Below are positions 1-64,000 of a stretch of DNA of 64,000 bases, piece by piece. The notes under the pieces are model-generated. The model was not told the DNA's origin and did no database searches. It saw only the letters and a program-made list of their open reading frames with translations. The stretch is from a virus: positions 1 through 64,000 of the IMG/VR virus record IMGVR_UViG_3300025009_000088. One strand, written 5' to 3'. Position 1 is the stretch's first letter; each line of letters opens with the position of its first letter. A program made the translations under genes and the position numbers.

Positions 1-10
1 GCACCGAGGA

Positions 11-211
11 ATGTCTGCTGTTTTCGATGCAATTCAGTATGGGGTTGCGCAAAGAAAGAGAGGCAGGATAGTGTGCGGAGAATGGAATTCAACTTTATCT
101 GAAATGATGAAACACGCACGTTCACACGAAGATGAATTTTTTGAACCTGTCGTAACCGCCATGCAGGATGTTTACACCGTGCAAAAGAAAGCGAAAGAAG
201 AGGAAGAATGA
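11..211 (+). CDS. Small hypothetical early protein
   Basis: This 66-residue protein is not recognised. It is charged, with an acidic and lysine-rich end (KKAKEEEE). A purine-rich GAGGA lies just before the ATG. Bases 172-184 within it are a one-mismatch copy of the dispersed palindrome. The codons there read Y-T-V-Q, and the mismatch (C for T) turns what would be a TAA stop into CAA. It is the first complete gene of a plus-strand run that probably continues from outside the window. Confidence 0.6.
   Translation: MSAVFDAIQYGVAQRKRGRIVCGEWNSTLSEMMKHARSHEDEFFEPVVTAMQDVYTVQKKAKEEEE
172..184. promoter_or_regulatory. Dispersed palindrome copy, 1 mismatch
   Basis: The site reads TTACACCGTGCAA. The one mismatch avoids an in-frame TAA in the surrounding gene. 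Confidence 0.55.
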
Positions 212-231
212 ATAAAGAAAGGTAGGAAATA

Positions 232-426
232 ATGTGGATACCAAAAAATAAACAATACGAACCTAGTAGACGAGTTGAATTTTATCTTCCAGATAGTTGC
301 ATTGAATGGCTTAATATTCAAGATAACAGGTCGATAAGCGATAATAAAAAAGCAAAAAAGATATTAATTGATGTCTGGTTAAAAAATCAAAATGAGACAA
401 ACAGGAGTTTATCACAAGAGGAATAA
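232..426 (+). CDS. Small hypothetical early protein
   Basis: This 64-residue protein of unknown function has a basic middle and a C-terminal part rich in K, N and Q. The segment VEFYLPDSCIEWLN followed by a basic helix loosely recalls ribbon-helix-helix regulators, but the match is too weak to call. An AGGAAATA ribosome site precedes the ATG. Its stop overlaps the next start (TAATG), so the two genes are translationally coupled. Confidence 0.6.
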   Translation: MWIPKNKQYEPSRRVEFYLPDSCIEWLNIQDNRSISDNKKAKKILIDVWLKNQNETNRSLSQEE

Positions 427-623
427 TGGCAGAAGAAAAGAGCGCAAAAGGAAAAGGAAGGAAGATCGGACGCAACAAAAACAAGTGTGCGCAGTACAAA
501 GCATTTCACACCAGAGACAAGAATAAATTGAAGAAAGTCCTGCGCTCGTCTGGATATGCGGAAGCGGAAAGATATGCAAAGGCGCACAACCTGTTCTCGT
601 ATCTTGGTTCACTGTCGAAATAA
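426..623 (+). CDS. Small basic hypothetical protein
   Basis: This 65-residue protein has a very basic N-terminal half (KGKGRKIGRNKNK). It continues with CAQYKAFHTRDKNKLKK and a helical end, a style seen in small phage proteins next to HNH genes, possibly RNA- or DNA-binding. No catalytic motif is visible. It overlaps both neighbours by TAATG junctions, so the three genes act as one coupled unit with the endonuclease VII-like gene. Confidence 0.6.
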   Translation: MAEEKSAKGKGRKIGRNKNKCAQYKAFHTRDKNKLKKVLRSSGYAEAERYAKAHNLFSYLGSLSK

Positions 624-958
624 TGGTAAGAGTTCCAAAAGCCGCAACGCTAAAAAGATATGGGCTAACTCTTTCTGAGTGGGAGGAAATTTGGCATAGA
701 CAGGGCGAAGTTTGTCCTATCTGCAAGAAAGTTCCCCCGACTGGTAACGTACACGTGGATCATGCACACCGAAGAGGATGGAAGGAAATGAAACCGGAAG
801 AAAGAAAACGCTATGTTCGAGGTGTAATTTGCGCTTTTTGCAACATGCGAGTGATAACGAAGGCTATAAATTTAGAAAAAGCAAGAAATCTTGTAGTGTA
901 CCTTGAGGAGTACGAGAAACGCTATGAAATGGATGTGGTGCAAAAATTGCATGACTAG
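623..958 (+). CDS. Endonuclease VII-like HNH nuclease
   Basis: This 111-residue protein matches the recombination endonuclease VII family, which resolves branched DNA in T4-like phages. The first zinc knuckle is CPIC at about residues 31-34. The ββα-metal core is VHVDHAHRRG at about 44-53, with the catalytic HVDH. The second half is RGVICAFCN at about 70-78, giving the second CxxC. A short C-terminal helix follows. Length fits the short phage versions. A role in resolving replication or packaging intermediates is inferred from the family. It is the last gene before the convergent junction with the late operon. Confidence 0.85.
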   Translation: MVRVPKAATLKRYGLTLSEWEEIWHRQGEVCPICKKVPPTGNVHVDHAHRRGWKEMKPEERKRYVRGVICAFCNMRVITKAINLEKARNLVVYLEEYEKRYEMDVVQKLHD

Positions 959-974
959 AACTGACCATAAGAAA

Positions 975-1004
975 ACAGACAGCGGTTGGATGTGCGCTGT
1001 CTGT
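975..1004 (-). terminator. Terminator hairpin at end of the late operon
   Basis: A perfect 10-bp stem (ACAGACAGCG with CGCTGTCTGT) closes a 10-base loop. In the minus direction it is followed by TTTTCTT, so it fits a rho-independent terminator for the long late transcript. It lies in the 81-base gap between convergent genes, and the stem could also slow plus-strand transcription. Confidence 0.75.
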
Positions 1005-1039
1005 AGTTGTCTCTATGTGTTTGGTGCGTTTAGGAATGT

Positions 1040-1891
1040 TTACAGCACGCTTGAACTTTTGTGTGTCCTGGACGGATTGTAGTACGATGGAACCCAACTG
1101 CCAACTGGAAGCGGTTGAAGGCGACTTAGCGGGAGGGCGTTCATTTGTTTCTTGGAAGCCCAAAACATCGGAACATCAAAAGCATTGTATCCGTCAATGT
1201 GAAGATGAGGGAATGGGTTCTCAACGTAAGTGCCGTCAGATAATTTGTCTGGATAGATCATCGTTGCGCGATGAACAAGCCAGTATTTATACTTTAGCTC
1301 GTTGACCGTTTGCTGTACCCACCAGTGGTTTTCGCTTGTAACAATCTCTCCAGATGGGGGATTCAGCGTACTATAGTCAATTGTTTCTGTCCAAATCCAT
1401 TTCTGTACCGTACCTTCATACACCGCGTCAAACGTCTTTGTGCCTGGAACCATCCTGACGGGATTGCGAGTGGTGGTTATAGTCTCGTGGCAGATCGGCT
1501 CCCTGCCTAGATTACTTCCGTCAATGGCAAACCAGTTTGCGTCAGACCCTCTTCCATTGAAAAAAGCCAACCCGCCATCGCACAAGCCCTTGAACTTTTT
1601 TATGAGATACTCGCGCCCAAGAGCGCGAATATGGGGTGGCGCAAACTCCACGAACAACCCAAACAGTAACCACTGTTGCGGATCAGTTAGGGCTATCTTC
1701 CAGTTATCATAGCCTTTGATGGTGGACGGATATGCCTTGTTGTTTTCCAATGCCACAACGAGGGATTTGCCAACATATCCATTCGGCTTGTATTGAGGAA
1801 GCAACCAGTACATTCCCTCTTGCTCAACACGCCAGATATTAGGGGTTGGCGGAGGAATGGGCGGAACGGTAATTTCAACTTTGACCTGCAT
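1040..1891 (-). CDS. Hypothetical late protein after endolysin
   Basis: This 283-residue soluble protein is rich in Trp, Tyr and Pro and starts with a proline-rich segment (PPIPPPTPNIW). No signal peptide, membrane segment or catalytic motif is recognised. It is the last gene of the late operon, just after the endolysin, so a lysis, host-surface or accessory virion role is possible. It is translated from a plain ATG 19 bases past the endolysin stop. Function unknown. Confidence 0.7.
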   Translation of the reverse strand: MQVKVEITVPPIPPPTPNIWRVEQEGMYWLLPQYKPNGYVGKSLVVALENNKAYPSTIKGYDNWKIALTDPQQWLLFGLFVEFAPPHIRALGREYLIKKFKGLCDGGLAFFNGRGSDANWFAIDGSNLGREPICHETITTTRNPVRMVPGTKTFDAVYEGTVQKWIWTETIDYSTLNPPSGEIVTSENHWWVQQTVNELKYKYWLVHRATMIYPDKLSDGTYVENPFPHLHIDGYNAFDVPMFWASKKQMNALPLSRLQPLPVGSWVPSYYNPSRTHKSSSVL

Positions 1892-1910
1892 ATAAGGTTA
1901 ATCCTATAAT

Positions 1911-2957
1911 CTAGTTGATGCCGATGACTACTTTTGTTCCGGCTGGATAGGTCGCGCCGAAAACCTGCACGCCATTGGCGGTGACGGTTACGGGGAAGTC
2001 TTCTCCAGCAGGAGGAGTGGTTGGTTCGGTAGTCGAATCCAAACGGATGAATTGACGTGCGCCCTTCTCCTGTATCCACATTGCAGACTGCGAGAGTCCG
2101 TTGACCTTGACGACGTGCCACCAACCGTTTTCGATACGATCTGCCTCAACTTTGTCGTTTATATTTACATAGCCAGGGCTTGTGCTATTTACGCTAGGCT
2201 GAGAATATCCCAACCTTGTTTCCAACATAGTTCCTAAGTACATATCGCCTCCAGTTGGCGGAACATACGCACCGCCGAATAAAGATTGCAATTCTTCAAT
2301 TGTCAAATTGGTTTTATTTTCATCTACGGTTTTCTTATTGTTTGTCAGACCATATTCCTGCGGATTTCCTGTCCATGAATTTTGGTGGATAAGCCAATTA
2401 TCAAACGGCGCAGGTGCTTTCCTGAGTTTCTCACTCGCAGATGCCCACCAGGGCGCAACAGGCGGATCGTCGTCTGGGTCTGCGAGCCAAATTCCCGCAA
2501 ACAACCTTGTCCATATTGATTGCGAAGTGCCGTAAGATAACCAGTAGCCCCAATTGGTGTAGAGGATTAGTTTTCCATTGTAACCAAGTTCAAACATGCG
2601 ATTTGAGGCATTCCATAGATCATCGTAGTTTGGAATGGAATCCATGTATGCTTCGAAATCCACCGCTATCAAAGGCTCGTTTTTTAGCCTAGAATACCAA
2701 AACTCGCCCTGCGCCCTTGGGTCGTACCAGTTTCGTCCATGACACCACGTGTAAGGCGCGGCCAATTTCCGTGCGCCTCGTGCGCTCTGTATGGCTTGTG
2801 GATAGTACGGAGTGTCTCTTGTGCCGTCGCAAGCCTTGAAAAACGTAAAAATAGACTTAGACGCGGCGAAATTTATCGGAATATAGTACAGTTCGCCAAA
2901 CGAATTTGTTCCGGCATAGTCATAAAAACTATGATCTGAGCCTATTAAAAATGACAT
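1911..2957 (-). CDS. Endolysin, GH25-type lysozyme with SH3-like domain
   Basis: This 348-residue protein cuts host peptidoglycan at lysis. The N-terminal about 220 residues look like the GH25 muramidase barrel: GSDHSFYDYAG at the start, LIAVDFEAY (the D-x-E acid pair) near residue 95, and ILYTNWGYW near 130. A bacterial SH3-like region follows at about 240-300 (TRLGYSQPSVNSTSPGYVN, then ENGWWHVVKV), typically for cell-wall binding. A further C-terminal β-rich stretch is unassigned. No signal peptide is seen, so export would need a holin. It sits between a holin-like gene and the operon end. Confidence 0.8.
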   Translation of the reverse strand: MSFLIGSDHSFYDYAGTNSFGELYYIPINFAASKSIFTFFKACDGTRDTPYYPQAIQSARGARKLAAPYTWCHGRNWYDPRAQGEFWYSRLKNEPLIAVDFEAYMDSIPNYDDLWNASNRMFELGYNGKLILYTNWGYWLSYGTSQSIWTRLFAGIWLADPDDDPPVAPWWASASEKLRKAPAPFDNWLIHQNSWTGNPQEYGLTNNKKTVDENKTNLTIEELQSLFGGAYVPPTGGDMYLGTMLETRLGYSQPSVNSTSPGYVNINDKVEADRIENGWWHVVKVNGLSQSAMWIQEKGARQFIRLDSTTEPTTPPAGEDFPVTVTANGVQVFGATYPAGTKVVIGIN

Positions 2958-3022
2958 ACTTCTCTTTTGTTCCTAACAGAAGTATATCAGAGCAGAGCGC
3001 AGGAAGTCTAGTCTAGGTTATA

Positions 3023-3343
3023 TTATCTTGAGATTATCTGCCACAACGAGGTCATAAACAAACCCAACCCAATAACCGCAACCGCCCAAATGCCGGACCT
3101 GATTTCCGCAATTGTTTTGTGGTCTGTTTCCTGCCTGACCTCAAGAACGGCGTGCTTTGAAACCAGTCCTTCTTCTGGATTTCCGTTTCCGGTCACTATC
3201 TTTCTTAGAACGGCTTGCTGTGTTTCTACGTTTGCGACTCGGCTGTGTTCTAGTAAACAAAATGGGAAGCCGTCTTTTCCGAGTCTTGCCAGAGTAACGC
3301 TTACGGTGTTCTCGATCAGGAGTTTTATCTCAGCGTCTATCAT
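3023..3343 (-). CDS. Holin-like small membrane protein
   Basis: This 106-residue protein has a single C-terminal membrane segment (IWAVAVIGLGLFMTSLWQII, about 84-103) after a soluble part. The ATG chosen has AGGAAAA upstream; a longer reading frame exists but has no ribosome site. Its position directly before the endolysin suggests a holin or other lysis protein. One membrane segment fits class III-type holins or a spanin-like accessory. Assignment rests on topology and neighbourhood only. Confidence 0.6.
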   Translation of the reverse strand: MIDAEIKLLIENTVSVTLARLGKDGFPFCLLEHSRVANVETQQAVLRKIVTGNGNPEEGLVSKHAVLEVRQETDHKTIAEIRSGIWAVAVIGLGLFMTSLWQIISR

Positions 3344-3405
3344 TGATGTTTTTCCTAAAATTCGGATTTGAGTAAAGTAAGTATAACAAATCGCAGTATA
3401 TATGT

Positions 3406-4305
3406 CTATGTTGGTCTTATGGACACCTTTTTTACACGGTGTAATTTTGAAGTCCCTCTGCCGAGTGCGCCGCAAGCGGAACAGCGGAAGCCGTCGAATA
3501 AGCCCTGGGGAGTTGCGTATTGGACAGTCCATGAAATGTCCGTGCTTTCGCACCTAGGACATACATCTTTGTCGTGGTCGGTGTAAATTCCTAGGTTTGG
3601 ATGGTTTGGTATCCAGGGCAGGAACTTCAAATACAAATCTTCGAGGAGTGGAGCAACATCGTTTTTGCAGTACGAAAGCATTTTTGCAAGTGCGTCTTTT
3701 TCTCCTCTACCGCACCTGCGCCAATCATCCATGACCATCTTCGGCTTTCCACCAATACCGAGAATCTCTCTGCCCATGTAGTCAAGCCCATTGGACGGAA
3801 ACGCAAACTTATCCTTTGCGACTCTGAGCGTATCAACTACCGAATAGAATGACGGAGGAGGCAAGCCGTGTTTCAGAAACTTTGTATTTAGTCTCTTGAT
3901 GTCAAATCCTATCCCGTTCTGAGAAACCAATATATCGGCTTGGTCAAGTAGTTTCCATACGCCTTCGATGATACTTTCTTCGTTTCTTTCAATTGCTTCT
4001 TTCGGTGTTACAACAGCCCCCATGATTTCTGGATTACACAACCACTTTGCGGCATAGCACAGGATCGACCAATCTTTTCTGATGTTGTCTGGTTGTATGT
4101 ACTCCGTTTTCAAGTCCCAGATACCATCCACTTCCATAAACATTGTTTCTATGTCGATCAACAATATCTTTGCGGTTCGTGGATGTCTAGGCTCGAAACT
4201 CTGATACTTATGACATTTTGGACACTGGTATCTTGCGTTCTTCTGCGTTCCTTTTGGCTTTCTACGTAACCATAGAATATTATGTCCGCAGTAACGGCAT
4301 TTCAT
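3406..4305 (-). CDS. DnaQ-fold 3'-5' exonuclease with terminal zinc ribbons
   Basis: This 299-residue protein carries the three exonuclease motifs of the RNase H-like/DnaQ fold. They are LLIDIET (about 47-53), SQNGIGFDIKRL (about 128-139) and YCKNDV (about 210-215). It therefore probably removes nucleotides from 3' ends, as in the YprB/RNaseH_2 group. An N-terminal zinc ribbon (CRYC, then CPKC) and a C-terminal one (CPRC, then CSAC) flank the nuclease. A nuclease between two holin-like genes is odd. Bases 3432-3444 are a perfect copy of the dispersed palindrome, encoding L-H-R-V. Confidence 0.75.
   Translation of the reverse strand: MKCRYCGHNILWLRRKPKGTQKNARYQCPKCHKYQSFEPRHPRTAKILLIDIETMFMEVDGIWDLKTEYIQPDNIRKDWSILCYAAKWLCNPEIMGAVVTPKEAIERNEESIIEGVWKLLDQADILVSQNGIGFDIKRLNTKFLKHGLPPPSFYSVVDTLRVAKDKFAFPSNGLDYMGREILGIGGKPKMVMDDWRRCGRGEKDALAKMLSYCKNDVAPLLEDLYLKFLPWIPNHPNLGIYTDHDKDVCPRCESTDISWTVQYATPQGLFDGFRCSACGALGRGTSKLHRVKKVSIRPT
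3432..3444. promoter_or_regulatory. Dispersed palindrome copy, perfect
   Basis: The site is TTACACGGTGTAA inside the exonuclease gene. On the coding strand it is read in the frame TTA-CAC-CGT-GTA. Confidence 0.7.
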
Positions 4306-4369
4306 AGTACCTTCCTTTCAATATTCACATAATTATATAATGCGAACATTAATAGAACATTAGTGTTTT

Positions 4370-4813
4370 TTACGGTATTTTATCCAATAGAGCAACGATC
4401 ATGCCCGTAAAACTTACCGCACCAAACACCCATCCCCAAAAGTCTGCGCGTCCTTTCTTCTCTCCCTCCAATCCAACCCTGTTTTGTTTCAGTTCATCAA
4501 TCTGCCTTTGAAAGTCCTTGTTGCTCATTTCGTATTCGGTTCTAGTGATTAGGTTTTCAAGAATAACCTTGAACTCTGCCGCGACCTTTGACGCTCGCGC
4601 AGTCTCGCCATTCAGCATCTCTAGGTGGGTGTTGTTCTTTTCATCAAACAGGTCAAGCGCCCTCTGTGACGTTTCTCTGTCGCGCTCAATGGTGGTGGAT
4701 ATATTTGCAACCTTTTCTAGCAACAATTCTTTTAGCGCGGAAATTACCTCGTCATAATGCTTGACAAGACTAACCGAATCTTTGTATGTGAAACTGCCGT
4801 TTTTTTCTGTCAT
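4370..4813 (-). CDS. Coiled-coil protein with C-terminal membrane anchor
   Basis: This 147-residue protein has a long charged helical region (about 15-115) rich in E, K and R. One membrane segment follows (WVFGAVSFTGMIVALL, about 127-142). This topology is common in phage tail-adjacent holin or membrane-anchoring proteins. It starts by an ATGA overlap with the fibre gene's end, so translation is coupled. A holin or antiholin role is inferred from position. Confidence 0.6.
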   Translation of the reverse strand: MTEKNGSFTYKDSVSLVKHYDEVISALKELLLEKVANISTTIERDRETSQRALDLFDEKNNTHLEMLNGETARASKVAAEFKVILENLITRTEYEMSNKDFQRQIDELKQNRVGLEGEKKGRADFWGWVFGAVSFTGMIVALLDKIP

Positions 4814-6621
4814 GCAGAAATCTCCGTTACTGTAATCGAGCTTACAAATGCTCCGCCTAAATATCTACTTCCGCCAGACCCGTTTACCGTTAGCGTTCCA
4901 GAAACATTAGACCCAACTCGAATCTTGAATGTAATTGGGCTAGTTGTTCCAGCAACCATCCAGTGAGCAATGTTCAAATAAGTAGAATAACCGCCCAACT
5001 GTCCAGAAACAGTCGCGCTCAACGCATCTGCGACAGAATCTTGGAATAAGGCTACAATCCTATTACTGGTGGCTGAATGAGAAACATGCACAATGACTTC
5101 AATTAGCAGTTTGTTAGATGCGCTTGACGGAGTAATGGAGACTGTCATAATCTCCTCGCCCTCTGTGTTCTGCGGTATCGTATCGTCCCAAGGGATTAGC
5201 GTGGTGTGGGCGGAACCAGTTGCCATTGACGTATTCACAACTTGCATAATCTTCTGCGCAGAAGACGAGCCTGTTACAAATACCGTTGCAACAGAACCGC
5301 TCATAGTTACGTCTATGTTGTCTCCAACGAAGTTCAACACAGAGCCGGTTCCAAGCGGAGTTCCTTCATTCCAGATAATTACGCCATCTGCGTTTACGGG
5401 CGCTGGCAAATTTGTCACGTTGATTTGCGCGGTTGACCCAGATATTGTTGCAGATAAGTTGTCTCCAAAGTTTAGGAGTAGCGCGCTTCCCTGCGAACTT
5501 CCGTCATCAAGGATAACTACAGAACCAGTGATCGGCGGATTTGCCGATCCTCCAACCGAACCAGTAATAAATAATCTCGCAACCGAACCGCTTATGCTTA
5601 CGTCCGCATTTGCCCCAACCACATTCAATATCAGTGCGGAACCTTGAATAACTCCTTCGTCTTGGAAAACAATTGAACCCGTGATTGGAGGCTCGGCGGA
5701 ACCGCCAGCAGAACCGGATACAATCTCCCACGCGCCGTCTTTTCGACCATAAACATACCCGTCCGAAGGCGCGTCCGTCAGTAAAAGACTGTCGCTTCCT
5801 CCATATGGAAAAGTATGTAAGTTTCCATCGGAACTAGCCCAAACCGTCCTGTCTCCCGACATTGGAGACGATATTCCGGTTTGTATTTCTAGGCTTATCT
5901 TTCCAAACCAACCAGATAACCAATGCTTATTGGGCTGACCAAGCCCCCAACTCATATCTGCGCTTGGGATAATGTCTGTGTTTACGGCAGTTGTTCCGAG
6001 GTTGCTTAGTTCGGTATTTGCCCCAGAAGCAGAGCCAGTTATAAATAGTCTTGCGACTGTTCCGCTTATACTAACGTCTGCGTTTATCCCAATAATGTCT
6101 AATATTGTTGCCGATCCCTTAGTAACCCCTTCGTCCCAAAATACAATAGAGCCCGTAACTGGCTGGTTTCCAGTGCTGTCTATTATGGCTACGCGGGCCG
6201 TGTCTCCAACCATAGTAACGCTTACGTTGTCTCCAACAAAGTTTAGCGTCGTGCCAGTTCCAACAGCAAGTCCTTCGTCCTGTACGGCAATAGAAGGTAC
6301 TAAATAGTGGCTATGTTCTGGCAGGAACGAAGAACTTGCCCCCCAACTTGCGTATCTCTTCGAATCTCTGCTTGTGATTTTATATATTCCGCCAACCCAA
6401 TTTAGCAAAACCGGAAGATCGTATACTGCGGAAACTTTATCGTTGAATACCTGAACTATTTCGTTGGTATTTCTCAGGCGCACATATACATATCCGGCGC
6501 GCCCAGGAACAAGAACTGTTTTCGAGGTTACGGGAAGTCCGAGGATGCCAGCGATTTCCTGTTTTTCCTGCGGTCTATCTTTGCTATATTTTTTGAATTG
6601 CTTAAAAAGTTTATTGTTCAT
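4810..6621 (-). CDS. Tail fibre protein with five β-repeats
   Basis: This 603-residue protein is probably a receptor-binding fibre. After an N-terminal region of about 105 residues it has five copies of a 40-50 residue module. The pattern is (I/V)xxxDEGxxxGSA, then LNxxGxNxxVSISGSVARLF and ITGS. Two copies come before a middle segment (MSWGLGQPNKHWLSGWFGKI, typical of trimeric fibres) and three after it. The C-terminal about 130 residues resemble a β-sandwich fibre tip. Gly, Ser, Thr and Val dominate and Cys is scarce. It lies downstream of the tail-tip genes, as expected. Confidence 0.75.
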   Translation of the reverse strand: MNNKLFKQFKKYSKDRPQEKQEIAGILGLPVTSKTVLVPGRAGYVYVRLRNTNEIVQVFNDKVSAVYDLPVLLNWVGGIYKITSRDSKRYASWGASSSFLPEHSHYLVPSIAVQDEGLAVGTGTTLNFVGDNVSVTMVGDTARVAIIDSTGNQPVTGSIVFWDEGVTKGSATILDIIGINADVSISGTVARLFITGSASGANTELSNLGTTAVNTDIIPSADMSWGLGQPNKHWLSGWFGKISLEIQTGISSPMSGDRTVWASSDGNLHTFPYGGSDSLLLTDAPSDGYVYGRKDGAWEIVSGSAGGSAEPPITGSIVFQDEGVIQGSALILNVVGANADVSISGSVARLFITGSVGGSANPPITGSVVILDDGSSQGSALLLNFGDNLSATISGSTAQINVTNLPAPVNADGVIIWNEGTPLGTGSVLNFVGDNIDVTMSGSVATVFVTGSSSAQKIMQVVNTSMATGSAHTTLIPWDDTIPQNTEGEEIMTVSITPSSASNKLLIEVIVHVSHSATSNRIVALFQDSVADALSATVSGQLGGYSTYLNIAHWMVAGTTSPITFKIRVGSNVSGTLTVNGSGGSRYLGGAFVSSITVTEISA

Positions 6622-6623
6622 TA

Positions 6624-7592
6624 CTAACTCGTCTCTAGTATCATTACGTTTCTCGCTCCAGATGTCATTACATAATTTCCGCCATCGGTAGAAACCGCAA
6701 CGAATAGATTATTGTTGTAGGCTACGGATTGCCATTGATTATCCTCTGCGCTTACTCTTATTGTCCAAGTAATTCCATCAGGAGAGGTCATTACTAATGC
6801 GTTTGGATCGGAATAGCCGCTGGCGGCGGCTACCGCTACGAAAAGACCTCCGCCAAATGAAACAGAGTTCCAAGAACAGTGTGTTGCGCTTTCCCTCAGC
6901 GTCCAAACAACCCCATCTGGCGATGTCATTACTAGATGATTTGGATTAGGGTCGCCAACCTCTGCGCCTGCAACCGCAACGAAAATGCCCTTTCCGTATG
7001 TAACTCCAGTCCAATAATAATCTGCCGCGCTTGCTCTCTCTGTCCAGGTAATTCCGTCTGGAGAAGTAATTACGCGGTTTCCAACACCAGTTCTGGATAC
7101 TGCAACAAACAATCCATTTCCGTAAGTTACCGACATCCATTCATTGTCTACCGTTTCTACGGAAGTTGCCCACGCGCTTCCGTCTGTAGAGTACATTATC
7201 TTATCTCTAGCAAAACCATCAACAGCAACAGCAACAAACGTTCCATCTCCGTAAGCGACGGAGCGCCAAGGAACATCGTTTATATATAGTCCTGGGTCTA
7301 CCGCTGTCCACGAGATGCCGTCTGTCGAAGTCATCACTCGATAAACGCCGCCGCCTTCTGGAAGATTCCACCCCACTGCCACAAAAACGCCATTTCCATA
7401 AGCAACAGAGTACCACATATTCTCTGATGCGGCTGTTCTTGCTGTCCACTCAATTCCATCAGGAGAGGTCATTACACGAACTGTTCCGGCAGACGCAACA
7501 GCTACCCACAATCCGCCACCATAAACAACAGATCGCCAGTGGCTACTCTGAACGCCTAACCTTGGAAACCAAACGATACCAGCCTGCGTCAT
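6624..7592 (-). CDS. Seven-repeat β-propeller, probable tail-tip adhesin
   Basis: This 322-residue protein consists almost wholly of seven repeats of about 43 residues. Each has the form W-x-SVxYGxGxFVAV, then VMTSPDGxxWT (an Asp-box/BNR-like turn). The last repeat lacks its final strand, so the propeller may be closed by the N-terminal strand. The family is known for sugar binding or hydrolysis, but no sialidase catalytic arginines or acids can be assigned. It overlaps the preceding tail gene by ATGA and is followed by the fibre gene, so host-surface binding is likely. Confidence 0.75.
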   Translation of the reverse strand: MTQAGIVWFPRLGVQSSHWRSVVYGGGLWVAVASAGTVRVMTSPDGIEWTARTAASENMWYSVAYGNGVFVAVGWNLPEGGGVYRVMTSTDGISWTAVDPGLYINDVPWRSVAYGDGTFVAVAVDGFARDKIMYSTDGSAWATSVETVDNEWMSVTYGNGLFVAVSRTGVGNRVITSPDGITWTERASAADYYWTGVTYGKGIFVAVAGAEVGDPNPNHLVMTSPDGVVWTLRESATHCSWNSVSFGGGLFVAVAAASGYSDPNALVMTSPDGITWTIRVSAEDNQWQSVAYNNNLFVAVSTDGGNYVMTSGARNVMILETS

Positions 7593-9841
7593 GGATACAC
7601 CAGCGCAAGTGTTACGACAAATTTTTCTACCGCACCGTCAACCGCAGAAATATCTAGCCACAGCCAGTTTCCGGCTGGCAAGGCACTTGAAAGAAGCCCG
7701 GACGATACCCCGCTTGTTGATGCTACCAAATCCGAGGCGGCTATATCTGTTCCTGCCGCGCCAATTGCGTTTCTTGATTCAATGTTAAATGTAACGGAGG
7801 TTCCACCAACGCAGTAGGCAGAGATGTTGGTTGCCGTGCGGGGTATATTCATAAGAGGGCCGGGAACCCCGCCTACGATAGGCGTGTCTATGGAAAACGT
7901 ATAAGTTACGCCAGCCATCATCCCAACGGTTCCAGACGGAAACTCTGGAAGTTTTGGAGCATTATAACCGCCCCCTCCAGGGTCTATTGGAATATCTGGA
8001 ATTGGCATTGTCTCAACAACATCACCGTTTACAACCGGAATTACGCTTGTTGAGGCAAGCAACAATTTACTCACTGGGTCGTATATGTAGGTTAATGAGT
8101 TTGGATTGAAGTCCATGTGAATTGTTACGTTGCGGTTCGTGTCCGCGGGGTCAATGATAATATTCAAAGACTCTTGCGGCGCAATATCTATGTTTCTATA
8201 TGAGCCTGCCAAATCCATTTCAATTGACTGGTATTTATAGTTTCTGAAAGCAAACAGATTTCCGACAATCTGATTTAGGTGCGCCTGACTATTTAACGCC
8301 AAGCCCTGCGTTTGTTCCATTGCGCCACGATACGAAGGCGCTTCTCCTGGAGAACAAGCCATACGAGCCGCAACCGTTCCTGTACCGGACGGATCATACT
8401 GAATACCGCCCATTTCAAGATAAGACAACGCGGGAGTAGTCAATTCGTCTATGACTGGACTGTTCGCCCAATCCCTATTTGTCATTTGCATGGTTGTGCG
8501 ATACGTGCCAGTTTCGGAAATGGTTATATCCGGTTCAACCCAAATCTTTCCTTGCCTGTCTGAAACCGCCTTGCCCACAACCGCAGAGCGCACCACATTA
8601 TCAATTGCATCGTATATGGACGACCTGTCGGAGTCGAAGTATTGAAGTTGCGGATTAGTGCCAACATAACTTACGTCAGTTGTCAAAAGAACAGTGGATT
8701 GCCACTTGAGAAAATGGTAAATCGCACGTTCCATATCCATTTGTTGAAGTTCGTACCATGTGTCAGGAGCATTATTGCTTTCAACTGATATTGAAAAACC
8801 AACCATTTGTTGCAGGTATCTTGTAATGCTTCCAACGTCAAATCTAACCGTACTGGTTGAATAATCGTACTGAATACTTCCGTCAAGCACATGCCCGACA
8901 AAGAATATCGAAGAATTGTTTTCCTGATTTCCGCCAAGACTTATCTTTGTGCTTCCGTAATAGTCTCTTGAGAATATTACAATGACGGAGCCTTCTTCGA
9001 TCAGTGTTTCGTCAACGGTTTCGTGCAAAATAATGGATGCTGTGTAGCCTCCCTCATCACGAGAACCAGCAAGATTTTCCAACGACCATCTTTGGAACGG
9101 AAGACTTGTGCCGCTTTCCATTTGGTTATAGATAGACACATACCTATACGACGTTTCCATTGCGCCGTTAGAGCCGGAAACCATCAATTTTGTCACATAA
9201 TGACCGGGCGTATTGTAAACAACATACCCAGGATGGTCGCTTACGGAGCCTGTTGGGTCGCCTCCTTCAAAAGCCCAATCGTAAGCAAACGTAGTTCCGG
9301 CTTGTAGTGCAGAAGTTCCGCTGGATGTGTACCAAAGCTGAGCAGAACCACCCTCAAGAAATGCGGCTCTGTGCGATCCCATGTTTGGAAACGCACCAAG
9401 AACGGAGTTTTGGTCATCATACTCAACGTCGTAGTCTTTGTAAAAAATTACCTTCTCCGGATCTGCCGGGTCTTGAATAATTCTCGGATATACTGGCAAT
9501 ACTTCAAAATACCGATAAACAGTCAGCAGTGCGTTATTTGCCCACTCTACATCCGAGTTTTCTGCGACAACTATATGAGCCACGGTAATGGATTTTACCC
9601 TTGTCTTTCCAAGGCTTTTTGGATTCGCCAAAGTTCCGACGCACAAAACCATTCCCGGTTCAACGTCAAGATAGCTTCCCTCTATTATCGTATCGTAATC
9701 AATGGTTCTTTCGCCCTTCGCAATAAGGGTATCGTCAACGCGACAACGAAAAGCAATCCTCGGCTGGAATACAGATAAAAACAGTTCTGTACTTTGCGGG
9801 CGTTTTCGAATTAGCTCTAGGTTGGCATCTGAAATCTGCAT
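7589..9841 (-). CDS. Tail-tip/tail-associated protein with PKD-like domain
   Basis: This 750-residue protein follows the tape measure and a distal-tail-like gene, the usual place of the tail-associated hub protein. The N-terminal about 150 residues are β-rich. A PKD-like Ig fold spans about 165-240 (YDWAFEGGDP, then YNTPGHYVTKLMVSGSNG). The following part resembles phage hub proteins that shape the tail tip. The last 150 residues are Ser/Thr/Val rich and probably another β-sandwich. No lysozyme or protease motif is visible. Confidence 0.7.
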   Translation of the reverse strand: MQISDANLELIRKRPQSTELFLSVFQPRIAFRCRVDDTLIAKGERTIDYDTIIEGSYLDVEPGMVLCVGTLANPKSLGKTRVKSITVAHIVVAENSDVEWANNALLTVYRYFEVLPVYPRIIQDPADPEKVIFYKDYDVEYDDQNSVLGAFPNMGSHRAAFLEGGSAQLWYTSSGTSALQAGTTFAYDWAFEGGDPTGSVSDHPGYVVYNTPGHYVTKLMVSGSNGAMETSYRYVSIYNQMESGTSLPFQRWSLENLAGSRDEGGYTASIILHETVDETLIEEGSVIVIFSRDYYGSTKISLGGNQENNSSIFFVGHVLDGSIQYDYSTSTVRFDVGSITRYLQQMVGFSISVESNNAPDTWYELQQMDMERAIYHFLKWQSTVLLTTDVSYVGTNPQLQYFDSDRSSIYDAIDNVVRSAVVGKAVSDRQGKIWVEPDITISETGTYRTTMQMTNRDWANSPVIDELTTPALSYLEMGGIQYDPSGTGTVAARMACSPGEAPSYRGAMEQTQGLALNSQAHLNQIVGNLFAFRNYKYQSIEMDLAGSYRNIDIAPQESLNIIIDPADTNRNVTIHMDFNPNSLTYIYDPVSKLLLASTSVIPVVNGDVVETMPIPDIPIDPGGGGYNAPKLPEFPSGTVGMMAGVTYTFSIDTPIVGGVPGPLMNIPRTATNISAYCVGGTSVTFNIESRNAIGAAGTDIAASDLVASTSGVSSGLLSSALPAGNWLWLDISAVDGAVEKFVVTLALVYP

Positions 9842-10201
9842 TTATGCTCTTATGCTGGAGATCAAAAGGACGACATTTTCGTAAAAATTTTCGAAGAAAT
9901 TATCAAATCCCGGTTCGTCAATAACGCAGCCGCTATAGGCATAAAACTCGTAAGTGGTGTCGTTATATTTTGGCAACGAGGCAACGACAGTTCCAGTAAT
10001 TCCAAACGAATTGTAAAATGTAAGCAACTGCGTAAATTCAGACGCGGACATATAATCCCATTGCATTTGGAATTGAGAGAGCGCAGGATAAATGCCGTGT
10101 CCGCCTCCGTCTATGCCGACGCTTGACCTCTTTATCCAGTTGTGTTTTGTTGGCTGAATGGAAAGCGCGGTTCCATTGATTGCAAATGTGTTTACAGTCA
10201 T
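9842..10201 (-). CDS. Distal tail-like protein
   Basis: This 119-residue protein sits directly between the tape measure and the hub protein, the place of distal tail (Dit) or minor tail proteins. The sequence is β-rich with GGGHGIYPALSQFQMQW and ends in hydrophobic strands. It is shorter than most Dit proteins, so it may correspond to a λ M-like minor tail protein instead. Start is a standard ATG three bases after the tape-measure stop. Confidence 0.6.
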   Translation of the reverse strand: MTVNTFAINGTALSIQPTKHNWIKRSSVGIDGGGHGIYPALSQFQMQWDYMSASEFTQLLTFYNSFGITGTVVASLPKYNDTTYEFYAYSGCVIDEPGFDNFFENFYENVVLLISSIRA

Positions 10202-10204
10202 TAT

Positions 10205-12811
10205 TTATCCTTTACTGCGACTGACGCGGGCGATTACTTCCGCTGTTTTCGACAGAGAATTGCGAATAACTCTTGCTTCCAAGTCCGGCGAAAGAAGCAT
10301 TTCAATCGAAATCTTTCCGCCTAGTCCACCACCACCAGAGAGATTGGCAAATACATCGTTCACATTACTGCCAATTCTATTGAGCGGAGTAAAGGTTGCC
10401 ATCTCAAGCCCTCGTTCTCCAAACAGGGCTACGGTCGGCTTGTCTGCGATAACCGTACCGCCACCAGCGTAATTTCCTCCACCGTACTGATATAGCGGCG
10501 GAGGAGTGGGAGGCGGAGTTCCAACCAGTCCTTGCGTTGCCTGTATCATCGCCATTGAGTTTGCGTACATCGCGCCAATCTGTGCATAAAGAGATGACAT
10601 GAAGTTGTACATTTCCTGCATGGCTCGAATGTTTTCTGCGGTAAACGATTCGATTACTCCGTTTATCATTTCCTGATACAGCTTGTGCGCACCGTATTCT
10701 GCTTCGTATGCGTCCATCAACTGCTTCATCTTCTCTTCTGCGTGGCGTTGAATTTCTTCCATCTCTCTTTGGTTCCAGAGCGCAAGTTCTTCAAGTTCGC
10801 GCTCTTTCCAAAGATTGATTTTCTCAAGTTCTCTTTGTTTTTCAATTTCAAGTTCTTGGAGCTTTTGCGCGTACTCTCTCTGAACGGCCTCGATTCTTCT
10901 CTGCTCTTCGATACGAATAGCCGCAAGGTCAGCCGCCAACTGCTCTTTGCGAAGTTTATCTTCGAGTGCCTTGCGCTCGTAAAGTTGTTTCTTGTCAAAC
11001 TCGTATTGTTTCAGGAGGCGAAGAACCTGTCGGGCATCTCGCGCATGGAGAGCGTCGTCCAAGTCCATCATAAACTGCTCGCGCAGTTCTTTTAGTTTTT
11101 GCTGAAACTCCATTTCAGCGCGTAGTTGATCTTCTCGATATTCGCGCTGTGCATCTTCGATTTTCTGCTGTGCGTCAATATGAATTTCGGCAATATCCTG
11201 CTCAAGTTCTCGTGTCGCATCTTCGATCTTCTGCTGAAATTCAATCTCGACATCTTCTACTTTGATTTCCGCATTGATTAGAATGTCTTGATACTTTTGC
11301 TCTGTAAGAATTTCTAGTTCTCGCCTAGCCTGCCTAGCCTTTTCTGCGACCTCTTCAAGGTCTTCTCCTAGCTCGTCTAGCGCATCCAGGGCGTCTTGCG
11401 AAACGCCGTCCCCTTCTGTTTCAATCGGTATTACTATGGTTGGCGTATCTGGAATATCCAGCGCGCCGTCAATAAGTTTCTTGAACCACTCTGGCGCATC
11501 TCCCGGCATCCCATTAAATAAAGACCGTATCTCAAAATTGAATATTGTTCTCCACGCTGTAGGAAAATCTGTCAATACTTCCCAAAGCGCAACTAAATTA
11601 TTCTTTCCTTCTCTTATTTTTTCTACAAACGAACCAAGAGAGTATATAATCCCGTCAACGGTGGCGACCCATACCGCGCCAAATAGTTTCCATGTATTTA
11701 TCACGGCAGTTAGAAGATCAAGAAGTCCGGTAAGTCCTGGCGCGATTGTGGTCATAAATCCGCCAAATGCCGTCTTGACATCCTCCCACGAAGCCGCGTT
11801 TGCCTTTACCTTTGCGGAGTTTGTTTCGAGATACTTAGAATACTCTTTCAGAGCCTCAAGCGCACGGTCTTCTATAATCGCAGTCTTGACCTGCGCCCTT
11901 TGTTCTATCGTCAAATTACTTGCGGCTTCCCCTGCCTGTAGGTATCCAAGCTCTACGGCTTTTAGTTGCATCGCCAATTCGCCAAACTGGACATTTATAG
12001 AGGCGATACTTCTTGATTGAGAAGAGATAAGCGCCGTCATCATTTTGTCTGTTGTTTCTTGCAGACTCTCGGATGATTGCGACACCACGTTCAGCACAGC
12101 GGCGTATCTTGTTAGGCTAACTATCTGTTCTTCTGAAAATCCGAATTGTTCCATGCCAGCCGCGAATGTGGACATACTGGCAAGCAAATCTGTTTCAGAG
12201 AATATCTTTAACTCTTCTTTTATTTTTGCAAGACCATCCGTAAGCCCTTGCATAGAAATTTCCACGCCCTGTTTCGACAACGCTACTTCGGCGGTATGAA
12301 TCCTCCACAACGCCTCTTCCACGTCCATAAATGCTTTGACAGAGTCTTTTGCAAATTTTGTGATGGCAGATAGAACAACATTCACCAGCATGGCAGTTAG
12401 AACGCCCATCGCAGTGCGAATTATGTCAATAGAATATTTAGATTTCTTAGCCGCGCTATTCATATTGTTGCCGATATTTTGTATAGGCGCTTTCGTCTTT
12501 TCTGCGGCTTTTCCAATCCCCTCCACGCCCTTCGCAACTTGCGTAGCTCGTTCTATGTCTGTATTTGAAATTCCAAGAGTTCCGAATTTTCCGCCACTCG
12601 CGGCGTTCAGTTTTTGTAGTTTCTGCGCCATTACATCAATAGACACGCCAGCAGAGTTTGCCATTGCTTGCAAAGACTTGGCGATCATCGCAATGCGCGT
12701 TGCCGAACTCTCTACCTTCGAATCTAGGTTTTTCAAGGACTGCAAAACGCCCTTGGTGTCCAAGAGTATTTGAGTTGCGATTATATCTATTGCACTAGAC
12801 GGGAGACTCAT
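10205..12811 (-). CDS. Tape measure protein
   Basis: This 868-residue protein sets tail length. It has an N-terminal α-helical region, hydrophobic segments near residues 135-155 and 360-400, and a very long charged coiled coil at about 470-720. The coiled coil contains imperfect FQQKIEDA-type repeats. The C-terminal tail has PPPTPPPLYQYGGG, followed by ADKPTVALFGERGLE, which is typical of tape measures. It is preceded by two chaperone-like genes and followed by tail-tip genes. At about 0.15 nm per residue a tail near 130 nm would be expected (inference). Confidence 0.9.
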   Translation of the reverse strand: MSLPSSAIDIIATQILLDTKGVLQSLKNLDSKVESSATRIAMIAKSLQAMANSAGVSIDVMAQKLQKLNAASGGKFGTLGISNTDIERATQVAKGVEGIGKAAEKTKAPIQNIGNNMNSAAKKSKYSIDIIRTAMGVLTAMLVNVVLSAITKFAKDSVKAFMDVEEALWRIHTAEVALSKQGVEISMQGLTDGLAKIKEELKIFSETDLLASMSTFAAGMEQFGFSEEQIVSLTRYAAVLNVVSQSSESLQETTDKMMTALISSQSRSIASINVQFGELAMQLKAVELGYLQAGEAASNLTIEQRAQVKTAIIEDRALEALKEYSKYLETNSAKVKANAASWEDVKTAFGGFMTTIAPGLTGLLDLLTAVINTWKLFGAVWVATVDGIIYSLGSFVEKIREGKNNLVALWEVLTDFPTAWRTIFNFEIRSLFNGMPGDAPEWFKKLIDGALDIPDTPTIVIPIETEGDGVSQDALDALDELGEDLEEVAEKARQARRELEILTEQKYQDILINAEIKVEDVEIEFQQKIEDATRELEQDIAEIHIDAQQKIEDAQREYREDQLRAEMEFQQKLKELREQFMMDLDDALHARDARQVLRLLKQYEFDKKQLYERKALEDKLRKEQLAADLAAIRIEEQRRIEAVQREYAQKLQELEIEKQRELEKINLWKERELEELALWNQREMEEIQRHAEEKMKQLMDAYEAEYGAHKLYQEMINGVIESFTAENIRAMQEMYNFMSSLYAQIGAMYANSMAMIQATQGLVGTPPPTPPPLYQYGGGNYAGGGTVIADKPTVALFGERGLEMATFTPLNRIGSNVNDVFANLSGGGGLGGKISIEMLLSPDLEARVIRNSLSKTAEVIARVSRSKG

Positions 12812-13100
12812 TTTTTAATCCTAGAGAACGCGAGAACGAGATAAGAGACAGAATTTGGTTTTCTCGAAGTCCGTCAATGAAACAGGTCAAAATGTCAATC
12901 GAAATCTCTTTTTTGACATTTTCTTCTGTTTCTCCGGTAATCAAAATTACACCGTGTAAATAGTCCTCGGGAGTAATTTTTTCGATTATCCCAGAAACGA
13001 AGTCCAAAACAGAAACCGAACCCACATTCTTATCAACATTTTTCTCTAAGATTTGCGCTAGAAGCAGAGCATCTCGTAAGTTCAAAAGTCTGCTTTTCAT
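12795..13100 (-). CDS. Tail assembly chaperone-like protein (second)
   Basis: This 101-residue protein lies just before the tape measure and overlaps its start by 17 bases. The ATG is formed by TAATG with the stop of the preceding gene. The reading frame is also open further upstream in the -1 frame relative to that gene, recalling the G/GT frameshift pair, but no classical slippery heptamer is visible. The protein is helical with no motif. A perfect palindrome copy is embedded, encoding L-H-G-V. Confidence 0.6.
   Translation of the reverse strand: MKSRLLNLRDALLLAQILEKNVDKNVGSVSVLDFVSGIIEKITPEDYLHGVILITGETEENVKKEISIDILTCFIDGLRENQILSLISFSRSLGLKNESPV
12947..12959. promoter_or_regulatory. Dispersed palindrome copy, perfect
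   Basis: TTACACCGTGTAA inside a late tail gene, read on the coding strand as TTA-CAC-GGT-GTA. Confidence 0.7.
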
Positions 13101-13714
13101 TATTCGTCCACATCCAAGTTTACTACAAGACCGACTGGAATCATATCCTGACGTATCTTTGTTTTGATAACCTTCCCCTTCTTCCGAATAGGCTTCATCC
13201 ACTCTGGACGGTCAAGCGGTACAAACTTCGAACTCTTTGTAGATTTGTTGTACGATAAACTTTTCTCGCTCAAGCCCCATTCCCATTCTTTCTGCGCCTG
13301 ATCTGAAAACAATATCTCCTGATAAAGACCAATCGCAATGTCAATATCAAGATTTGCTATTTCATCCTGCTTCCAGCCATAATTTCTAGCAAGGATGTTC
13401 AACCAAAAGTACCAAGTTCTTCCTTCGTAATCAAAGTAGCCCTTGTTATCTTCTTTTATCTTTTCAGAGAATATTGGAAAGTCTTTTGATGGAATGTTTT
13501 CAGAAACGCACGCGTTGAACAGTTCCGCAATCTCCGTCCAAGGAAGCGTTTCGAGGTCGGTATCTTCTTCTGTGCAAAGACTTATATATTTGAAGATTTG
13601 GTCGCAGACAGAACCAATCATTCCGTTCTCTGCGGCAGTATCTATCCTCCCTCGTACATCTTCCAGTTCAGACCATTCTTTTAGTTTTAGCCTTCTCGGT
13701 TTTCTCATATTCAT
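13100..13714 (-). CDS. Tail assembly chaperone-like protein (first)
   Basis: This 204-residue soluble protein lies between the tail tube gene and the tape measure, the usual position of tail assembly chaperones. It has a central WYFWLNILARNYGW segment and a basic C-terminal end. Family assignment rests on gene order. It ends in a TAATG overlap with the next gene. Confidence 0.55.
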   Translation of the reverse strand: MNMRKPRRLKLKEWSELEDVRGRIDTAAENGMIGSVCDQIFKYISLCTEEDTDLETLPWTEIAELFNACVSENIPSKDFPIFSEKIKEDNKGYFDYEGRTWYFWLNILARNYGWKQDEIANLDIDIAIGLYQEILFSDQAQKEWEWGLSEKSLSYNKSTKSSKFVPLDRPEWMKPIRKKGKVIKTKIRQDMIPVGLVVNLDVDE

Positions 13715-13725
13715 CCTTGAGAACC

Positions 13726-13748
13726 GCCCGGCTTTTGACCGGGCGGCT
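13726..13748 (-). terminator. Hairpin after the tail tube gene
   Basis: An 8-bp GC-only stem (CCGCCCGG with CCGGGCGG) closes a 7-base loop in the gap after the major tail protein. The downstream minus-strand bases are TTCTC, a poor U tract, so it may attenuate rather than fully stop transcription. That would fit the need for much more tube protein than chaperone. Confidence 0.6.
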
Positions 13749-13759
13749 ACTCATTTAGC

Positions 13760-14398
13760 TTACGGAAGTGCCGAAAGATCGCCCCTCACTATCGTGGCGA
13801 ATTTCTGCGAGGCGGGCATTGTTTCTGAAGCGAAGCCTCGGATTTTTACCCCTTCAACCATCCAGGGTTCGCCGTACTTCATGTTGATTGTCCAAGCGTC
13901 AATGAACTGGCCTCGGTGCAGGTGGAAGGCAACATAATCTCCAGCAACATCATCATACACCTTTGGGGCGTAGAACATATAATATTGGGAGTTCTGAATT
14001 GAGCCAATTCCAGCCTTCTCGTAACCAGTCCCTACTGTTGGCGCTGAGCCAAGATTGAGCATGTGGCGCAACGCGGTCAGGGGAAGCAGGGTGGTGAATG
14101 TGAACGAAAATTCAACATAGTCCCTGCGTTGAATAACGGACTTATCGCCGATTGAGTCGCAACGGACTTGATTGAGCGTTACGCCCTCCGATAGTGCCAC
14201 ATCCTGAATACAACCGAGGCGATAGACTGGATAAGTGGACGTGCCGCTCAAGTTCCAGTAAAAGCCATCAGAATCAGGATTGTTCAGCGGGTTAGCCGTT
14301 GCGTCCTGAAAATACAAATATGGAGCACCGTCAAGATAGATTTCCTCTTGAGCGTCGATGTTCCCGACTGGTACGCCAGTCACCAAGGGTTCCGTCAT
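13760..14398 (-). CDS. Major tail (tube) protein
   Basis: This 212-residue β-rich protein is followed by a strong hairpin, then chaperone-like genes and the tape measure, which is the standard order for the tail tube gene. Features include FYWNLSGTSTYPVYRLG near 46-62 and a long β region ending in EGVKIRGFASETMPASQKFA. No catalytic residues are expected. The identity is inferred from order, size and composition. Confidence 0.7.
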   Translation of the reverse strand: MTEPLVTGVPVGNIDAQEEIYLDGAPYLYFQDATANPLNNPDSDGFYWNLSGTSTYPVYRLGCIQDVALSEGVTLNQVRCDSIGDKSVIQRRDYVEFSFTFTTLLPLTALRHMLNLGSAPTVGTGYEKAGIGSIQNSQYYMFYAPKVYDDVAGDYVAFHLHRGQFIDAWTINMKYGEPWMVEGVKIRGFASETMPASQKFATIVRGDLSALP

Positions 14399-14401
14399 TG
14401 T

Positions 14402-14698
14402 TTAGTCTCCAGCGAGAGCAAAAATCTGGTTGCCTTCTGTCGTTCCACTTCCACAACATTGTCGGCCACCTTGACGTTTTTGCAGTAAAAACTCTACATC
14501 TAATTTGTCTACATCTACAACCGATCCTGCTCCAGGGAATTTATACACTTGCTTCGAAACTTCTCCTGTAACCATTAGTATTGCGTCCAGCAAAAGGACG
14601 ATACGCACGGTTTCAACCTGTTCCAAAGGTGGAGAAATCTTTTCAATGGATTTATACTTGCGTGGTTCTTCTACCCGTTGTGAATAATTGTTCGGCAT
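14402..14698 (-). CDS. Small hypothetical tail-region protein
   Basis: This 98-residue protein lies between a tail-terminator-like gene and the tube gene. It contains a hydrophobic stretch (VRIVLLLDAILMVTG, about 31-45) and a cysteine pair near the end (RQCCGSG). Its start overlaps the preceding gene. The sequence does not match a family I know; a tail-completion role is suggested only by position. Confidence 0.6.
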   Translation of the reverse strand: MPNNYSQRVEEPRKYKSIEKISPPLEQVETVRIVLLLDAILMVTGEVSKQVYKFPGAGSVVDVDKLDVEFLLQKRQGGRQCCGSGTTEGNQIFALAGD

Positions 14699-15075
14699 CG
14701 TATTTGCGATCTCCAGGTTAGTTCGTCTTGAGCAATTGCTGGAATATTTTCTAGTATATTAATATTCACAAATTTTATTCCATTTTGGCTAAAAGATAAA
14801 TCCTGAAAAGTAGAGACAACTATTCCGGCAATGTGGTCTGCTTCTTTACTAGATGCCTTCTCACTGAATACATAGAATGAGAACTCGATCCCAGAAGGAC
14901 AGACTATCCCATATTGCGAGTCTATATGAATCCTAATGCACGGATAAGAGAAGTCTGTGCCTCTGTAGTTAAACTCTTTAATGCCAGTCGCGCCATCCGT
15001 TAGCGCGGCGATTATTGTTGCGGTTGCCTGTGTCTTGGCTACGATTGCGGCTTTAATGAGTTCGTTTGAGATCAT
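14671..15075 (-). CDS. Tail terminator-like protein
   Basis: This 134-residue protein has the size and place of tail terminator/tail completion proteins of the DUF3168 or gpU kind, between the HK97 gp10-like gene and the tube gene. It starts with a helix rich in A, I and T (ELIKAAIVAKTQATATIIAAL) and continues with β strands (RIHIDSQ, IEFSFYVFSE). It is separated from its upstream neighbour by an inserted endonuclease gene on the other strand. Confidence 0.55.
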   Translation of the reverse strand: MISNELIKAAIVAKTQATATIIAALTDGATGIKEFNYRGTDFSYPCIRIHIDSQYGIVCPSGIEFSFYVFSEKASSKEADHIAGIVVSTFQDLSFSQNGIKFVNINILENIPAIAQDELTWRSQIRCRTIIHNG

Positions 15076-15167
15076 GGTTTACCTAGCGCAATTTTAACCC
15101 AAATAGGCATTTTTATGATAGAATGAATATTGTCGGCTGGGAAGAGCCAAGCTAGAATCGGCAACAC

Positions 15168-15205
15168 CCGCTCCGCTTATGTGCTTCCCCACATAGGCGG
15201 GGCGG
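15168..15205 (+). promoter_or_regulatory. 16-bp hairpin in leader of homing endonuclease
   Basis: Bases 15168-15183 pair with 15190-15205 over 16 consecutive pairs, two of them G·U, around a 6-base loop. The G·U pairs become A·C mismatches on the opposite strand, so the structure is built for a plus-strand RNA. It ends 8 bases before the GGAG of the endonuclease gene and could block or time its translation. A TATGAT-type -10 box lies at 15115-15120. Confidence 0.6.
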
Positions 15206-15222
15206 ATTGCATTGGAGATAAT

Positions 15223-15705
15223 ATGACAAAAGAAATCAAACTTACACAAGGACAAGTCGCGCTGGTGGATGATTGGCGGTTTGACGAACTCAATTAATAC
15301 AAATGGTATGCGCAACGGGATTTGAATTCTACGTTGTATCGCGCCGTGCGAGTAGAGCGCGATTTTTTCGGGAAGAAAAAGACGGTTTTTATGCACCGCG
15401 TTGTTGCTAGAACTCCAAATAACATGCAAACCGACCACGTAGATCGCAACCCGCTAAACAATACCGAAAAAAACTTGCGCGCTTGCACGGTATCTCAGAA
15501 TCAGCGAAATCGCGGCAAGGCCGCCAATAATACGTCTGGATATAAGGGCGTAGCGGCTCACGGAAAAGGTTGGGAGGCAAAAATTAAAGTCAACAATAAA
15601 ATACACCATCTCGGAACATACGCCACGGTTGAACTCGCCGCTCGCGCTTATGACGAGGCGGCAAAGCAATTACATGGAGAGTTCGCTCGCCTAAATTTCC
15701 CCTGA
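15223..15705 (+). pseudogene. HNH-AP2 homing endonuclease with in-frame stop
   Basis: The gene is read against the surrounding late operon. The frame starts at an ATG with GGAG upstream and encodes MTKEIKLTQGQVALVDD and ELN. It hits TAA at 15295-15297, then continues in the same frame with YKWYAQRD and the HNH core (MHRVVARTP, DHVDRNPLNN). An AP2-type DNA-binding domain (SGYKGVAAHGKGWEAKIKV) completes it. Homologues normally have Gln at the stop position, so a single CAA to TAA change is the simplest explanation. A TTG at 15322 could restart translation but would lose the N-terminal strand. It is a free-standing mobile gene between two connector genes. Confidence 0.75.
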
Positions 15706-15720
15706 GATTTATAGTACGGA

Positions 15721-16176
15721 CTAAACCTTCCTCGCCATACTTCTAATTACCAGCCTTATGTTTCTACCAACAGAGTCTCTAAGTTCTGCCTTATTTTGTT
15801 CTCTGTGCTTGTCCTTCGCTGGTTGCAAGAACGGTCTTTTTTCCATGCCCGGATGATTTACGTGTTCCGTTTTTATGATTTGTCCGGCAAACGCGTTTGT
15901 TCCTTCAAACACCAGAAGCGGAGCATTTCTAGCGTCTATGCCATGAGGTTTTGCGCCTCTCTCAAATATTACTGCCTGCGGAGCAATGTTTGTGTCGAGC
16001 CAGATTGTAATAGACGCAGTATCTTTGGTTGCGCTGACGTTACCGACTTTTATAGACTTCGGAATTCTTGTGCTTCCGGTTCCCTTTGCAAATCCCCTCG
16101 CGCTGGCGGCGATACGATTGGCAATCTTTAGCAGAACGCCCTGAGGAACAATGTCCGAGGCTTGAATAGATTTCAT
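15721..16176 (-). CDS. HK97 gp10-like head-tail/tail completion protein
   Basis: This 151-residue protein matches the HK97 gp10 family by its length. It has an N-terminal helix with KIANRIAASARGFAKG and a central QAVIFERGAKPHGIDAR. The family's typical late motif is VNHPGMEKRPFLQPA, followed by a C-terminal amphipathic helix. It sits among connector genes upstream of the tail terminator-like gene, and its start overlaps the preceding stop by ATGA. Confidence 0.75.
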   Translation of the reverse strand: MKSIQASDIVPQGVLLKIANRIAASARGFAKGTGSTRIPKSIKVGNVSATKDTASITIWLDTNIAPQAVIFERGAKPHGIDARNAPLLVFEGTNAFAGQIIKTEHVNHPGMEKRPFLQPAKDKHREQNKAELRDSVGRNIRLVIRSMARKV

Positions 16177-16562
16177 TGATAATTATTTCCGTGAGTATTT
16201 TCGACCCTTTGGAGATTTAGGATGAGATACCTGCGCGGGTCGGATGGATGAAAGTTTGACTCTTGTATATTCACAATACGGAACATCTTGAGATAGTGGT
16301 TGCTATTGGAGGGGTTGGTAATTTGCAGGAAGTGTTTTCGTTCCACCAATTGCATCCCTGGTTGTGGATGAACAACCGCAGAGAAGAGCTTGGATGTCTC
16401 GAATCCTTGAATGGCAAGATCGAGGGAGTTTCGGCTGTTCTCCATGCGCAACCTAACATTATCATACACCACCGTACCGGACGGCTCCGCGCCTCCAACC
16501 TCATCATCATTTGAGAACGAGTAAGATATTATGTTGCAGAGAAGAACAAGTCCGGCTACCAA
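16173..16562 (-). CDS. Head closure/stopper-like protein
   Basis: This 129-residue protein lies between an adaptor-like gene and the HK97 gp10-like gene, the slot of head-closure (stopper) proteins. The likely start is TTG, eight bases after GGAG. It is β-rich (YDNVRLRMENSRNSLDLAI; RRYLILNLQRVEN). No catalytic motif is seen. The call rests on order and size. Confidence 0.55.
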   Translation of the reverse strand: MVAGLVLLCNIISYSFSNDDEVGGAEPSGTVVYDNVRLRMENSRNSLDLAIQGFETSKLFSAVVHPQPGMQLVERKHFLQITNPSNSNHYLKMFRIVNIQESNFHPSDPRRYLILNLQRVENTHGNNYQ

Positions 16563-16574
16563 AGTAAAATCTCC

Positions 16575-17258
16575 TTATCTATGAAAACTCAATCCAGAAC
16601 GCGCTCTGTATTTCTTTACCAGCCTTGCGGCTCTTTGCGCAAGCGCAGAAGAACCAAATGCGCTTCTTCCGAGTTTTACTCTTTGTTCTGAGTATGACTG
16701 GTTTGAGAAGCTCTGTATTCCAATGTCGCCAACTCCTTCGTTTGACAACGATACATCAAATTCATTGAGGTTGATCTGAGCGGCAATCGACAAAGCCGCA
16801 AGCATGGATGGATTATATACAGTTCCGCTTGCAAATCCGCTTTCATACGCTATCTGAATATTATACGGAGGGTAGCCAACGGCGCTTCCGCAACTTCCGC
16901 AAAGAAGCATATATGAAACGTCAACGTAACCGTGTTGTGCGTTCATAATCGCGGCACATCCAGACGTAGTATTAACCTCGCACGAATTGAGCCAATTAAT
17001 ATCGGAAACGATAATGTTTTTGATGCTTAGGATGTGACCGTAATCAAGCACAAACGGATTTCCGCCGTTCCATTGATATGTTCCGGTTACGATTGTTGGA
17101 ACAAGGAACGTGTTTAGATGCTCGACCATCTGCTCTTCTGCAAGCAAATAAGCGGCAGAGCGTTGTTGGGCAGTAGACGTTCCTACTTGTCCGCCATATT
17201 GAAGAAATATGTCGTCTGTCAAAATTAGCGCGGAGTTATATGGATATTCTTGCATCAA
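16575..17258 (-). CDS. Head-tail adaptor-like protein
   Basis: This 227-residue protein is the first of the compact connector block. It has helical ends and a β-rich middle containing a Cys-rich loop (YMLLCGSCGSAVGYPPY). The N-terminal helix with EEQMVEHLNTFL fits adaptor proteins that bind the portal. Several internal cysteines are unusual for this class. The assignment is by position. Confidence 0.5.
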   Translation of the reverse strand: MMQEYPYNSALILTDDIFLQYGGQVGTSTAQQRSAAYLLAEEQMVEHLNTFLVPTIVTGTYQWNGGNPFVLDYGHILSIKNIIVSDINWLNSCEVNTTSGCAAIMNAQHGYVDVSYMLLCGSCGSAVGYPPYNIQIAYESGFASGTVYNPSMLAALSIAAQINLNEFDVSLSNEGVGDIGIQSFSNQSYSEQRVKLGRSAFGSSALAQRAARLVKKYRARSGLSFHR

Positions 17259-17262
17259 TCAC

Positions 17263-18216
17263 CTACGATAGAGAGTATGTCTCTGTGTCATAAATTAGCG
17301 CATCTGTGCTACCGGCAAGCAAAATAGTTCCGCTTGGGGTGAGGGCTTTTACGTCGTATGAGTAGTCTCCAACTTCCAAAAGACTTGTCACATCATCTTC
17401 AATAGACCATGCGATTGTTCCAGACGAGCTTGCGATCAGCGCACCTCTAGTTCTGTTTGCTCCTGCGGGTTCTTTGTTTATAAACACAAGACCGTCCAGC
17501 GCGGGGTCTGCTGGATTTCTTACTGCGACTTGAAGTTGAGACTTTGCGTCTGTGTCTGTCTTTAATCGCTTGATGGTTGCGTAAATCTTAGTCCAGTTGG
17601 TAGGAATTGACAATCCGGTAATCACCGCGTCGAAGTCCACGTTTCTTGCAATTGCCAGCTCAGAGTTTTCAATTGCAGAGACAATCTGCGTAGCCGGAGT
17701 TGTCAGCGTTCTTGTGGTTGCAATTGTGCTGTCCCACACTTTCTGTGCAATATCATCTTTGTCTGCTTCTGAAACAGTGGCGGCGGGTACGTTTGTTAGA
17801 GTTGTCACAGTCGGAACGGTAATTCCAGATAACGTGGTTGGCGCAGTAGCCTGTTTGACATTATCAAAATCAAGTCCGACCTCCCCAGTTTCGGAAATAT
17901 CAACTGTCCGGTCGGCAACAGTCGGGCGCAGGGCGTGGATGTCGAAATATGTCCACATCGCCGCCACTTCGTTCTGGTCAACCGTGCCTGCAGTGATGGC
18001 AGTGAAAACATAGTCATACAGCGTCAGGTCAGCACCAGTCAAAACATAACCGTACAGCCCTCTACGTCCCACCGCGATGCTATTTGCACCACCTGTTACC
18101 AATGCCGAGCGCGTCCCATCCGAGCGCGTGATCTGCTCCACATCCCATGTCACCGTCAGTCCATTAACTCCCACTTTAGAAAGCGTGAATTGTGCATAAG
18201 CGCAAATTGTCGTCAT
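17263..18216 (-). CDS. Ig-like/virion accessory protein
   Basis: This 317-residue protein is rich in Thr, Ala, Val and Asp. The middle stretch (PTTLSGITVPTVTTLTNVP) is of a kind common in phage fibre or head-decoration proteins. The flanking parts look like β-sandwich domains, and the final 80 residues (GDYSYDVKALTPSG) resemble Ig-like domains. This gene and the next two are richer in C and G than the neighbouring connector genes, suggesting separate acquisition. A surface fibre on head or neck is possible. Confidence 0.5.
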   Translation of the reverse strand: MTTICAYAQFTLSKVGVNGLTVTWDVEQITRSDGTRSALVTGGANSIAVGRRGLYGYVLTGADLTLYDYVFTAITAGTVDQNEVAAMWTYFDIHALRPTVADRTVDISETGEVGLDFDNVKQATAPTTLSGITVPTVTTLTNVPAATVSEADKDDIAQKVWDSTIATTRTLTTPATQIVSAIENSELAIARNVDFDAVITGLSIPTNWTKIYATIKRLKTDTDAKSQLQVAVRNPADPALDGLVFINKEPAGANRTRGALIASSSGTIAWSIEDDVTSLLEVGDYSYDVKALTPSGTILLAGSTDALIYDTETYSLS

Positions 18217-18560
18217 TTCAAAACCTCCGGCTGCCTGTCCAAATAATGTTTAATAACCTTGCGGCTCATCTCCGCACCCTTCGCGTTCGTTTCAACAATC
18301 GTGATGGTATCCACTGGCGCATTTTTTATTGCGTCATAATACGTCCATGTGATCGTCTTGCCGCTTACCACCGCACCAGTCTCCACATCCCGGACGGTTT
18401 GTATCTCGCTCTCAATCTGCCCATCCTTGCGATATTTGCGGACTGGCTCATCGAATACCTTGTCGCTTCCGCCATTCAGTTGAATCAGCGCATCCCGTTT
18501 TGTCGGGACGATTACTGCCTGAAGTTGTGCAAGTGTTTGTGTTTTGGGGTTAGGTAACAT
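18213..18560 (-). CDS. Small hypothetical virion-accessory protein
   Basis: This 115-residue protein overlaps the following gene by ATGA and is coupled to the DUF1566 gene before it. The sequence alternates β strands (TITWTYYDAIKNAPVDTITIVE) with charged turns and has no known motif. It belongs by position and base composition to the three-gene accessory block with its two neighbours. Confidence 0.55.
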   Translation of the reverse strand: MLPNPKTQTLAQLQAVIVPTKRDALIQLNGGSDKVFDEPVRKYRKDGQIESEIQTVRDVETGAVVSGKTITWTYYDAIKNAPVDTITIVETNAKGAEMSRKVIKHYLDRQPEVLK

Positions 18561-19378
18561 TATCCACCTCGGACAAGAAGGGCGGTTCGCGCAGTTGCCT
18601 TATCCAGAGATGATAAAGTTCCGCTGGTTGGGTAAAATTGAAGTACGGCAGTAGTCGCATTAGCCTGTGTCGTTGAGTGCCAACAGTTAGTAGTCGGAGT
18701 TGGGAACGCAGTGCTGTTTCTGATTACAGCAGGGACTTCATAATCCCATATGCTGATTATTTCAAATAAATTTGGTATTCTCCAATCTGTATATCCTCCA
18801 AGCGAGGCGGCATTGGCAGCAGCGCAAAAAGCAAAAATATCATAGACCTGCCCCGTCCAAGGCATGGCTCCACTTCCTGCTATACCCATCTTTGCACTTT
18901 GGTATCTCAGCCACGTCAGCCCCGTGACATTATCCAGCACTGTATTGTTGCTGATTGCATCCCTCTTCGCCACCGTGATGCTCGCTCCCGCACTCTCATC
19001 AGTCGGGGCAGTTGTCAGCACCACCTTGTCCGCTGTCGCGGATGCCGTTGTCCACACCGCATTATTCGCGGGAACGGATGACCCGCTCACCACGATGGTC
19101 TCTCCTCCCGCCGCTTTGAACACGCCGCATTGACCCGTGCATCGCAGTTCTTTGGTTGCATTGTCGAATGAGATGCCAGTATTTACAAGGTGCGCTAAAT
19201 CCACATTGGTCGTCCCCGCCTGCGCACCTGTTGTATTGACCGTGTAACTCTTGGCAGTCCCCTTCTGATAATACCCGTCATCTAGTTCAGATGAGTACTG
19301 CGTGGTCTGCCCGGTCTTCAGCAACCCGCCTCCTCCAGCCGAGACTGGTCGCCCTATCGCTAATGGTATTTGTTGCAT
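18560..19378 (-). CDS. DUF1566 (Lcl-type) adhesin-like protein
   Basis: This 272-residue protein has a repeat-like N-terminal half. Its C-terminal DUF1566/Lcl domain shows TGLTWLRYQ, GGYTDWRIPNLFEI, CWHSTTQ and LLVRGG. This fold is C-type-lectin-like and common in phage and bacterial surface proteins that bind ligands. No reverse transcriptase or template repeat was seen nearby, so there is no evidence of targeted diversification here. It is the first gene after the glycan cassette. Confidence 0.7.
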   Translation of the reverse strand: MQQIPLAIGRPVSAGGGGLLKTGQTTQYSSELDDGYYQKGTAKSYTVNTTGAQAGTTNVDLAHLVNTGISFDNATKELRCTGQCGVFKAAGGETIVVSGSSVPANNAVWTTASATADKVVLTTAPTDESAGASITVAKRDAISNNTVLDNVTGLTWLRYQSAKMGIAGSGAMPWTGQVYDIFAFCAAANAASLGGYTDWRIPNLFEIISIWDYEVPAVIRNSTAFPTPTTNCWHSTTQANATTAVLQFYPTSGTLSSLDKATARTALLVRGG

Positions 19379-19493
19379 GATTCGACCTCCTGCGGAAACA
19401 GTCTGCTAAACGGTGCTTGAAATGGTGCTGAAAATGTCATGCAATAATTATCGCATATCTTTTAGTAAAACGAAAGACGCAGAAATGGGGTTA

Positions 19494-20315
19494 TTAGAAG
19501 TATGTCCAACTATCGTTGAAGAAAAGGCTTCCTTTTCGCTGTCGCAAGATCATCTTGTTTTGCTCAAACGGTGCTTTGATTTTCTGGCTTATAAATGTCT
19601 CGCCTACGTGATGAGTTGCGGTTGCTTCTGTGTCAATAAACACCTTGTGTCCTTGCTGTCGGATTTCAAGATTTAGGTCTACATCTTCGAAGTATCCCAT
19701 TCCATATCCTTCAAAAAAACCGCCCGCTTTGTTGAAAACACTTCTTCGGACAATAAAGCACGCACCAGTAACCGAAATTGTCTCACGAGATATGTTGCAT
19801 TTTGGATTGTCTGGGTTCCAACCAACCAACGGATGAACAACTTCTCCGTGAATATCAATGGCGTGTCCAATGTGCTGAACTTTTCCAGCAGGTCGTCCTG
19901 GGTCTGTGCTGTCTATTGGAAAGATAAGTTTCAGACCGCAGATACCGATTGTGGGATCGTCCATCCTTCGTATGAGTTTCTCAACCGCTCCTTTGTGAAG
20001 AATAACGTCATCGCTTACGAATAAGACAAGCGGGGAATTTCCTGCTCGGATAACTCGATTTGCGCCGTAAGGATAACCCTTGTTCTGCGGACTTTTATCT
20101 ACTCGAATATCCCGACAACCAAGAATATTGTCATACGCAACCTTTGTTTCTTCTGGAACTCCGTTTCTGAAAGCGTACAGCTTGCTTGGAATTTCCGCAG
20201 TTTCGGTACATATTGCTTGAACGCACTTCTCAAATATCTTTGGGTCTATCGCCCCCGCCGTTAGTATCGCTACGTCCAGAAGCGTGTTTTGTGCCTTCTC
20301 GTGCTTTTTTCTCAT
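19494..20315 (-). CDS. Glycosyltransferase family 2
   Basis: This 273-residue GT-A enzyme should transfer a sugar from a nucleotide donor. The donor-binding acidic motif is LFVSDDVIL (about 94-102). The acceptor-side motif is GYFEDVDLNLEIRQQG, with the ED pair typical of family 2. TGACFIVRRSVFNKAGGF between them is also typical. It is the last gene of the glycan cassette, about 115 bases before the DUF1566 gene. Substrates cannot be read from sequence. Confidence 0.8.
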   Translation of the reverse strand: MRKKHEKAQNTLLDVAILTAGAIDPKIFEKCVQAICTETAEIPSKLYAFRNGVPEETKVAYDNILGCRDIRVDKSPQNKGYPYGANRVIRAGNSPLVLFVSDDVILHKGAVEKLIRRMDDPTIGICGLKLIFPIDSTDPGRPAGKVQHIGHAIDIHGEVVHPLVGWNPDNPKCNISRETISVTGACFIVRRSVFNKAGGFFEGYGMGYFEDVDLNLEIRQQGHKVFIDTEATATHHVGETFISQKIKAPFEQNKMILRQRKGSLFFNDSWTYF

Positions 20316-20454
20316 GTTTGTTCCTATTCTTTTTGTTTAGTTTTTGTATGCAGGATGAGCATAGGAAATCTCCAAAGATGTCAAATGCGCCAAACTCGCC
20401 GCAGACATCGCAAACCTCATCCTCAAGATATGGGAAGTCCCTGTTCATCGACAA
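20230..20454 (-). CDS. Small zinc-finger protein overlapping glycosyltransferases
   Basis: This 74-residue protein has a CDVCG, then CSSC pair, a likely zinc knuckle, followed by a lysine-rich basic tail. It overlaps both neighbouring glycosyltransferase genes in another frame. The cysteine spacing argues for a real gene, but the extensive overlap keeps confidence moderate. Confidence 0.5.
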   Translation of the reverse strand: MSMNRDFPYLEDEVCDVCGEFGAFDIFGDFLCSSCIQKLNKKNRNKHEKKAREGTKHASGRSDTNGGGDRPKDI

Positions 20455-21628
20455 CCTCTCCTATGGCTTTTGCAAGTTGCTCGGCTGGAACATTCCAATT
20501 CATCTGCTCAACAAACTCCCTCGCTCTTGCAATTACACCGTGTAAATTCTCTTTGTTTTCGCTGATATAGGATAGTTCCTGCACGGCAACAAACTTGTTT
20601 ATAAAGTACCTGTTCTGGTTTCCGAACGGGTCAATCATTTGGTATTCTGGTTCAACAATAAACCCTCGCCCATCTTTGAGCAGTTCGCGGATTGCGCCAA
20701 CTTTGTTAGCGACTATCGGAATACCAACCGCCATCGCCTCCATTACCGGGATGCCCAAGCCTTCCCCCTTTGAGCAAAGCAGAAATGCGTCTGACGCAAC
20801 GTACAGCATATATAACTCCATAAACGGAAGTCCAGACTTGAAAACTCGCAGATCGGATGAAATTCCAAGGCGCATGGCAAGATCGTACAGTTTCCAGCCA
20901 ACCATGCTATCTTCTCTTGTTACAAGAACGTGCTTTACCTTTACCTTATGAACTCTTTTCAATTCTGAGATTATTTCCAATCCAGCAGAGAGGTTCTTTC
21001 TTTCCTGGTTGTCTGCAACCGTTAGGACAACGAAATCATCCTCTTCGAAACCAAGCGTTTTGCGAATGGATAAATACTCCTCGTTTGTGCGAAGTCTCCA
21101 CGAGTTAGTGTCTATTCCAACTTTTAGATGCTCTGCGTTTACTCCCGCCTTCTTAGCCTCTTCTGTTCCAAATTCAGATATGAAGAAAACCTTGTTCATT
21201 TGACCAAGTAAGTTAGCCCAAGTCATGCAAAGCGGTTCGCTTTCAAGCGGAGTGATACAAATATATTTTATTCCCAACTTCTTTGCGACTGGAAAAAACA
21301 TCTCCTGGAAAAAGTGAATATCGAGCGCAACCACAACAACATCTGGTTTCCACATATATTTTAGGTTGTTTAGAACACCCGCCGCGTCTCTTGGCGAACC
21401 GCACGGAACGAGAGAGAATGTACCGCCATGTTCCTGCCCTGTATATCCTATTCCAAGAGCCTTTACATCGTGTCCCATTTCCTGTAGTTTTTGACACAAT
21501 GCCATGCCAATTCCAGAATAGCCACTGCGCGCAGTAGCCACTCCGTTTTGTTTCTCGCCTAGAGAGAAGTCTGATATATAAACAATTTTATACTTATCCA
21601 TTGAGTACCCGTTTATCCCATTCTGCAA
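20423..21628 (-). CDS. Glycosyltransferase family 4 (GT-B)
   Basis: This 401-residue GT-B enzyme has an N-terminal Rossmann half (YSGIGMALCQKLQEMGHDVK) and a C-terminal donor-binding half with KGEGLGIPVMEAMAVGIPIV. The latter contains the conserved E-x7-E of family 4 retaining enzymes. It overlaps the next enzyme's gene by 35 bases, as expected within one operon. A perfect palindrome copy lies at 20533-20545, encoding L-H-G-V. Confidence 0.82.
   Translation of the reverse strand: MQNGINGYSMDKYKIVYISDFSLGEKQNGVATARSGYSGIGMALCQKLQEMGHDVKALGIGYTGQEHGGTFSLVPCGSPRDAAGVLNNLKYMWKPDVVVVALDIHFFQEMFFPVAKKLGIKYICITPLESEPLCMTWANLLGQMNKVFFISEFGTEEAKKAGVNAEHLKVGIDTNSWRLRTNEEYLSIRKTLGFEEDDFVVLTVADNQERKNLSAGLEIISELKRVHKVKVKHVLVTREDSMVGWKLYDLAMRLGISSDLRVFKSGLPFMELYMLYVASDAFLLCSKGEGLGIPVMEAMAVGIPIVANKVGAIRELLKDGRGFIVEPEYQMIDPFGNQNRYFINKFVAVQELSYISENKENLHGVIARAREFVEQMNWNVPAEQLAKAIGEVVDEQGLPIS
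20533..20545. promoter_or_regulatory. Dispersed palindrome copy, perfect
   Basis: TTACACCGTGTAA within a glycosyltransferase gene, read TTA-CAC-GGT-GTA on the coding strand. Confidence 0.7.
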
Positions 21629-22622
21629 GAATTGTGTTTAGTGAAAATCTCTCTCTTGCCAGCTTGCTAAGATTTGCTTGTATGTTTGGAAGTTCTGGAT
21701 TTTGCAAATACGAAATAGTTTTCTCGATAAATATTCCTTGCGTTCTTATTGGATGTCCTTCGATAACCACTCCCATATTAGTTGTTTTCATAGCGCCCGC
21801 GTCCGACGTGATTGGCAATACGCCAGCCACCTGCGACTCTGCTACTGCAATGGCGAATAGCTCGTCGTAGGTTCCGGGGTAGAAGTGTATCTGCGCTTTT
21901 TGCTGTTCCTGTATAAGTCGCTCTCTCGGAACCGCCCCAAGAAACTGAACATTCTTTGAGTTGATAAACCTTGCAACATACCCAGAATTTCCAGGAGAGC
22001 CGTTTCCCCATAAACGATAATCAGATGTAATCACCAGAGAAATATCTGGAATTTTACTTTGCAGTATCGGATACATTCTCGCAACATGCTCCAAGCCCCT
22101 GTCTGGAACAGAAGTAAAGATAAGACGATTTGGAACTTTTTCCTGCGGACTATTATACTCCCAATCTCTTACGGGAAGGTCAATATGAATTGACTTGTCA
22201 ATATTGTATCTTTGCTTGAAATACTCCGAGTGAAACGGAGATATTGTCACTACTGCGTCTGCGATTGTTGAAAAATGTGCGAAGTCTCCGGTTGTGTACT
22301 GATCGCAGGAAAAGAAAATGATTTTGCCTTTCGCTTTATACGCTTTGGCGGTTGGCTCCCTGAAAACAATAAGAATGTCTCTCGCCTCGTCCTTGTAGAA
22401 ATGTTCTACCGGAAGTTGTTCAAACGTCTCGCTAGCGCGCCTCGGATTGTTATATAGACGAATATCGTGTCCCTGATTGAACCAGCCCTCGCACAGCGTA
22501 AGTAGCGCAAGTTCAGAGCCGCCCACGCCCACGCGCCCATTCTTTCCATAAATATCGCTTGGAACAACGCCGTCAGTGGAACCCGCGCCACAAAGAATGT
22601 CAATTTTCATAAGACCGCCCAC
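21594..22622 (-). CDS. Glycosyltransferase, GT-B group 1
   Basis: This 342-residue GT-B protein shows GGSELALLTLCEGWFNQGHD in the N-terminal half and YPGTYDELFAIAVAESQVAG in the C-terminal half. The latter has an E-x7-E donor motif. It overlaps the preceding family 2 gene by 16 bases. The first listed ATG has in-frame alternatives (MKIDILCG, 5 codons on) that fit the family start better. Confidence 0.78.
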   Translation of the reverse strand: MGGLMKIDILCGAGSTDGVVPSDIYGKNGRVGVGGSELALLTLCEGWFNQGHDIRLYNNPRRASETFEQLPVEHFYKDEARDILIVFREPTAKAYKAKGKIIFFSCDQYTTGDFAHFSTIADAVVTISPFHSEYFKQRYNIDKSIHIDLPVRDWEYNSPQEKVPNRLIFTSVPDRGLEHVARMYPILQSKIPDISLVITSDYRLWGNGSPGNSGYVARFINSKNVQFLGAVPRERLIQEQQKAQIHFYPGTYDELFAIAVAESQVAGVLPITSDAGAMKTTNMGVVIEGHPIRTQGIFIEKTISYLQNPELPNIQANLSKLARERFSLNTILAEWDKRVLNG

Positions 22623-23347
22623 TCTGGCAAAGGCTCTATTGAACCGCCAAACTCAAGAGGATGTAGCATTGTCGGGATTTGCCCAGACTCTCTATAGAAC
22701 TTTAGCTTTTTTTCAACCATCTCGTCAGTTTGCCAAGGGCTGTGCAACAACGCGTAGGGCGGATATAAATTCAGCCTCTCGTTTTCTTGCGGAGAAAACG
22801 CTAATTCTTGATGACTTTCCTCCCTGCTTACGCGGTCAGAGCGAAAGCGAAGTTGCGTTCCATTTCTCCACGCCCAAATTGATGGTTCAAAGTTTCCGGC
22901 TTTCAATGGTTGCGCTAATGCCGGAAAGTGACCCTCGTTCTTCCAAAGAAACAGGCGGGTTACGAAGATATAGTTTTTTTGTGTTTCCGTCATTATTTTT
23001 CTTGCGTCTTCTTTTACGGTTTTGTTTGGAAAACAATCGCAATCATCGAAAATTATCCAATCCGCGCTCTCTCCGATAAACGCCCAATCTATAAGAAAAT
23101 TGCAATGAGAGCCGTGTGGATTTCTTGTAATTCCATTTTGCATCTCTACGAAAACATCGTAGTTTCTTACTTCGACGTTTTTGAAACTATTCGCTATTTG
23201 TATTGTGTCATCTCGACTCCCGCCGTCGGCAACAAGGATTTTGTCTGCCCATGTATAGCTTTCGCAGAACCTTGCAATGTTTATTTCTTCGTCTTTCGTC
23301 CTAACCGCTACGCAAATTTTCATTTTCTTTTCTCCAGCAAAAACCAA
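22607..23347 (-). CDS. Glycosyltransferase family 2
   Basis: This 246-residue GT-A enzyme begins its domain with MKICVAVRTKDEEINIARF, the usual family 2 start, about eight codons inside the reading frame. It then has KILVADGGSRDDT and the acidic IIFDDCDCFP motif for metal-nucleotide binding. It is similar to the short LPS core-type glycosyltransferases (WaaE/KdtX-like). Confidence 0.78.
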   Translation of the reverse strand: MVFAGEKKMKICVAVRTKDEEINIARFCESYTWADKILVADGGSRDDTIQIANSFKNVEVRNYDVFVEMQNGITRNPHGSHCNFLIDWAFIGESADWIIFDDCDCFPNKTVKEDARKIMTETQKNYIFVTRLFLWKNEGHFPALAQPLKAGNFEPSIWAWRNGTQLRFRSDRVSREESHQELAFSPQENERLNLYPPYALLHSPWQTDEMVEKKLKFYRESGQIPTMLHPLEFGGSIEPLPEWAVL

Positions 23348-23931
23348 TATTCTATTTCTTCGTCCCTTGCGTCTTTTTCAACCCCCATTCTGTATATTTT
23401 TGTTTTTTGATAAACAACATCAAATCCAGCAACGTCAAACAGGTTTTCCCACTGTTCTGAATCCAAAACAAAATAATGATTTCTGCCTTTGCGCCCCCAA
23501 TAATCAGGACAAGGAAGCACAAGCGCAACGTATTTCTTTGAAACCCTGTACCATTCCGTCAATGTAAGAAGCGGCATTGGACTATGCTCAAGAGAATGTC
23601 TTGCATAGAGCATATCATAGGTTTCGTTTTCAAACGGAAGAAAAGTGAAATCGCAATTCATCACGTTTTTGCCATTTTTCAATGCAATTTCGTAATCTTC
23701 CCCAAGACAAATTCCAACATAATCCAGCCCGTAGTTTGTAAAGAAGCCCTGACAAAACGCTTGACCACAACCAAGATCAAGAACGGATTGAACATTGGTT
23801 GAATTTCTTGTAAATTCAAGTATGCTTTCCGCCGCCCAAATAGTGTGGTTTTCGTCCGGGGGTTGCGGGTAAATATCTTTGATAAGTTTTTGAAGATATT
23901 TGTCTATGTTAGAGTAGTTTCTTCCGTTCAC
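23320..23931 (-). CDS. Class I SAM-dependent methyltransferase
   Basis: This 203-residue protein has the methyltransferase Rossmann motif I, VLDLGCGQAFCQGFF (about 40-54), and a motif near DMLYARHSLEHSPMPL typical of the Methyltransf_11 group. In a glycan cassette it would most likely O- or N-methylate a sugar, but the acceptor is unknown. Its start overlaps the intein-bearing dehydrase gene by ATGA. Confidence 0.78.
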   Translation of the reverse strand: MNGRNYSNIDKYLQKLIKDIYPQPPDENHTIWAAESILEFTRNSTNVQSVLDLGCGQAFCQGFFTNYGLDYVGICLGEDYEIALKNGKNVMNCDFTFLPFENETYDMLYARHSLEHSPMPLLTLTEWYRVSKKYVALVLPCPDYWGRKGRNHYFVLDSEQWENLFDVAGFDVVYQKTKIYRMGVEKDARDEEIEYWFLLEKRK

Positions 23932-26369
23932 GAATGACTCTCCATGAATTCACCAATCTTTTCTACGACATACTCCTGCATTGGTCTGGTTATGATTGGC
24001 GCAACTCCGATCCACATACCAGAATTCATCACGAAATCGCTTTTGTGCAGTGTTCCACTTACTCTATATTTTACATCTTTATAGGCTGGATGTCTTGTTA
24101 GGTTTCCTGCAAACAACATCCTTGTTCCAATCTTGTTAGTTTCCAAGAACGAGACAAACTCGTTTCTTGAAAACCCCGCGTTTTCCTTTATGGATATGGT
24201 AAAACCAAACCAAGACGGGCTACTGTGCGACGATCTCTCTGGAAGGATAAGGTAATCTTTCCACTTGTTCAATTCGTCCCTGTAAAACTGCCAATTATTT
24301 TGTCTTGTTTCAACAAATGCTGAAAGACGCTTTATTTGTGAAAGTCCGACAGCGGCTTGCAGGTCGGTTGCCTTGAGATTATATCCAATTTCAGAGTAAA
24401 TATACTTGTGGTCAAAGCCTTGTGGCAAGTCTCCAAGTTTCCAGTCAAACCTTTTTCCGCACGTATTGTCTTTTCCTGGCGCGCACCAACAGTTATGAAC
24501 AGCAATTCCGTTAACGTGATAGCTGTGTTCTTCTGATGACGTTTCTAAGTTGTAAACATCAATGTCGCTTACCTCAGAGACAACAATAGATCGGATTGGA
24601 TAATGAGCATAATTATTTGAAATCCAAGAAAATGCGTGATTAGTTCTTGCCTTATACGGTTCCCCAAGAAAAACCCCAAGTTTTTCTGCGTTCTTCCCAT
24701 AAATAGATAGAGAGTGTAGATCGTTTTTTGCAACTACGTTCTTTCCGTTTATAACGGAAGGTTTGTGTACGCCTATGCCTCTTTTATACGAAGAGGTCAG
24801 AATTCCAACTCGGAGCAACATTTCTCTTACTTGATTTATCAATATGGTGCTTGTTGACGAAACATTAAATCCCTGGAAAGATGAACTTCCGTCTCCGCGC
24901 CAGTATCCTTTTATAAGTTCTAAACACAGATCGTCGCTCCATCTAAAAATAAATTCAGGAAGGCTTTTATTTGCCGCGCCAGTTCCAAACATTTGTTTGA
25001 AAAACTCGTAACCCTTTCTTGTTTTGAAACAAACAGATACGCCGTTTGACTTTCCGTGTGTTCTTACGTTTCCCGCAATGCCGAAACACTTACGCATGAG
25101 TTCTTTTACATCTTCAATATATTCAATCTCGTCTTTATGAAACGCAAAATCAACTCGATACGAATAGTATTTGTTTTCTATATATCCGCTTTTTCCCTTT
25201 AATCCTTTTGCTAAACTGCCTTCTGCAAGCCAATATCCAATTAGTCTAGCAAGTTCTTTGCTCGGAACTATCTCCTCTTCTTTTGTCTGATAAAGGGTTT
25301 TATATGAAAAATGTATCGGGCGCGTACTGTTATATCTCCCGTATTGTGGAATTGCCTCTAGGAAAATGTCTTTTTTGCATTGTAAGTCCTTTGCCAGAAC
25401 CCATAAATATTCTCCATTCCTGCAAACAAAAAACGGATGTTCTTCTGTGACGCTAATTTTTGGTCGCATTGACGACTTGATTGTGTATAGTTTTCCAGAA
25501 TATTTTCTAACGGATGTTTGTCTAACATCCGTATATTTTCCGGTGTGCGTTCTCACGTTGTCTTGGGCTACGCGTATCTTTTCTATAGGAACAACGCCCC
25601 TATCTGTGTCTACAAGTGTTCCTGCTGGAAAACAAGACCTGCCCCAATCGCGGAATGAGCGTATGATACTGTTCAATAAAGAACTGTCTGTTGTAACTGC
25701 GCCTCCCTCGCCCATCGAAATGTGGTGCGCAGGATAGAAACTAAACGTGGATATGTCCGCCCAAGCCGGAACTGGTTTTGAGTAATGTTCAGCCCCAAGC
25801 GCATCACAGCAATCCGCAACAACCCACAATCCGTTCTGGTCTGCGAGTTCTCTTATTTCCTTTGCTCGATATGGATTTCCAAGTGTATGCGCCATGAATA
25901 TTGCTTTTGTTTTTGGCGTGATTGCTTCGCTGACAGAGTGCGGAAGAGCGTTGTATCCTGGAATATTCGTGTCTATGAAAACAGGAACAAGTCCGTTCTG
26001 GATAATTGGATTTACGGTTGTTGGAAAACCGCACGCAACGGTAATTACTTCGTCGCCCTTTTTGATTGCCCTGTCTTTTAGGCGATTTGACATTAGAGTG
26101 GAGATCGCAAGCAGGTTGGCGGATGAGCCAGAATTGCATAAAATAGCATACCGCTGTAAAGTTGCGTTTGCTAAAAACTTCTCAAATTCGTAGGCGTGTG
26201 CGCCATCAACATACCACCTGCCTAGCGCAACTTCAACAATGGAAGCAACGTCATCGGCGTTCCAGGACGCTCCAGAAGTACGAACATAGGTCTCCCCCGG
26301 AACGAACTTCTCTGGGGCTTTCTTATTGATAAAGTCTCTTACTACGTCTAAAATATATTCGCTATTCAT
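23928..26369 (-). CDS. rfbH: RfbH-type CDP-sugar 3-dehydrase interrupted by an intein
   Basis: The 813-residue precursor would splice to a 432-residue DegT/AHBA-fold enzyme close in size to RfbH (E1). That enzyme removes the C3 hydroxyl of CDP-4-keto-6-deoxyglucose using PMP and a [2Fe-2S] centre. FYPAHHISMGEGG has His (about 215) where aminotransferases have Lys, as in RfbH. In the spliced protein the cysteines fall as C-x57-C-x-C-x7-C, starting from the second Cys of ADCCDALG and ending in CWCAPGKDNTC. This is the iron-sulfur pattern I recall for E1. The intein (residues 246-626) sits immediately before the second of these cysteines. The stop overlaps the methyltransferase start. Confidence 0.88.
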   Translation of the reverse strand: MNSEYILDVVRDFINKKAPEKFVPGETYVRTSGASWNADDVASIVEVALGRWYVDGAHAYEFEKFLANATLQRYAILCNSGSSANLLAISTLMSNRLKDRAIKKGDEVITVACGFPTTVNPIIQNGLVPVFIDTNIPGYNALPHSVSEAITPKTKAIFMAHTLGNPYRAKEIRELADQNGLWVVADCCDALGAEHYSKPVPAWADISTFSFYPAHHISMGEGGAVTTDSSLLNSIIRSFRDWGRSCFPAGTLVDTDRGVVPIEKIRVAQDNVRTHTGKYTDVRQTSVRKYSGKLYTIKSSMRPKISVTEEHPFFVCRNGEYLWVLAKDLQCKKDIFLEAIPQYGRYNSTRPIHFSYKTLYQTKEEEIVPSKELARLIGYWLAEGSLAKGLKGKSGYIENKYYSYRVDFAFHKDEIEYIEDVKELMRKCFGIAGNVRTHGKSNGVSVCFKTRKGYEFFKQMFGTGAANKSLPEFIFRWSDDLCLELIKGYWRGDGSSSFQGFNVSSTSTILINQVREMLLRVGILTSSYKRGIGVHKPSVINGKNVVAKNDLHSLSIYGKNAEKLGVFLGEPYKARTNHAFSWISNNYAHYPIRSIVVSEVSDIDVYNLETSSEEHSYHVNGIAVHNCWCAPGKDNTCGKRFDWKLGDLPQGFDHKYIYSEIGYNLKATDLQAAVGLSQIKRLSAFVETRQNNWQFYRDELNKWKDYLILPERSSHSSPSWFGFTISIKENAGFSRNEFVSFLETNKIGTRMLFAGNLTRHPAYKDVKYRVSGTLHKSDFVMNSGMWIGVAPIITRPMQEYVVEKIGEFMESHS
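24492..25634 (-). mobile_element. LAGLIDADG intein within rfbH
   Basis: This 381-residue intein starts with CFPAGTLVDT (Cys1) and has TEEHPFFV (block B). LIGYWLAEGSL and LIKGYWRGDGS are the two LAGLIDADG endonuclease motifs. It ends DVYNLE, then SYHVNGIAVHN, with the penultimate His and final Asn. The next extein residue is Cys. All residues needed for splicing and both endonuclease acidic residues are present, so it looks active. The insertion point lies between DWGRS and CWCAPG. Confidence 0.9.
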
Positions 26370-27207
26370 TGTGCTTGTAATAATCCACGAGAGATGCGAT
26401 GGTCTGCTTTATATCGTATTGCTGAGAATATCCCAACTCTTTTATCTTGGAAATGTCAAGAAACATTATTGGCGTTTGAACGATTTTATGGAACTCTGGA
26501 ACTTCGATAACGTTTATCTTTCCGGTATATCCGGCGCAATGCCAGGCGTGCCTTACTAATTCCTCAATGTTCAAGCCCTGTCCGTTTGCGACATTATATA
26601 TCTGATTTGTTTTTCCGTTTTCAACAACAAGGCGGATTGCAGAGACAACATCTCGCACGTCTATGAAGTCTCTAACCGAACCGTTCTTGTAAAGGTTTAT
26701 TTCTCTTCCTTGCGCAAGTTCCCTGACCATGTATTGCAACGCATTCTTCTTTGCGCTTATCTTTTTATCGCCAATTCCAATTACGTTTCCAAGACGCAGA
26801 ATGCGATACTTCATGCCGAAAGTTTGGCAGTAGGACGCCAAGAGTTGCTCGGCGCATAATTTAGTCGCGGAATAAAAGCCAGTTGGAAAGCACGGAGAAT
26901 CCTCTGTTGCTGGAAGCGCAGTCTTGCCTAGGACAAACCATGAGGAAATTATGTTATAGACTGTTTTGCTTCCGTGAAACTGTCTTGCTTTTTCAAGTTT
27001 TTCAATCAGTAAAGACAGGTTCGTGTCTATGTCAAGATACGGATTTGTCTTTACGTTGTAGTTGTCAACCGTGCTGACAAAATCAAGAATGTCTGGATGT
27101 TCCGAGATAATAAAGTCTCTTTGAACGACCCCTATTTCGTCTGCGTATTTAGCGGCATAGTTTCCTCCGATAAATCCGCCCGCACCGAAAACAGATATTT
27201 TATTCAT
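26362..27207 (-). CDS. NAD-dependent sugar epimerase/reductase (extended SDR)
   Basis: This 281-residue extended SDR has the nucleotide-binding GAGGFIGG and the catalytic Y-x3-K in FYSATKLCAEQ. RDFIDVRDVV is typical of sugar-nucleotide epimerases and reductases. Next to RfbG- and RfbH-like genes it is a candidate for the last step, such as the 4-ketoreductase making abequose or paratose (RfbJ/RfbS-like). The sequence alone does not fix this. The ATG chosen overlaps the preceding stop as ATGA. Confidence 0.75.
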   Translation of the reverse strand: MNKISVFGAGGFIGGNYAAKYADEIGVVQRDFIISEHPDILDFVSTVDNYNVKTNPYLDIDTNLSLLIEKLEKARQFHGSKTVYNIISSWFVLGKTALPATEDSPCFPTGFYSATKLCAEQLLASYCQTFGMKYRILRLGNVIGIGDKKISAKKNALQYMVRELAQGREINLYKNGSVRDFIDVRDVVSAIRLVVENGKTNQIYNVANGQGLNIEELVRHAWHCAGYTGKINVIEVPEFHKIVQTPIMFLDISKIKELGYSQQYDIKQTIASLVDYYKHNE

Positions 27208-28133
27208 TTTGGTTCCATGTACCAAGGAATAGTGAAATCAAGTCCGGTGTCAATATCAATCGCAGGACTCCAATCAATCAGTTCTTTTGCCAAGTCGTTC
27301 TCAATGTGCTGGTGCGGAATTTCGCCTTTCCACTGTTTTTCGTAGGTTGGCGCAAGATCAACTCTGTTCATTTTTTCAAGTATTGTATCAACAATTTCCG
27401 CAACCGAATGATTGAAGCCGCACAGGTTTAGTTCGGTCAAATTCTGCTTGTACGGAAGTTCTGCCGCTTTCAGGTATCCTTCAACAATATCACTGACGTA
27501 AATGTAGTCTCTTGTGTTGCTTCCGTCTCCGCGTATGACAGGTGGCTCGCCTCGCACAGCGTTGCGAATTGTTCTTGGAATAATCCTGTCAAAATGTGTA
27601 TCTCCTGAACCATAGACGTTTGCATTTCTGACAACAACAGTCGGAATACCAAGAAACAAGGAATACATTTTTGCAAGTGTATCGCCAGCCAGCTTCGAGG
27701 CGTTGTACGGATGCTCATAGCCCTGCGGAATGGTGTCTTTTGTAATCGGACTGACGTTGCCAAAAATCTTGTCCGTACTGATAAACACGAGAGATTTGAG
27801 AGTTGGCAGGTCTTTGCAGGCGCACAGGAGGTTTGCCGATCCTTTGACATTTGTATCAATTGTTTCGCAAACGTCTTTCATGGCAACCGAAACAAGTGGT
27901 TGTGCGGCAAGGTGGAAAATGATTTCTGGCGCAAAACGCCTTAGTTCTATGGTGAACTCTTCGTCAACATTGGTTATGTCGCCAACGAATTTACCGATGT
28001 TTGGCGGTGCTTTCCTGACATGCTCAAGAAGCATAATATTCGCATTGAGAAAGCGAAGTATTCTCGTCAGGTGCGACCCCACGAATCCTGTGCCGCCGGA
28101 AATAAAGACGCGCTTACCGCTAAAGTTCATCAC
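27204..28133 (-). CDS. rfbG: CDP-glucose 4,6-dehydratase-like enzyme
   Basis: This 309-residue extended SDR has SGGTGFVGSHL at the start, HLAAQPLVSVAM, FISTDKIFGN with the catalytic T-D-K, and YNASKLAGD with Y-x3-K. The STDK(F/Y)GN signature is characteristic of RfbG-type CDP-glucose dehydratases, and the two partner genes downstream fit the same pathway. GDP-mannose or other dehydratases remain possible. It is about 50 residues shorter than classical RfbG. Translation is coupled to both neighbours by 4-base overlaps. Confidence 0.75.
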   Translation of the reverse strand: MMNFSGKRVFISGGTGFVGSHLTRILRFLNANIMLLEHVRKAPPNIGKFVGDITNVDEEFTIELRRFAPEIIFHLAAQPLVSVAMKDVCETIDTNVKGSANLLCACKDLPTLKSLVFISTDKIFGNVSPITKDTIPQGYEHPYNASKLAGDTLAKMYSLFLGIPTVVVRNANVYGSGDTHFDRIIPRTIRNAVRGEPPVIRGDGSNTRDYIYVSDIVEGYLKAAELPYKQNLTELNLCGFNHSVAEIVDTILEKMNRVDLAPTYEKQWKGEIPHQHIENDLAKELIDWSPAIDIDTGLDFTIPWYMEPK

Positions 28134-28525
28134 TCCACCGTGCCGTCCGCGTGACGGGAAACCCCGACGTTATTTTTTTCCGTCAACATTCTTAAGCAGG
28201 CTACGACTTTTCCGTCACTCATCGGACTTGCCAACTTGGAATATGCGGCGTAACCAACAACTCCTGCGATACTCCCGCAACTGCACCATAAGCCCCATCC
28301 TTTATGAGATTTTGGGGCGGCATAAACAAAGTGGGCAGATTGCGGTGCGCACTTGACCAAGCCGTATCCATCAACCCATAGCGCGTCTGTACGATATACC
28401 ACAGTTCCGTCTGCCAGCGTTGCTTTTTGCGCATCTCCTAAAGAGCGCACAATCTTAGGGGCATGAGAAACTTCATTTATCCCCTTGCTTTTTAGAACTT
28501 GGTTGTTCCATTTATCAATGTTCAT
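28130..28525 (-). CDS. Small hypothetical protein in glycan cassette
   Basis: This 131-residue protein is not recognised. It contains GWGLWCSCGSIAGVVGYAAY, with a Cys pair and a small-residue-rich segment, and ends with an acidic tail. The cysteines and the KGWGLWCSCG context suggest a small metal-binding or structural fold. Both ends overlap glycan genes by 4 bases, so it is co-translated with them and may assist the pathway. Confidence 0.55.
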   Translation of the reverse strand: MNIDKWNNQVLKSKGINEVSHAPKIVRSLGDAQKATLADGTVVYRTDALWVDGYGLVKCAPQSAHFVYAAPKSHKGWGLWCSCGSIAGVVGYAAYSKLASPMSDGKVVACLRMLTEKNNVGVSRHADGTVE

Positions 28526-29493
28526 GCCAATCCTACCTCATCAAAAATCTGTTGAATACGCAACTCATACGTGTGTCGCTCATGGACAATGTTGTGCGCA
28601 GAAGTCGCAACAGCCTTAGCCCATTCTGGATTTGCAAGCGCAAACTCAACTTTATCAACCGCTTCTTCGACAGTATCAAATCCGAGATATTGTTTTCCTT
28701 CCACAAGCCCAAGTTCTTCAAGGTGCGGCAAGCGATTAATAACTGGAACTTGGCGCATTGCCATAATTTCCATCGTTCTGGCGTTTATGTCCATGAGACT
28801 AGACCAATTTAGTCCGATTGTCGCGCGGTTATTCTCTTGGCGGTATTCGTCATAAATAAGACCAAGGTCATATAGAACCTTGCGACCTCTTGAGCGCAGA
28901 GCGTTGACAAGTCTATCTCTCTGTTCGTAGTGCAGACCAATCAGGCTTGCGTCGTAGTCTTTTTCTACGTTGCTCATTGCGTAATGGTGGTCTGGAGAAC
29001 AGCAGTACGGAAGGAAGATGTCTCCTGGTTTTAGGTAGTATCTTTGCATACCGAAAAACCATCCGGCTTTCGGACGAACATCCTCGTACCAGTTTCCTAA
29101 AACGTGCGGGTCGGTTGCGATTACTGCATACGGGCAATCTGGTTGGTCTGAGAAGTGAAAGCCAGCGTCGCAGGCTATTACAAGGTCTGGCGTCCAAGGA
29201 AGATTATGTTTTACTGCGTGCCAGGATGGTCTCGTCATTGTTGGCGGAAGAGGAAGGTCAACTGGCTTCACGTACTTCATTGGTATTCTCATTCCACCGC
29301 CCCAAGGAATTGAATCTCCTGTGTATGCCCCAAGAGTAAACAATTCAACGTCTGGACGCTTTTCGAGCGCGTGGCGGAAATAACTTAATATTGCGAAGGG
29401 GTAAAAGATTCCAGAAAGCACCAGCCTAATCTTCCTGGTTTCCAAACTCTTGATTTCAACTTGCGGTAATGTGTCAATCATTATTCTGTCCAT
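28522..29493 (-). CDS. CgeB-like GT-B glycosyltransferase
   Basis: This 323-residue protein has a C-terminal half like the CgeB/Glyco_trans_1_2 family. It includes IGLNWSSLMDINARTMEIMA followed by QVPVINRLPHLEELGL and a helical end. The N-terminal half (LVLSGIFYPFAILSYFRHAL) fits the acceptor domain. A second ATG four codons inside forms TAATG with the preceding stop and could be the true start. Confidence 0.7.
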   Translation of the reverse strand: MDRIMIDTLPQVEIKSLETRKIRLVLSGIFYPFAILSYFRHALEKRPDVELFTLGAYTGDSIPWGGGMRIPMKYVKPVDLPLPPTMTRPSWHAVKHNLPWTPDLVIACDAGFHFSDQPDCPYAVIATDPHVLGNWYEDVRPKAGWFFGMQRYYLKPGDIFLPYCCSPDHHYAMSNVEKDYDASLIGLHYEQRDRLVNALRSRGRKVLYDLGLIYDEYRQENNRATIGLNWSSLMDINARTMEIMAMRQVPVINRLPHLEELGLVEGKQYLGFDTVEEAVDKVEFALANPEWAKAVATSAHNIVHERHTYELRIQQIFDEVGLA

Positions 29494-30167
29494 TTCTTTC
29501 GAAAATATTCTCTGTTTCTTTTGGTGACTGCCTCTCGCTCTGGATTGTATCCAAGAGTTCCTCCGCCTAAGTGAACTATATTCGGAGTGTTTAGCGGAGA
29601 GAGCGCAAAGCCAAGTTCTTTTGCTTTTGTAGACAGGTCAACGTCTTCATAGTCATTCGGTGCATACGCAGGGTCAAAATATCCAAGTTCTTGCCACCTA
29701 TCTGCGGTTGTCGCAAGGAAATAGCCTTCCGCGTATCCGAACACCCTACCATTGAATGTGTTCCAGCCAGTATCGTGCAAAAGAAGTTTATGTCCTACAA
29801 GAGTTTTCGGAGACGCAGATAGAATTTCTTCTGTCTGCCCGATAAACTTTCCGTGAATTCGCACATCATTTGAGATTAGGAATACGATCCTGTCTTTTTC
29901 GTGTTTGGTACATGCGACAAGCCTAAGTCCAATATTCGAGGCAATCGTAAAGCCTACGTTTTCTATCAATTTTTCCACTTCTATAGGAAGAAGGCGATCA
30001 TCTTTCCACGCATCCAGAGAAGCAATTGTTTCGGCATCTGTTGAGCGGTCGTCCACAATAATAATTCGGTCAATTGATTTCTGTTCGTGCAAAAGTAAAT
30101 CAAGAAGTAATCGACCAGTTAGCTCATAGTGATTGTGGCACGGAATTACAATCGTTGTTTTATACAT
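29481..30167 (-). CDS. Glycosyltransferase family 2
   Basis: This 228-residue GT-A enzyme opens with TTIVIPCHNHYELTGRLLLD and IIIVDDRSTDAET. It has a nucleotide-binding VFLISNDVRIHG and the family's acidic motif in APNDYEDVDLSTKAKELGF. This is one of three family 2 enzymes in the cassette. It overlaps genes on both sides. Confidence 0.8.
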   Translation of the reverse strand: MYKTTIVIPCHNHYELTGRLLLDLLLHEQKSIDRIIIVDDRSTDAETIASLDAWKDDRLLPIEVEKLIENVGFTIASNIGLRLVACTKHEKDRIVFLISNDVRIHGKFIGQTEEILSASPKTLVGHKLLLHDTGWNTFNGRVFGYAEGYFLATTADRWQELGYFDPAYAPNDYEDVDLSTKAKELGFALSPLNTPNIVHLGGGTLGYNPEREAVTKRNREYFRKKWTE

Positions 30168-30972
30168 GGAACTCTTCTTTTTTCATAAGTTCAATAGATT
30201 CTGATATGCTGTGAATTGGCAAGCCAACAGACTTCGCAAGCGAAACGCCCATTGAGCAGTTGCGCGGACGAGGAGAATATCCTGCTATCTCTGACGTTCT
30301 TCGAGCAACAAATCTATCATTTCTAAAATACGCCTTGGATACTGCGCACATGAAATCGTAGAACGACATCGAATTTTCACTTCCGTAATTCGTCACTTTT
30401 GGCATATTATTGACATGATTCGCAAATTCCATGATTGCCTGTGCGACAAAATCAAGGTGGCAGTAGTTTCTCTTTATGAATGTTGGAACTTTGACTTCTT
30501 TTCCTTGCCGCAGATTGTCAATATAACCCCATATATCCGAGTTGATTTCGTAAGAGAAGCCTCTGGCAAGCCTGATTGTCTTTCCGCCATATAAATTGAC
30601 AACCGCTTCTGCGCCAAACTTCGTGAAGCCGTAATTGTTTATCGGCTTCGGTTCGTCTTTCTCGCTGTACTTTCCGAAAATCCTTTTGCCGCCATAGACC
30701 TGATCGGATGACAGCAAGACAACTTTGTTTTCTGCTAGTTTACAGAGATTGGCAGTTCCCCATACGTTTACCGCAAGTGCTTTTTCATAGTCATCTTCGC
30801 AAGCGTCAATTGAAGAAATTCCTGCGGCGTGAATAACCACGTCTGGATTTACACGGTGTAATTCCCTTTCTACTGCGTTCTTGTCAAGAATGTCGCAGTT
30901 CAGCGGAATAGCACCTAGGGCGGCTAAGCGCCGCCCTATTTTTCCTTTACTTCCAGTTGTTGCGATTTTCAT
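30160..30972 (-). CDS. RmlD-like sugar-nucleotide reductase (SDR)
   Basis: This 270-residue SDR resembles dTDP-4-dehydrorhamnose reductase: TTGSKGKIGRRL at the start, VVIHAAGISSIDACE, LLSSDQVYGG and the Y-x3-K in NYGFTKFGAEAVV. It is the first gene of the glycan cassette in transcription order. No RmlA, RmlB or RmlC gene is seen, so the substrate may come from the host or be different. A perfect palindrome copy is embedded at L-H-R-V. Confidence 0.75.
   Translation of the reverse strand: MKIATTGSKGKIGRRLAALGAIPLNCDILDKNAVERELHRVNPDVVIHAAGISSIDACEDDYEKALAVNVWGTANLCKLAENKVVLLSSDQVYGGKRIFGKYSEKDEPKPINNYGFTKFGAEAVVNLYGGKTIRLARGFSYEINSDIWGYIDNLRQGKEVKVPTFIKRNYCHLDFVAQAIMEFANHVNNMPKVTNYGSENSMSFYDFMCAVSKAYFRNDRFVARRTSEIAGYSPRPRNCSMGVSLAKSVGLPIHSISESIELMKKEEFHV
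30849..30861. promoter_or_regulatory. Dispersed palindrome copy, perfect
   Basis: TTACACGGTGTAA within the RmlD-like gene, read TTA-CAC-CGT-GTA on the coding strand. Confidence 0.7.
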
Positions 30973-30994
30973 TTTTATCTTAGTTCCAAGCGAT

Positions 30995-31429
30995 TTACTG
31001 ATTGTCGGTCATGCCGCTTGAGAAAGCCTCGATCTCCAACTTGTCAACCGAGAACCTATGAACCGCCTTTGTGCCAATCATCTGCGTAATGTACGCAAAG
31101 ATTAGACCGAGTAGTTTTGCGAGTTCACCGATTTGGTTGTCAAGGGAGTGGATGTCGAATGTGGGATAGAACTTCATCCAGAAAGCAACAGCGACCAACG
31201 CGAGCAGATTGAAAAACGCAGACCAAAATCCGGCCGTGCCGTCATTGATAGCACCTGAATATTTCAGCACGTCAATCAGAAAAGAGATCGCCAATTGCAG
31301 ACCGATTAGACTGGCCGCAACAATCTCTATCTGCCCAATATCCAGCCCAGCCCAGGCGAGTAGCGCAACAATCACAGCGACCAATGCGAGTGGCAGACCC
31401 AAAGTCTTGAAAATGGTTTTTAAGTCCAT
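30995..31429 (-). CDS. Multi-span membrane protein, possible holin
   Basis: This 144-residue protein has at least three hydrophobic segments: about 9-28, 36-52 and 66-85. A fourth weaker one contains LLGLIFAYITQMIG. AAGGAG lies upstream of the ATG. Its size and topology resemble holins, but it is far from the endolysin, next to the sugar genes, so a role in glycan transfer or superinfection exclusion is equally possible. Confidence 0.6.
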   Translation of the reverse strand: MDLKTIFKTLGLPLALVAVIVALLAWAGLDIGQIEIVAASLIGLQLAISFLIDVLKYSGAINDGTAGFWSAFFNLLALVAVAFWMKFYPTFDIHSLDNQIGELAKLLGLIFAYITQMIGTKAVHRFSVDKLEIEAFSSGMTDNQ

Positions 31430-31462
31430 ACGTTCTCCTTTTAATTCTATTCTAACATGGAT

Positions 31463-31477
31463 TAATCGTATTCTAAT
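31463..31477 (-). promoter_or_regulatory. Second dispersed motif (GAGAATNNGATTA-like)
   Basis: On the minus strand this reads ATTAGAATACGATTA. It differs by one base from ATGAGAATACGATTA at 41386-41400. It lies in the AT-rich gap before the membrane protein gene. Confidence 0.4.
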
Positions 31478-31492
31478 TATACTAATCTATTT

Positions 31493-31744
31493 CTAATAAT
31501 GTCCGTCCTTCCATACTTTTACTGCAAGTTCTGACGCAAGAGAGAAAACGAGTTTCGTTCCTCCGCAACATCCACCTTGAACCGCAAGGAGCGCAGGAAC
31601 ATCGGACTCGTCTACAACGAGCATGGAAATTCCGTGTTGCACATTGCAGACAAGTTCTTTTCCGTTGATCTTTATGAATTTAGGAATAGGTTGCCCATAC
31701 CTAATGTAAACTTTTCCGTTCTCGTATTGTGCGCCTTGTATCAT
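31493..31744 (-). CDS. Small hypothetical protein
   Basis: This 83-residue protein contains a CCGG motif after a β-rich start. Its end (TKLVFSLASELAVKVWKDG) resembles the end of the next gene upstream, which may indicate paralogy. The gene lies 11 bases after that neighbour. It has no membrane segment. Function unknown. Confidence 0.6.
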   Translation of the reverse strand: MIQGAQYENGKVYIRYGQPIPKFIKINGKELVCNVQHGISMLVVDESDVPALLAVQGGCCGGTKLVFSLASELAVKVWKDGHY

Positions 31745-31755
31745 TGTGAATTATC

Positions 31756-32055
31756 TCATGAATGTATAAGGCTCTTCGCCGTTCTGAGCGACGCGGCGTA
31801 AACGGAATAAGAACCAACCGCAACGCCAGCGTACCATTCCTTTTCTACGCGGTCTGCGAGTTCTCCTCCGACAAACGAGAACACCATGCGCTTCGGGTCT
31901 GTTCGGTCAATGCCAAGAAGCCGACAACCCTCTGCGTGGAAGGCGGCGGCAAGGTACAGGTCTTTGGTTGTTTTGTTTGGAATGTCTTGCTTGATGACAA
32001 CGCCCTGCGGGTCTAACTTTGTTTCTGCTTTTTGTGGGTCAGTTTTTAGTTCCAT
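31756..32055 (-). CDS. DUF5659-like small protein
   Basis: This 99-residue protein fits the small DUF5659 family. The core is TKDLYLAAAFHAEGCRLLGIDR, then RMVFSFVGG, with YAASLRTAKSLIHS at the end. The family is found in phages and mobile elements without known function. The ATG chosen has AAAGGA upstream, twelve codons inside the longest frame. It is a late gene by position. Confidence 0.65.
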   Translation of the reverse strand: MELKTDPQKAETKLDPQGVVIKQDIPNKTTKDLYLAAAFHAEGCRLLGIDRTDPKRMVFSFVGGELADRVEKEWYAGVAVGSYSVYAASLRTAKSLIHS

Positions 32056-32111
32056 GATTGTATATTTATCCTTTCTAATACAATCATACAAGCAGGGGGT
32101 TTCTATGTCAA

Positions 32112-32336
32112 TTATGAATTTTGTTGCACTCTTATGAATTTACTCCTATGCCCAACGTGCCAGGAGCCGCAGTAGTCACAACGAAAAGAATGCAGGTCTT
32201 TTATATCTGCCGTAGGATCGCTTCCCCAAATAAAAGTAATTCCCTTGTCTGCGTCCTGCTCTGTCAAATACTTTGTTTTCCTTGTCCTGTCGCAAATCCC
32301 ATTACTGCCGTGCTTCTTTCTTTTTGGCTTGTGCAT
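32112..32336 (-). CDS. Small zinc-knuckle phage protein
   Basis: This 74-residue protein has a basic N-terminus. Its C-terminal knuckle reads FRCDYCGSWHVGH, a signature of many small conserved phage proteins of unknown function. The ATG preceded by GGTGGAGGT is preferred over a GTG four codons upstream. It is the first gene after the capsid terminator. Confidence 0.65.
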   Translation of the reverse strand: MHKPKRKKHGSNGICDRTRKTKYLTEQDADKGITFIWGSDPTADIKDLHSFRCDYCGSWHVGHRSKFIRVQQNS

Positions 32337-32369
32337 TTTTACCTCCACCTAATATTTTACCGCAATAAT

Positions 32370-32384
32370 ATGAGAATTGGATTA
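32370..32384 (+). promoter_or_regulatory. Second dispersed motif copy
   Basis: ATGAGAATTGGATTA matches the pair at 41386 and 41417 apart from the two variable bases. It lies in the gap between the capsid terminator and the next gene. On the minus strand the same place reads TATAATCC and could be part of a promoter. Confidence 0.4.
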
Positions 32385-32396
32385 TAAAATGAAAAT

Positions 32397-32418
32397 AGGA
32401 CTGTCTTTCAACAGTCCT
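32397..32418 (-). terminator. Terminator after the major capsid gene
   Basis: An 8-bp stem (AGGACTGT with ACAGTCCT) closes a 6-base loop. On the minus strand it is followed by ATTTTCATTTT. It lies 50 bases past the capsid stop and would separate high-level capsid expression from the downstream late genes. Confidence 0.75.
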
Positions 32419-32467
32419 ATATATTCAAACCACCCGATTTGTCAAGGGTTTTACAAGATTGGTAGAC

Positions 32468-33646
32468 TTACCCGATCTGAGTGCAAGCCGTCACCAAATT
32501 TCCTGAATATGACCCGAACTGATACAGCGACTGGGCGCACAGCGCCTTTACAATCAGGGCTGTTTTCTTCCATAATTCGAAGGCTATAGCCGTACATCCT
32601 GGAGCCAAGTCGATCATGCTCAGCGGAATCTGCGTGGAGCGATACACCAGAGGTTCGCCGTTGTGGGTCATGCGCAGGGCGTACACGTTTGACAGGAACG
32701 TACCCGACGCACCTGCGGTACGGGTGAAGTTGCTGTCTGCAACCACCTGCAAGCGACCAATTCCAGTGTTGACAAACCCACCGAAGTTGAAGCCTGGGGT
32801 GATGCGGTTGCCGTCAACGGAGTTCACAACCTGTGAGCCAGCAAATCCAAGCTGGAAATATGCGGACATGATTTCCTGGATTGCGGCGGGATGCCCAAAG
32901 ATGGCGGTTGGCTTCGCGCAGGATTCGGCAAGGAACCTGTCGAAGGTCTGTGCAGAGAACGTACCGGAGGCAGACTGACCAGTGATGACGTTGGAGTGAG
33001 AGCCACTTGCGGAAGTCACCCAATTTTCGATGCCGTCAAACTCCAGCGGACGGGTGGCAACATCGCCAACGGCAAGCAGACGATCTTCGCCATTCAGAAC
33101 GAGGGTCATTCCGAGGCGCATTTCCTTCTCTTTCAGAGAGGCGATTGCTTCGCGTCCGAAGGTTGCGATGTCTTTCGCGCCGGGCATACCCTGTCCTGCG
33201 GCATATCCACCAAGCAGAGCTTCGATGCCGCTTCCGCCAGCAATGACTGCGGCAGAGTGCATGATGTCCGAGATGGTCAGGGATTTCTTTGCACCGAGGT
33301 TTTTCAGGTCAACGGTCTGGTTTACGCCATCATGCGAATACTCTTCTGGGCAAGCGCCGTCTGTGAAGGCGACGTAAGCAGAACCAGAAGTAAACGCAAG
33401 CGAGGTCATCTCGCGCCAGGTTTCAGACTTCAAGCCAGTCCGAATTTCAGGAATGGCCTGCAACAGAGTAACCTCTTCGCAGAGAGTTAGAATCTCGGTT
33501 GGGTCAAGCGGAGTAGGGAACTGCGCGGCGAAATCGCCGGGCGTTGAAACGTCGGTAACTACGGGGTCGGTTCGACGGGCAACAAATGCCTCGTTGGTCG
33601 ACGGATTGAGAACTTTTTCGCCCTCAATAGGATTTACAGCGGTCAT
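32468..33646 (-). CDS. Major capsid protein
   Basis: This 392-residue protein is the probable major capsid protein. It follows the protease/scaffold gene and precedes a strong terminator. Typical features include an N-terminal arm, LLQAIPEIRTGLKSETW, and a long helix (GREAIASLKEKEMRLGMTLVLNG). The C-terminal part is β-rich (GRLQVVADSNF, TRTAGASGTFLSNVYALR). The HK97-fold assignment is inferred from order and size. Good expression is expected from its clean ribosome site and its own terminator. Confidence 0.85.
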   Translation of the reverse strand: MTAVNPIEGEKVLNPSTNEAFVARRTDPVVTDVSTPGDFAAQFPTPLDPTEILTLCEEVTLLQAIPEIRTGLKSETWREMTSLAFTSGSAYVAFTDGACPEEYSHDGVNQTVDLKNLGAKKSLTISDIMHSAAVIAGGSGIEALLGGYAAGQGMPGAKDIATFGREAIASLKEKEMRLGMTLVLNGEDRLLAVGDVATRPLEFDGIENWVTSASGSHSNVITGQSASGTFSAQTFDRFLAESCAKPTAIFGHPAAIQEIMSAYFQLGFAGSQVVNSVDGNRITPGFNFGGFVNTGIGRLQVVADSNFTRTAGASGTFLSNVYALRMTHNGEPLVYRSTQIPLSMIDLAPGCTAIAFELWKKTALIVKALCAQSLYQFGSYSGNLVTACTQIG

Positions 33647-33701
33647 GTTAATTCTCCAAGGAATTGCACGCCGCCAACTAAGTTGGCTTTACCGAGTTTT
33701 C

Positions 33702-34658
33702 TTAGCGGTCTAGTCCAACAGACTTTCGTGCGATTGCTTTCAGCGAACCCGGCTTTGGAGCTTCCTCTACCTGGGCTTTGATTACCGAGGATTGGAAAGT
33801 TCTTGGTTGCGGGATTCTCGATTTCACCTCAACACCTCTTGCGGCGTTCTGCGATTTCAAGATTCCAACATCGCTTGCCAGAGTTGCGATTGCTTCGCTC
33901 ATCGGCTGGATCAGACTCTTTAATTCTCCTAGTAAAGTGTTGTCATCTTTATTTTCTGTGGGAACAGGTTTTTCTTCTACCTGAGATTTTGACATAACGT
34001 AGGCCGTTATGCTTTCTCCAAGTTTTTGCAGGGCAGGGTTGAGTGACGCAAGTTTTTCGGTGGTATCTGCCTTCATCTGGAGTGAATTATCAACTCCATC
34101 AAGCAGGTCGTCAATGGCAGGTTTTAGTTCGTGCGGCTCTTCGATGACGCTAAACGCAACCATCGCTTTTGCGGCAAGCACTTTGCTGAACTCCGAAATC
34201 GCACCGTCCACCGCTTCTTTTTTGCTTGGAACATCGTTGCGAGAGAAGATATTCCAAACAACGTCCGATAGGATAGACCACGCATCCATGACGAAGATTG
34301 TTTCTTTCTTTGCGGCAACGAAGTTTTCGGCTTCCTTCATGCTGACCGCACCACCAAGAGGAAGACGTGCTTCCGCAGGGGCTTCGCTTTCGGTTTTGAC
34401 AGTATCCTCAACAATCGCAACGCTCTCTTCAACAACAGGCGCAGGAGTTTCTTCGGTTGGTTTTTCTTCGACTTTCGGCAACTCCGCTTCTTCTGCACTT
34501 GCGACCAATTCCGCTGTCTCTTCAACGGTTTCTGACATTTCAACCAAGACATCGGACTTCTGAACGGACACGCGCTGTTTGGCATCAATCTCTTCTGCAA
34601 TGGTTTTTCCAACAATGCTTTCAGCGTCTTCTTTGCGGGTGGGAATTTTCTTAGCCAT
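33702..34658 (-). CDS. Nested scaffold protein from internal start
   Basis: Inside the protease/scaffold gene an in-frame ATG (MAKKIPTRKEDAE) is preceded by GAGGAG with a 6-base spacer, an excellent ribosome site. Starting there would give a 318-residue free scaffold, as λ makes Nu3 from within its C protease gene. The product is acidic with long predicted helices, as scaffolds are. This is inferred from sequence only. Confidence 0.6.
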   Translation of the reverse strand: MAKKIPTRKEDAESIVGKTIAEEIDAKQRVSVQKSDVLVEMSETVEETAELVASAEEAELPKVEEKPTEETPAPVVEESVAIVEDTVKTESEAPAEARLPLGGAVSMKEAENFVAAKKETIFVMDAWSILSDVVWNIFSRNDVPSKKEAVDGAISEFSKVLAAKAMVAFSVIEEPHELKPAIDDLLDGVDNSLQMKADTTEKLASLNPALQKLGESITAYVMSKSQVEEKPVPTENKDDNTLLGELKSLIQPMSEAIATLASDVGILKSQNAARGVEVKSRIPQPRTFQSSVIKAQVEEAPKPGSLKAIARKSVGLDR

Positions 34659-35429
34659 AGATTTCTCCTCAAGAACCATTTCGGTTCGTGTGTTAACTGG
34701 TACTCTGGTCAATGCCAAATGAACCAAATAACCTTTGACATAAATCTTGTCTTTTACACCGTGTAAACAGTCTGAACAATAGGAATACGCGCCATCCCTT
34801 ACCCAGACCGCTCCATCTTCGCCATGCTTGTGCGCAAGATCAAGGAATCCAATTGAGATTCTTATTTTGTCATCGGTATTTCTGTTTTTATCTTCTTTCA
34901 AACTGCGCCAAACGCTGTGTCCGATTGGGGAGTCGAATAAAACTCCTTTGGCTTTGAATTTCTTCCCATCTACGAATAATTCGAGAGGCTCTCCAGGAAC
35001 AGCATCGCCATTCAAATCGGAGTAATGAGATACAGATAAATAGGGAGTTCCACCGCACCAATAATCAGAGCAGACCGCAGACTTGAACTCGGCGGGAACT
35101 TCGTCTTCGTTTTCAATGTGCGAGATAAAATCTTCGTAGAGTTCGAGCGACATCTTCTCGCCGTACAGGTCTGGTTCAATATCAGAGTTGGTTGCCGCCC
35201 AACGCATGACACCATTGCTCAAAGACGCTTTGGTGATGTGCATAGAAGCAAAAGCAATCGCATCGGACTTCTTGTTCCATCCGTCTTGGTCTTTTTTCCA
35301 ACCGCCATCCTTTACGCCAGCCCAAGATTTCTGCGCGGCTACCTCTTTCGAGTCTCCATTTGCGACAGACTCGTTATAGATTTTCTCCCAGAGTTTCTTC
35401 CCCTCTCCGCCTAATTTTCCGGTTGCCAT
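33702..35429 (-). CDS. Prohead protease fused to scaffold, with ChaB-like N-terminus
   Basis: This 575-residue protein begins with a ChaB-like stretch (LWEKIYNESVANGDSKEVAA, then SWAGVKDGGW). It continues with a XkdF-like prohead protease region (ISIGFLDLAHKH, then YLVHLALTRVPVNTRTEM) at about 45-245. It ends in an acidic, Glu/Ala/Val-rich scaffold-like half. The ATG chosen forms TAATG with the preceding stop; a TTG 24 codons upstream is an alternative. It lies between the portal block and the capsid gene. A palindrome copy is embedded at 34754-34766 (L-H-G-V). Confidence 0.78.
   Translation of the reverse strand: MATGKLGGEGKKLWEKIYNESVANGDSKEVAAQKSWAGVKDGGWKKDQDGWNKKSDAIAFASMHITKASLSNGVMRWAATNSDIEPDLYGEKMSLELYEDFISHIENEDEVPAEFKSAVCSDYWCGGTPYLSVSHYSDLNGDAVPGEPLELFVDGKKFKAKGVLFDSPIGHSVWRSLKEDKNRNTDDKIRISIGFLDLAHKHGEDGAVWVRDGAYSYCSDCLHGVKDKIYVKGYLVHLALTRVPVNTRTEMVLEEKSMAKKIPTRKEDAESIVGKTIAEEIDAKQRVSVQKSDVLVEMSETVEETAELVASAEEAELPKVEEKPTEETPAPVVEESVAIVEDTVKTESEAPAEARLPLGGAVSMKEAENFVAAKKETIFVMDAWSILSDVVWNIFSRNDVPSKKEAVDGAISEFSKVLAAKAMVAFSVIEEPHELKPAIDDLLDGVDNSLQMKADTTEKLASLNPALQKLGESITAYVMSKSQVEEKPVPTENKDDNTLLGELKSLIQPMSEAIATLASDVGILKSQNAARGVEVKSRIPQPRTFQSSVIKAQVEEAPKPGSLKAIARKSVGLDR
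34754..34766. promoter_or_regulatory. Dispersed palindrome copy, perfect
   Basis: TTACACCGTGTAA within the protease part of the gene, read TTA-CAC-GGT-GTA on the coding strand. Confidence 0.7.
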
Positions 35430-35725
35430 TAGATCACCACTACCGAGAACTTTTCCTTCCATCCAATTGAAATCAGGTGCATCGTGAATGATGTTACGCA
35501 ACCTGTGACAATTTCAGAAAGGACGGGAACATATATATATACATCTTCAAAAAGATTTATGTGCAGAAAAGCCGCAAGCACAAAATAAATCCAGCAACCC
35601 AAACATAAATCGCAACTAAACAACTTCCGAACAAACACGAAACTTGAGTTGCGGAGGTAGGGGAAGCCCATTCCAAGAAAAATTAGGAGCTTCCCTACCG
35701 CCGCATACAAGAAGAAATTCAGCAC
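35429..35725 (-). CDS. DUF1360-like small membrane protein
   Basis: This 98-residue membrane protein has hydrophobic segments at both ends and a central LFSCDLCLGCWIYFVLAA, a pattern seen in DUF1360-type phage and bacterial proteins. The start is GTG. The stop overlaps the ATG of the protease gene. It may be a structural-region accessory or a host-membrane protein; function unknown. Confidence 0.55.
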   Translation of the reverse strand: MLNFFLYAAVGKLLIFLGMGFPYLRNSSFVFVRKLFSCDLCLGCWIYFVLAAFLHINLFEDVYIYVPVLSEIVTGCVTSFTMHLISIGWKEKFSVVVI

Positions 35726-35982
35726 TACTTACCAATATCCTTGAGCGTCTGTTTGCTGGCGGTCTTTGGCGCATCTTCCTTTTGCAAGACAAGCATGACC
35801 TTGTAGCCTAGCGCGCCGCCGCTATCACTCCTCACTTCTCCGAGGTAGTGGGTTGCGAGAACATTGAAGCCCTGTGAAAGATACTTGTACTCAAGTTCTT
35901 CCTCGAATGTGTCCATCGGGACGATCCCAAGGGCGGCATTTGGCGCTCCAACAGCACGCATGAATAACTTAATCGTTTGCAT
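35725..35982 (-). CDS. Small hypothetical protein after portal
   Basis: This 85-residue soluble protein overlaps the end of the portal gene by 14 bases. It has a mixed helix-strand sequence (TFEEELEYKYLSQGFNVLATH, then GYKVMLVLQKE) without known motifs. Its place suggests a minor head-assembly role. Confidence 0.6.
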   Translation of the reverse strand: MQTIKLFMRAVGAPNAALGIVPMDTFEEELEYKYLSQGFNVLATHYLGEVRSDSGGALGYKVMLVLQKEDAPKTASKQTLKDIGK

Positions 35983-37975
35983 GGTTTCCTATTTCCTTTT
36001 CTACAAATTTTATGCCACTTTGATAAGCGACATTCATAACGGAGGGAAGATTTCGCAACACTTCTGTGCTCACTTCCCTAGATACACGAATATTATTACT
36101 TACTGTCTCTGTCGCGTCAACACCGAAATCAGACGATAATTTAGATTTTAGGTGCAGAGCGCAGAGACGTGCAACGCAATCGGCAAACGAAACACCCACT
36201 TCTTCTGCCAATTTTTCTTCGTCTAGCGTAAAGTCATCATCATCAGGAATTTCTCCAACCTCCTCTGCTTCCAATACGAGATTTTCTCTTATGGAATTGC
36301 GATACAAGCAAACATCTGAAACAACTCTCTTTGCAATCTCTTCTGATATTTGCTCTGCCCATCCTTGAGCGCAAATTGCAACGCTCATTATCTTTACAAC
36401 GTCGTCCACGACCAGCCTTAGACCTTCCTCTTCGATGTCAGATTTGCCAGTAAGGTAGTCATCTATGTACTGATTCCAAATGTCAAGTTCCTGTTCGGAG
36501 AGTTTTCCTTTTACGTTTGAGAGAAGTTCTCCAAGAACTTCTGCGGCACTAAAGATTGCCTTCGAAACCCCAACTTCTGCGTTTGCCATGTTGCGCTGTA
36601 CGATTTGCTGTGGAATTGTCTCTCCCTGTCCGCCACTGGACGGAGGAACTGGACTTCCTAGCGTTTTTGTTTTACTTCCACCGCCAGCCCCAAACGGACT
36701 GACTGGTTGCGGGAACAACTTCGTATCGTTGATGTCGATTTCTTCTGGAACCGATACCGATATAAGACCGTCTGCCAACATCTGCTGTCTCAATTCCATC
36801 GGAGCAAAGACTTTGTTTCTAACTAGAATATCGGACGCTTGCGCAGACGCTAGGCGGGCGCGACCCTTTGAAACATTTCTTTCATCATCGTAGTCGATCC
36901 ACGAGAACTTTATCACATCAGGCAGGATTTTGTTCCAATACGCTTCCAGTTTCTTTTTGGCGATTGCCTTTCCAGAGCCTTTTCCGACACGTTCCATCCG
37001 AATTGTTCCAGATAGAGTATCGCCACTTCCCGATGATGACGGGAAGCCAATGTCCGAAAGCGTAAGACCGTAACCAGCCGCAACGATAGCCGCATACTTA
37101 GTCGTAGTTGTGTCGTACATGATTTCGCTAGGCGGTTTACCAAACGGAATCCATTTTGCCATAGTAGTGTGTTCGTAAAGGACTGGAACTTTTAGTGGAT
37201 TGACACCAAATAGCAAGTCACGCAAAGAGCGCACCCATTCTTCTGCGCTGTCTTTCTCCATGTCTCCAAGATCAAGAATTCCTGCTTCCGGTGTGTTGAG
37301 CATGAGTTGTGCATAATAGTTATCTCCAGCGGACAACATTTCAATCGCACGCCAAATTCTTTCTGGAGGAGCAAAGCCCCAACCCTCCCTGCGAAGTTCT
37401 GTTCTTGGCGAAAGATAAACCCTGCTTACAAAATCTCTTGGAAGGTAAACTGGATTTAGTGCTGTTCCTGCGGCAGTCTGCACGATTGGAAAATCGAAGT
37501 TCAGAGTTGGGGCGAGTGTTCCGCCATCCAGCGGACGTATCCAAACAACCTTTCCTTTTGGCTCGTCGTCAAGCCTTCCAATCTCGCTTGCGAAACCAAA
37601 CGGAAGGTCAAACAAATCCTTGACCGCCATCTCGATATGAGACGAGAAATCAATGTCGTAGTAGTATGCGTTTCCACGCTCAAGCAATTTGGTATAGTAT
37701 TTTATTTTTGAGCGAAGTTCGTCCCTCTGTTCGCTGTCCCTCGCGGTGATAGTCCAGTCAAGGGAGTTCAGGAAATTTGCAATTGTGTCTCTGCAAATCA
37801 CCGCTACTGGTTGTTTCACTACGAACATGCGCCACATTTCCGCAGTCTGCCACGCAGGAGGATTCCAAAGAGGAACATCGCGCAAGAAATAATTGGCTAA
37901 CTGTCCACCAGGAGCAGACACTTGCCCGTCTCTTTTGTCTATCTTGAGATACTGTTTAGGCTGTCGTTTTGCCAT
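35969..37975 (-). CDS. Portal protein
   Basis: This 668-residue protein is the probable portal, the dodecameric ring through which DNA enters the head. It directly follows the large terminase. The first 420 residues look like an SPP1/HK97-type portal core: WRMFVVKQPVAVICRDTIANF, FGFASEIGRL, then GSGDTLSGTIRMERVGKGSGK. A 250-residue acidic helical extension follows and makes it longer than usual. Confidence 0.82.
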   Translation of the reverse strand: MAKRQPKQYLKIDKRDGQVSAPGGQLANYFLRDVPLWNPPAWQTAEMWRMFVVKQPVAVICRDTIANFLNSLDWTITARDSEQRDELRSKIKYYTKLLERGNAYYYDIDFSSHIEMAVKDLFDLPFGFASEIGRLDDEPKGKVVWIRPLDGGTLAPTLNFDFPIVQTAAGTALNPVYLPRDFVSRVYLSPRTELRREGWGFAPPERIWRAIEMLSAGDNYYAQLMLNTPEAGILDLGDMEKDSAEEWVRSLRDLLFGVNPLKVPVLYEHTTMAKWIPFGKPPSEIMYDTTTTKYAAIVAAGYGLTLSDIGFPSSSGSGDTLSGTIRMERVGKGSGKAIAKKKLEAYWNKILPDVIKFSWIDYDDERNVSKGRARLASAQASDILVRNKVFAPMELRQQMLADGLISVSVPEEIDINDTKLFPQPVSPFGAGGGSKTKTLGSPVPPSSGGQGETIPQQIVQRNMANAEVGVSKAIFSAAEVLGELLSNVKGKLSEQELDIWNQYIDDYLTGKSDIEEEGLRLVVDDVVKIMSVAICAQGWAEQISEEIAKRVVSDVCLYRNSIRENLVLEAEEVGEIPDDDDFTLDEEKLAEEVGVSFADCVARLCALHLKSKLSSDFGVDATETVSNNIRVSREVSTEVLRNLPSVMNVAYQSGIKFVEKEIGNHAND

Positions 37976-38048
37976 TAATTTTGTCCCTTGCGGAAAGTTA
38001 AAATATTCATTACACCTATTTTACGCAATATCGTCTGAATTTACTATG

Positions 38049-39587
38049 CTAAGTTTCCGACTCTTCTTCCTTCTTTTCGCTCACAGAGCCAATTGCCATG
38101 AAGCCAACTTTCTTCCATTTTCTAATAGGGGCAATGTAGTGTCTCCCGCCAGTGACGGAAGTAACTCTATCATCGTGCGTTCCGCTTGGAAATACATCCA
38201 ACTGCGCAAGGAACAAATCGTTCCACAATCCTTTTATCATCCACCACTTGCCAACGGACGCTTCGCCAAACCACGTATTTGCGGCAAGAACTCTGTCTCC
38301 AAGTTTCTTCGCTTCAATGGATGTGACGTTCCATCCTGGAAGTTCTTTCTGGATATGCTCTTTTAGTTCCGCAACCTGATTTTTACCACCGGATGCTGGT
38401 TCCTGTTCAAAACATACCGTGACTTCTGCGCCGTCTTTTCTCGCAATGTCTACAACCATTTCTTTGATTGACTTCCAACTCCAGAAACCGCCAACCTGAT
38501 CTTCGATGACGAAGTTGTCTTTATCCTTGTCGGAACCAATCAGACTTCCAACCGTTTCGTCAGGGTCGTTTTTCTTGCCAATCATCTTCTTTTCGGTTGC
38601 CGCCAAGTCCCAGAACCTAACCTGTTTCACAACCCAATCTGGAATTACATCAAGAACCTTTCCGTCAAACCAATGCCTGTCGCCAAGAGAACCGTCCTCA
38701 TTGGCGTACTCTCCCTCAATCTCTTGCGCTCGAAGATAACCAGTAGGCGCAGACATGACGTAGGAAGCGTATGTTATTTCATCAAGGTTTTGCCTGTTTT
38801 CTCGCACCGTGCCGTGATAGGAAGAAATCAACTCGCGCTTTACGCCAGTTCTAACTTCAATCTCTCTTATGATAGAAACAACTTCGTCTGGAATTTCTCT
38901 CTTTTCAAAGAACTCATAAAGCCAGTGGGTCATGCCTTTTGGAGTGGTTGTAACCCAAGCCTGTGTATCGTCTCCAATACGAACACCGAAGTTCGCAACT
39001 CGCCAGCCTAGTCCGGTTTTATCTCTTGCGCCTTCGTCGTACCAAAACCAGTTCACGTTTGGCCCGCGTGCGCTCTCTGGGTCTTTCAGTCCTTTGCAGA
39101 ACATTTTCGCGCCATTCATAAATACCATAGTGAATGGGCGGGTTACATCCCAACCGTCCGAGTTTCTATATCGTTGTTTAGGGATTACCATTCTCCAAGG
39201 AATCCACCTGCGCAACTCCTGCCACGTTGACAGGCGGAAGTTTTCAAGGTCAGGATTTACGACCATACCGCTTTTCCCCTGCATTATTTTTAGCATGGCT
39301 TTCTGTGCGCCAGCCGCCGTTTTTCCTGATCCCCTGGAGCCACGAAAACAAGAAAATCTTGATGTGTCTTTAAGAAAATTTGCCTGCTCTTCTGTCGGAT
39401 TGTAGGGAGTTCCGTCGTTCTTGCAGAAATACCCATTCGCACCAATCGACCAAGTAACCTCGTTTGTGCTTTTTGGAATTTCAATATCTTCTGGAACCGG
39501 AAGACCCCTTGCCTTCATCTCCGCAACCAAGGCAATGAGTTTCCGTTTTTCAGCTACCGTTATCGTCTTCGGGGATACTATCGGCAT
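38049..39587 (-). CDS. terL: Terminase large subunit
   Basis: This 512-residue protein packages DNA. The ATPase has Walker A in SCFRGSRGSGKTAAGA (about 82-97) and Walker B with the catalytic acid pair in NWFWYDEGAR. The C-terminal nuclease shows VRFWDLAATEKK, VCFEQEPASGGKN and GTHDDRVTSV with its metal-binding aspartates. The ATG chosen is seven codons inside a frame that opens with GTG. It overlaps the small subunit gene. Confidence 0.92.
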   Translation of the reverse strand: MPIVSPKTITVAEKRKLIALVAEMKARGLPVPEDIEIPKSTNEVTWSIGANGYFCKNDGTPYNPTEEQANFLKDTSRFSCFRGSRGSGKTAAGAQKAMLKIMQGKSGMVVNPDLENFRLSTWQELRRWIPWRMVIPKQRYRNSDGWDVTRPFTMVFMNGAKMFCKGLKDPESARGPNVNWFWYDEGARDKTGLGWRVANFGVRIGDDTQAWVTTTPKGMTHWLYEFFEKREIPDEVVSIIREIEVRTGVKRELISSYHGTVRENRQNLDEITYASYVMSAPTGYLRAQEIEGEYANEDGSLGDRHWFDGKVLDVIPDWVVKQVRFWDLAATEKKMIGKKNDPDETVGSLIGSDKDKDNFVIEDQVGGFWSWKSIKEMVVDIARKDGAEVTVCFEQEPASGGKNQVAELKEHIQKELPGWNVTSIEAKKLGDRVLAANTWFGEASVGKWWMIKGLWNDLFLAQLDVFPSGTHDDRVTSVTGGRHYIAPIRKWKKVGFMAIGSVSEKKEEESET

Positions 39588-40089
39588 CCTCTGCCTCTGC
39601 TTCCGCACCTATTACATTGTCGTCTTTTCCTAGAAGGCGATAGAACTCCTTCGTCAACTGGTTATCGTTCATCCTGCTTACTGCCAAAAGCAATTCGCCA
39701 GTTCCAACCAACTTGACAAGTTCTTCACTTCCGCCGAGCAACATGCGCACGGCAGACGCGGAGGAGTCGTATCCCTTTTCCTTTAGGTGGCTTGCCGCTT
39801 CGGATACCGCATCCTCCAGCATCACAATAACCCGCTTTATTGTTTCTGCTTTTTTCTCAATGGCTTCTTTTTCAAGACGCATGGACACTTCTGCGTCCAG
39901 AACGTCCGCCCGTTCATCCCACCCAAATTTTGAGCGCCAAATCTGTACCGTTGTTATCGCAGGAATATTTCCGTCATGCGACGGAGGAAGTCCGTCCGCA
40001 ATGCGAAGTCTGCCCTTCCCTCTATTGCTCTGATACCAAATGAAAAAGCATTGTTCTATATAGTCTTCTGTATAATGTGGTAATTCCAT
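39550..40089 (-). CDS. terS: Terminase small subunit
   Basis: This 179-residue protein lies directly upstream of and overlaps terL. The N-terminal region (WYQSNRGKGRLRIADGLPPS, then TTVQIWRSKFGW) fits a DNA-binding helix-turn-helix, and the middle is an extended helix for oligomerisation. The C-terminus is acidic. It would recognise the packaging site, expected within or near this gene. Confidence 0.78.
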   Translation of the reverse strand: MELPHYTEDYIEQCFFIWYQSNRGKGRLRIADGLPPSHDGNIPAITTVQIWRSKFGWDERADVLDAEVSMRLEKEAIEKKAETIKRVIVMLEDAVSEAASHLKEKGYDSSASAVRMLLGGSEELVKLVGTGELLLAVSRMNDNQLTKEFYRLLGKDDNVIGAEAEAEDADSIPEDDNGS

Positions 40090-40125
40090 ACCGATATTGT
40101 AACATAAAATCGTTAAGAATACATC

Positions 40126-40659
40126 CTATTCTCCGTCTTTATAATACAGAACCGCAGGATTTCCATAGTGCTTATGCCAAACGTGCCAAACATAATTGTG
40201 AATTGGAGATGCCTTTCTTTCCGCAGACCAATACGGGCGAAACAGAAGTTTTACCTGACAATAATAACTATCTCTGCAAAACATATCCTTTCTTGATTTT
40301 GCGTAATCAAAATTTGAGCGCATGAGTGTCGCAAATCCATCAACTTCTCCAGCCTCCACTCTTTCAATTTGCCTCCATAATATTTTGTCAACGATATTTT
40401 TCGCGTATGGGGGATTTGTAACGATCCAATCGGCAGAGAAATTAGAAAACGCATCTCCTACGCAATTGGTTTTCTGATCTGGTCTTAATGTGGCAATCCG
40501 ATTAATAATTTCACTTCCGCTTGGAGCGCAACAATCAACAACTGTTCCGAAAATACCAACATAAAAAAGAAGTCCGTCCACGCACCTAGTATCAACGGTT
40601 TTGTAGTCATCGTCTGGAATCCTTGCATAATTGCTTTTTACATACTGCGGTTGTTTCAT
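40126..40659 (-). CDS. DNA adenine/N4 methyltransferase-like protein
   Basis: This 177-residue protein contains the amino-methyltransferase catalytic motif in DWIVTNPPYAKNI (NPPY) and a plausible SAM region (VDCCAPSGSEIINRI). It is short and lacks a clear target-recognition domain, like other small phage methyltransferases. It could protect phage DNA from restriction or mark it for packaging. It lies between the HNH and terminase genes, in the packaging module. Confidence 0.72.
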   Translation of the reverse strand: MKQPQYVKSNYARIPDDDYKTVDTRCVDGLLFYVGIFGTVVDCCAPSGSEIINRIATLRPDQKTNCVGDAFSNFSADWIVTNPPYAKNIVDKILWRQIERVEAGEVDGFATLMRSNFDYAKSRKDMFCRDSYYCQVKLLFRPYWSAERKASPIHNYVWHVWHKHYGNPAVLYYKDGE

Positions 40660-40662
40660 TTT

Positions 40663-40959
40663 TTAGTCATCCTTATATCCTAGTTTTTCAAGAACCTTTT
40701 TTCTTTTTTCGATTAGATAGGGAGTCGATTCCGTTGTATTCCTATGCGCCCAATCGTGGCAGGTTGGGCAAAGCGGAACTCTATTCTTCGGTTCAAGAGA
40801 TTTCTTTCCGTGAGAGCGAGGAACAATCTCGTGGACAATGCGCGTGAGATTTCCGCAACGCACGCACCTGGACTTGAATATCTCTAAAATTCTATCGTGG
40901 TCAGACTCGTCCAAATTAGAAAACTCTTGGATGAACGATTTCAATTTTCCTTGCTCCAT
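40663..40959 (-). CDS. HNH endonuclease beside terminase
   Basis: This 98-residue HNH nuclease shows CVRCG, the H-x-x-P core (VHEIVPRSHGKKSLEPKN) and LCPTCHDWAH. Small HNH proteins encoded next to terminase genes assist genome packaging cleavage in HK97-type cos phages, so that role is likely. A homing endonuclease is the alternative. Its start overlaps the preceding gene by 19 bases. Confidence 0.82.
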   Translation of the reverse strand: MEQGKLKSFIQEFSNLDESDHDRILEIFKSRCVRCGNLTRIVHEIVPRSHGKKSLEPKNRVPLCPTCHDWAHRNTTESTPYLIEKRKKVLEKLGYKDD

Positions 40960-41330
40960 ACAAGTTTTCCGCCTTCTCCGATAGAGAACCAGGATTCAAC
41001 CTTTTCCATGTATCTCTCAAATTTTCCAGTTTCATAATAATAGGCAACGTGTGCCTTCTGTTGCAGGAACGCTTTCCACTCCTCTGCGCTTGGAATAACT
41101 CCAACACGGCGAGCCTCAAACTCCCAATCGGGTTTTGCAAGATTTGGATTTTCCAAAGCCCATTCGTAGGCGGCTCTGCAAACGCGCATATTGCTGTAGT
41201 GGCGATCTGTCTGTATGTTGATTGGAAGGTGCAGTTTTGCTTTTCCAATTCCACCATACTTGATTATCGCGTCCCACGCCATTTTCCCGTCCAGCGGTTG
41301 TTTTGAAACTTTCTTTGTTGCAATGCTCAT
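40941..41330 (-). CDS. First late gene, hypothetical
   Basis: This 129-residue soluble protein is the first gene after the late promoter, with AGGAG just upstream of the ATG. It is mostly helical (CRAAYEWALENPNLAKPDWEFE) with several Trp and Tyr residues. No family is recognised. Position at the head of the packaging operon suggests a DNA-packaging or regulatory role. Confidence 0.65.
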   Translation of the reverse strand: MSIATKKVSKQPLDGKMAWDAIIKYGGIGKAKLHLPINIQTDRHYSNMRVCRAAYEWALENPNLAKPDWEFEARRVGVIPSAEEWKAFLQQKAHVAYYYETGKFERYMEKVESWFSIGEGGKLVWSKEN

Positions 41331-41347
41331 GGTATCTCCTTTTCTAT

Positions 41348-41376
41348 ATATTACACCGAATACAACGCTCGGTCAA
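41348..41376 (-). promoter_or_regulatory. Late promoter
   Basis: On the minus strand TTGACC is followed, after exactly 17 bases, by TAATAT. The start of transcription would lie about 10 bases before the ribosome site of the first late gene. The left half of the dispersed palindrome (TTACACCG, 41351-41358) overlaps the -10 box, suggesting that the same regulator touches this promoter. Confidence 0.7.
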
Positions 41377-41385
41377 CCGAAATTT

Positions 41386-41400
41386 ATGAGAATACGATTA
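41386..41400 (+). promoter_or_regulatory. Second dispersed motif copy
   Basis: ATGAGAATACGATTA lies in the divergent region between late and early operons. A second copy starts 31 bases later, about three turns of DNA, so a protein could bind both on one face. Confidence 0.45.
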
Positions 41401-41416
41401 GAATATGCTGTGCAGT

Positions 41417-41431
41417 ATGAGAATGGGATTA
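41417..41431 (+). promoter_or_regulatory. Second dispersed motif copy
   Basis: ATGAGAATGGGATTA is the second of the pair in the divergent region. Downstream lie TTGACT (41449) and TATAAT (41461), which are too close together for one sigma-70 promoter, so the early promoter here is not settled. Confidence 0.45.
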
Positions 41432-41486
41432 ATGTAGTCCACGAGATATTGACTTATGTATATAATTGTCGCAAGGAGAAATAAAA

Positions 41487-41807
41487 ATGAATATTGATGA
41501 GATTATCAAACTCTCTGAAAGCATAAACCCAAATGACGTGGAAGGGTCGAAAGAAACGCTGTTGCAACTCAACGAGATATTCAACAAATACGCAGAGGAT
41601 GGGAAGAAAATTATAACCGACAGGATGAGCGAAGTTGATTTTGCAAAGGCGAGGACTGCGCTCGTGTCAACGCTGGTTTCGTATCTGGTTTTGCCCAATG
41701 GCGCAAAGGGATTGGTTTCTGCCCTCTTGGAAGATTCTCTCGTGTTATACACGGATACATTCTTCACAGCCATGCTCGGATTTTTAGCGGAAAACGAAGT
41801 CCTATGA
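41487..41807 (+). CDS. First early gene, hypothetical
   Basis: This 106-residue protein is helical (SKETLLQLNEIFNKYAEDGKK). Its central stretch (ALVSTLVSYLVLPNGAKGLVSALL) is long enough to touch a membrane. AAGGAG lies before the ATG, which is internal to a slightly longer frame. It starts the rightward early operon and is followed by a perfect palindrome copy. Function unknown. Confidence 0.65.
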   Translation: MNIDEIIKLSESINPNDVEGSKETLLQLNEIFNKYAEDGKKIITDRMSEVDFAKARTALVSTLVSYLVLPNGAKGLVSALLEDSLVLYTDTFFTAMLGFLAENEVL

Positions 41808-41808
41808 T

Positions 41809-41821
41809 TTACACGGTGTAA
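41809..41821. promoter_or_regulatory. Dispersed palindrome copy, perfect
   Basis: TTACACGGTGTAA sits in the 16-base gap between the first two early genes, ending two bases before the GTG start. A protein bound here would block transcription into the early operon, and possibly expression of the membrane-HTH protein. Confidence 0.75.
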
Positions 41822-41823
41822 AT

Positions 41824-42525
41824 GTGAATAGCAACTCATTCGACAAGCTCAACGATTGGATCAGGGATACGGAAAATTCCTTTGTGAATTTCCTGTCTGC
41901 CTTTGCGCCTTGGCTTGCCCCTCTCATTCCGGCATACATGACATTCCAGCACGCAAAAGACACGCTGAGGTTTCCTGTCCTGTTCGCTTGGACTGGCGCG
42001 CTCGTTGTGGAAATCCTTGGTTTCTCTGCTGTCTCTACCTATCTTTCGTTTTGGTTCTATAACAGGCGTAATAGAGCAGAAAGTAAGCGCGCACCGCAAA
42101 TCTTGGTGATAGTTGCGTTTGCTTTCTATCTTGCGCTCATAATCTTCTCGAATGTGCTGTTAGACGTGTTTCCAGAAGATAAATGGGCGGAGATAGCGGT
42201 TCGTGCGCTCTTTACTCTGCAAACAATACCCGCCGCAATGCTTGTTTCGGTAAGAACACAGCACCGAGAACTGCTTTCAGAAATAGCGAAAGAGAAGAGA
42301 AATTCACTGGAAAGTTCTCAAAATTCCCCTAAAAACGCCGAAAAGAGTTTCGGAAAGTTTCCGAAAGATTGGAGGAGCGTAGAACCAACACTTACGCACG
42401 AACAACTGGTGGAAATTGCGTCTCTAACTCCAGAAAAAATGCGGTCATGGGCTACGCAGATCGGTGTAACGGAAAAGACAATCAGCAATTGGCGACAATC
42501 CGCCAGAGAAAGGTTAGCAAGATAA
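41824..42525 (+). CDS. Membrane protein with C-terminal helix-turn-helix
   Basis: This 233-residue protein has an N-terminal membrane part with segments near 17-35, 45-70, 88-108 and 120-138. A linker follows, then a likely helix-turn-helix at about 205-228 (MRSWATQIGVTEKTISNWRQS). The only in-frame start candidate near the upstream gene is GTG, directly after a perfect palindrome copy. DUF2637-like or transposase-type HTH relatives are possible. Membrane-tethered DNA-binding proteins of the ToxR/CadC type are known in bacteria but unusual in phages, so it is a candidate regulator. Confidence 0.7.
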   Translation: MNSNSFDKLNDWIRDTENSFVNFLSAFAPWLAPLIPAYMTFQHAKDTLRFPVLFAWTGALVVEILGFSAVSTYLSFWFYNRRNRAESKRAPQILVIVAFAFYLALIIFSNVLLDVFPEDKWAEIAVRALFTLQTIPAAMLVSVRTQHRELLSEIAKEKRNSLESSQNSPKNAEKSFGKFPKDWRSVEPTLTHEQLVEIASLTPEKMRSWATQIGVTEKTISNWRQSARERLAR

Positions 42526-43136
42526 TGATGAATAAGAAAATGGTGATTTTCGATATTGATGGTGTCCTTGCGAATTTCGAAGGAACGCTTGTTGAATATC
42601 TGCGAGAGAAATATGGAAAGGACGCTTCTGCAAACAGGAGCATGTATTCCATTGAAGGAAGGTTTGCGAAGCGCAAGGATATTCTTGCTGACGCGCTGGC
42701 TTTTACAGCAGACCCAAATTCCTACTACGGATTAGAGCCTATCGAAAAAGGAATTGACCTAGTTGTTCAGCTTATGGCTCGTGATTATCCCGTGCTGTTC
42801 CTGTCTGGTCGTCCGCAGGTCGCGCAGGAAATGACAATTCGCTGGCTTCGAAAGAATATCAAGGACTACGACCTTGCGCTTGGCGCGGCGTGTCTTGGCT
42901 CCCTCAAGATGAAACGGATTTTATCGCCCGAGGTGAAAGACCTGATAGAATTTGTGGTGGACGACAATCCAGAGATAGTTGCCGAGTTGAACAAAAACGG
43001 TATTCTGGCGTATGCGTGGTCGCAACCCTGGAACGCCGGAACTTACCCAATTATCATACCAGACGACAACCATTGCGCCGATATTTTTAAGAATAAATTC
43101 TGCGAAGCCGTTCCATTCTTCGATCAGTGGAGTTGA
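42525..43136 (+). CDS. HAD-superfamily phosphatase
   Basis: This 203-residue HAD hydrolase has motif I VIFDIDGVLANFEG (nucleophile Asp), motif II FLSGRP, a lysine in LKMKR and motif IV VVDDNPEI. The family includes 5'(3')-deoxyribonucleotidases and the phosphatase half of polynucleotide kinase; no kinase P-loop is present. A role in nucleotide turnover or DNA-end processing is inferred. The ATG overlaps the preceding stop (TAATG). Confidence 0.8.
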   Translation: MMNKKMVIFDIDGVLANFEGTLVEYLREKYGKDASANRSMYSIEGRFAKRKDILADALAFTADPNSYYGLEPIEKGIDLVVQLMARDYPVLFLSGRPQVAQEMTIRWLRKNIKDYDLALGAACLGSLKMKRILSPEVKDLIEFVVDDNPEIVAELNKNGILAYAWSQPWNAGTYPIIIPDDNHCADIFKNKFCEAVPFFDQWS

Positions 43137-43137
43137 G

Positions 43138-43467
43138 ATGACAACAATGAGCCATAAACAGCAAGAAGCGCAAAGCACCATCGCCTGCGTGGGAGTGCTT
43201 TTTACGTTCTTCGCGTTGCTATTTTGTGTGGCGTTTTCAGAGACGGTTTTTTGGATTACCCTAGGAGTTGGAGCCCTGATAGAGACGCCCCTCATTATTA
43301 ATTATAATCAGATAGCGAGCGCGGTAGACATAAATCGCGTGGTCGAAATTAATGACGACGAGTATTGTCAAGAAATGCCCGTCTGTCATTACTGCGGCAA
43401 CAAATTCATAGAAGATCGGCGCGGGCGATGCGCGTCTTGTGGAGGTAAATATGAGAATAGTATCTGA
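43138..43467 (+). CDS. Membrane protein with zinc ribbon
   Basis: This 109-residue protein has two hydrophobic segments (about 16-38 and 42-58). A C-terminal zinc ribbon follows, CHYCGNKF and CASCG. The ATG lies one base after the preceding stop. It is one of several zinc-plus-membrane mini-proteins in this operon, perhaps directed at host membrane functions. Confidence 0.6.
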   Translation: MTTMSHKQQEAQSTIACVGVLFTFFALLFCVAFSETVFWITLGVGALIETPLIINYNQIASAVDINRVVEINDDEYCQEMPVCHYCGNKFIEDRRGRCASCGGKYENSI

Positions 43468-43684
43468 TGACGAGGTTATAAAGAAGGAACTTATCGTGCA
43501 GGGGAACGGATTCGAAGAATTGCGAGTGGCTGTGTTCAGCGACTTTCGCACGGAGCGAATGATGGGCGACTTCGACATGAGCGACGTGGCTCCAATATTT
43601 CTTCTAATCTATCAAGTGAAAAAACAGATAGATAGCCAAACCTATATCTATAAATTCGTTGGCGCAAGAGTATACGGAAAGTGA
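43451..43684 (+). CDS. Small hypothetical protein
   Basis: This 77-residue soluble protein starts inside the end of the preceding gene, with GGAGG before the ATG. It is β-rich (ELRVAVFSDFRTE, then YIYKFVGARVYGK). No family is recognised. Confidence 0.6.
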   Translation: MRIVSDDEVIKKELIVQGNGFEELRVAVFSDFRTERMMGDFDMSDVAPIFLLIYQVKKQIDSQTYIYKFVGARVYGK

Positions 43685-43691
43685 GACAAAG

Positions 43692-44240
43692 ATGAGACTT
43701 ACTAACGCTCTTCGAAAAGTTGCTTTGCTTACCGGATTTACCCTGCTCCTGGTTTCGATGTTCTGGAGCCAGGACGGGTTCAACTTTTCCATTGCAGGAG
43801 AGTCTGGATACGGAATGCTGGCCGTTTTCGTAGCATGGTTGCTGGCGTTCTCCGTGTCCGTTGTGCAATTCGTTTTCTCGACTTCCTACAAAGAACTAAA
43901 TCCAAGCCTAATCGTGTTTGGCATTATCGCCTATGCCTACTCGATTTACACAAACTACGAAGGTATCCTGCATTTTCAGGGCGACCAGCAGAGCAAGGTT
44001 GCGGCTCTTATCTTGGGCTTGGTGATTGACGGTATTCCTGAGCCACTGGTTGCTTGGGGAATGAGAGAGTCTCTAGTTGGAGATTTTGTTGGGAACATCA
44101 TAAAGTCCATTGTTGGCGAGGAACAGCCAAAGCAGAAATACCAAGAGAGTCGTCCGGCTACTGGTTACAAAACACCCGAACAATTCAGATCGCAAGGAAC
44201 TTTGGACGCCATACTACAAAGGAACAAGAACAGGAAATAA
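43692..44240 (+). CDS. Multi-span membrane protein
   Basis: This 182-residue protein has hydrophobic segments near 9-24, 40-62, 70-90 and 103-122. A soluble, charged tail of about 60 residues carries GEEQPKQKYQESRPATGYKT. The ATG is preceded by a weak GAGACAAAG site. Topology suggests an inner-membrane protein; superinfection exclusion is one possibility. Confidence 0.6.
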   Translation: MRLTNALRKVALLTGFTLLLVSMFWSQDGFNFSIAGESGYGMLAVFVAWLLAFSVSVVQFVFSTSYKELNPSLIVFGIIAYAYSIYTNYEGILHFQGDQQSKVAALILGLVIDGIPEPLVAWGMRESLVGDFVGNIIKSIVGEEQPKQKYQESRPATGYKTPEQFRSQGTLDAILQRNKNRK

Positions 44241-44241
44241 A

Positions 44242-44412
44242 ATGAAATATTACTATCGTTGCCTAGATTGCAAAAAGAAATTTCATTGGTACGTTATTGG
44301 AAATCCGAATAATGTGCATTGCTCAAAGTGTGGTTCAAAGAATACAGTCAAGTTGATAAGCAAACCTCACCTCATCTTCAAAGGAACGGGGTGGGGAAAG
44401 GACAAGAAATGA
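44242..44412 (+). CDS. FmdB-like small zinc ribbon
   Basis: This 56-residue protein begins YYYRCLDCKKKF and has CSKCGSKNTVKLI, the spacing of FmdB-type zinc ribbons (CxxC pairs about 20 residues apart). It ends KGTGWGKDKK, also FmdB-like. Family members are small regulatory or structural zinc proteins. Confidence 0.7.
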   Translation: MKYYYRCLDCKKKFHWYVIGNPNNVHCSKCGSKNTVKLISKPHLIFKGTGWGKDKK

Positions 44413-44618
44413 ATAAACAGCCCGCAAGAATTGAATTCCTTGAATCTACATTCGGAAACGACGTTGGGGATATTGTCAAAGTGGTTCAGGAGGACGAAAA
44501 AGAAATTGATTACTATGACGGATACCGTCGCTGGTGCTATGTGTTGAAAAGCGAAGAAGGAACTACATATCGCTATATTCCGGCAGGAACAAGAGTAAAC
44601 CAAAAGGTCGAAAAATGA
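44409..44618 (+). CDS. Small hypothetical protein
   Basis: This 69-residue acidic protein starts with an ATGA overlap and shares the opening MNKQP with the next gene, an echo of local duplication. It ends in a short β-rich stretch (YRRWCYVLKSEEGTTYRYIP). No known motif. Confidence 0.6.
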   Translation: MNKQPARIEFLESTFGNDVGDIVKVVQEDEKEIDYYDGYRRWCYVLKSEEGTTYRYIPAGTRVNQKVEK

Positions 44619-44797
44619 ACAAACAGCCGAAATGTAAAATGTGCGATGACACAGGATGGTATTTTGTACGCGGAGCGGGAAATCTGCCTCAACCGGAACG
44701 CTGTCATTGCATGAGAAAAACAGACATATTCTTTGTCGTTGGAGTAGCGGTTATCGCCATCCTGTGCGTAATTTTCTCGGTTATTGCGTGTTTCTAG
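44615..44797 (+). CDS. Zinc-binding single-span membrane protein
   Basis: This 60-residue protein has CKMCDDTGWYFV and CHCM cysteines in the DnaJ-type zinc style. One membrane segment follows (FFVVGVAVIAILCVIFSVIACF). It begins by ATGA overlap and shares MNKQP with the preceding gene. Likely a membrane-anchored mini-protein; function unknown. Confidence 0.6.
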   Translation: MNKQPKCKMCDDTGWYFVRGAGNLPQPERCHCMRKTDIFFVVGVAVIAILCVIFSVIACF

Positions 44798-44847
44798 GGT
44801 GCTTATTTCACAAACAAAATCAGTATGGACGCAAAAAGGAGAATAAA

Positions 44848-45063
44848 ATGGACGTATTAGTTTCAGAAATTACGGACGAGAATAGAGACAAATTATTAAA
44901 ACTAGCCATGTCAATGTATTTGGGCGAGAAGTGTAAGTATTGTTGGAAAGAATACAAAACGCTCGATGATCTAAAGACGACTGTTTTTGCCGGATACCAT
45001 GAAAACGGAAGATTGGCTTGCGAAAAGTGTTGGCGGGAGAATAATGTTCCCGAGGAGAAATAA
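44848..45063 (+). CDS. Small zinc-finger protein
   Basis: This 71-residue protein has KYCWKEY and CEKCWRENN knuckles after an N-terminal helix. The ATG is internal to a longer frame, with AAAGGAGAATAAA before it. The stop overlaps the next start (TAATG). Confidence 0.6.
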   Translation: MDVLVSEITDENRDKLLKLAMSMYLGEKCKYCWKEYKTLDDLKTTVFAGYHENGRLACEKCWRENNVPEEK

Positions 45064-45221
45064 TGAAAAAGAACAAAACCCTCATCAAGGAACTGCGAAA
45101 AGAACTCCACTACCACCAGCAAATGCTACGAGTAGACATAACATGCCTCAAACTAGGAATAGCGAAGGCAAAAGAGAGCGCCAAGGAAATGAGAAGGCTA
45201 CAGAAGGAAGATAATTCATGA
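45063..45221 (+). CDS. Short coiled-coil peptide
   Basis: This 52-residue, very basic helical peptide (LIKELRKELHYHQQMLR, then KAKESAKEMRRLQKE) has regular leucine spacing. It overlaps its neighbours at both ends (TAATG and ATGA), which supports a real, co-translated gene despite its length. Confidence 0.55.
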   Translation: MKKNKTLIKELRKELHYHQQMLRVDITCLKLGIAKAKESAKEMRRLQKEDNS

Positions 45222-45574
45222 AACCGGACAAGGTAAACATTCTAGGCGTTGAATATTCCATAACCTACGTTGACAATCCGTCTGAGGTGGATATTTACAA
45301 AAGAGATTCTCTGTGGGGGCAAATAGATTACTGGACACGCACGATCAGGATTTATGATAATGACCGCCGCCTTGAGGATATTTTTCATTCGCTTCTTCAC
45401 GAAGTTCTACACGGAATATCGTCAGCCCTGAAACTAAAGCTGAGAGACGAAAATATGCACGATGAATTAGATATTCTGTCGCTTGCTCTTACAGATGTAA
45501 TATTTAGGAATGGGTGGATTATGCAGAAAGATGGCAATCTTTACGGCGAGCAGAAAAGGGAAGATATACGATAA
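45218..45574 (+). CDS. HExxH metallopeptidase-like protein
   Basis: This 118-residue protein contains SLLHEVLHGIS, a zincin HExxH motif, followed by a downstream acidic helix (MHDELDILSLAL) that could supply a third ligand. It resembles the small ImmA/IrrE- or SprT-like phage proteins. ImmA-type proteases cleave repressors, so a regulatory role is worth considering; substrate unknown. Confidence 0.7.
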   Translation: MKPDKVNILGVEYSITYVDNPSEVDIYKRDSLWGQIDYWTRTIRIYDNDRRLEDIFHSLLHEVLHGISSALKLKLRDENMHDELDILSLALTDVIFRNGWIMQKDGNLYGEQKREDIR

Positions 45575-45878
45575 ACCATATACTCTAAGGTTGGGGGGAA
45601 TTTACTGACGATATAAATTTTGACTGGTGCTATGCTCCTCCCCCTACCATCTCTTCCTTAATTTTCCCTTAGAATTTGCTGAGTCCGGGATTAGAATAAA
45701 CTTACAACTTTGCAAGGATTTTCTTATTATAAATTAAGATATATGGGTATGCCGGTCAATCTGTCAATAGAATTATGAGAGAATGACCTTACAATATTGC
45801 AAACTGTTATTAATCTATTATCGCAGTATGATAGTAGAATAATGACATTGACTAACCCCACATCATAAGGATAATACA
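45575..45878 (+). promoter_or_regulatory. 304-base non-coding region with promoter
   Basis: This is the longest gap in the early region. A G-run (GGTTGGGGGGAA, 45590) can pair imperfectly with CTCCTCCCCCTACC (45645), possibly terminating the upstream operon. A promoter-like TTACAA (45702-45707), 17 bases, TATTAT (45725-45730) points right. Motif-2-like fragments (GGATTAGAATAA and ATTATGAGAGAATGA) lie nearby. No reading frame of note is seen on either strand. Confidence 0.5.
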
Positions 45879-46118
45879 ATGGCAAACAAAGCATACTTCA
45901 TTCAGGAAACAGTCAGAGACGAGAACGGGGAATATATCCCCTGTATTGCTGTAGACGGTGAATCCGGCTACTATCTCACAGACTGGCATTGGAGTACTGA
46001 TAGGGCATTGGCTGAGCAATGCTGTGACGAGAAAAACGAAGCAATGGGCATTACCACTCACGATGCTATGCTCATTGTACTTCGATCCATGTTTAGCGGC
46101 GTGCGCAATGAACAATAA
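45879..46118 (+). CDS. Small hypothetical early protein
   Basis: This 79-residue acidic protein has GESGYYLTDWHWSTDRALAEQC in the middle. It opens the block of very small genes that share a nearly identical ribosome site. Function unknown. Confidence 0.6.
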   Translation: MANKAYFIQETVRDENGEYIPCIAVDGESGYYLTDWHWSTDRALAEQCCDEKNEAMGITTHDAMLIVLRSMFSGVRNEQ

Positions 46119-46239
46119 TAATTTACACATCCTGTCTGCCGCCTGCGTTGTTGCTGTACTCTGCATGGTGGTGTATGCGGCCTATTTGATTTTATCTCCA
46201 ATTGTTGGGATGCTTGTTAGACTATTGGAGGCATTATAA
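46108..46239 (+). CDS. Single-span membrane peptide
   Basis: This 43-residue peptide is essentially one membrane helix (AACVVAVLCMVVYAAYLILSP). It overlaps the preceding gene by 11 bases in another frame. The ribosome site is not obvious, so translational coupling is likely. Confidence 0.5.
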   Translation: MNNNNLHILSAACVVAVLCMVVYAAYLILSPIVGMLVRLLEAL

Positions 46240-46303
46240 GATATTGTCCATATACTGCACAAGTTTACAACAAACAACCATATACTATAAAGCGGAGAAA
46301 AAA

Positions 46304-46813
46304 ATGTACACATTAACCAAAGACGATATTAAAGCGCTTCGAAAGGCTGACACCCTTTGCCCGGATTATTATCAGGGTAAGAGCGCGCTTCGCATCCTAA
46401 GAGATCACAAGAGCACAAAAGACGGTGGGCGGGTAGAATACCCAGAGGTCGCGCTTGACGTCTCTTCCAATTTTACGGTTTACAAGACGGCTGACGCCCC
46501 AGACGGTTATGGCGGCAATGAGTATGATGCTAAACCGTCGCGATGTTTCGCTCACGTCTCCGCTCATTACGAGGTAGGGCAATACATTGTTGACACCCTT
46601 CGCGAGGGTGACCAAATCGGCTTGGAGTGGAGTGCTAACGTCTCAAACGGTTACATGTGGAATATTCGCTGTGCTCACCCCCAGTATGAGGGTCAGCGAA
46701 TATACCATGATACTTGTGTCCTCCGCATCCGCCGCGGCAATAAGGATTATACTGTCAAGCTTGCGGATTCTCACTGCCCGGATAATAGCGCGAGGATGAT
46801 GCGCTTCTCATGA
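46304..46813 (+). CDS. Hypothetical early protein
   Basis: This 169-residue protein has a helical start with YYQGKSALRILRDHKS and a β-rich rest with several Cys and His residues. GCGGAGAAAAAA lies before the ATG. No family is recognised. Confidence 0.65.
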   Translation: MYTLTKDDIKALRKADTLCPDYYQGKSALRILRDHKSTKDGGRVEYPEVALDVSSNFTVYKTADAPDGYGGNEYDAKPSRCFAHVSAHYEVGQYIVDTLREGDQIGLEWSANVSNGYMWNIRCAHPQYEGQRIYHDTCVLRIRRGNKDYTVKLADSHCPDNSARMMRFS

Positions 46814-46830
46814 GCTCTTGTGACATGCTA

Positions 46831-46859
46831 CAGGCCATTATAAGCGGTATAGTGGCCTG
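46831..46859 (+). other. Intergenic 12-bp hairpin
   Basis: Bases 46831-46842 pair with 46848-46859 (one G·U) around AGCGG. No U tract follows, so it is more likely an mRNA processing or stability element than a terminator. Confidence 0.6.
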
Positions 46860-46907
46860 AATGGATGCCACGAGGCACCACAAACCAGACAAGAGAGAGA
46901 GGATAAC

Positions 46908-47186
46908 ATGGATGCTGAAACAACATTTACGGTAAAAGGTAATGGGGATGCGGAATTATCTATTGAAACTCGCGACAAGCTTTATACGTGGATTATAAAG
47001 CCAGACGAAACATTAATTCCAATGGTGAACTGCCGCCCTGTTTTAACAATGCCGGAAACCCCAAAAACTAGAGTACTTAACGCAGTACTAAAGGCAACGA
47101 AACTATACATTTTTTGGATGCTTCGGACGGATAACGAAACAACGTCAAGAACGCTATATTGGAGGATAAAGGATCACTTAATATAA
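46908..47186 (+). CDS. Small hypothetical early protein
   Basis: This 92-residue protein starts β-rich (TFTVKGNGDAELSIE) and ends basic. AGAGAGAGGATAAC precedes the ATG. Not recognised. Confidence 0.6.
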   Translation: MDAETTFTVKGNGDAELSIETRDKLYTWIIKPDETLIPMVNCRPVLTMPETPKTRVLNAVLKATKLYIFWMLRTDNETTSRTLYWRIKDHLI

Positions 47187-47247
47187 CAATTGTAAATTAT
47201 CGCATATAACAGGATCAACAGACTATAACAGACTAGAGGAGTCAACC

Positions 47248-47541
47248 ATGCTAGAGACAAACTGCACTATAACCCACGAAGGGAAAGTATATGAGGCCGG
47301 AGGCGCCTATATTTTACCATGCAATGACGGTAAATTGAGAGGCGTAGTATATGTCCGGGGTAATCTCAAGGAAGTAACAGACTGGCACGGTAATTTAATT
47401 GCCCGCCTTGATACTTACCGGAATTATCGCGGTAACTTCTGCCGGATGGCAAGGATCACATTTGCTTATGAGGGGCGAAAAATGGTAGGCGAATATTGCC
47501 CGGACTGGGCGCAAGCTTGCAAGGTCAGAAGCACAAAGTAA
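47248..47541 (+). CDS. Small hypothetical early protein
   Basis: This 97-residue protein is β-rich and basic toward the end (MARITFAYEGRKMVGEYCP) with several cysteines. AGAGGAGTC precedes the ATG, the site shared by this block. Not recognised. Confidence 0.6.
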   Translation: MLETNCTITHEGKVYEAGGAYILPCNDGKLRGVVYVRGNLKEVTDWHGNLIARLDTYRNYRGNFCRMARITFAYEGRKMVGEYCPDWAQACKVRSTK

Positions 47542-47579
47542 CAGACAAACAGAACCATCATTCTATAACAGGAGATAAA

Positions 47580-48107
47580 ATGTATACCCCAAAGAATCTG
47601 AAAAAATGGGCTTTACCCCGCGATTACATGGGCGCCGATTGGCCTGAAATGTATGTATTCTTAGGACGGACAAGAGACTCGGATAATCTGGACAATTCCA
47701 ACTTTGAAACGGCATTAACAGAACTTGGGGGAGAGTCCGATACCGTCAAGGTTATCTGTGAGAATCATTGGGCGGTTGGTTGGGTTGAATGGATTGGAAT
47801 TAACGAGTCGGATGATACCGTCCTGCAATTGGCCGACGAAATGAAGGATAGGTTATCTGATTATCCTATCCTGAATGAGGATGATTACTCTCAGAGAGAA
47901 TGGGAGTCTTATAATGATAATGTCTCTCAGGCCGTCCGGGATTATTGCAATGATAAATCCCTAGAATTTACGGATGAGCAGAGAGGAGAGATTGCAGATC
48001 GTATAATCCAAGCATCTAATGAATGCGGAGAGGATACCTGGCCTGATGAGGATGAGATTTACGCCGCCCTCCCTCCCGAAATTCAGGATGAGCTAACATC
48101 CCGCTAG
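47580..48107 (+). CDS. Acidic hypothetical early protein
   Basis: This 175-residue protein is strongly acidic, with many Asp and Glu in the second half (YPILNEDDYSQREWESYND). The N-terminal part has a conserved-looking MYVFLGRTRDSDNLDNSNF. Strongly acidic early phage proteins sometimes mimic DNA, but nothing specific supports this here. The gene is followed by a 13-bp hairpin. Confidence 0.6.
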   Translation: MYTPKNLKKWALPRDYMGADWPEMYVFLGRTRDSDNLDNSNFETALTELGGESDTVKVICENHWAVGWVEWIGINESDDTVLQLADEMKDRLSDYPILNEDDYSQREWESYNDNVSQAVRDYCNDKSLEFTDEQRGEIADRIIQASNECGEDTWPDEDEIYAALPPEIQDELTSR

Positions 48108-48122
48108 TTTAACCCGTGCTTT

Positions 48123-48156
48123 ACTGCTTGCCAGTTGTGAAATACTGGCAGGCAGT
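48123..48156 (+). other. Intergenic 13-bp hairpin
   Basis: Bases 48123-48135 pair with 48144-48156 (one G·U) around an 8-base loop. No U tract follows. It is the strongest of the hairpins in the small-gene block. Confidence 0.65.
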
Positions 48157-48193
48157 GCGGATTAAACCTACCCCCGCATAACAGGAGTCTACA

Positions 48194-48412
48194 ATGGACA
48201 TAAAAGAACGGAACGAGCTATACAATAAAAACAGAACGGTATTAAAGCAAGCATACCCGCGCGTCCAGTATCATCCGTTTTTTGGCTATGACATCATAGC
48301 CCTGTCAGAGATATATTATCCCGATCACATGACTAATGATAAAAGCCTGTTTGACATGATAGCAGATGACAAAGGCGAATCTATGGCGAATCTAGTACAA
48401 TCCATCTTATAA
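48194..48412 (+). CDS. Small hypothetical early protein
   Basis: This 72-residue protein has a basic start and an acidic end. An AGGAGTCTACA site precedes the ATG, identical to that of other genes in the block. Not recognised. Confidence 0.6.
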   Translation: MDIKERNELYNKNRTVLKQAYPRVQYHPFFGYDIIALSEIYYPDHMTNDKSLFDMIADDKGESMANLVQSIL

Positions 48413-48468
48413 CACCCATTAACAGGACAGGCGGCATTAATGCCCCTCTCATATTCCTACAGTACAAT

Positions 48469-48481
48469 TAACACAGTGTAA
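48469..48481. promoter_or_regulatory. Dispersed palindrome copy, 1 mismatch
   Basis: TAACACAGTGTAA lies 20 bases before the next start. The central base is A instead of C/G. Confidence 0.5.
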
Positions 48482-48500
48482 TTAACAAAAGGAGCTTAAC

Positions 48501-48701
48501 ATGGCACAAAGAGTATATAAAAATTGGCTGATTGAAACTTATGGCGGGCATTGTACTATCCGGCGCTTCTCCTGCACAAAGGACGGGCTGTACTTCTGGC
48601 GCTTCAAGTTATCAGAAGCCAAAGAGACTATAGACGCTCTGGAAAGCGGGCAGGAATTCGAAACGATCCCAGAACTGTACCGGAAGTCTTTATACAATTA
48701 A
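48501..48701 (+). CDS. Small hypothetical early protein
   Basis: This 66-residue protein (YKNWLIETYGGHCTIRRFSC, then FWRFKLSEAKETIDALESG) reads like one compact α/β domain. AAAAGGAG precedes the ATG. Palindrome copies flank it on both sides. Confidence 0.6.
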   Translation: MAQRVYKNWLIETYGGHCTIRRFSCTKDGLYFWRFKLSEAKETIDALESGQEFETIPELYRKSLYN

Positions 48702-48707
48702 CACACG

Positions 48708-48720
48708 TTACACCGTGTAA
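48708..48720. promoter_or_regulatory. Dispersed palindrome copy, perfect
   Basis: TTACACCGTGTAA is followed by AATC. It lies between two early genes, 26 bases before the next ATG. Confidence 0.75.
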
Positions 48721-48746
48721 AATCATAACATGATAAAGGAGTCAAA

Positions 48747-48992
48747 ATGTATCAAATGCCAGTACGTGCAATCAAAAGTATTTTAGGCCAAGAGCTAGAC
48801 AAGTTTAAGGATGTAGTGTCCAGAGCCGCAAACAGCGCGTGCCTTGCGGACGCAGGGCGGGAAATGGTTGTCATCGGATATGAGGCAATGAAAGCCGCTC
48901 TTGAAAAATGCAACGATTACGAATCCCTTGAGGAATATATCTCATTTGCCGGATACAGAATGAGCCTTGAGGAATGGGTTAACTCCCTCTAA
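48747..48992 (+). CDS. Small hypothetical early protein
   Basis: This 81-residue helical protein (KSILGQELDKFKDVVSRAANS) has AAAGGAGTC before the ATG. A perfect palindrome copy lies just upstream. Not recognised. Confidence 0.6.
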   Translation: MYQMPVRAIKSILGQELDKFKDVVSRAANSACLADAGREMVVIGYEAMKAALEKCNDYESLEEYISFAGYRMSLEEWVNSL

Positions 48993-49083
48993 TCCCGCGC
49001 TTATCCCTGCCCTTTAACACACATTAGAGAGCAGGTATAGGCGGCATGGATGACCGCTTAACACACTAATAAAGGAGTCTATA

Positions 49084-49605
49084 ATGGATAAAAAAGAATT
49101 GACCGCCCTCTTGAACAAGCACGGAATCACAGTAGAATCCGCGTTCGTTCCCTGGAGTCTCTCCCGGAATGCCGGGGAGGATTCGCCCTCTCTTAATTGG
49201 GTTGTAACCCTGAAACAGAACGGGCGCAAGTTGCTTACAACCGATTATATGGCAGGCTGTGCGCATTGCCCCGCCTACGATCAGCGCGGCTATAACACGG
49301 TTAACGGGCGCGCCGATGTATTGAAAGAATGCGAGGGCGGAAAGATGGTTGACCCTCATCCATCCATCGGCTTAACACACCGAGCGATCACCCCCGACCC
49401 CCTGGACGTGATTAACTCCCTGCTCTTGGATTCGGACGTTCTGAACTATGACTCTTTCGAGGAATGGGCAGGTGATTTTGGCTATGATGAGGACTCCCGC
49501 AAGGGCGAGGCAATTTACCGGGCTTGTTTGGCAATCTCCCTGCAATTCCGCAAGCTGGGAGAGTCGGTTATTGCTGAACTGCGTGAAGCATTTCAGGACT
49601 ACTAA
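49084..49605 (+). CDS. Conserved phage/plasmid protein of unknown function
   Basis: This 173-residue protein resembles a widespread uncharacterised mobile-element family. It shows LLTTDYMAGCAHCPAY in the middle, DPLDVINSLLLDSDVLNYD, and SFEEWAGDFGYDEDSRKGEA near the end. These match what I recall of the family, whose role is not known. The shared AAAGGAGTCTATA site precedes the ATG. Confidence 0.65.
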   Translation: MDKKELTALLNKHGITVESAFVPWSLSRNAGEDSPSLNWVVTLKQNGRKLLTTDYMAGCAHCPAYDQRGYNTVNGRADVLKECEGGKMVDPHPSIGLTHRAITPDPLDVINSLLLDSDVLNYDSFEEWAGDFGYDEDSRKGEAIYRACLAISLQFRKLGESVIAELREAFQDY

Positions 49606-49617
49606 AAGGAGTCTACA

Positions 49618-50076
49618 ATGAAAAACAACATTTCAAACAGTGACGATGTAATTGACTCCCGCGATATTGAGGAGAGGATCACAGAACTGGAATCGGCGCG
49701 GGATGACTGGCAGGAGGAAAATACCCTCCCGGACTATTCAAACACTGACAAGGACACGCCCGAGGGGTGGACCCCGGAACAATTCGAAAAGTGGGTAGAA
49801 TGGGACGAGTCCGAGGAGGGCGAGGACTTGAACGCCCTCTATTCTCTCCGGGATGACCTGGAGGACTACTGCCCAGACTGGAGATACGGCACGACTCTAA
49901 TCCGCGAGTCCTATTGGGTGGAGTATTGTAAGGACATGGTAGAAGAACTGGGCGAACTCCCGAAGGGACTCCCGGACTTCATCGAAAGTAATATCAATTG
50001 GCAGGGAGTGGCCGAGGATTTGCAACAGGATTACACCTCTGGCGAATATGACGGAGTCACATACTGGGCGCGCTAA
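49618..50076 (+). CDS. Conserved acidic mobile-element protein
   Basis: This 152-residue protein is very acidic. It shows VIDSRDIEERITELES at the start, DWRYGTTLIRESYWVEYCKD in the middle and DYTSGEYDGVTYWAR at the end. This is a pattern of a widespread phage/plasmid family annotated only as hypothetical, sometimes compared with ArdA-type antirestriction proteins. The acidity would suit DNA mimicry, but this is not shown. Confidence 0.65.
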   Translation: MKNNISNSDDVIDSRDIEERITELESARDDWQEENTLPDYSNTDKDTPEGWTPEQFEKWVEWDESEEGEDLNALYSLRDDLEDYCPDWRYGTTLIRESYWVEYCKDMVEELGELPKGLPDFIESNINWQGVAEDLQQDYTSGEYDGVTYWAR

Positions 50077-50084
50077 TTCCCGCC

Positions 50085-50120
50085 CTGCATTTGCCCGCGT
50101 CATCGGATGCGGGCAAGCAG
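50085..50120 (+). other. Intergenic compound hairpin
   Basis: Bases 50091-50098 (TTGCCCGC) pair with 50109-50116. After a two-base bulge, 50085-50088 pair with 50117-50120. It is the third hairpin separating small early genes. Confidence 0.6.
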
Positions 50121-50166
50121 GAGGGCAGGAGTTATCCCGCCCCACTATAACAAAAAGGAGTCTGTA

Positions 50167-50331
50167 ATGTACCTCGCCTATTTTATAAACCTGAAAACTG
50201 GTAAGTTGTTGGAAATATACGAACCAGAACAAGCACCCACCGATCCCGTTTGGAAATCCATCTCTGCAATTGATTATGATTGTCTGTGCCTCTTAACACT
50301 GGCAACCTATAAAAAGGAGTTTGCTAAATGA
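50167..50331 (+). CDS. Small hypothetical early protein
   Basis: This 54-residue protein (YLAYFINLKTGKLLEIYEPE) has the block's AAAAAGGAGTCTGTA site. Its end overlaps the next start by ATGA. Not recognised. Confidence 0.55.
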   Translation: MYLAYFINLKTGKLLEIYEPEQAPTDPVWKSISAIDYDCLCLLTLATYKKEFAK

Positions 50332-50465
50332 AAAATGCCATCATCATAACAACCCTCTATTTACTCTCTGCGCTCTGGTTGCGCCTCGATCCCTGGAGTT
50401 GTATTGTCTCCATCGGATTCACCGCCCTAATCGTTAACACATTCGCACGAAAGGAGTCAAAATGA
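50328..50465 (+). CDS. Membrane peptide
   Basis: This 45-residue peptide is mostly two hydrophobic stretches (IITTLYLLSALWL and IVSIGFTALIVNTF). AAAAAGGAG lies upstream and the stop overlaps the next ATG. Coupling on both sides supports a real gene. Confidence 0.55.
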   Translation: MKNAIIITTLYLLSALWLRLDPWSCIVSIGFTALIVNTFARKESK

Positions 50466-50890
50466 ACACCCCTAACGCAGTATTAGCAGAAAATCTATTC
50501 GCGGCAGTAAAGGAAGTTAAGATTACAAAAAAATCATCCTTTCCAATCCTGAACCATGCCCGCATGACCGTAAGAGACAATGAAATCACCCTGACCACAA
50601 CCGATCTTGAAAATGTCCGTATAGGAAAGTGCCGCGCCCGCACCGAGGAGCCATTTGAGACTTGCGTCCCAATGTACTTACATACCCAATGCTTTATTCA
50701 GGGCAAAGGATACAAGCCCATTACTACTCACCCATTTTTTGACTGGTGTAAGGTTATGAATCAATGCGGGTATAACATCCTTGCCCTGAACTTTGACCCC
50801 CGCACCCAAATCCTGACCATCACAACCAGCAACTCACGCACTGAGTTTAAGTGTCTTGACGCGCAAGAGTTCCCCGCCGCCACTGAATAA
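50462..50890 (+). CDS. Single-domain sliding-clamp-like protein
   Basis: This 142-residue protein resembles the first domain of the bacterial β sliding clamp (DnaN). It shows KSSFPILNHARMTVRDNEIT and LTTTDLENVRIGKC, and ends with FKCLDAQEFPAATE like the clamp's EDFP region. Full clamps have three such domains in about 370 residues, so this would be a stand-alone domain. It may form a multimeric ring or bind clamp partners. Similarity is my reading of motifs, not a search. Confidence 0.55.
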   Translation: MNTPNAVLAENLFAAVKEVKITKKSSFPILNHARMTVRDNEITLTTTDLENVRIGKCRARTEEPFETCVPMYLHTQCFIQGKGYKPITTHPFFDWCKVMNQCGYNILALNFDPRTQILTITTSNSRTEFKCLDAQEFPAATE

Positions 50891-50936
50891 CACCCAACCG
50901 CCCCGCCCGAGGCTTATCGGGCAGAAAGGTATAACA

Positions 50937-51176
50937 ATGACTACTAAAATTTGGCACGCCGCTAAAACAGGCAGTTCGCAAGGGCTTGTAATTGCCGAAA
51001 ATGGAGATAACATCGCCGTAACCTATGACGCAGATGATGCCGCCATAATCGCCGCCGCCCCTGAACTACTGGACGCCCTGCAAAACCTGTATAATGCCTG
51101 TGAATTCTGGGAAGATAGAGCCGACCCAGTTTTGAAAAATGCCCGCGCCGCCATTCAGAAGGCAGAATCAGAATGA
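50937..51176 (+). CDS. Conserved small phage protein (AAPELLDAL type)
   Basis: This 79-residue protein carries DDAAIIAAAPELLDALQNLY and KNARAAIQKAE, a signature shared by many small phage proteins of unknown function. The ATG is chosen inside a longer frame, after AGAAAGG. Its stop overlaps the next start. Confidence 0.65.
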   Translation: MTTKIWHAAKTGSSQGLVIAENGDNIAVTYDADDAAIIAAAPELLDALQNLYNACEFWEDRADPVLKNARAAIQKAESE

Positions 51177-51310
51177 CCCGCCAGTTATCCGGTAAAACCG
51201 GAATACTCAAAAATACACCGTGTAAAAGTGTCCGACAACTGGACGCGCTCACCGTCTGCGCTCTTGGTATTCTGTTCTTAGGACTGGCGATCCTGCTATC
51301 AAGATTCTAA
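51173..51310 (+). CDS. Membrane peptide containing a palindrome copy
   Basis: This 45-residue peptide has a basic start and one hydrophobic segment (LTVCALGILFLGLAILLS). It begins by ATGA overlap. A one-mismatch palindrome lies inside and is read as N-T-P-C-K. Confidence 0.5.
   Translation: MTRQLSGKTGILKNTPCKSVRQLDALTVCALGILFLGLAILLSRF
51213..51225. promoter_or_regulatory. Dispersed palindrome copy, 1 mismatch
   Basis: ATACACCGTGTAA inside a membrane peptide gene. Confidence 0.5.
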
Positions 51311-51357
51311 GCGCACACTAACCTTAACATGATACAACTATAACAAAGGAGATAACA

Positions 51358-51699
51358 ATGAAACTACGAGTTGATGTATTCACAAGTTTAACAGCACAAT
51401 GCCCGTCCCTGGTGGACGAGGAGACAGGTAAAACCGTTGCCAAGATCACATTTGGCGAGAGTTACGAGGACGCAGACCTGTTCGCCCACGAACTTTGTCG
51501 GAGGATTAACAGCGCGGAACTAATGGCGTGCGCTCTGCGCTTCCTGATGGAATCTTCCGCCGTCAAAGACCGCACAATGACACGCGGTTTTATTCAAGCC
51601 GCGCTTGACCTGTACGACGGCATAGAATCAGACGACCCAGACGATTGCGACACCGCGCTAGACGCATGGATAACAGCGGTTGATTTGCCACAGGATTAA
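51358..51699 (+). CDS. Small hypothetical early protein
   Basis: This 113-residue acidic helical protein has AAAGGAGATAAC before the ATG. Its stop TAA is supplied by the left end of a palindrome copy (TAACACC). Not recognised. Confidence 0.6.
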   Translation: MKLRVDVFTSLTAQCPSLVDEETGKTVAKITFGESYEDADLFAHELCRRINSAELMACALRFLMESSAVKDRTMTRGFIQAALDLYDGIESDDPDDCDTALDAWITAVDLPQD

Positions 51700-51709
51700 C
51701 ACCGTGTAA
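51697..51709. promoter_or_regulatory. Dispersed palindrome copy, 1 mismatch
   Basis: TAACACCGTGTAA; its first three bases are the stop codon of the upstream gene. It lies 25 bases before the ATPase gene. Confidence 0.6.
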
Positions 51710-51734
51710 AACAATCCCCTGAAAGGAGGATAAA

Positions 51735-52379
51735 ATGCCTACGCCCCTGCCCACAGAAGATGCTAAATATCTTCTCAACCTGTTCCAGACCCCGAAGCTA
51801 ATCGGACTTATATCCGACGCGAATCAAGGCAAGTCTAACCTGTTGTATTGGGTGCTGAAAACCCTCGCAGAGAATTACAATTTCAAACTCTATTCGTATG
51901 GACTGCGCGCCCGCGTTCTTGGTGAGCAGAAAATCCACAGCGTAGAAGAGTTGGAGGTCATCCACGATTCAATCATCATCATTGACGAGTTCGCCAGCAT
52001 GTTCGATGTGGACGACCGCAAAGAGAAGAGGCAGATTGAAGCAACCCTGCGCCTTATCTTCCATAACAACAATGTAGTTCTGTTGAGCGGCTTGCCAGAG
52101 AACTACAAGAAATTCATTTCATCGAAGTTGGATGCTCTGGTGTTGAAAAGGTGCGCCTTAAAGGACGCTATCAATGGAAGCCGAGTCAAGCAGATCATAT
52201 ATAACTACCGAGGCGCAGAACTTGGTGCGGCTGTACTGAATGTCAAACTGGAGGAAGCCCTAGTCTACGATGGCACACACTACCACAGGATTAACATTCC
52301 CTACCTGCCGGAGTATGACACCAAAGCCAACAACATAACAATCCTAGAACCAAAGCCGTCCAGTAAAGTGCGCAAATAG
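51735..52379 (+). CDS. P-loop ATPase
   Basis: This 214-residue NTPase has a Walker A-like GLISDANQGKSNLLYW and Walker B SIIIIDEFASMFD followed by NNNVVLLSGLPENY (sensor-like). The loop resembles Zot- or FtsK/HerA-type small ATPases of mobile elements, but assignment to one is not possible. No membrane segment is seen. AAAGGAGG precedes the ATG. A role in DNA handling or virion assembly is possible. Confidence 0.7.
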   Translation: MPTPLPTEDAKYLLNLFQTPKLIGLISDANQGKSNLLYWVLKTLAENYNFKLYSYGLRARVLGEQKIHSVEELEVIHDSIIIIDEFASMFDVDDRKEKRQIEATLRLIFHNNNVVLLSGLPENYKKFISSKLDALVLKRCALKDAINGSRVKQIIYNYRGAELGAAVLNVKLEEALVYDGTHYHRINIPYLPEYDTKANNITILEPKPSSKVRK

Positions 52380-52415
52380 CGTTCCAGAAAATGTGCATAA
52401 AAAGGAGAAAATAAC

Positions 52416-52613
52416 ATGAATGAAAATGGACAAATTGAGCTATTGTATTTGTATCTCGCTATCCCTCCGATTGTAAATTTGTTCCACGCCGCGTTCGTTA
52501 GCGGCATAAAAAACGGACTAGAAAGGCTTGCGATCTGGGTTATCTCAACTACTATTATGGAACTTTTGATTTTATCAATATATGGAATTGTCATAGCACT
52601 AAAAGGAAAATAA
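52416..52613 (+). CDS. Two-span membrane protein
   Basis: This 65-residue protein has hydrophobic segments near 8-26 (LLYLYLAIPPIVNLFHAAF) and 40-62 (WVISTTIMELLILSIYGIVI). AAAAGGAGAAAATAAC precedes the ATG. Not recognised. Confidence 0.6.
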   Translation: MNENGQIELLYLYLAIPPIVNLFHAAFVSGIKNGLERLAIWVISTTIMELLILSIYGIVIALKGK

Positions 52614-52665
52614 AACACTAACCAAAAATTAATCATAACAAGATAACTTAGGTTACAATCCAAGC

Positions 52666-52893
52666 ATGTCACACTTTCACGGAACTCGCCACTTCAAAGG
52701 CGGCATTGAACTGGACGAAAACGCAATGCCGCCTAATTCAAAATACTGGAAGGAGTGCGCCAATGGTGCGCTCTGGAATCTCCAGGACTTGATAGGAGAT
52801 GAGGAGGCAAGAGCCGCAACCGACAAACTAACGGGAACGTGGAAAGAGATATGCCAAGCAATCGAACAGATCATAAAGGAGAAAACTAAATGA
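52666..52893 (+). CDS. Small hypothetical protein
   Basis: This 75-residue soluble protein (HFHGTRHFKGGIELDENAMP, then a helical end) has no clear ribosome site. An A/T-rich TTACAAT lies 13 bases upstream, so a leaderless or short-leader transcript is possible. Its stop overlaps the next start. Confidence 0.6.
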   Translation: MSHFHGTRHFKGGIELDENAMPPNSKYWKECANGALWNLQDLIGDEEARAATDKLTGTWKEICQAIEQIIKEKTK

Positions 52894-53282
52894 GCATAAA
52901 AAGTTGGAAGAAAGAATTTTATCCCGTTCCTGCGTCAGAAGTGAAGGACGCGAAAGAGGCAATCAAGCACTCGCTGAAAAAGTGGAAAGGGCTTCTTCCT
53001 GACGCTCTGGAAAGGCATAAGATTACTTTGAATGTCACTACACTTATGTCTGGAAGAAGCGAGTTCGAAATAGGCGGAGAGTCGTGTGCACTTTGCCTAA
53101 TATCAACAAGAATTGAAAGTCTTTTCGGCGATTGTAGGAAATGCCCTCTGTTCGAAAATCTTGGACATAGATGCGACATGGCGGATGATCGCCCTTGGGT
53201 CATATTTCAAAACACCGGCAATCCAAAACCAATGATCGCCGCGCTTAACAAAACACTGAAAGAATACAAGGAGAAAAAATGA
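52890..53282 (+). CDS. Zinc-finger hypothetical protein
   Basis: This 130-residue protein has CALCL and CRKCPLF, a cysteine set followed by GHRCDMAD, consistent with a zinc site. A basic N-terminal helix comes first. It begins by ATGA overlap. It may bind nucleic acid; not recognised. Confidence 0.6.
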   Translation: MSIKSWKKEFYPVPASEVKDAKEAIKHSLKKWKGLLPDALERHKITLNVTTLMSGRSEFEIGGESCALCLISTRIESLFGDCRKCPLFENLGHRCDMADDRPWVIFQNTGNPKPMIAALNKTLKEYKEKK

Positions 53283-53515
53283 GCGATAAACAGGTCTATT
53301 GCATTCGGTGTGGAGAAATGGTTTATCAAGAGAACAACGGCGGACACATGGTCATGCGCTGGCCCCTTGACCTATACGCATCCCCAGAAGTGGACTACTG
53401 CGAGTTTCCTGATGGTTGGGCAACCTGCGCTCCTCCTGATGTAAATATGGACGACTATATTAACACCGTCGTCCCGCCTACGGACGAGGAAATTGCGCAG
53501 ATGGAGGCGGGATGA
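53279..53515 (+). CDS. Small hypothetical protein with CxxC
   Basis: This 78-residue acidic protein starts with VYCIRCGEMVYQENNGGHMV, a zinc-knuckle-like opening, and ends in a proline-rich acidic tail. It overlaps both neighbours by ATGA. Confidence 0.6.
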   Translation: MSDKQVYCIRCGEMVYQENNGGHMVMRWPLDLYASPEVDYCEFPDGWATCAPPDVNMDDYINTVVPPTDEEIAQMEAG

Positions 53516-53715
53516 TCGAAGTCTCGAAAACCTCCAACCTTGCAGAGTACCTAGCGTCCTTCAATGGCAAGGACGCAAACGAGGCAATCAAAAACGCCGA
53601 GAAGTGGGCGAAGTCGAAAGGCTTCGAGATTGTAAACTACTTTGTGCAAGGAAACGGCAGGTCAATCATTGTCGGCTTTAACACGCCGATAAACTCTAAT
53701 CAGGATTTAATGTAG
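53512..53715 (+). CDS. Small hypothetical protein
   Basis: This 67-residue protein (LAEYLASFNGKDANEAIKNA, then SIIVGFNTPIN) is probably a small α/β fold. It starts by ATGA overlap and is the last gene before a structured non-coding stretch. Confidence 0.6.
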   Translation: MIEVSKTSNLAEYLASFNGKDANEAIKNAEKWAKSKGFEIVNYFVQGNGRSIIVGFNTPINSNQDLM

Positions 53716-53722
53716 AAACCAT

Positions 53723-53735
53723 TAACACGGTGTAA
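53723..53735. promoter_or_regulatory. Dispersed palindrome copy, 1 mismatch
   Basis: TAACACGGTGTAA is followed by AATG, just upstream of the structured leader of the recombination operon. Confidence 0.65.
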
Positions 53736-53740
53736 AATGT

Positions 53741-53891
53741 TGTCATGGCATTGGGCAACGGCGAAGTCATAAGAACACAGCCCAACCCGCATAGTGTAAG
53801 CGGGTGACAGTCGGGAACAAGCAGAACGCCTAGTGAAGTTTTTCATCTGCGCATCGATCCGCATAGCCGACATAACTTGGCAAGGAGCCAA
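53741..53891 (+). ncRNA. Structured leader RNA before annealing protein
   Basis: This gene-free stretch folds on inspection into four stems: TTGGGC/GCCCAA (53751-53756 with 53780-53785), CCCGC/GCGGG (53786-53790 with 53800-53804), GTCGG/CCGAC (53810-53814 with 53867-53871), and GCAGA/TCTGC (53821-53825 with 53846-53850). The last hairpin, TTGGC-AAGGA-GCCAA at 53877-53891, places the ribosome site in its loop, three bases before the ATG. It is probably a riboregulator of the operon downstream. Confidence 0.5.
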
Positions 53892-53893
53892 AT

Positions 53894-54775
53894 ATGACTA
53901 ACGATCACGAAAACGAATTTTCCAGACCGGACGAATCAAAAGAAATTGTACCAATCGTAGACGAAAGAACTGGCGAGATAATTCCCAGGAACGCACCTCA
54001 ACCAATTGCGAAAGCGATGTACACCTTTGATGTTTCGGCAATTGGAACCCTCAAGTTAGACGAAAACGCAGAAAAGGTCTTGGATGAGCCGCTCGAAGAT
54101 GCGGACGTTTTAATCCGTCCAGACGGTTTGGTTTACCTGCCCTGGACGTACTACGCAAAGAAACTCAATCGTGCGTTTGGTCGCCTCCAGTGGGGCATTA
54201 TTCCAAGCGGAAACCCTGTCAGTAAGGATGTTGGTTACGATAACATTCTTGTCGCCTGGAATTTTTGGCTGGTTGTGAAAGGTATTCCAATTGCGTTTTC
54301 GGTTGGAGAGACAACGTACCGCACCACCAATAAGTCCATGTCCTATACAGACGCTTGCGAAGGCGCGAAATCGTCTGCGCTCGCTCGTAACTGCAAGCAA
54401 CTTGGTATCTCTTTGGAATTGTGGGACAAGGAATGGATCGAAGGTTGGAAGAAGAACAACGCAGAAACATACAAAAAGGATGACAGAGTCCTTTGGCGCA
54501 AGAAAGACCTTAACAAACCGAAAGCCGAGAAGCCCGTCAAGCAAGATGCTGAGCAGGAAACCTCGGAACACATCGAGGAAGGAACTGTCGTTGAGACTGC
54601 GCAGGAATTGTCTGATGGTTATACCGCCAAGCAAATCCTCGCAAAGATTGATGTCGTCAAGGAAATTTCTACTCTCTCCAAGAAGCCAGTCGTTGAAGTC
54701 TGCGGCTTTGTTGGCAAGTTGGAGAAGGGGAAAAAATTCACTGTTGGCGAAATCGTCAAGCAACTAGGAGAATAA
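53894..54775 (+). CDS. Rad52/Mgm101-like single-strand annealing protein
   Basis: This 293-residue protein fits phage annealing proteins of the Mgm101/Rad52 type, which pair complementary strands during recombination. The core spans about 70-190: PDGLVYLPWTYYAKKLNRAF, FSVGETTYRTTNKSMSYTDA and EGAKSSALARNCKQLGISLE. A linker follows, then an acidic-basic tail that may bind SSB. The SSB gene follows directly. Expression is preceded by a structured leader with the ribosome site in a hairpin loop. Confidence 0.82.
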   Translation: MTNDHENEFSRPDESKEIVPIVDERTGEIIPRNAPQPIAKAMYTFDVSAIGTLKLDENAEKVLDEPLEDADVLIRPDGLVYLPWTYYAKKLNRAFGRLQWGIIPSGNPVSKDVGYDNILVAWNFWLVVKGIPIAFSVGETTYRTTNKSMSYTDACEGAKSSALARNCKQLGISLELWDKEWIEGWKKNNAETYKKDDRVLWRKKDLNKPKAEKPVKQDAEQETSEHIEEGTVVETAQELSDGYTAKQILAKIDVVKEISTLSKKPVVEVCGFVGKLEKGKKFTVGEIVKQLGE

Positions 54776-54777
54776 AC

Positions 54778-55152
54778 ATGAGCGACATTGAAATGACTGT
54801 ATTCGGAAATCTTGGTCGTGATCCCGAACAAAAGTTCACTCCGTCTGGCAAAATGATCTGCACCTTCTCAATTGCCAGTTCCGTTGGCTACGGAGACAAG
54901 AAACACACCGTCTGGACAAAGTGCGTAGCCTGGGAGAAACTTGGAGAACTGATCGGCAACATGACCTGCAAGGGAACGTCTCTTTACGTGCGAGGAACGC
55001 CGGAAGTCAAGGTATGGAAAACGAAGGAAGGCGAACCTGCTGGCAACATTGAGATGAACGTGCAGGAGTTCCGTATCTTGAAGAATGGCAAGCCGAAGGA
55101 AGGTGCAGAAGAAAGCACGCCATACGACGGCGACGAGGACGCAGAGGAATAA
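54778..55152 (+). CDS. ssb: Single-stranded DNA-binding protein
   Basis: This 124-residue OB-fold SSB has VFGNLGRDPEQKFTPSGK at the start, the conserved TFSIAS and VWTKCVAWEKL strands, and an acidic tail ending DGDEDAEE for partner binding. Standard bacterial and phage SSBs end in DDxPF; this tail is acidic but lacks the final PF. It lies two bases after the annealing gene and overlaps the next start. Confidence 0.9.
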   Translation: MSDIEMTVFGNLGRDPEQKFTPSGKMICTFSIASSVGYGDKKHTVWTKCVAWEKLGELIGNMTCKGTSLYVRGTPEVKVWKTKEGEPAGNIEMNVQEFRILKNGKPKEGAEESTPYDGDEDAEE

Positions 55153-55883
55153 TGGACATCGAAGCCAAACTTGACATTCTGGATGAATATCACAGCCAAA
55201 AAGACTCAATCGAAGCGCAGAAGAGAACCTTGCTGGACGAGGTGAAAATCCCCGCCGAGATTGAGCAGGTTGTCAGCGAAGGAATGAAGGCGATTGCAGA
55301 AGTTGAGCAGTCCATGCGCGCCGAAGAGAAAGACTTTTATTCTTCGATTGAGACAGGTCTTGCCGCCATAGTAATTCCACAAGAACTCAAAGACGCTCTG
55401 GAAGAGATTGACCGCCAACGTACCGAAATCATGACAAAGTTTCAGGACGTGGAGAAGCAGAAGCAGTTCTTGCGAGTCACAAAGTCTGAACATGATGCGG
55501 AGTTGCTTGAAAAAATCGGTATCCGCAAGGCGGAACTACAAGCAGAGATCGAGCAGAAAACTCGTGACGTTTACGCAGGAGTTGAACAGCGCAGGGCGGA
55601 AATCGAAGCAGAGTTCAAAGGCAAGGCCGAGGCGGTTGACGAGAATATCGCCAAGCTGGAGCAGGAAATCAAAGACGAAGTGAAACTTCGAGCCGCAGAG
55701 AAATTGGCCGCCAACCCGAAGTCGAAAGACTTGTCTGTAAAAGGTAAGTTTTTTACGGCGGTTTACTCGAAGGCGCGCAAAACCTGGGTTCCTGCGAAAC
55801 TTGACGACTACGTTGAAACGCATCCAGACATCAAAGATTGCTACACCGAAGGCGATCCGTCAATTTCAATTCGCCGCGTATAA
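55152..55883 (+). CDS. Coiled-coil protein of the recombination operon
   Basis: This 243-residue protein is nearly all charged helix (EIEQVVSEGMKAIAEVEQSM, then KIGIRKAELQAEIEQK). Its last 50 residues form a small domain (SVKGKFFTAVYSKARKTWVP). It resembles Gp157-type helicase/recombination accessory proteins in layout, but that is a guess. Its stop TAA is supplied by a palindrome copy. Confidence 0.6.
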   Translation: MDIEAKLDILDEYHSQKDSIEAQKRTLLDEVKIPAEIEQVVSEGMKAIAEVEQSMRAEEKDFYSSIETGLAAIVIPQELKDALEEIDRQRTEIMTKFQDVEKQKQFLRVTKSEHDAELLEKIGIRKAELQAEIEQKTRDVYAGVEQRRAEIEAEFKGKAEAVDENIAKLEQEIKDEVKLRAAEKLAANPKSKDLSVKGKFFTAVYSKARKTWVPAKLDDYVETHPDIKDCYTEGDPSISIRRV

Positions 55884-55893
55884 CACCGTGTAA
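55881..55893. promoter_or_regulatory. Dispersed palindrome copy, 1 mismatch
   Basis: TAACACCGTGTAA; its first bases are the stop codon of the coiled-coil gene. It lies directly upstream of a structured RNA candidate. Confidence 0.65.
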
Positions 55894-56140
55894 AACTGGC
55901 GGCGGCTAATCCAGCGCCGGACGGCTAGCAATAGCGACACGAAGAAGCGCACTTCTGAAAATAGCGCAAAACGAGTCCGTAGGTGAAACTCCTGCATTAG
56001 GCTATGTGGCGATGACCCGCCGCCAGTTAACAGCCGCGCTCGGCTTGTAGAAACCAAGAGGCGGCAGTACCAACTCTGCGCCGCGTAACCTAGATGGTTG
56101 ATAGTCGGCATGAACTAAGCACCGAGCGGCGCAGAGAAAT
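55894..56140 (+). ncRNA. Structured non-coding RNA candidate, two domains
   Basis: No gene lies here, but pairing is dense. P1 is 12 bp (55894-55905 with 56017-56028), extended by CTAAT/ATTAG (55906-55910 with 55996-56000). Inside are CGGAC/GTCCG (55918-55922 with 55975-55979), GCTA-GCAA-TAGC with a GNRA loop (55924-55935), and AGAAG-CGCA-CTTCT (55943-55956). The second domain has GCCGC/GCGGC (56033-56037 with 56061-56065), an 11-bp stem 56074-56084 with 56126-56136, and AACC/GGTT inside it. No known RNA family is recognised. Confidence 0.55.
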
Positions 56141-56163
56141 CATAGAAAGAAAGGAAAAATGAA

Positions 56164-56436
56164 ATGGGATGCTATGTAAATCCAACCAACGAAAGCAAGG
56201 AATCCTTCCTGAACCGCGAAGGAAAAGAAGTTGAAAAACCCGCGTATGGCGAACAGGCGCAAGACGAGCAGTTTGTTTGCCTTGTTGACAACGGCTTATT
56301 TACTGCCGCGGCAATTTTATACAACGAAGGAGAGGTTGACGCATTTACTCGACCAGAAGATCGTCGCAAGCGAAAGTTTTACCTTGTGAAAACAGAAAAA
56401 CTCTTCGAGGTATCTCCGCTACAAGAATATCTATAG
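56164..56436 (+). CDS. Small hypothetical protein
   Basis: This 90-residue protein starts MGCYVNPTNESKESFLNREG and continues as an α/β fold (FVCLVDNGLFTAAAILYNEG). Such GCYV-type small proteins are seen in other phages without known role. AAGGAAAA precedes the ATG. Confidence 0.65.
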   Translation: MGCYVNPTNESKESFLNREGKEVEKPAYGEQAQDEQFVCLVDNGLFTAAAILYNEGEVDAFTRPEDRRKRKFYLVKTEKLFEVSPLQEYL

Positions 56437-56444
56437 TGCGGAAC

Positions 56445-56519
56445 GGGCAGTATCGGCTGTAAATACACCTAACCTTGGCAGGCAGGCGTATCAGGTAGGT
56501 TCGACTCCTATCCTGCCCA
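56445..56519 (+). ncRNA. tRNA-like element
   Basis: This 75-base element has a 6-bp acceptor stem (GGGCAG with CTGCCC), a discriminator A, and a good T arm (GTAGG-TTCGACT-CCTAT). The middle does not form a standard D arm or a 5-bp anticodon stem; only short CCT/AGG pairings are possible. CCA is not encoded. It may be a degenerate tRNA, a tRNA mimic, or a former integration site. No anticodon can be assigned. Confidence 0.45.
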
Positions 56520-56575
56520 CACGATCATGTGCTAATACCAAATTAGCGTAGTCAATAAAAAATAAAGAGGAATAA

Positions 56576-56992
56576 ATGGAAAAAATAGTTGAGTTTTCTC
56601 CGGCTTACGACAAACGACATGCAGACCCAAGTAAAAACTATGGCGTCGGCTCTGTGAAAATGCGAATGATTTTGAAAGGAGAACTTGGCGCAACCCAATT
56701 CCTTGTTTATACTTCTTGGTATTTGCCAGAAGTGACGCGAGAACTACGGGCAAAACACAGCGAAATGTTTGAGCCATTGCCCGGCGACGTTGGATACCAT
56801 TCTCCAAAACAAATGTATGAAGGGCAGACCTCAATGGGCGCTTGTCCGTATCTTGATGGCAAAGAATGTTATCATGACGGGTCTGGATTGCGCGCCGAAG
56901 AGGTTTTCAAAGATTTCCTACGAGAAGGCGATTCTGCGGTTTGGAAAGAACTAGAGGAATATTACATAGACCTCTTTGGTGAACTAAAATAA
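56576..56992 (+). CDS. Conserved-looking hypothetical protein
   Basis: This 138-residue protein opens KIVEFSPAYDKRHADPSKNY, continues GSVKMRMILKGELGATQFLV, and has several Cys and His (ACPYLDGKECYHDG) that could bind a metal. AGAGGAATAA precedes the ATG. Function unknown. Confidence 0.65.
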   Translation: MEKIVEFSPAYDKRHADPSKNYGVGSVKMRMILKGELGATQFLVYTSWYLPEVTRELRAKHSEMFEPLPGDVGYHSPKQMYEGQTSMGACPYLDGKECYHDGSGLRAEEVFKDFLREGDSAVWKELEEYYIDLFGELK

Positions 56993-57020
56993 GAGCGTAG
57001 TCAATAAAACGGAGAATAAA

Positions 57021-57308
57021 ATGTCAGAAGAAAAGGAAAAGTACGCAGTAAGCGCGTTGGATAAACTTATAATTCACGCAGATTTTCTCCGCATCGAAGG
57101 AGTCGAAGCGGAACTCGCCGCTTACAAACAGCAGGCAGAGGAGAATAAAAAACTTCTTAGAATCAACAAGGGGTTGTCTAAATTCATTGGGATGATCGAG
57201 GCGCACTTGCTAAAAACTTCTGTACTTACCGCGAGGGAATATGATGATATTAGCGATGAATTTACTAGACAAGAACGAAAGGAGATGAGCGATGAGCGAA
57301 GCACTTGA
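57021..57308 (+). CDS. Small coiled-coil protein
   Basis: This 95-residue helical acidic/basic protein has a heptad-like middle (VEAELAAYKQQAEENKKLLR). CGGAGAATAAA precedes the ATG. It overlaps the next gene by 17 bases. Confidence 0.55.
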   Translation: MSEEKEKYAVSALDKLIIHADFLRIEGVEAELAAYKQQAEENKKLLRINKGLSKFIGMIEAHLLKTSVLTAREYDDISDEFTRQERKEMSDERST

Positions 57309-57459
57309 TAGAGCTGTTGAACGAGAAGAGGAAATTCTGCAAGAAAAGTTATTGTATAAAGAAATTTCCAATGAAGAATATAGTAAGGAATTACGCGACT
57401 TGTATCACGAAGCATATGAGCGCGCCAGAGAAGAGTTCAGGCAAGAAGGTGAGGAATGA
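57292..57459 (+). CDS. Short charged helical protein
   Basis: This 55-residue protein is almost one charged helix (ALDRAVEREEEILQEKLLYK, then RAREEFRQEGEE). It is read in another frame within the end of the preceding gene, with AAAGGAG just before the ATG. Not recognised. Confidence 0.55.
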   Translation: MSEALDRAVEREEEILQEKLLYKEISNEEYSKELRDLYHEAYERAREEFRQEGEE

Positions 57460-57473
57460 GCAGAGTTGCGCTA

Positions 57474-57501
57474 TTGACTCCTGCCAATTTTGCGGTATCA
57501 T
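57474..57501 (+). promoter_or_regulatory. Promoter of the HNH gene
   Basis: TTGACT (57474-57479), 16 bases, TATCAT (57496-57501). It starts a separate transcript for the homing-type endonuclease. Confidence 0.6.
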
Positions 57502-57507
57502 ATAGGC

Positions 57508-57624
57508 GTGGCAGTTTTCAGGAGATTTTTATTCCAAAGCAAAAACCAGCCAATCTGTTGCGCTCCTGAACTGTCACAAGTCTTGGAAAGCAGGTTGGCT
57601 GGTCTTTGTTTCAGGAGTCGAGCT
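57508..57624 (+). promoter_or_regulatory. Switch-like leader of the HNH gene
   Basis: TTTCAGGAG occurs twice: at 57516-57524 and at 57609-57617, where it contains the ribosome site. Between them CTCCTGAA (57563-57570) can pair with either copy, so the two foldings exclude each other and would hide or free the ribosome site. Further stems are ACCAGCCAA/TTGGCTGGT (57545-57553 with 57595-57603) and TTCCAA/TTGGAA (57532-57537 with 57583-57588). Confidence 0.55.
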
Positions 57625-58182
57625 ATGATAGACGAAACGAATACACAAGAAGTAGGTCGCATTCCGTCTCCATACGAAATAACGCAGAATCAAACATCAA
57701 ACGGCGGATGGAATAAGAACGCATTGCGCGAATGGGGCGTAGAGTGGCCTCCGCCAGAAGGATGGAAGAAAGAATTAGAAAATGCTTATCGACTAGGACA
57801 AACAATCGGATTTATTCTTGAGTGTATCGGATGCAGGAAGGCGAAGTATTTCGTAGACCATGAAGATTATCCGGTATGCAACGACTGCAAAAAATTTGAA
57901 CAGGATAGATATGATAGAGAACACAATGAAATCAGGCTAATTCGACAAAAAAGAGTTAGATGCAAGTGCAAAAAGGAAAGCATACCAAGCGATTTTAGAT
58001 GGACTGTTTTCGAGCGAGACAATTTTACATGTCAAAAATGCGGAAGCAGACGAAACCTTTCAGTGGATCACATATTCCCAGAATCTATGGGAGGAAAATT
58101 AACAATGGAAAACGCACAAACTCTTTGTAAGCATTGTAATAGCAAAAAAGGAGCAAAACTTGAAAATAACCCATCTTCTTGA
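57625..58182 (+). CDS. HNH endonuclease (homing type)
   Basis: This 185-residue protein has a first zinc site (CIGCRKAKYF and CNDCKKF) and a C-terminal HNH nuclease. That nuclease shows FTCQKCGSRRNLSVDHIFPE, then LTMENAQTLCKHCNSKKG. The ATG follows AGGAG by seven bases. It has its own promoter and a regulated-looking leader, as homing endonucleases often do. It overlaps the next gene. Confidence 0.85.
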   Translation: MIDETNTQEVGRIPSPYEITQNQTSNGGWNKNALREWGVEWPPPEGWKKELENAYRLGQTIGFILECIGCRKAKYFVDHEDYPVCNDCKKFEQDRYDREHNEIRLIRQKRVRCKCKKESIPSDFRWTVFERDNFTCQKCGSRRNLSVDHIFPESMGGKLTMENAQTLCKHCNSKKGAKLENNPSS

Positions 58183-58912
58183 CAGGCCAATTGCTTTCCA
58201 TCGGTGCTTCGTAACTCTGACGGGTTCTGTAAAAGCGGCCATTATGCTATCTCAGGCAATTTACTGGCAACCACGCGCAAAGCAAGAAGATGGATGGTGG
58301 TACAAGACAGCCGAAGAGTGGCAGGAAGAGACTGGCCTTAGCCAGCATGAACAGCGAACTGCCAGAAAAGACTGCGGAAAATACCTGCTTTCTGAACTTC
58401 GCGGCATACCCGCGCAACTGTTTTGGAAAGTGGATGAAGATGCTCTATATTCAGACTTGATTGGCGATAGTACACAAACAAGTTTGGCGGAAAGCGCGAA
58501 ACTTGAGGTTGAGGAAGCGCGAAACATTAATATGAATACAGAGACTACTACAGAGATTACTACTAGCGTTCCGCAATCTGTAACCGACTCCGCAAACAAG
58601 GAAGTTGACTATATCCTGAAAATATCGTTATCACCAAAAGCCATTCAAGACGCAGTAGCCCAATTCTTCCTGCTTACTCCGAACTGGCAAGGAAACAAAT
58701 TCAATCGAGAATGGACTCAATGGGCAGTAGAGAATGGCGTTACTCCTGCGCAGATCGAATATGCTTCAAAGATATGGAATTCTGATAAAAGGTTCAACTG
58801 GCAACAGAAAAGCCTCAAAGGCATACAGGAGCATTGGTTGGAGTTGCGTGGAGGAAAGCAGTCTACGCAACCTAAATCCGATGCCAACGGCTCCCCGATG
58901 TCATACGGATAG
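58160..58912 (+). CDS. Replication initiator-like winged-helix protein
   Basis: This 250-residue protein has the plasmid/phage replication N-terminal domain: TLTGSVKAAIMLSQAIYW, then GWWYKTAEEWQEETGLSQHE, a winged helix. A flexible linker follows, then a C-terminal helical region (QFFLLTPNWQGNKFNREWTQ) as in DnaD/replisome-organiser proteins. The start is TTG after AAGGAGC. It ends TQPKSDANGSPMSYG, nearly identical to the end of a second gene in this region. Confidence 0.75.
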   Translation: MKITHLLDRPIAFHRCFVTLTGSVKAAIMLSQAIYWQPRAKQEDGWWYKTAEEWQEETGLSQHEQRTARKDCGKYLLSELRGIPAQLFWKVDEDALYSDLIGDSTQTSLAESAKLEVEEARNINMNTETTTEITTSVPQSVTDSANKEVDYILKISLSPKAIQDAVAQFFLLTPNWQGNKFNREWTQWAVENGVTPAQIEYASKIWNSDKRFNWQQKSLKGIQEHWLELRGGKQSTQPKSDANGSPMSYG

Positions 58913-58923
58913 GAGATAAAACA

Positions 58924-59175
58924 ATGAGCGCACTAGATGCCGTAATTTCAGTTGCAAAATATGTAGTCCAAAGGTATCCAGAACTTGTAGAAGAAGAAGT
59001 TGTAGATCGTGCAGAAAAGCAACTCTTCGAACTTCGCGAGGCAAACGAACATTTGCATAAACGTCTCGCCGTCGCGGACAGGCTTGTGGGCGCGGTGGAA
59101 TATCGTTGCAATGTTATCAGCGATTCGCACCTATTTTATCTTGTTTATGAGTATCGAAAGACGAGTAAACCATGA
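58924..59175 (+). CDS. Small helical protein
   Basis: This 83-residue helical protein (EEEVVDRAEKQLFELREANE) has AGGAGATAAAAC before the ATG. Its stop overlaps the next start. Not recognised. Confidence 0.6.
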   Translation: MSALDAVISVAKYVVQRYPELVEEEVVDRAEKQLFELREANEHLHKRLAVADRLVGAVEYRCNVISDSHLFYLVYEYRKTSKP

Positions 59176-59552
59176 AAACATACAAACTGAAAGATAATCC
59201 AATCTCTGAAAATGGCGGTTTTGTGTGTGGCTTCTTCGAGAAGTTTCCACTCACCGAAGATGACCATTTATCTTGGGGAGATAATCCAGATGTTATGTAT
59301 GTTTGCCACATGGTTGGAAGCGAAAGCGAGAAATACACCGACATCTGCAAAGGCGATTACTGTAAATGTCCGCTTGCTTATGGAAAGTCAAAGATTACCC
59401 CAATTGAGCAGGTGCGCAAAACAGTTGTAGATGATGCAATAGAAAAATACAAAGAGTCATTTCTTGCAGATTTATACACTGATAACGCATATCGCAACGC
59501 GAAAGAGTTTGAGGATGATTTAGACAACATGCTCAAAGAAAGGAAAAAATAA
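59172..59552 (+). CDS. Hypothetical protein with cysteines
   Basis: This 126-residue protein has a DLS-type β start (DDHLSWGDNPDVMYVCHMVG) and CKGDYCKCPLAY, a possible metal site. It begins by ATGA overlap. Not recognised. Confidence 0.6.
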   Translation: MKTYKLKDNPISENGGFVCGFFEKFPLTEDDHLSWGDNPDVMYVCHMVGSESEKYTDICKGDYCKCPLAYGKSKITPIEQVRKTVVDDAIEKYKESFLADLYTDNAYRNAKEFEDDLDNMLKERKK

Positions 59553-59749
59553 TGAACGAATGTAAACACATGAGCGTTTGGATTGAAACAAAAGTAGCTT
59601 CTCCTGCGACCTACGATTTTCCAGCAGAAACAATGTCTCGCGCAGTCTGCAAAGAATGTGACGAGATAATGGATGTTGAAGATATTCCAGAAGGCGCAGA
59701 AGAAACAGAAAGAGAACCAGAATATGACTATTTGGATGGTGAATTATGA
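59552..59749 (+). CDS. Small acidic zinc-type protein
   Basis: This 65-residue protein has CKHMSVWIE and VCKECDEIMD cysteines, then a long acidic tail. It starts at TAATG and overlaps the next start by ATGA. Confidence 0.55.
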   Translation: MNECKHMSVWIETKVASPATYDFPAETMSRAVCKECDEIMDVEDIPEGAEETEREPEYDYLDGEL

Positions 59750-59961
59750 GCATGAAAGACACAGAGAATGGCGTGCGTACTATGTTCTACGTTAATGATG
59801 TTCGCGTTCTAGATACATACACACGTTTTCCGCCAGTTGTCGGAGACGAAGTAAGATGCTATGGAAAAATATACAGAATCTATTATCGCCTGTTTTGTTA
59901 CGAAGAATCAAAATATCACTACGCATATCAAATGCAAGAGGTAAATGATGCAGACAATTAG
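59746..59961 (+). CDS. Small hypothetical protein
   Basis: This 71-residue β-rich protein (VRTMFYVNDVRVLDTYTRFP, then YRIYYRLFCYEESKYHYAYQ) resembles small DUF-type phage proteins. Not recognised. Confidence 0.55.
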   Translation: MSMKDTENGVRTMFYVNDVRVLDTYTRFPPVVGDEVRCYGKIYRIYYRLFCYEESKYHYAYQMQEVNDADN

Positions 59962-60472
59962 ACGCGAACTGCGCTTGAAGTTTCTTGAAATTGTGGCAAA
60001 CGACAACTTGTCTCCGAATGAAATGGCGGACAAACTAGCAGACGCCGCCCTTGAGATCAGAGGCTTGCAACTTAGTCAGGCAAAAGCCGCACTTCCTCTT
60101 GATTGGAAAATTGCCACAGGACAAGAGATAACAAAAGAGGATATGGATAAGTCCATACTTTCCAGAGAAGCCACTAACAGCTTCGAGCAGGAACTTCACT
60201 TCAATCCGTTGCCCTGGTCGTCTAATAGAGATTGGGAAAAGTTTGAGAAATGGGTTGCTGAGGAGTATACAAAAGACAGGAGCGTTTGGAGGAAGTATGA
60301 CGAATGGAGAAAAGGAAACGGAAAGTATGCCGCAATTAGCAATAAAGCGATAAAATATCATCCTGCCGATTTCATTGCGTGTTTTCCTGACTTCCTAGCC
60401 CATTCACAGATGTATCCTAAGCGAGACACACAACCAAAGTTAGACGCGAATGACTCTCCGATGTCATATTGA
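59948..60472 (+). CDS. Protein sharing the initiator's C-terminal tail
   Basis: This 174-residue protein is helical. Its C-terminal part (DWEKFEKWVAEEYTKDRSVW, then YAAISNKAIKYHPADFI) is of the type seen in phage replication organiser proteins. It ends TQPKLDANDSPMSY, sharing 12 of 14 positions with the end of the winged-helix initiator. The ATG chosen is the second of two adjacent ones, with better AGAGG spacing. It is probably part of the replisome. Confidence 0.6.
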   Translation: MQTIRRELRLKFLEIVANDNLSPNEMADKLADAALEIRGLQLSQAKAALPLDWKIATGQEITKEDMDKSILSREATNSFEQELHFNPLPWSSNRDWEKFEKWVAEEYTKDRSVWRKYDEWRKGNGKYAAISNKAIKYHPADFIACFPDFLAHSQMYPKRDTQPKLDANDSPMSY

Positions 60473-60486
60473 GGCGAAGTGACAAA

Positions 60487-60747
60487 ATGATAACAAGAAA
60501 ATGGGTGACGAGACATTCGACAGAAGATGACGAGACATTTCCTGTGTATGTTGAATTATCCCCAAAAGCGATGGTAGGAGAACTGGCTGTGCTTGGGTTT
60601 GTGCGTATTACAAAAGATAATCTTTACAGAGCGTGTGTTTGTGAATTAAAAGAAACACTGTGTAATTCAGAGGCAGAGGGAAAAGAGGCTGTCGAAGAGT
60701 TCTGCAAAAAAATTCCGCACATCCTGAAAGAAATTTCTGTTTTATAA
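60487..60747 (+). CDS. Small hypothetical protein
   Basis: This 86-residue protein (PVYVELSPKAMVGELAVLGF, then ACVCELKETLCNS) has GAAGTGACAAA before the ATG and no known motif. A two-mismatch palindrome lies inside at 60653-60665, reading E-T-L-C-N. Confidence 0.55.
   Translation: MITRKWVTRHSTEDDETFPVYVELSPKAMVGELAVLGFVRITKDNLYRACVCELKETLCNSEAEGKEAVEEFCKKIPHILKEISVL
60653..60665. promoter_or_regulatory. Weak dispersed palindrome copy, 2 mismatches
   Basis: AAACACTGTGTAA; the central base is T. This is the least certain member of the set. Confidence 0.35.
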
Positions 60748-60757
60748 GGAGATAAAA

Positions 60758-61015
60758 ATGAAAAATGAAGATGTTTCAAACGAGCAAGTATTGATTGATA
60801 TTAAGAATACGAAAGACGAAATCAGAGCGCACACCATGATCGCAGAAGGAAATCGAATCCTTTCCGGGCTTCCAGAAGCAGACGTACAAGACCGAGCATA
60901 TCATAGAGTTAAAATTATAGAAAGCGAAACTGCGGCGGATTGCTCCGCAAGACTTCTTACGTTTCTTTTGAGTTTGGCGGAAGAAAGAGGAATAACAGAT
61001 GAAACTATTCTTTGA
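60758..61015 (+). CDS. Small hypothetical protein
   Basis: This 85-residue helical protein (TKDEIRAHTMIAEGNRILSG) has AGGAGATAAAA before the ATG and overlaps the exonuclease start by 17 bases. Not recognised. Confidence 0.6.
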   Translation: MKNEDVSNEQVLIDIKNTKDEIRAHTMIAEGNRILSGLPEADVQDRAYHRVKIIESETAADCSARLLTFLLSLAEERGITDETIL

Positions 61016-61577
61016 CACCGAGACGACTGGCGTTCCCGCAAACTACCGTGCGCCTATGTCCGACACGAACAATTGGCCTCGCCTTGTGCAGATCGGATGG
61101 ATTGCGATTGAAGGAAGTTCTGTTTTGGAGGCGATGGAATACATCGTGAAGCCAGACGGTTTTGAAATTCCGGTTGGCGCATCGAATGTTCACAAGATAA
61201 CAACCGAGATTGCAATAGTAAAGGGAGAGCCGATTTCGGATGTGGTAAAGTTGTTCAAGTCTTTAATAGATCAGGCAGACGCTATTGTAGGTCATAACAT
61301 CGACTTCGACGTGAATATCTTTGGCGCGGAGTATTGGCGACTGTTCCAAAGCAATCCATTTGCAGGAAAGAAAATGGTTTGCACAATGAAATCCAGCACT
61401 AACTTCTGCGCTCTTTCTGGAGGCTACAATGGAAATTACAAGTGGCCGAAGTTGAGCGAACTGTATTTCAAGTTGTTCGAGAAGGACATGGGAGCCGCGC
61501 ATACCGCACTCCAGGATATTGAGAATACGGTTTCCTGTTATCGTGCGCTTGTTGAGCGAGGAGTTATCGTTGAGTAA
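60999..61577 (+). CDS. DnaQ-like 3'-5' exonuclease
   Basis: This 192-residue protein has all DEDDh motifs: ExoI MKLFFDTETTG at the start, ExoII VGHNIDFDVNIFG near 85, and ExoIII AAHTALQDIENT near 170 with the catalytic His. It proofreads or trims 3' ends in replication. It precedes the helicase gene and overlaps it by eight bases. Confidence 0.88.
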   Translation: MKLFFDTETTGVPANYRAPMSDTNNWPRLVQIGWIAIEGSSVLEAMEYIVKPDGFEIPVGASNVHKITTEIAIVKGEPISDVVKLFKSLIDQADAIVGHNIDFDVNIFGAEYWRLFQSNPFAGKKMVCTMKSSTNFCALSGGYNGNYKWPKLSELYFKLFEKDMGAAHTALQDIENTVSCYRALVERGVIVE

Positions 61578-62568
61578 CGTATTCAACCCTGCGAAGTTTG
61601 TCAAAACAGCCAAAGAAACGTATGATGACAAACTGGCGTTTGACAAGTTCATAGCAGACAATTCGCACCTCGCACAACCGTTTCACGTGGACGGATTGGA
61701 GAAACTTGTGCCTCCGCAGTTTCCAGGCGAATTGGCTATGTATGTTGGCAAGCCTCATCATGGAAAGTCAACTGCCCTGCGAGACGTTGCTTTCAAGGCA
61801 CAGCGCAGGATTGAAGGAACTGACGGCTTTATCGTAGGCATGGTTTCTCTGGAAGATACCTCCGAAGCAACTGCCGCAAAGCAAGCCAGACGATATGGAG
61901 ACAAGCCACTCGAATATCAGGACGACCAATTTATCTTTGTTGGCAACTCATTCAACATGACCGTTGCAGACATGGCGAGTTTGAACGTGACAAACATCAT
62001 CTCTGCGCTCGACTATGGCAGAGGACAATTTGCCGCAAACATGAATTACTCGTTTATCGCAATTGACTACGCCCAACTGATACCGCCCGATCCAGAACGG
62101 CGCATGATGACCTCGCAAGATCAGAAACGGTTGCAAGTCGCAGATGACGTAAAGCGCATCTTCCACATGGCGAAGTATTTCAAGTGTCCGATTGGCTTGG
62201 CTTCACAAGCATTGATAAAACAGCAACGAGATAGTTATTCCTCTAAAATGAGGATACCGGGAGCCGCAGACCTGAAAGAAGCCAGTGAATTGTTTGAAGT
62301 GCCTGATATTGTTTATTCATACTGGCAACCAAAGCACGAACATCCGATAGGCTCCAAGATAGAGGAAGATGGCTGGAGTTTCGAAGTATCTTCAAACCTA
62401 TGCTTTGTGCGGATTGTAAAAAGGCGCAATGCAGAGTTACTTGGTTTCGTTGGAAGCACGGATATTATCGGACGAGTATTTCCGTGCAGGATAAGAGAAG
62501 ACGGTTCGTTTTACTACAGCAAGGAAGAACACAGAAGCATGTATCTTCCTCTGCTTTATGCACAATAG
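61570..62568 (+). CDS. DnaB-like replicative helicase
   Basis: This 332-residue RecA-fold helicase lacks the N-terminal DnaB domain. It has Walker A AMYVGKPHHGKSTALRD, IVGMVSLED (motif H1a-like), Walker B FIAIDYAQLI and a late arginine-bearing stretch. The TTG start, with GAGGAG seven bases upstream, is preferred over an ATG 51 bases earlier inside the exonuclease gene. The primase gene follows two genes later. Confidence 0.82.
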   Translation: MSNVFNPAKFVKTAKETYDDKLAFDKFIADNSHLAQPFHVDGLEKLVPPQFPGELAMYVGKPHHGKSTALRDVAFKAQRRIEGTDGFIVGMVSLEDTSEATAAKQARRYGDKPLEYQDDQFIFVGNSFNMTVADMASLNVTNIISALDYGRGQFAANMNYSFIAIDYAQLIPPDPERRMMTSQDQKRLQVADDVKRIFHMAKYFKCPIGLASQALIKQQRDSYSSKMRIPGAADLKEASELFEVPDIVYSYWQPKHEHPIGSKIEEDGWSFEVSSNLCFVRIVKRRNAELLGFVGSTDIIGRVFPCRIREDGSFYYSKEEHRSMYLPLLYAQ

Positions 62569-62581
62569 GAGAAAAATTAGA

Positions 62582-62881
62582 ATGATAAAAAGTATTGAGT
62601 TGCTTGAATTGATTTCTGAATTTAATTTATCCGAGGACAAGTCGCGCAAGGCTCTTGGTGAAGAAATAAAAAGATTGGTAGAGCAAGAATTAGAACCTGC
62701 GGAAGAGTTGTTGGCGGAGGTGCTGGATTGGTATAAAAGCCGCTCTGCTCCGAGCGATACCTACAAATATTCTCGATGTCCTATTTGCCGACAAACCTGG
62801 TGGGATGGGAAAGAAAAGCATAATTTTGGTTGTTGGATTCCTCGCTTAGAAAGTCTCGCAAAGATTGAGGAGAAACAATGA
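62582..62881 (+). CDS. Small zinc-type protein
   Basis: This 99-residue protein has an N-terminal helix (LLELISEFNLSEDKSRKALG) and CPICRQTWWDGKEKHNFGC, a probable zinc site. Small C/H-rich proteins like this are common in phage replication operons. Its stop overlaps the next start. Confidence 0.6.
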   Translation: MIKSIELLELISEFNLSEDKSRKALGEEIKRLVEQELEPAEELLAEVLDWYKSRSAPSDTYKYSRCPICRQTWWDGKEKHNFGCWIPRLESLAKIEEKQ

Positions 62882-63048
62882 AAAAACTAAAAAACTGGTT
62901 AGGAAAGATCATCTTTCTTGCGTCTGTCGTGACGTTGACAGAGTCGATGAAATGGATAAGTAAAGACGCTACAAGGGTGGTTGCGATGGACGCGCTTATT
63001 CACTTAGGAAAGACGGCGCAGGAAACAAAAAACGGATGGAATTTCTAA
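62878..63048 (+). CDS. Small membrane-associated peptide
   Basis: This 56-residue peptide has a basic start and a hydrophobic stretch (GKIIFLASVVTL). It starts by ATGA overlap, which supports translation. Not recognised. Confidence 0.5.
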   Translation: MKKLKNWLGKIIFLASVVTLTESMKWISKDATRVVAMDALIHLGKTAQETKNGWNF

Positions 63049-63092
63049 TTAGAAATTAATCTACTGCGAAAGAAACGAGGTAAGATAGACAC

Positions 63093-64000
63093 ATGCGCGA
63101 AGACGTTCTTCCTATTGAATTTGCCTCAATTGCCAACAAGGTAACTTGTGTCAGGCGCAAGTCTGCAAATGAATTTAGCTCGTCGTGTGTGAACTGCGGG
63201 GGTTCTGTTCACAAGAATGGCGATCCGTCTGACCGCTTTGTTATGTTCCGAGTTGGCAGGGGCGGCTTTCCTCTTGGCTTCTGTCGAAAATGTGGTTACA
63301 GGTGGTATCCCGCCAAAGAACAAAAGCCGTCAAAAGAGGAAATGGATGAGTGGCGCAAGAACCAGATTGAAATTGAGAAGTCTCGTATCGAAGCCGCAAA
63401 GCGTTCCATTGAACTCCTGCAAGCGGATAAAATGTGGGAGATTTTCTACAGCCAAAACAATGGCTACAGCGTTGACGTATTTCGCTCCTGGGGCATTGCG
63501 GATAGCTGGATTGATTATCTCAAGTTGGGACTGATACCAGATTACACGGTGTATCGTCACAACGAGGAAGCGTATCACTCACCTGCGTTTGCAATTCCAG
63601 TCTGGAACGTAGGCGGAATTGTGCAGAATATAAAGTTGAGAATTGCAAATCCGAAAGAGGACACAGACCGCTACAGGAACTTTTACGCAATGGGGAACTC
63701 CTATTTATTCATACCGCTGTACGACATTCCGCTAACAGGCGCAGGTCTTATTGTTGAAGGCGAGAAGAAAGCGATTGTCATGGAGCAAACTTTAGACGAT
63801 ATGGGAATTAGAGTTATTGGAGTGCAAACGAAAACACCCGCGCCTGAACTTTTTGAACAGTTGAAAGACCTAGACCCGATATATATTTGGCTCGATCCTG
63901 ACGCAATGAAAAAGGATAAGAAAGCACCAGAAACCGCAGTTGAAAGAATGGTGCGATATGTTGGAAAAGAGAGAGCAAGGATTGTTGATTGTCCAGTGAA
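63093..64000 (+). CDS. DNA primase, zinc and Toprim type (truncated by window)
   Basis: The gene runs off the window; 302 codons are visible. An N-terminal zinc ribbon (SCVNCGGSVHKNG, then GFCRKCGYRW) is followed by a linker. A Toprim domain then has GLIVEGEKKAIVME and PIYIWLDPDAMKKD, the catalytic Glu and DxD. AACGAGG precedes the ATG. It would make RNA primers for the helicase upstream. A palindrome copy at 63542-63554 lies inside. Confidence 0.85.
   Translation, partial: MREDVLPIEFASIANKVTCVRRKSANEFSSSCVNCGGSVHKNGDPSDRFVMFRVGRGGFPLGFCRKCGYRWYPAKEQKPSKEEMDEWRKNQIEIEKSRIEAAKRSIELLQADKMWEIFYSQNNGYSVDVFRSWGIADSWIDYLKLGLIPDYTVYRHNEEAYHSPAFAIPVWNVGGIVQNIKLRIANPKEDTDRYRNFYAMGNSYLFIPLYDIPLTGAGLIVEGEKKAIVMEQTLDDMGIRVIGVQTKTPAPELFEQLKDLDPIYIWLDPDAMKKDKKAPETAVERMVRYVGKERARIVDCPV
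63542..63554. promoter_or_regulatory. Dispersed palindrome copy, 1 mismatch
   Basis: TTACACGGTGTAT within the primase gene, read D-Y-T-V-Y. The last base (T for A) avoids a TAA stop in this frame. Confidence 0.6.

Follow-up and report, generated by a model that had tools for sequence, protein, structure and literature searches.

It is highly probable that a canonical class 1 LAGLIDADG intein lies directly before the codon of a predicted iron-sulfur ligand, C246, in a phage gene for an RfbH/E1-type sugar 3-dehydrase, and that it must splice out for a functional enzyme to form. The anatomy of the element, its homology and the empty homologous sites in other genomes are documented here; the enzyme would be expected to be active after splicing, and this explanation requires no redox or regulatory role of the intein.

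The precursor gene and its phage setting

The window, meaning the whole stretch of 64,000 nucleotides analysed, belongs to a virus record that encodes a terminase, a portal, a major head protein, an endolysin, an exonuclease, a replication initiator and a DnaB-like helicase. The terminase, portal and head genes bear out the earlier note's view that the DNA is that of a phage; it is a tailed one, distant from isolated phages, whose TerL proteins share no more than 33% identity with its own over partial length. Two further genes of the window encode an Mgm101-like (Rad52-type) recombination protein (53894-54775, Pfam 5.2e-34) and an HNH endonuclease, the latter adjoining the replication initiator gene (57490-58182).

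The precursor gene (Table 1) is part of a glycan block (19494-30972) that lies among structural genes and contains glycosyltransferases of families 1 and 2, three SDRs (one of them RmlD-like) and a methyltransferase, as well as a 131-aa protein with no Pfam or NCBIfam match (28130-28525). Judged by its best profile match, the upstream SDR could make the RfbH substrate. Neither a sugar nucleotidyltransferase nor a Fer2-type reductase was found in the virus record, so that enzyme and pathway would depend on host partners.

Table 1. Features of the intein-containing RfbH/E1-type gene and of a neighbouring gene, in window coordinates.
Feature	Position	Strand	Remarks
Precursor gene, RfbH/E1-type CDP-4-keto-6-deoxyglucose 3-dehydrase with in-frame intein	23928..26369	-	813 aa; single open frame
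N-extein	25635..26369	-	245 aa, C-terminus ...SFRDWGRS; aligns with 3bcx chain residues 20-250
C-extein	23928..24491	-	187 aa, N-terminus CWCAPGKDNTC; aligns with 3bcx chain from residue 251
Intein	24492..25634	-	381 aa, CFPAGT...AVHN; Cys is the next residue after the intein
Block A, Cys1 nucleophile (CFPAGTLVDTDRG)	25596..25634	-	TIGR01445 above cut-off; C1 invariant, 24 relatives
Block B, T63-x-x-H66 (TEEH)	25437..25448	-	H66 invariant, T63 nearly invariant, 24 relatives
First LAGLIDADG motif (LIGYWLAEGS)	25215..25244	-	Alignment; model helix 126-138
Second LAGLIDADG motif (LIKGYWRGDG)	24888..24917	-	PF14528 1.5e-12; D248/G249 invariant; I-DmoI-like fold
Blocks F and G (VYNLETSSEEHSYHVNGIAVHN), ending H380 N381	24492..24557	-	TIGR01443 above cut-off; H380, N381 invariant
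C188 (E1 C193), predicted [2Fe-2S] ligand, N-extein	25806..25808	-	Cys in 55/55 cellular RfbH
H215 (E1 H220), His replacing PLP lysine	25725..25727	-	His in 55/55 cellular RfbH
Cys+1, spliced C246 (E1 C251), extein nucleophile and predicted [2Fe-2S] ligand	24489..24491	-	Cys in 55/55 cellular RfbH
Cys+3, spliced C248 (E1 C253), predicted [2Fe-2S] ligand	24483..24485	-	Invariant, 55 cellular RfbH
Spliced C256 (E1 C261), predicted [2Fe-2S] ligand	24459..24461	-	Invariant, 55 cellular RfbH
Upstream SDR	27204..28133	-	Best NCBIfam CDP-glucose 4,6-dehydratase, 139 bits, below cut-off 278

The 813 codons run without stop or frameshift, and the intein boundaries proposed earlier from the sequence are exact, corresponding to codons 246-626 of the frame. 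The flanks of the precursor score 600.9 bits against the RfbH model NF011936, above its equivalog cut-off of 423, and their best PDB relatives are 3bcx and 3bb8, solved E1 enzymes of Yersinia pseudotuberculosis; score and alignment uphold the earlier assignment of the host protein as RfbH-type. In the HMMER alignment to 3bcx, the match stops at chain residue 250/251 and picks up again with no residue lost or gained. Joining the exteins in a script yields a protein of 432 aa with cysteines at positions 78, 113, 187, 188, 246, 248 and 256, whose predicted activity is the RfbH/E1-type C3 deoxygenation of CDP-4-keto-6-deoxyglucose.

A full-length class 1 intein

The element has Cys at position 1, the block B Thr and His, a C-terminal His-Asn followed by Cys+1 and a Hint fold, as class 1 inteins do, and the two motifs and I-DmoI-like fold of a LAGLIDADG homing endonuclease, in agreement with the earlier note, which had reported the splicing residues and both motifs as kept. 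Profile matches to intein_Nterm and intein_Cterm are above their cut-offs, those to the Hint/intein domains slightly below theirs, and LAGLIDADG_3 matches at 1.5e-12. In an alignment of 24 members built from viral relatives, C1, H66, the aspartate of the GDG, H380 and N381 are invariant and T63 is nearly so. An AlphaFold2 model of the intein computed from this alignment (pLDDT 88.3, pTM 0.85) matches in VIA-align the archaeal DNA polymerase intein PI-PkoII (2cw7; Z 32.2 over 336 residues), which shares the overall fold at 25% identity; VMA inteins were also matched, as were isolated Hint domains (Z ~18) and, over residues 122-330, I-DmoI chains (Z ~17). The element is a full-length class 1 intein with predicted splicing and endonuclease activity, and it is probably homing-competent. 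It is the only intein found within the 68,713 bases of the record, and its GC3 (0.328, versus 0.445 and 0.436 for the exteins and 0.363-0.601 for 11 other phage genes) is consistent with the later arrival of an acquired element.

The commonest residue at block F position 4 is Asp (PMC4031507). Here it is Asn, and block F carries a one-residue insertion (ETSSEEH), departures from the commonest form that could be taken as signs of an inactive or decaying intein and hence of a dead rfbH. Such decay is extremely unlikely, as the frame is uninterrupted, all nucleophile and block B/G residues are intact, the model is of high confidence and neither a ligand cysteine nor the PMP histidine is missing from the exteins; Asn at this position is, moreover, the rule among the related inteins of the 24-member alignment.

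An intact intein would follow the standard class 1 steps (PMC4031507), in which Cys1 would attack the Ser245-Cys1 bond to give a thioester, the N-extein would be transferred to Cys+1, and Asn381 cyclisation and an S-to-N shift would leave the exteins joined. As for its persistence, the intein would be held at a conserved site, since any inexact excision there would ruin the enzyme, and its endonuclease would copy the element into empty rfbH alleles.

The residue at -1 is Ser in the phage precursor as opposed to Asp in 50 of the 55 cellular RfbH. Asp at -1 is reported to raise N-terminal cleavage more than four-fold (PMC8891592), and since it promotes this side reaction, Ser would favour clean splicing. 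An adaptation of the extein to its intein is only suggested by this, because Ser also occurs at -1 in two empty relatives, one cellular and one viral.

The predicted cluster site and its occupancy

We take the cluster ligands of E1 to be C193, C251, C253 and C261, arranged as C-x57-C-x-C-x7-C. In the joined phage protein the computed spacing is C188-x57-C246-x-C248-x7-C256, with 188-246 as the sole C-x57-C pair, and these cysteines align residue for residue with those of the Yersinia enzyme (C192/C193 and H220/H221 in 3bcx chain numbering; C251, C253 and C261 by alignment). The pattern that the earlier note had given for the spliced protein therefore falls in the E1 columns, and the same alignment establishes that the intein directly precedes the equivalent of C251, a ligand position that doubles as the +1 nucleophile. 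C188, H215, C246, C248 and C256 are invariant among the 55 cellular RfbH loci from two phyla, and the neighbouring C187 is Cys in 26 of them; this conservation supports the assumed positions. For E1 and SpnQ, a [2Fe-2S] cluster bound by four cysteines close to PMP is described, with His instead of the PLP lysine (PMC8987622), again in line with cluster binding by C188, C246, C248 and C256 as predicted here. One viral RfbH relative (L009:6001-7191) has Ala at the position of C188 and keeps C187 and the other three cysteines; its ligand may be shifted by one residue.

Ligation of the exteins would restore RDWGRS-CWCAPGKDNTC and leave the four cysteines free to bind the [2Fe-2S] cluster. Splicing would free the thiol of Cys246 for the cluster, and enzyme activity therefore very probably depends on it; the suggestion in the earlier note that cluster assembly requires splicing is likely to be right. 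For cluster binding as such the need for splicing is less certain, because the precursor already has all four cysteines; the two ends of Hint domains lie near each other, which bears on assembly in the unspliced precursor.

The same site is empty in 97 viral and 55 cellular RfbH relatives, and the junction is uninterrupted in the 86 viral relatives that have His215 and both CxC cysteines. Of 796 genomes searched, 58 were above the RfbH cut-off. No other occupied RfbH was found among the 97 viral loci or in these 58 genomes, and scanning 84,980 species genomes and 2.9 million viral contigs by pattern yielded none either; this agrees with the earlier expectation that the site is rarely occupied and leaves one known copy of the RfbH intein. 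The junction pattern HN|CxCxxGxDNTC would recognise 34 of the 55 known RfbH junctions, and the negative scan is therefore good but incomplete, as an occupied site could be missed. The pattern had zero matches in viral contigs and two chance matches in contigs of species genomes, namely a 38-aa frame antisense to another gene (L021) and a 109-aa frame with no relation to RfbH (L022). The block A pattern DWGRxCxxGT gave 11 viral matches and 0 inteins, one of them being an empty phage RfbH with CWCGTG (L028). No close relative was found in viral contigs for the complete precursor, nor was one found for the intein alone. In the open literature no paper combined intein and RfbH, and matches for inteins in DegT proteins were, as far as checked, other words or unrelated. 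From these searches, the host protein and the insertion site look new. Empty-site RfbH genes on viral contigs (L003-L008, L011 and others) gave at least 80 good matches, so 3-dehydrases are a frequent phage cargo.

Related inteins and the question of redox control

Inteins of the same family (~23-29% identity) are present in viral ribonucleotide reductases (RNR), C5-methyltransferases and cysteine peptidases (L035, L119, L131, L133, L136, L144, L122), the hosts of L131, L136 and L144, as well as that of L146, being assigned by motif or visible sequence only. As in RfbH, they are inserted directly before a Cys at a conserved functional site, in RNR at GELVS|CFL and GEYVS|CF, in C5-methyltransferases at FGSP|CQ and similar junctions, in a papain-like protease at NTNS|CVWQ and in a probable cell-wall peptidase at GQPW|CAMF; the host proteins differ, and the Cys is a catalytic thiol, whereas in RfbH it is a predicted metal ligand. 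Two related inteins reside in viral glycosyltransferases (L117 and L135, the latter likewise assigned by motif or visible sequence only). The nearest intein found (L116, 32% identity) is also viral and has the same length, blocks and LAGLIDADG type, but occupies another protein at another site, before CPTWHPAY. Its host (L116:2254-4836) is a viral fusion of uracil-DNA glycosylase and DNA polymerase A-type 3'-5' exonuclease domains; some families of the uracil-DNA glycosylase superfamily carry an iron-sulfur cluster. A common recurring phage protein (SMG-CKVPYD...CSIC; L120, L123, L124, L142) is invaded at two nearby cysteines, and in L120 and L123 these related proteins contain another intein-like stretch that has an HNC junction of its own.

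Mycobacteriophage inteins, too, adjoin conserved motifs and active sites (PMC5050341). The earlier note had regarded an intein at a cluster ligand of a phage sugar enzyme as unusual. The rarity of host and site stands; as these sequences indicate, insertion before a functional Cys is ordinary for related inteins, which precede catalytic cysteines and in two cases interrupt glycosyltransferases, and this largely removes the claim of strangeness.

Radical SAM enzymes hold their cluster through a CX3CX2C ligand motif. Because of this spacing, residues -3 and +1 at the intein of Pyrococcus abyssi MoaA, like RfbH an oxygen-sensitive iron-sulfur enzyme, would correspond to the final two ligands of the cluster. 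By this analogy the MoaA intein probably also directly precedes a cluster ligand and would be the nearest precedent. MoaA differs in being an archaeal radical SAM [4Fe-4S] protein with a junction-adjacent N-extein Cys as redox trap, for which a disulfide between N-extein Cys-3 and Cys1 (PMC3922620) and a redox interpretation (PMC10663303) have been described. The RfbH precursor is without such a Cys, its N-extein ending in FRDWGRS with the nearest N-extein cysteine, C188, 58 residues before Cys1. Viral radical SAM motifs interrupted by an intein ahead of the third Cys were also sought, and the three matches were all due to chance. The mycobacterial SufB intein resembles the RfbH intein in standing directly before Cys+1 of an iron-sulfur protein (PMC8891592), but SufB is a cluster assembly scaffold and not a sugar enzyme, and N-extein histidines assist its first splicing steps.

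These precedents raise the question of a conditional switch, in which oxidation or metal binding at Cys1, Cys+1 or Cys+3 would hold back splicing. The shared Cys would then make the intein a maturation checkpoint that senses redox state or iron/zinc, and the enzyme would mature only under reducing or iron-replete conditions in the cell. The +1 Cys is indeed both nucleophile and predicted ligand, with a further ligand at +3, and apart from the MoaA disulfide and its redox interpretation there is a Cys1/Cys+1 disulfide in the Pab PolII intein (PMC3922620) and zinc-inhibited splicing in DnaB (PMC7360933). We nevertheless regard such a switch as very unlikely, given the lack of a Cys at -3 and near the N junction (RDWGRS), and the sequence itself gives no sign of a Cys1/Cys+1 disulfide or of a metal block. 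The chemistry invoked is generic to all class 1 inteins with Cys+1, relatives in DNA methyltransferases and glycosyltransferases, at sites without a redox role, share the architecture, and no second occupied RfbH is known that would speak for retention of the arrangement. If true, a 3,6-dideoxysugar step of the phage would start only once the host is reducing or iron-replete.

Taken as a canonical intein that splices out of the enzyme, the element represents biology that is expected from known inteins, and no earlier record of one in an RfbH/E1-type sugar 3-dehydrase appears to exist. It offers a bench model in which splicing nucleophile and predicted cluster ligand are one Cys, so that a single protein would show both splicing and cluster assembly through its size and colour. 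Together with the viral relatives gathered here, the element supports a general rule, namely that this intein family settles before a functional Cys, whatever the host protein.

Follow-up and report, generated by a model that had tools for sequence, protein, structure and literature searches.

Among the described systems closest to the element reported here, the phage RNA DicF is an antisense regulator and is far shorter. It appears in the reference list of PMC12197685 as an operon-embedded prophage RNA released by RNase III and RNase E and, as far as that entry goes, sets a precedent for phage operon-embedded RNAs freed by RNase processing; by analogy, our element may likewise be a noncoding RNA within a phage operon that is freed by processing. 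The STAXI motif is a candidate RNA near SSB genes, also discussed as possible structured ssDNA (PMC2864571), and our element resembles it as a structured noncoding element in mobile DNA, close to an SSB gene and further genes for DNA handling. STAXI, however, is recognised by two or three tandem repeats of a pseudoknot, frequently with UUCG loops (PMC2864571), whereas our element has neither repeats nor UUCG loops, has no Rfam match and does not belong to the motif. ROOL and GOLLD are phage-encoded, elaborately structured noncoding RNAs often found near tRNAs (PMC12286853), and our element has a tRNA-like stretch about 310 nt downstream; these RNAs are nevertheless far larger (many GOLLD RNAs exceed 800 nt; PMC12286853) and have known covariance models, none of which matches the element.

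The element occupies positions 55894-56140 of the window, by which we mean the whole 64,000-nt stretch that was analysed (positions 1 to 64,000 of a 68.7-kb source virus record). It sits inside a run of + strand early genes, with same-strand neighbours, in one operon (Table 1). An Mgm101-family recombinase gene and an SSB gene lie upstream, which bears out the sequence-only reading of the locus as a recombination operon, and farther downstream the early genes encode an HNH endonuclease, an O-like replication protein, a DnaQ-like exonuclease and a DnaB-like helicase. The Mgm101 protein is a mitochondrial-type single-strand annealing protein encoded beside SSB, and tblastn found no relative of it in 50,697 phage records. 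The 243-aa upstream protein had no PHROG, phage or IMG/VR relative. The terminase of this uncultured phage is about 26-33% identical to those of the closest named phages among the matches listed and 46-48% identical to those of two IMG/VR contigs, G014 (64.7 kb; loci L039, L041-L043 and L048) and G015 (34.7 kb; L049-L050), of which G015, a relative by terminase, carries structural genes only. In the late region, an 813-aa gene (23928-26369) carries an aminotransferase-like part (phrog_3139) within its first ~245 residues; since G014 matches residues 1-247 and 626-810 and leaves the middle unmatched, the middle of this protein looks inserted.

Table 1 Features of the element, its flanking genes and the dispersed palindrome (window coordinates)
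Feature	Position	Strand	Remarks
Mgm101-family recombinase	53894-54775	+	Pfam PF06420, E 5.2e-34
SSB	54778-55152	+	PF00436, E 7.8e-19
243-aa coiled-coil-like protein, no family assigned	55152-55883	+	Upstream gene; stop codon 10 nt before element
Dispersed-palindrome copy TAACACCGTGTAAA	about 55880/55881-55894		Overlaps stop codon of upstream gene; touches 5' edge of P1
Domain 1	55894-56028	+	Multi-branch, 135 nt, closed by P1; z -2.85 for domain alone
P2 (Domain 1)	55915-55919 with 56007-56011, then 55921-55926 with 56000-56005	+	Predicted fold
Alternative GNRA hairpin GCTA-GCAA-TAGC	55924-55935	+	In sequence, not in MFE; competes with P2
Long arm (Domain 1)	55936-55950 with 55964-55977	+	Predicted fold
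Hairpin (Domain 1)	55979-55983 with 55991-55995	+	Predicted fold; loop TGAAACT
Linker hairpin between domains	56030-56068 (56033-56037 with 56061-56065)	+	z only -1.7 alone
Domain 2	56074-56136	+	11-bp stem with two small hairpins, 56086-56090/56096-56100 and 56105-56108/56122-56125
Unstructured A-rich leader	56137-56163	+	27 nt; Shine-Dalgarno-like AAAGGA, no U tract
90-aa protein, no family assigned	56164-56436	+	Downstream gene
Palindrome TTTACACSGTGTAAA sites	171, 3431, 12946, 20532, 30848, 34753, 41808, 48468, 48707, 51212, 51696, 53722, 55880, 63541		

The element lies within a gap (55884-56163) that is the only strongly structured gene-free gap of the early region. No + strand ORF of at least 40 aa was found within the gap. 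On the minus strand there is an 81-aa ORF (55866-56111), of a kind expected by chance and without a match, and a hidden protein gene was rejected on the grounds that the sense strand has no coding potential and the minus-strand ORF no match. A terminator scan detected no intrinsic terminator (a GC stem followed by a U tract) in the element. The sequence directly after the last stem is AAATCATAGAAAG, and because this A-rich leader has no U tract the 11-bp last stem does not qualify as an intrinsic terminator; that reading was also rejected. No promoter or terminator belonging to the element itself could be recognised. It is present as a single copy in the record, and a repeat or mobile element was thus rejected as well.

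Two long stems dominate the fold. P1 consists of 12 perfect Watson-Crick pairs, nine of them G/C, between AACTGGCGGCGG (55894-55905) and CCGCCGCCAGTT (56017-56028), and among perfect stems whose loops span no more than 130 nt it is the longest of the whole 64 kb. The second consists of 11 perfect Watson-Crick pairs, again with nine G/C, between CTCTGCGCCGC (56074-56084) and GCGGCGCAGAG (56126-56136). Pair probabilities in both stems were at least 0.98, save for the outermost P1 pair (0.79), and those in Domain 1 ranged from 0.76 to 1.0, except for an outer P2 pair (0.45-0.47). Taken alone, Domain 2 was the most significant piece (z -4.49, 0/200 shuffles). The ribosome-binding site of the 90-aa gene is left unpaired. 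The sequence-only reading had described a gene-free stretch of 247 bases with 12-bp and 11-bp long-range stems, its left edge explained by a palindrome; the stretch is free of genes as described, both stems are exactly as given, and the left edge abuts a dispersed-palindrome copy. The GNRA-capped hairpin that it also described is present in the sequence, but the P2 pairing is preferred in both the MFE structure and the ensemble. Because 55923-55926 pairs with 56000-56003 in both (p 0.79-0.89), the GNRA hairpin is an alternative outside the favoured fold.

We compared the predicted stability with that of shuffled sequence. The MFE of 55894-56140 was -95.8 kcal/mol, against -79.4 +/- 4.6 kcal/mol in shuffles (z -3.57), and none of 1000 shuffles reached so low a value; the gap as a whole had z -3.04, with 4/1000 shuffles as low. 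A single perfect stem of at least 12 bp is unremarkable alone, being expected 0.43 times per shuffled 64-kb stretch, but a stem of at least 12 bp together with a disjoint one of at least 11 bp within 250 nt was not seen in any of 200 dinucleotide shuffles of the whole 64 kb. As a control, 247-nt stretches were slid over 41.5-63.7 kb with 40 shuffles each (n=179 including the element), giving a mean z of -0.36 (sd 1.31). The element had the lowest MFE of the 179 sampled stretches, and in the same 40-shuffle run 6 of the 178 others had a lower z, none of them with a lower MFE. Energy alone would therefore not single out the element; it is set apart by its architecture, its gene-free gap and its strand preference. 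In the same early region, the lowest z belonged to the 247-nt stretch at 50001, and a long intergenic hairpin at 50060-50130, around GCCCGCGTCATCGGATGCGGGC, reached z -3.1 alone.

The two strands differed in how well their folds were defined. Ensemble diversity of the sense strand was 20.5, compared to 52.6 +/- 19.0 in shuffles (4.4% as low), whereas that of the antisense strand was ordinary (53.5 versus 54.9). Unpaired sense-strand bases included 53 A among 99, and 18 U, with 16 A among the paired bases; this share of A among unpaired bases was higher than in about 97% (96.9%) of shuffles. As is looked for in structured RNA in general, the fold was more stable and better defined than shuffles, on one strand. 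Since the well-defined fold is found on the sense strand only, an RNA from the operon strand is favoured over a DNA hairpin, moderately if not decisively. By these statistics the stretch is unusual, and it is a real candidate for an RNA structure on the sense strand of a recombination/replication operon of the phage. The earlier proposal of a structured RNA candidate, to be compared with shuffled sequence, came through this comparison: the fold beat all 1000 shuffles, though such stability is not unique within the region, the joint pair of stems was absent from shuffles, and the ensemble was well defined on the sense strand only.

Membership in an Rfam family was defined by a covariance-model score at or above the gathering threshold of the family. 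No Rfam 15 model (tRNA, tmRNA, group I and II introns, small self-cleaving ribozymes, riboswitches, ROOL, GOLLD, STAXI and phage pRNA among them) matched anywhere in the 64 kb, and a permissive search of 55750-56600 returned sub-threshold scores only, the best being sroD on the minus strand (20.1 bits versus 50). No tRNA or tmRNA was found. A possible P3-P7-P8 layout was judged by eye (GGCTAT at 56000-56005 against ATAGTC at 56101-56106); a group I intron was rejected, with no Rfam intron model matching even permissively and no split gene. Because every tested family failed its score threshold, the element was assigned to none. Searches for relatives of the element were negative in phage and plasmid records by blastn (the best plasmid match, E 0.8 and unannotated, was treated as chance), in IMG/VR with the 243-aa, Mgm101-type and G014 306-aa proteins and with two exact RNA patterns, and in genome contigs by terminase alignment. 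A covariance-model search had also been suggested from the sequence; model R1, built from the element as its single sequence and run over 45 loci and 13 records, matched only the element itself.

The 15-bp palindrome TTTACACSGTGTAAA occurs throughout the early and late regions, both inside genes and between them, with 24 strand matches versus 0.28 expected. G014 carries about 15 copies of an altered palindrome, TTGACACWGTGTCAA. Judged from these sites, the palindromes resemble a stoperator-like repressor system whose specificity may have shifted between relatives. The tRNA-like stretch lies between two early genes (56445-56519); its 5' GGGCAG pairs with its 3' CTGCCC, and it has a perfect T arm (GTAGG TTCGACT CCTAT). 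It has no normal D or anticodon arm, was missed by ARAGORN and the Rfam tRNA models, and its T-arm/acceptor end had no exact match in genome contigs.

Taken together, the folding predictions suggest that this non-coding stretch of ~250 bases very probably forms a defined two-domain RNA. As to its role, we tentatively favour an operon-embedded noncoding RNA that would be transcribed with the Mgm101/SSB genes, probably be released by processing, and act separately. The two-domain RNA, read in the early-operon sense, would be transcribed within a polycistronic message, flanked by the strand-annealing and SSB genes on one side and the early genes downstream on the other. Its long GC-rich stems (P1 and the 3' 11-bp stem) would fix the RNA ends, guard against decay and enable host nucleases to release it from the message, and a protein or RNA partner would probably make contact with the A-rich loops inside P1; action as a discrete noncoding RNA domain appears the most likely mode. 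If real, it would join the few structured RNAs listed for phages as a multi-domain orphan and, adjoining a mitochondrial-type (Mgm101) annealing protein and SSB, would offer a concrete locus for an RNA role in phage recombination/replication; a merely processed spacer would be ordinary. A cis-acting mRNA element, acting within the message as a leader 5' of the 90-aa gene or as a cap at the 3' end of the SSB operon, is possible if rather doubtful. Such an element would tune how strongly the upstream genes are expressed relative to the downstream ones, by way of message stability, cleavage by RNase III, access of ribosomes or binding of a protein such as SSB, and its position, 10 nt past the previous stop and 27 nt before the next start codon, is consistent with this, as are the free ribosome-binding site and the perfect 11-bp stem, a plausible nuclease-processing helix. 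The usual switch outputs are, however, not visible, because the fold excludes the ribosome-binding site and no terminator is present, and a multi-branch domain of 135 nt is more than a simple stabilising element would call for.

The stretch might alternatively be non-functional as a unit, either a GC-rich remnant of intergenic DNA whose two long stems are due to chance or to local inverted duplication, or what is left of a lost gene. Such an origin would fit the equal or lower z-scores of other early-region stretches, the chance expectation for single perfect stems given above and the lack of relatives in the collections searched, but two such adjacent stems in one gap were seen in 0/200 shuffles, and an idle 280-nt gap in a tightly packed operon is rarely kept by tailed phages; we consider it unlikely. 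A role at the DNA level seems very improbable; the stretch would then be, for instance, a start site of replication or recombination whose single strand folds into hairpins that SSB, the Mgm101-type protein or the O-like initiator bind. The neighbouring genes do encode SSB, an annealing protein and an O-like replication protein, and the STAXI motif near SSB genes has been discussed as possible structured ssDNA (PMC2864571). Against this, the fold (under RNA parameters) is well defined only on the sense strand, whereas stems acting in DNA would be expected to work much alike on either strand; GC skew tracks the direction of the genes and does not switch at the element, and no iterons or repeats were found there.

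Returning to the favoured noncoding RNA, we examined the early region of the distant relative G014, where a gene-free gap of 317 nt (22619-22935) immediately follows a gene for a 306-aa protein. By energy per base this gap is the most structured in the G014 early region; though weakly structured, it folds better than its shuffles (z about -2), has its better-defined fold on the sense strand as well, and closes with a 10-bp stem ahead of a ribosome-binding site. It does not resemble the element in sequence (Smith-Waterman score 22 versus a shuffled mean of 28) and gave no convincing match to the covariance model of the element, and is for these reasons a positional parallel at most; while suggestive, this is not homology. 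No family matched the 306-aa protein, although its acidic tail (DEDDDL) suggests a possible SSB-like role. It would be a decidedly unlikely further step to see here a new class of phage noncoding RNA beside annealing/SSB genes in a little-known phage lineage, with fast-evolving members at the same place in this phage and G014, acting in recombination-dependent replication or host take-over. Two known RNA families were found elsewhere in G014: an int-alpA RNA match beside the terminase genes (L041 5072-5141, minus strand; 40.6 bits, threshold 35.8) and, in the early region just before a ribosome-binding site, a Type-P5 twister ribozyme (L041 12667-12721, + strand; 43 bits, threshold 37.6).
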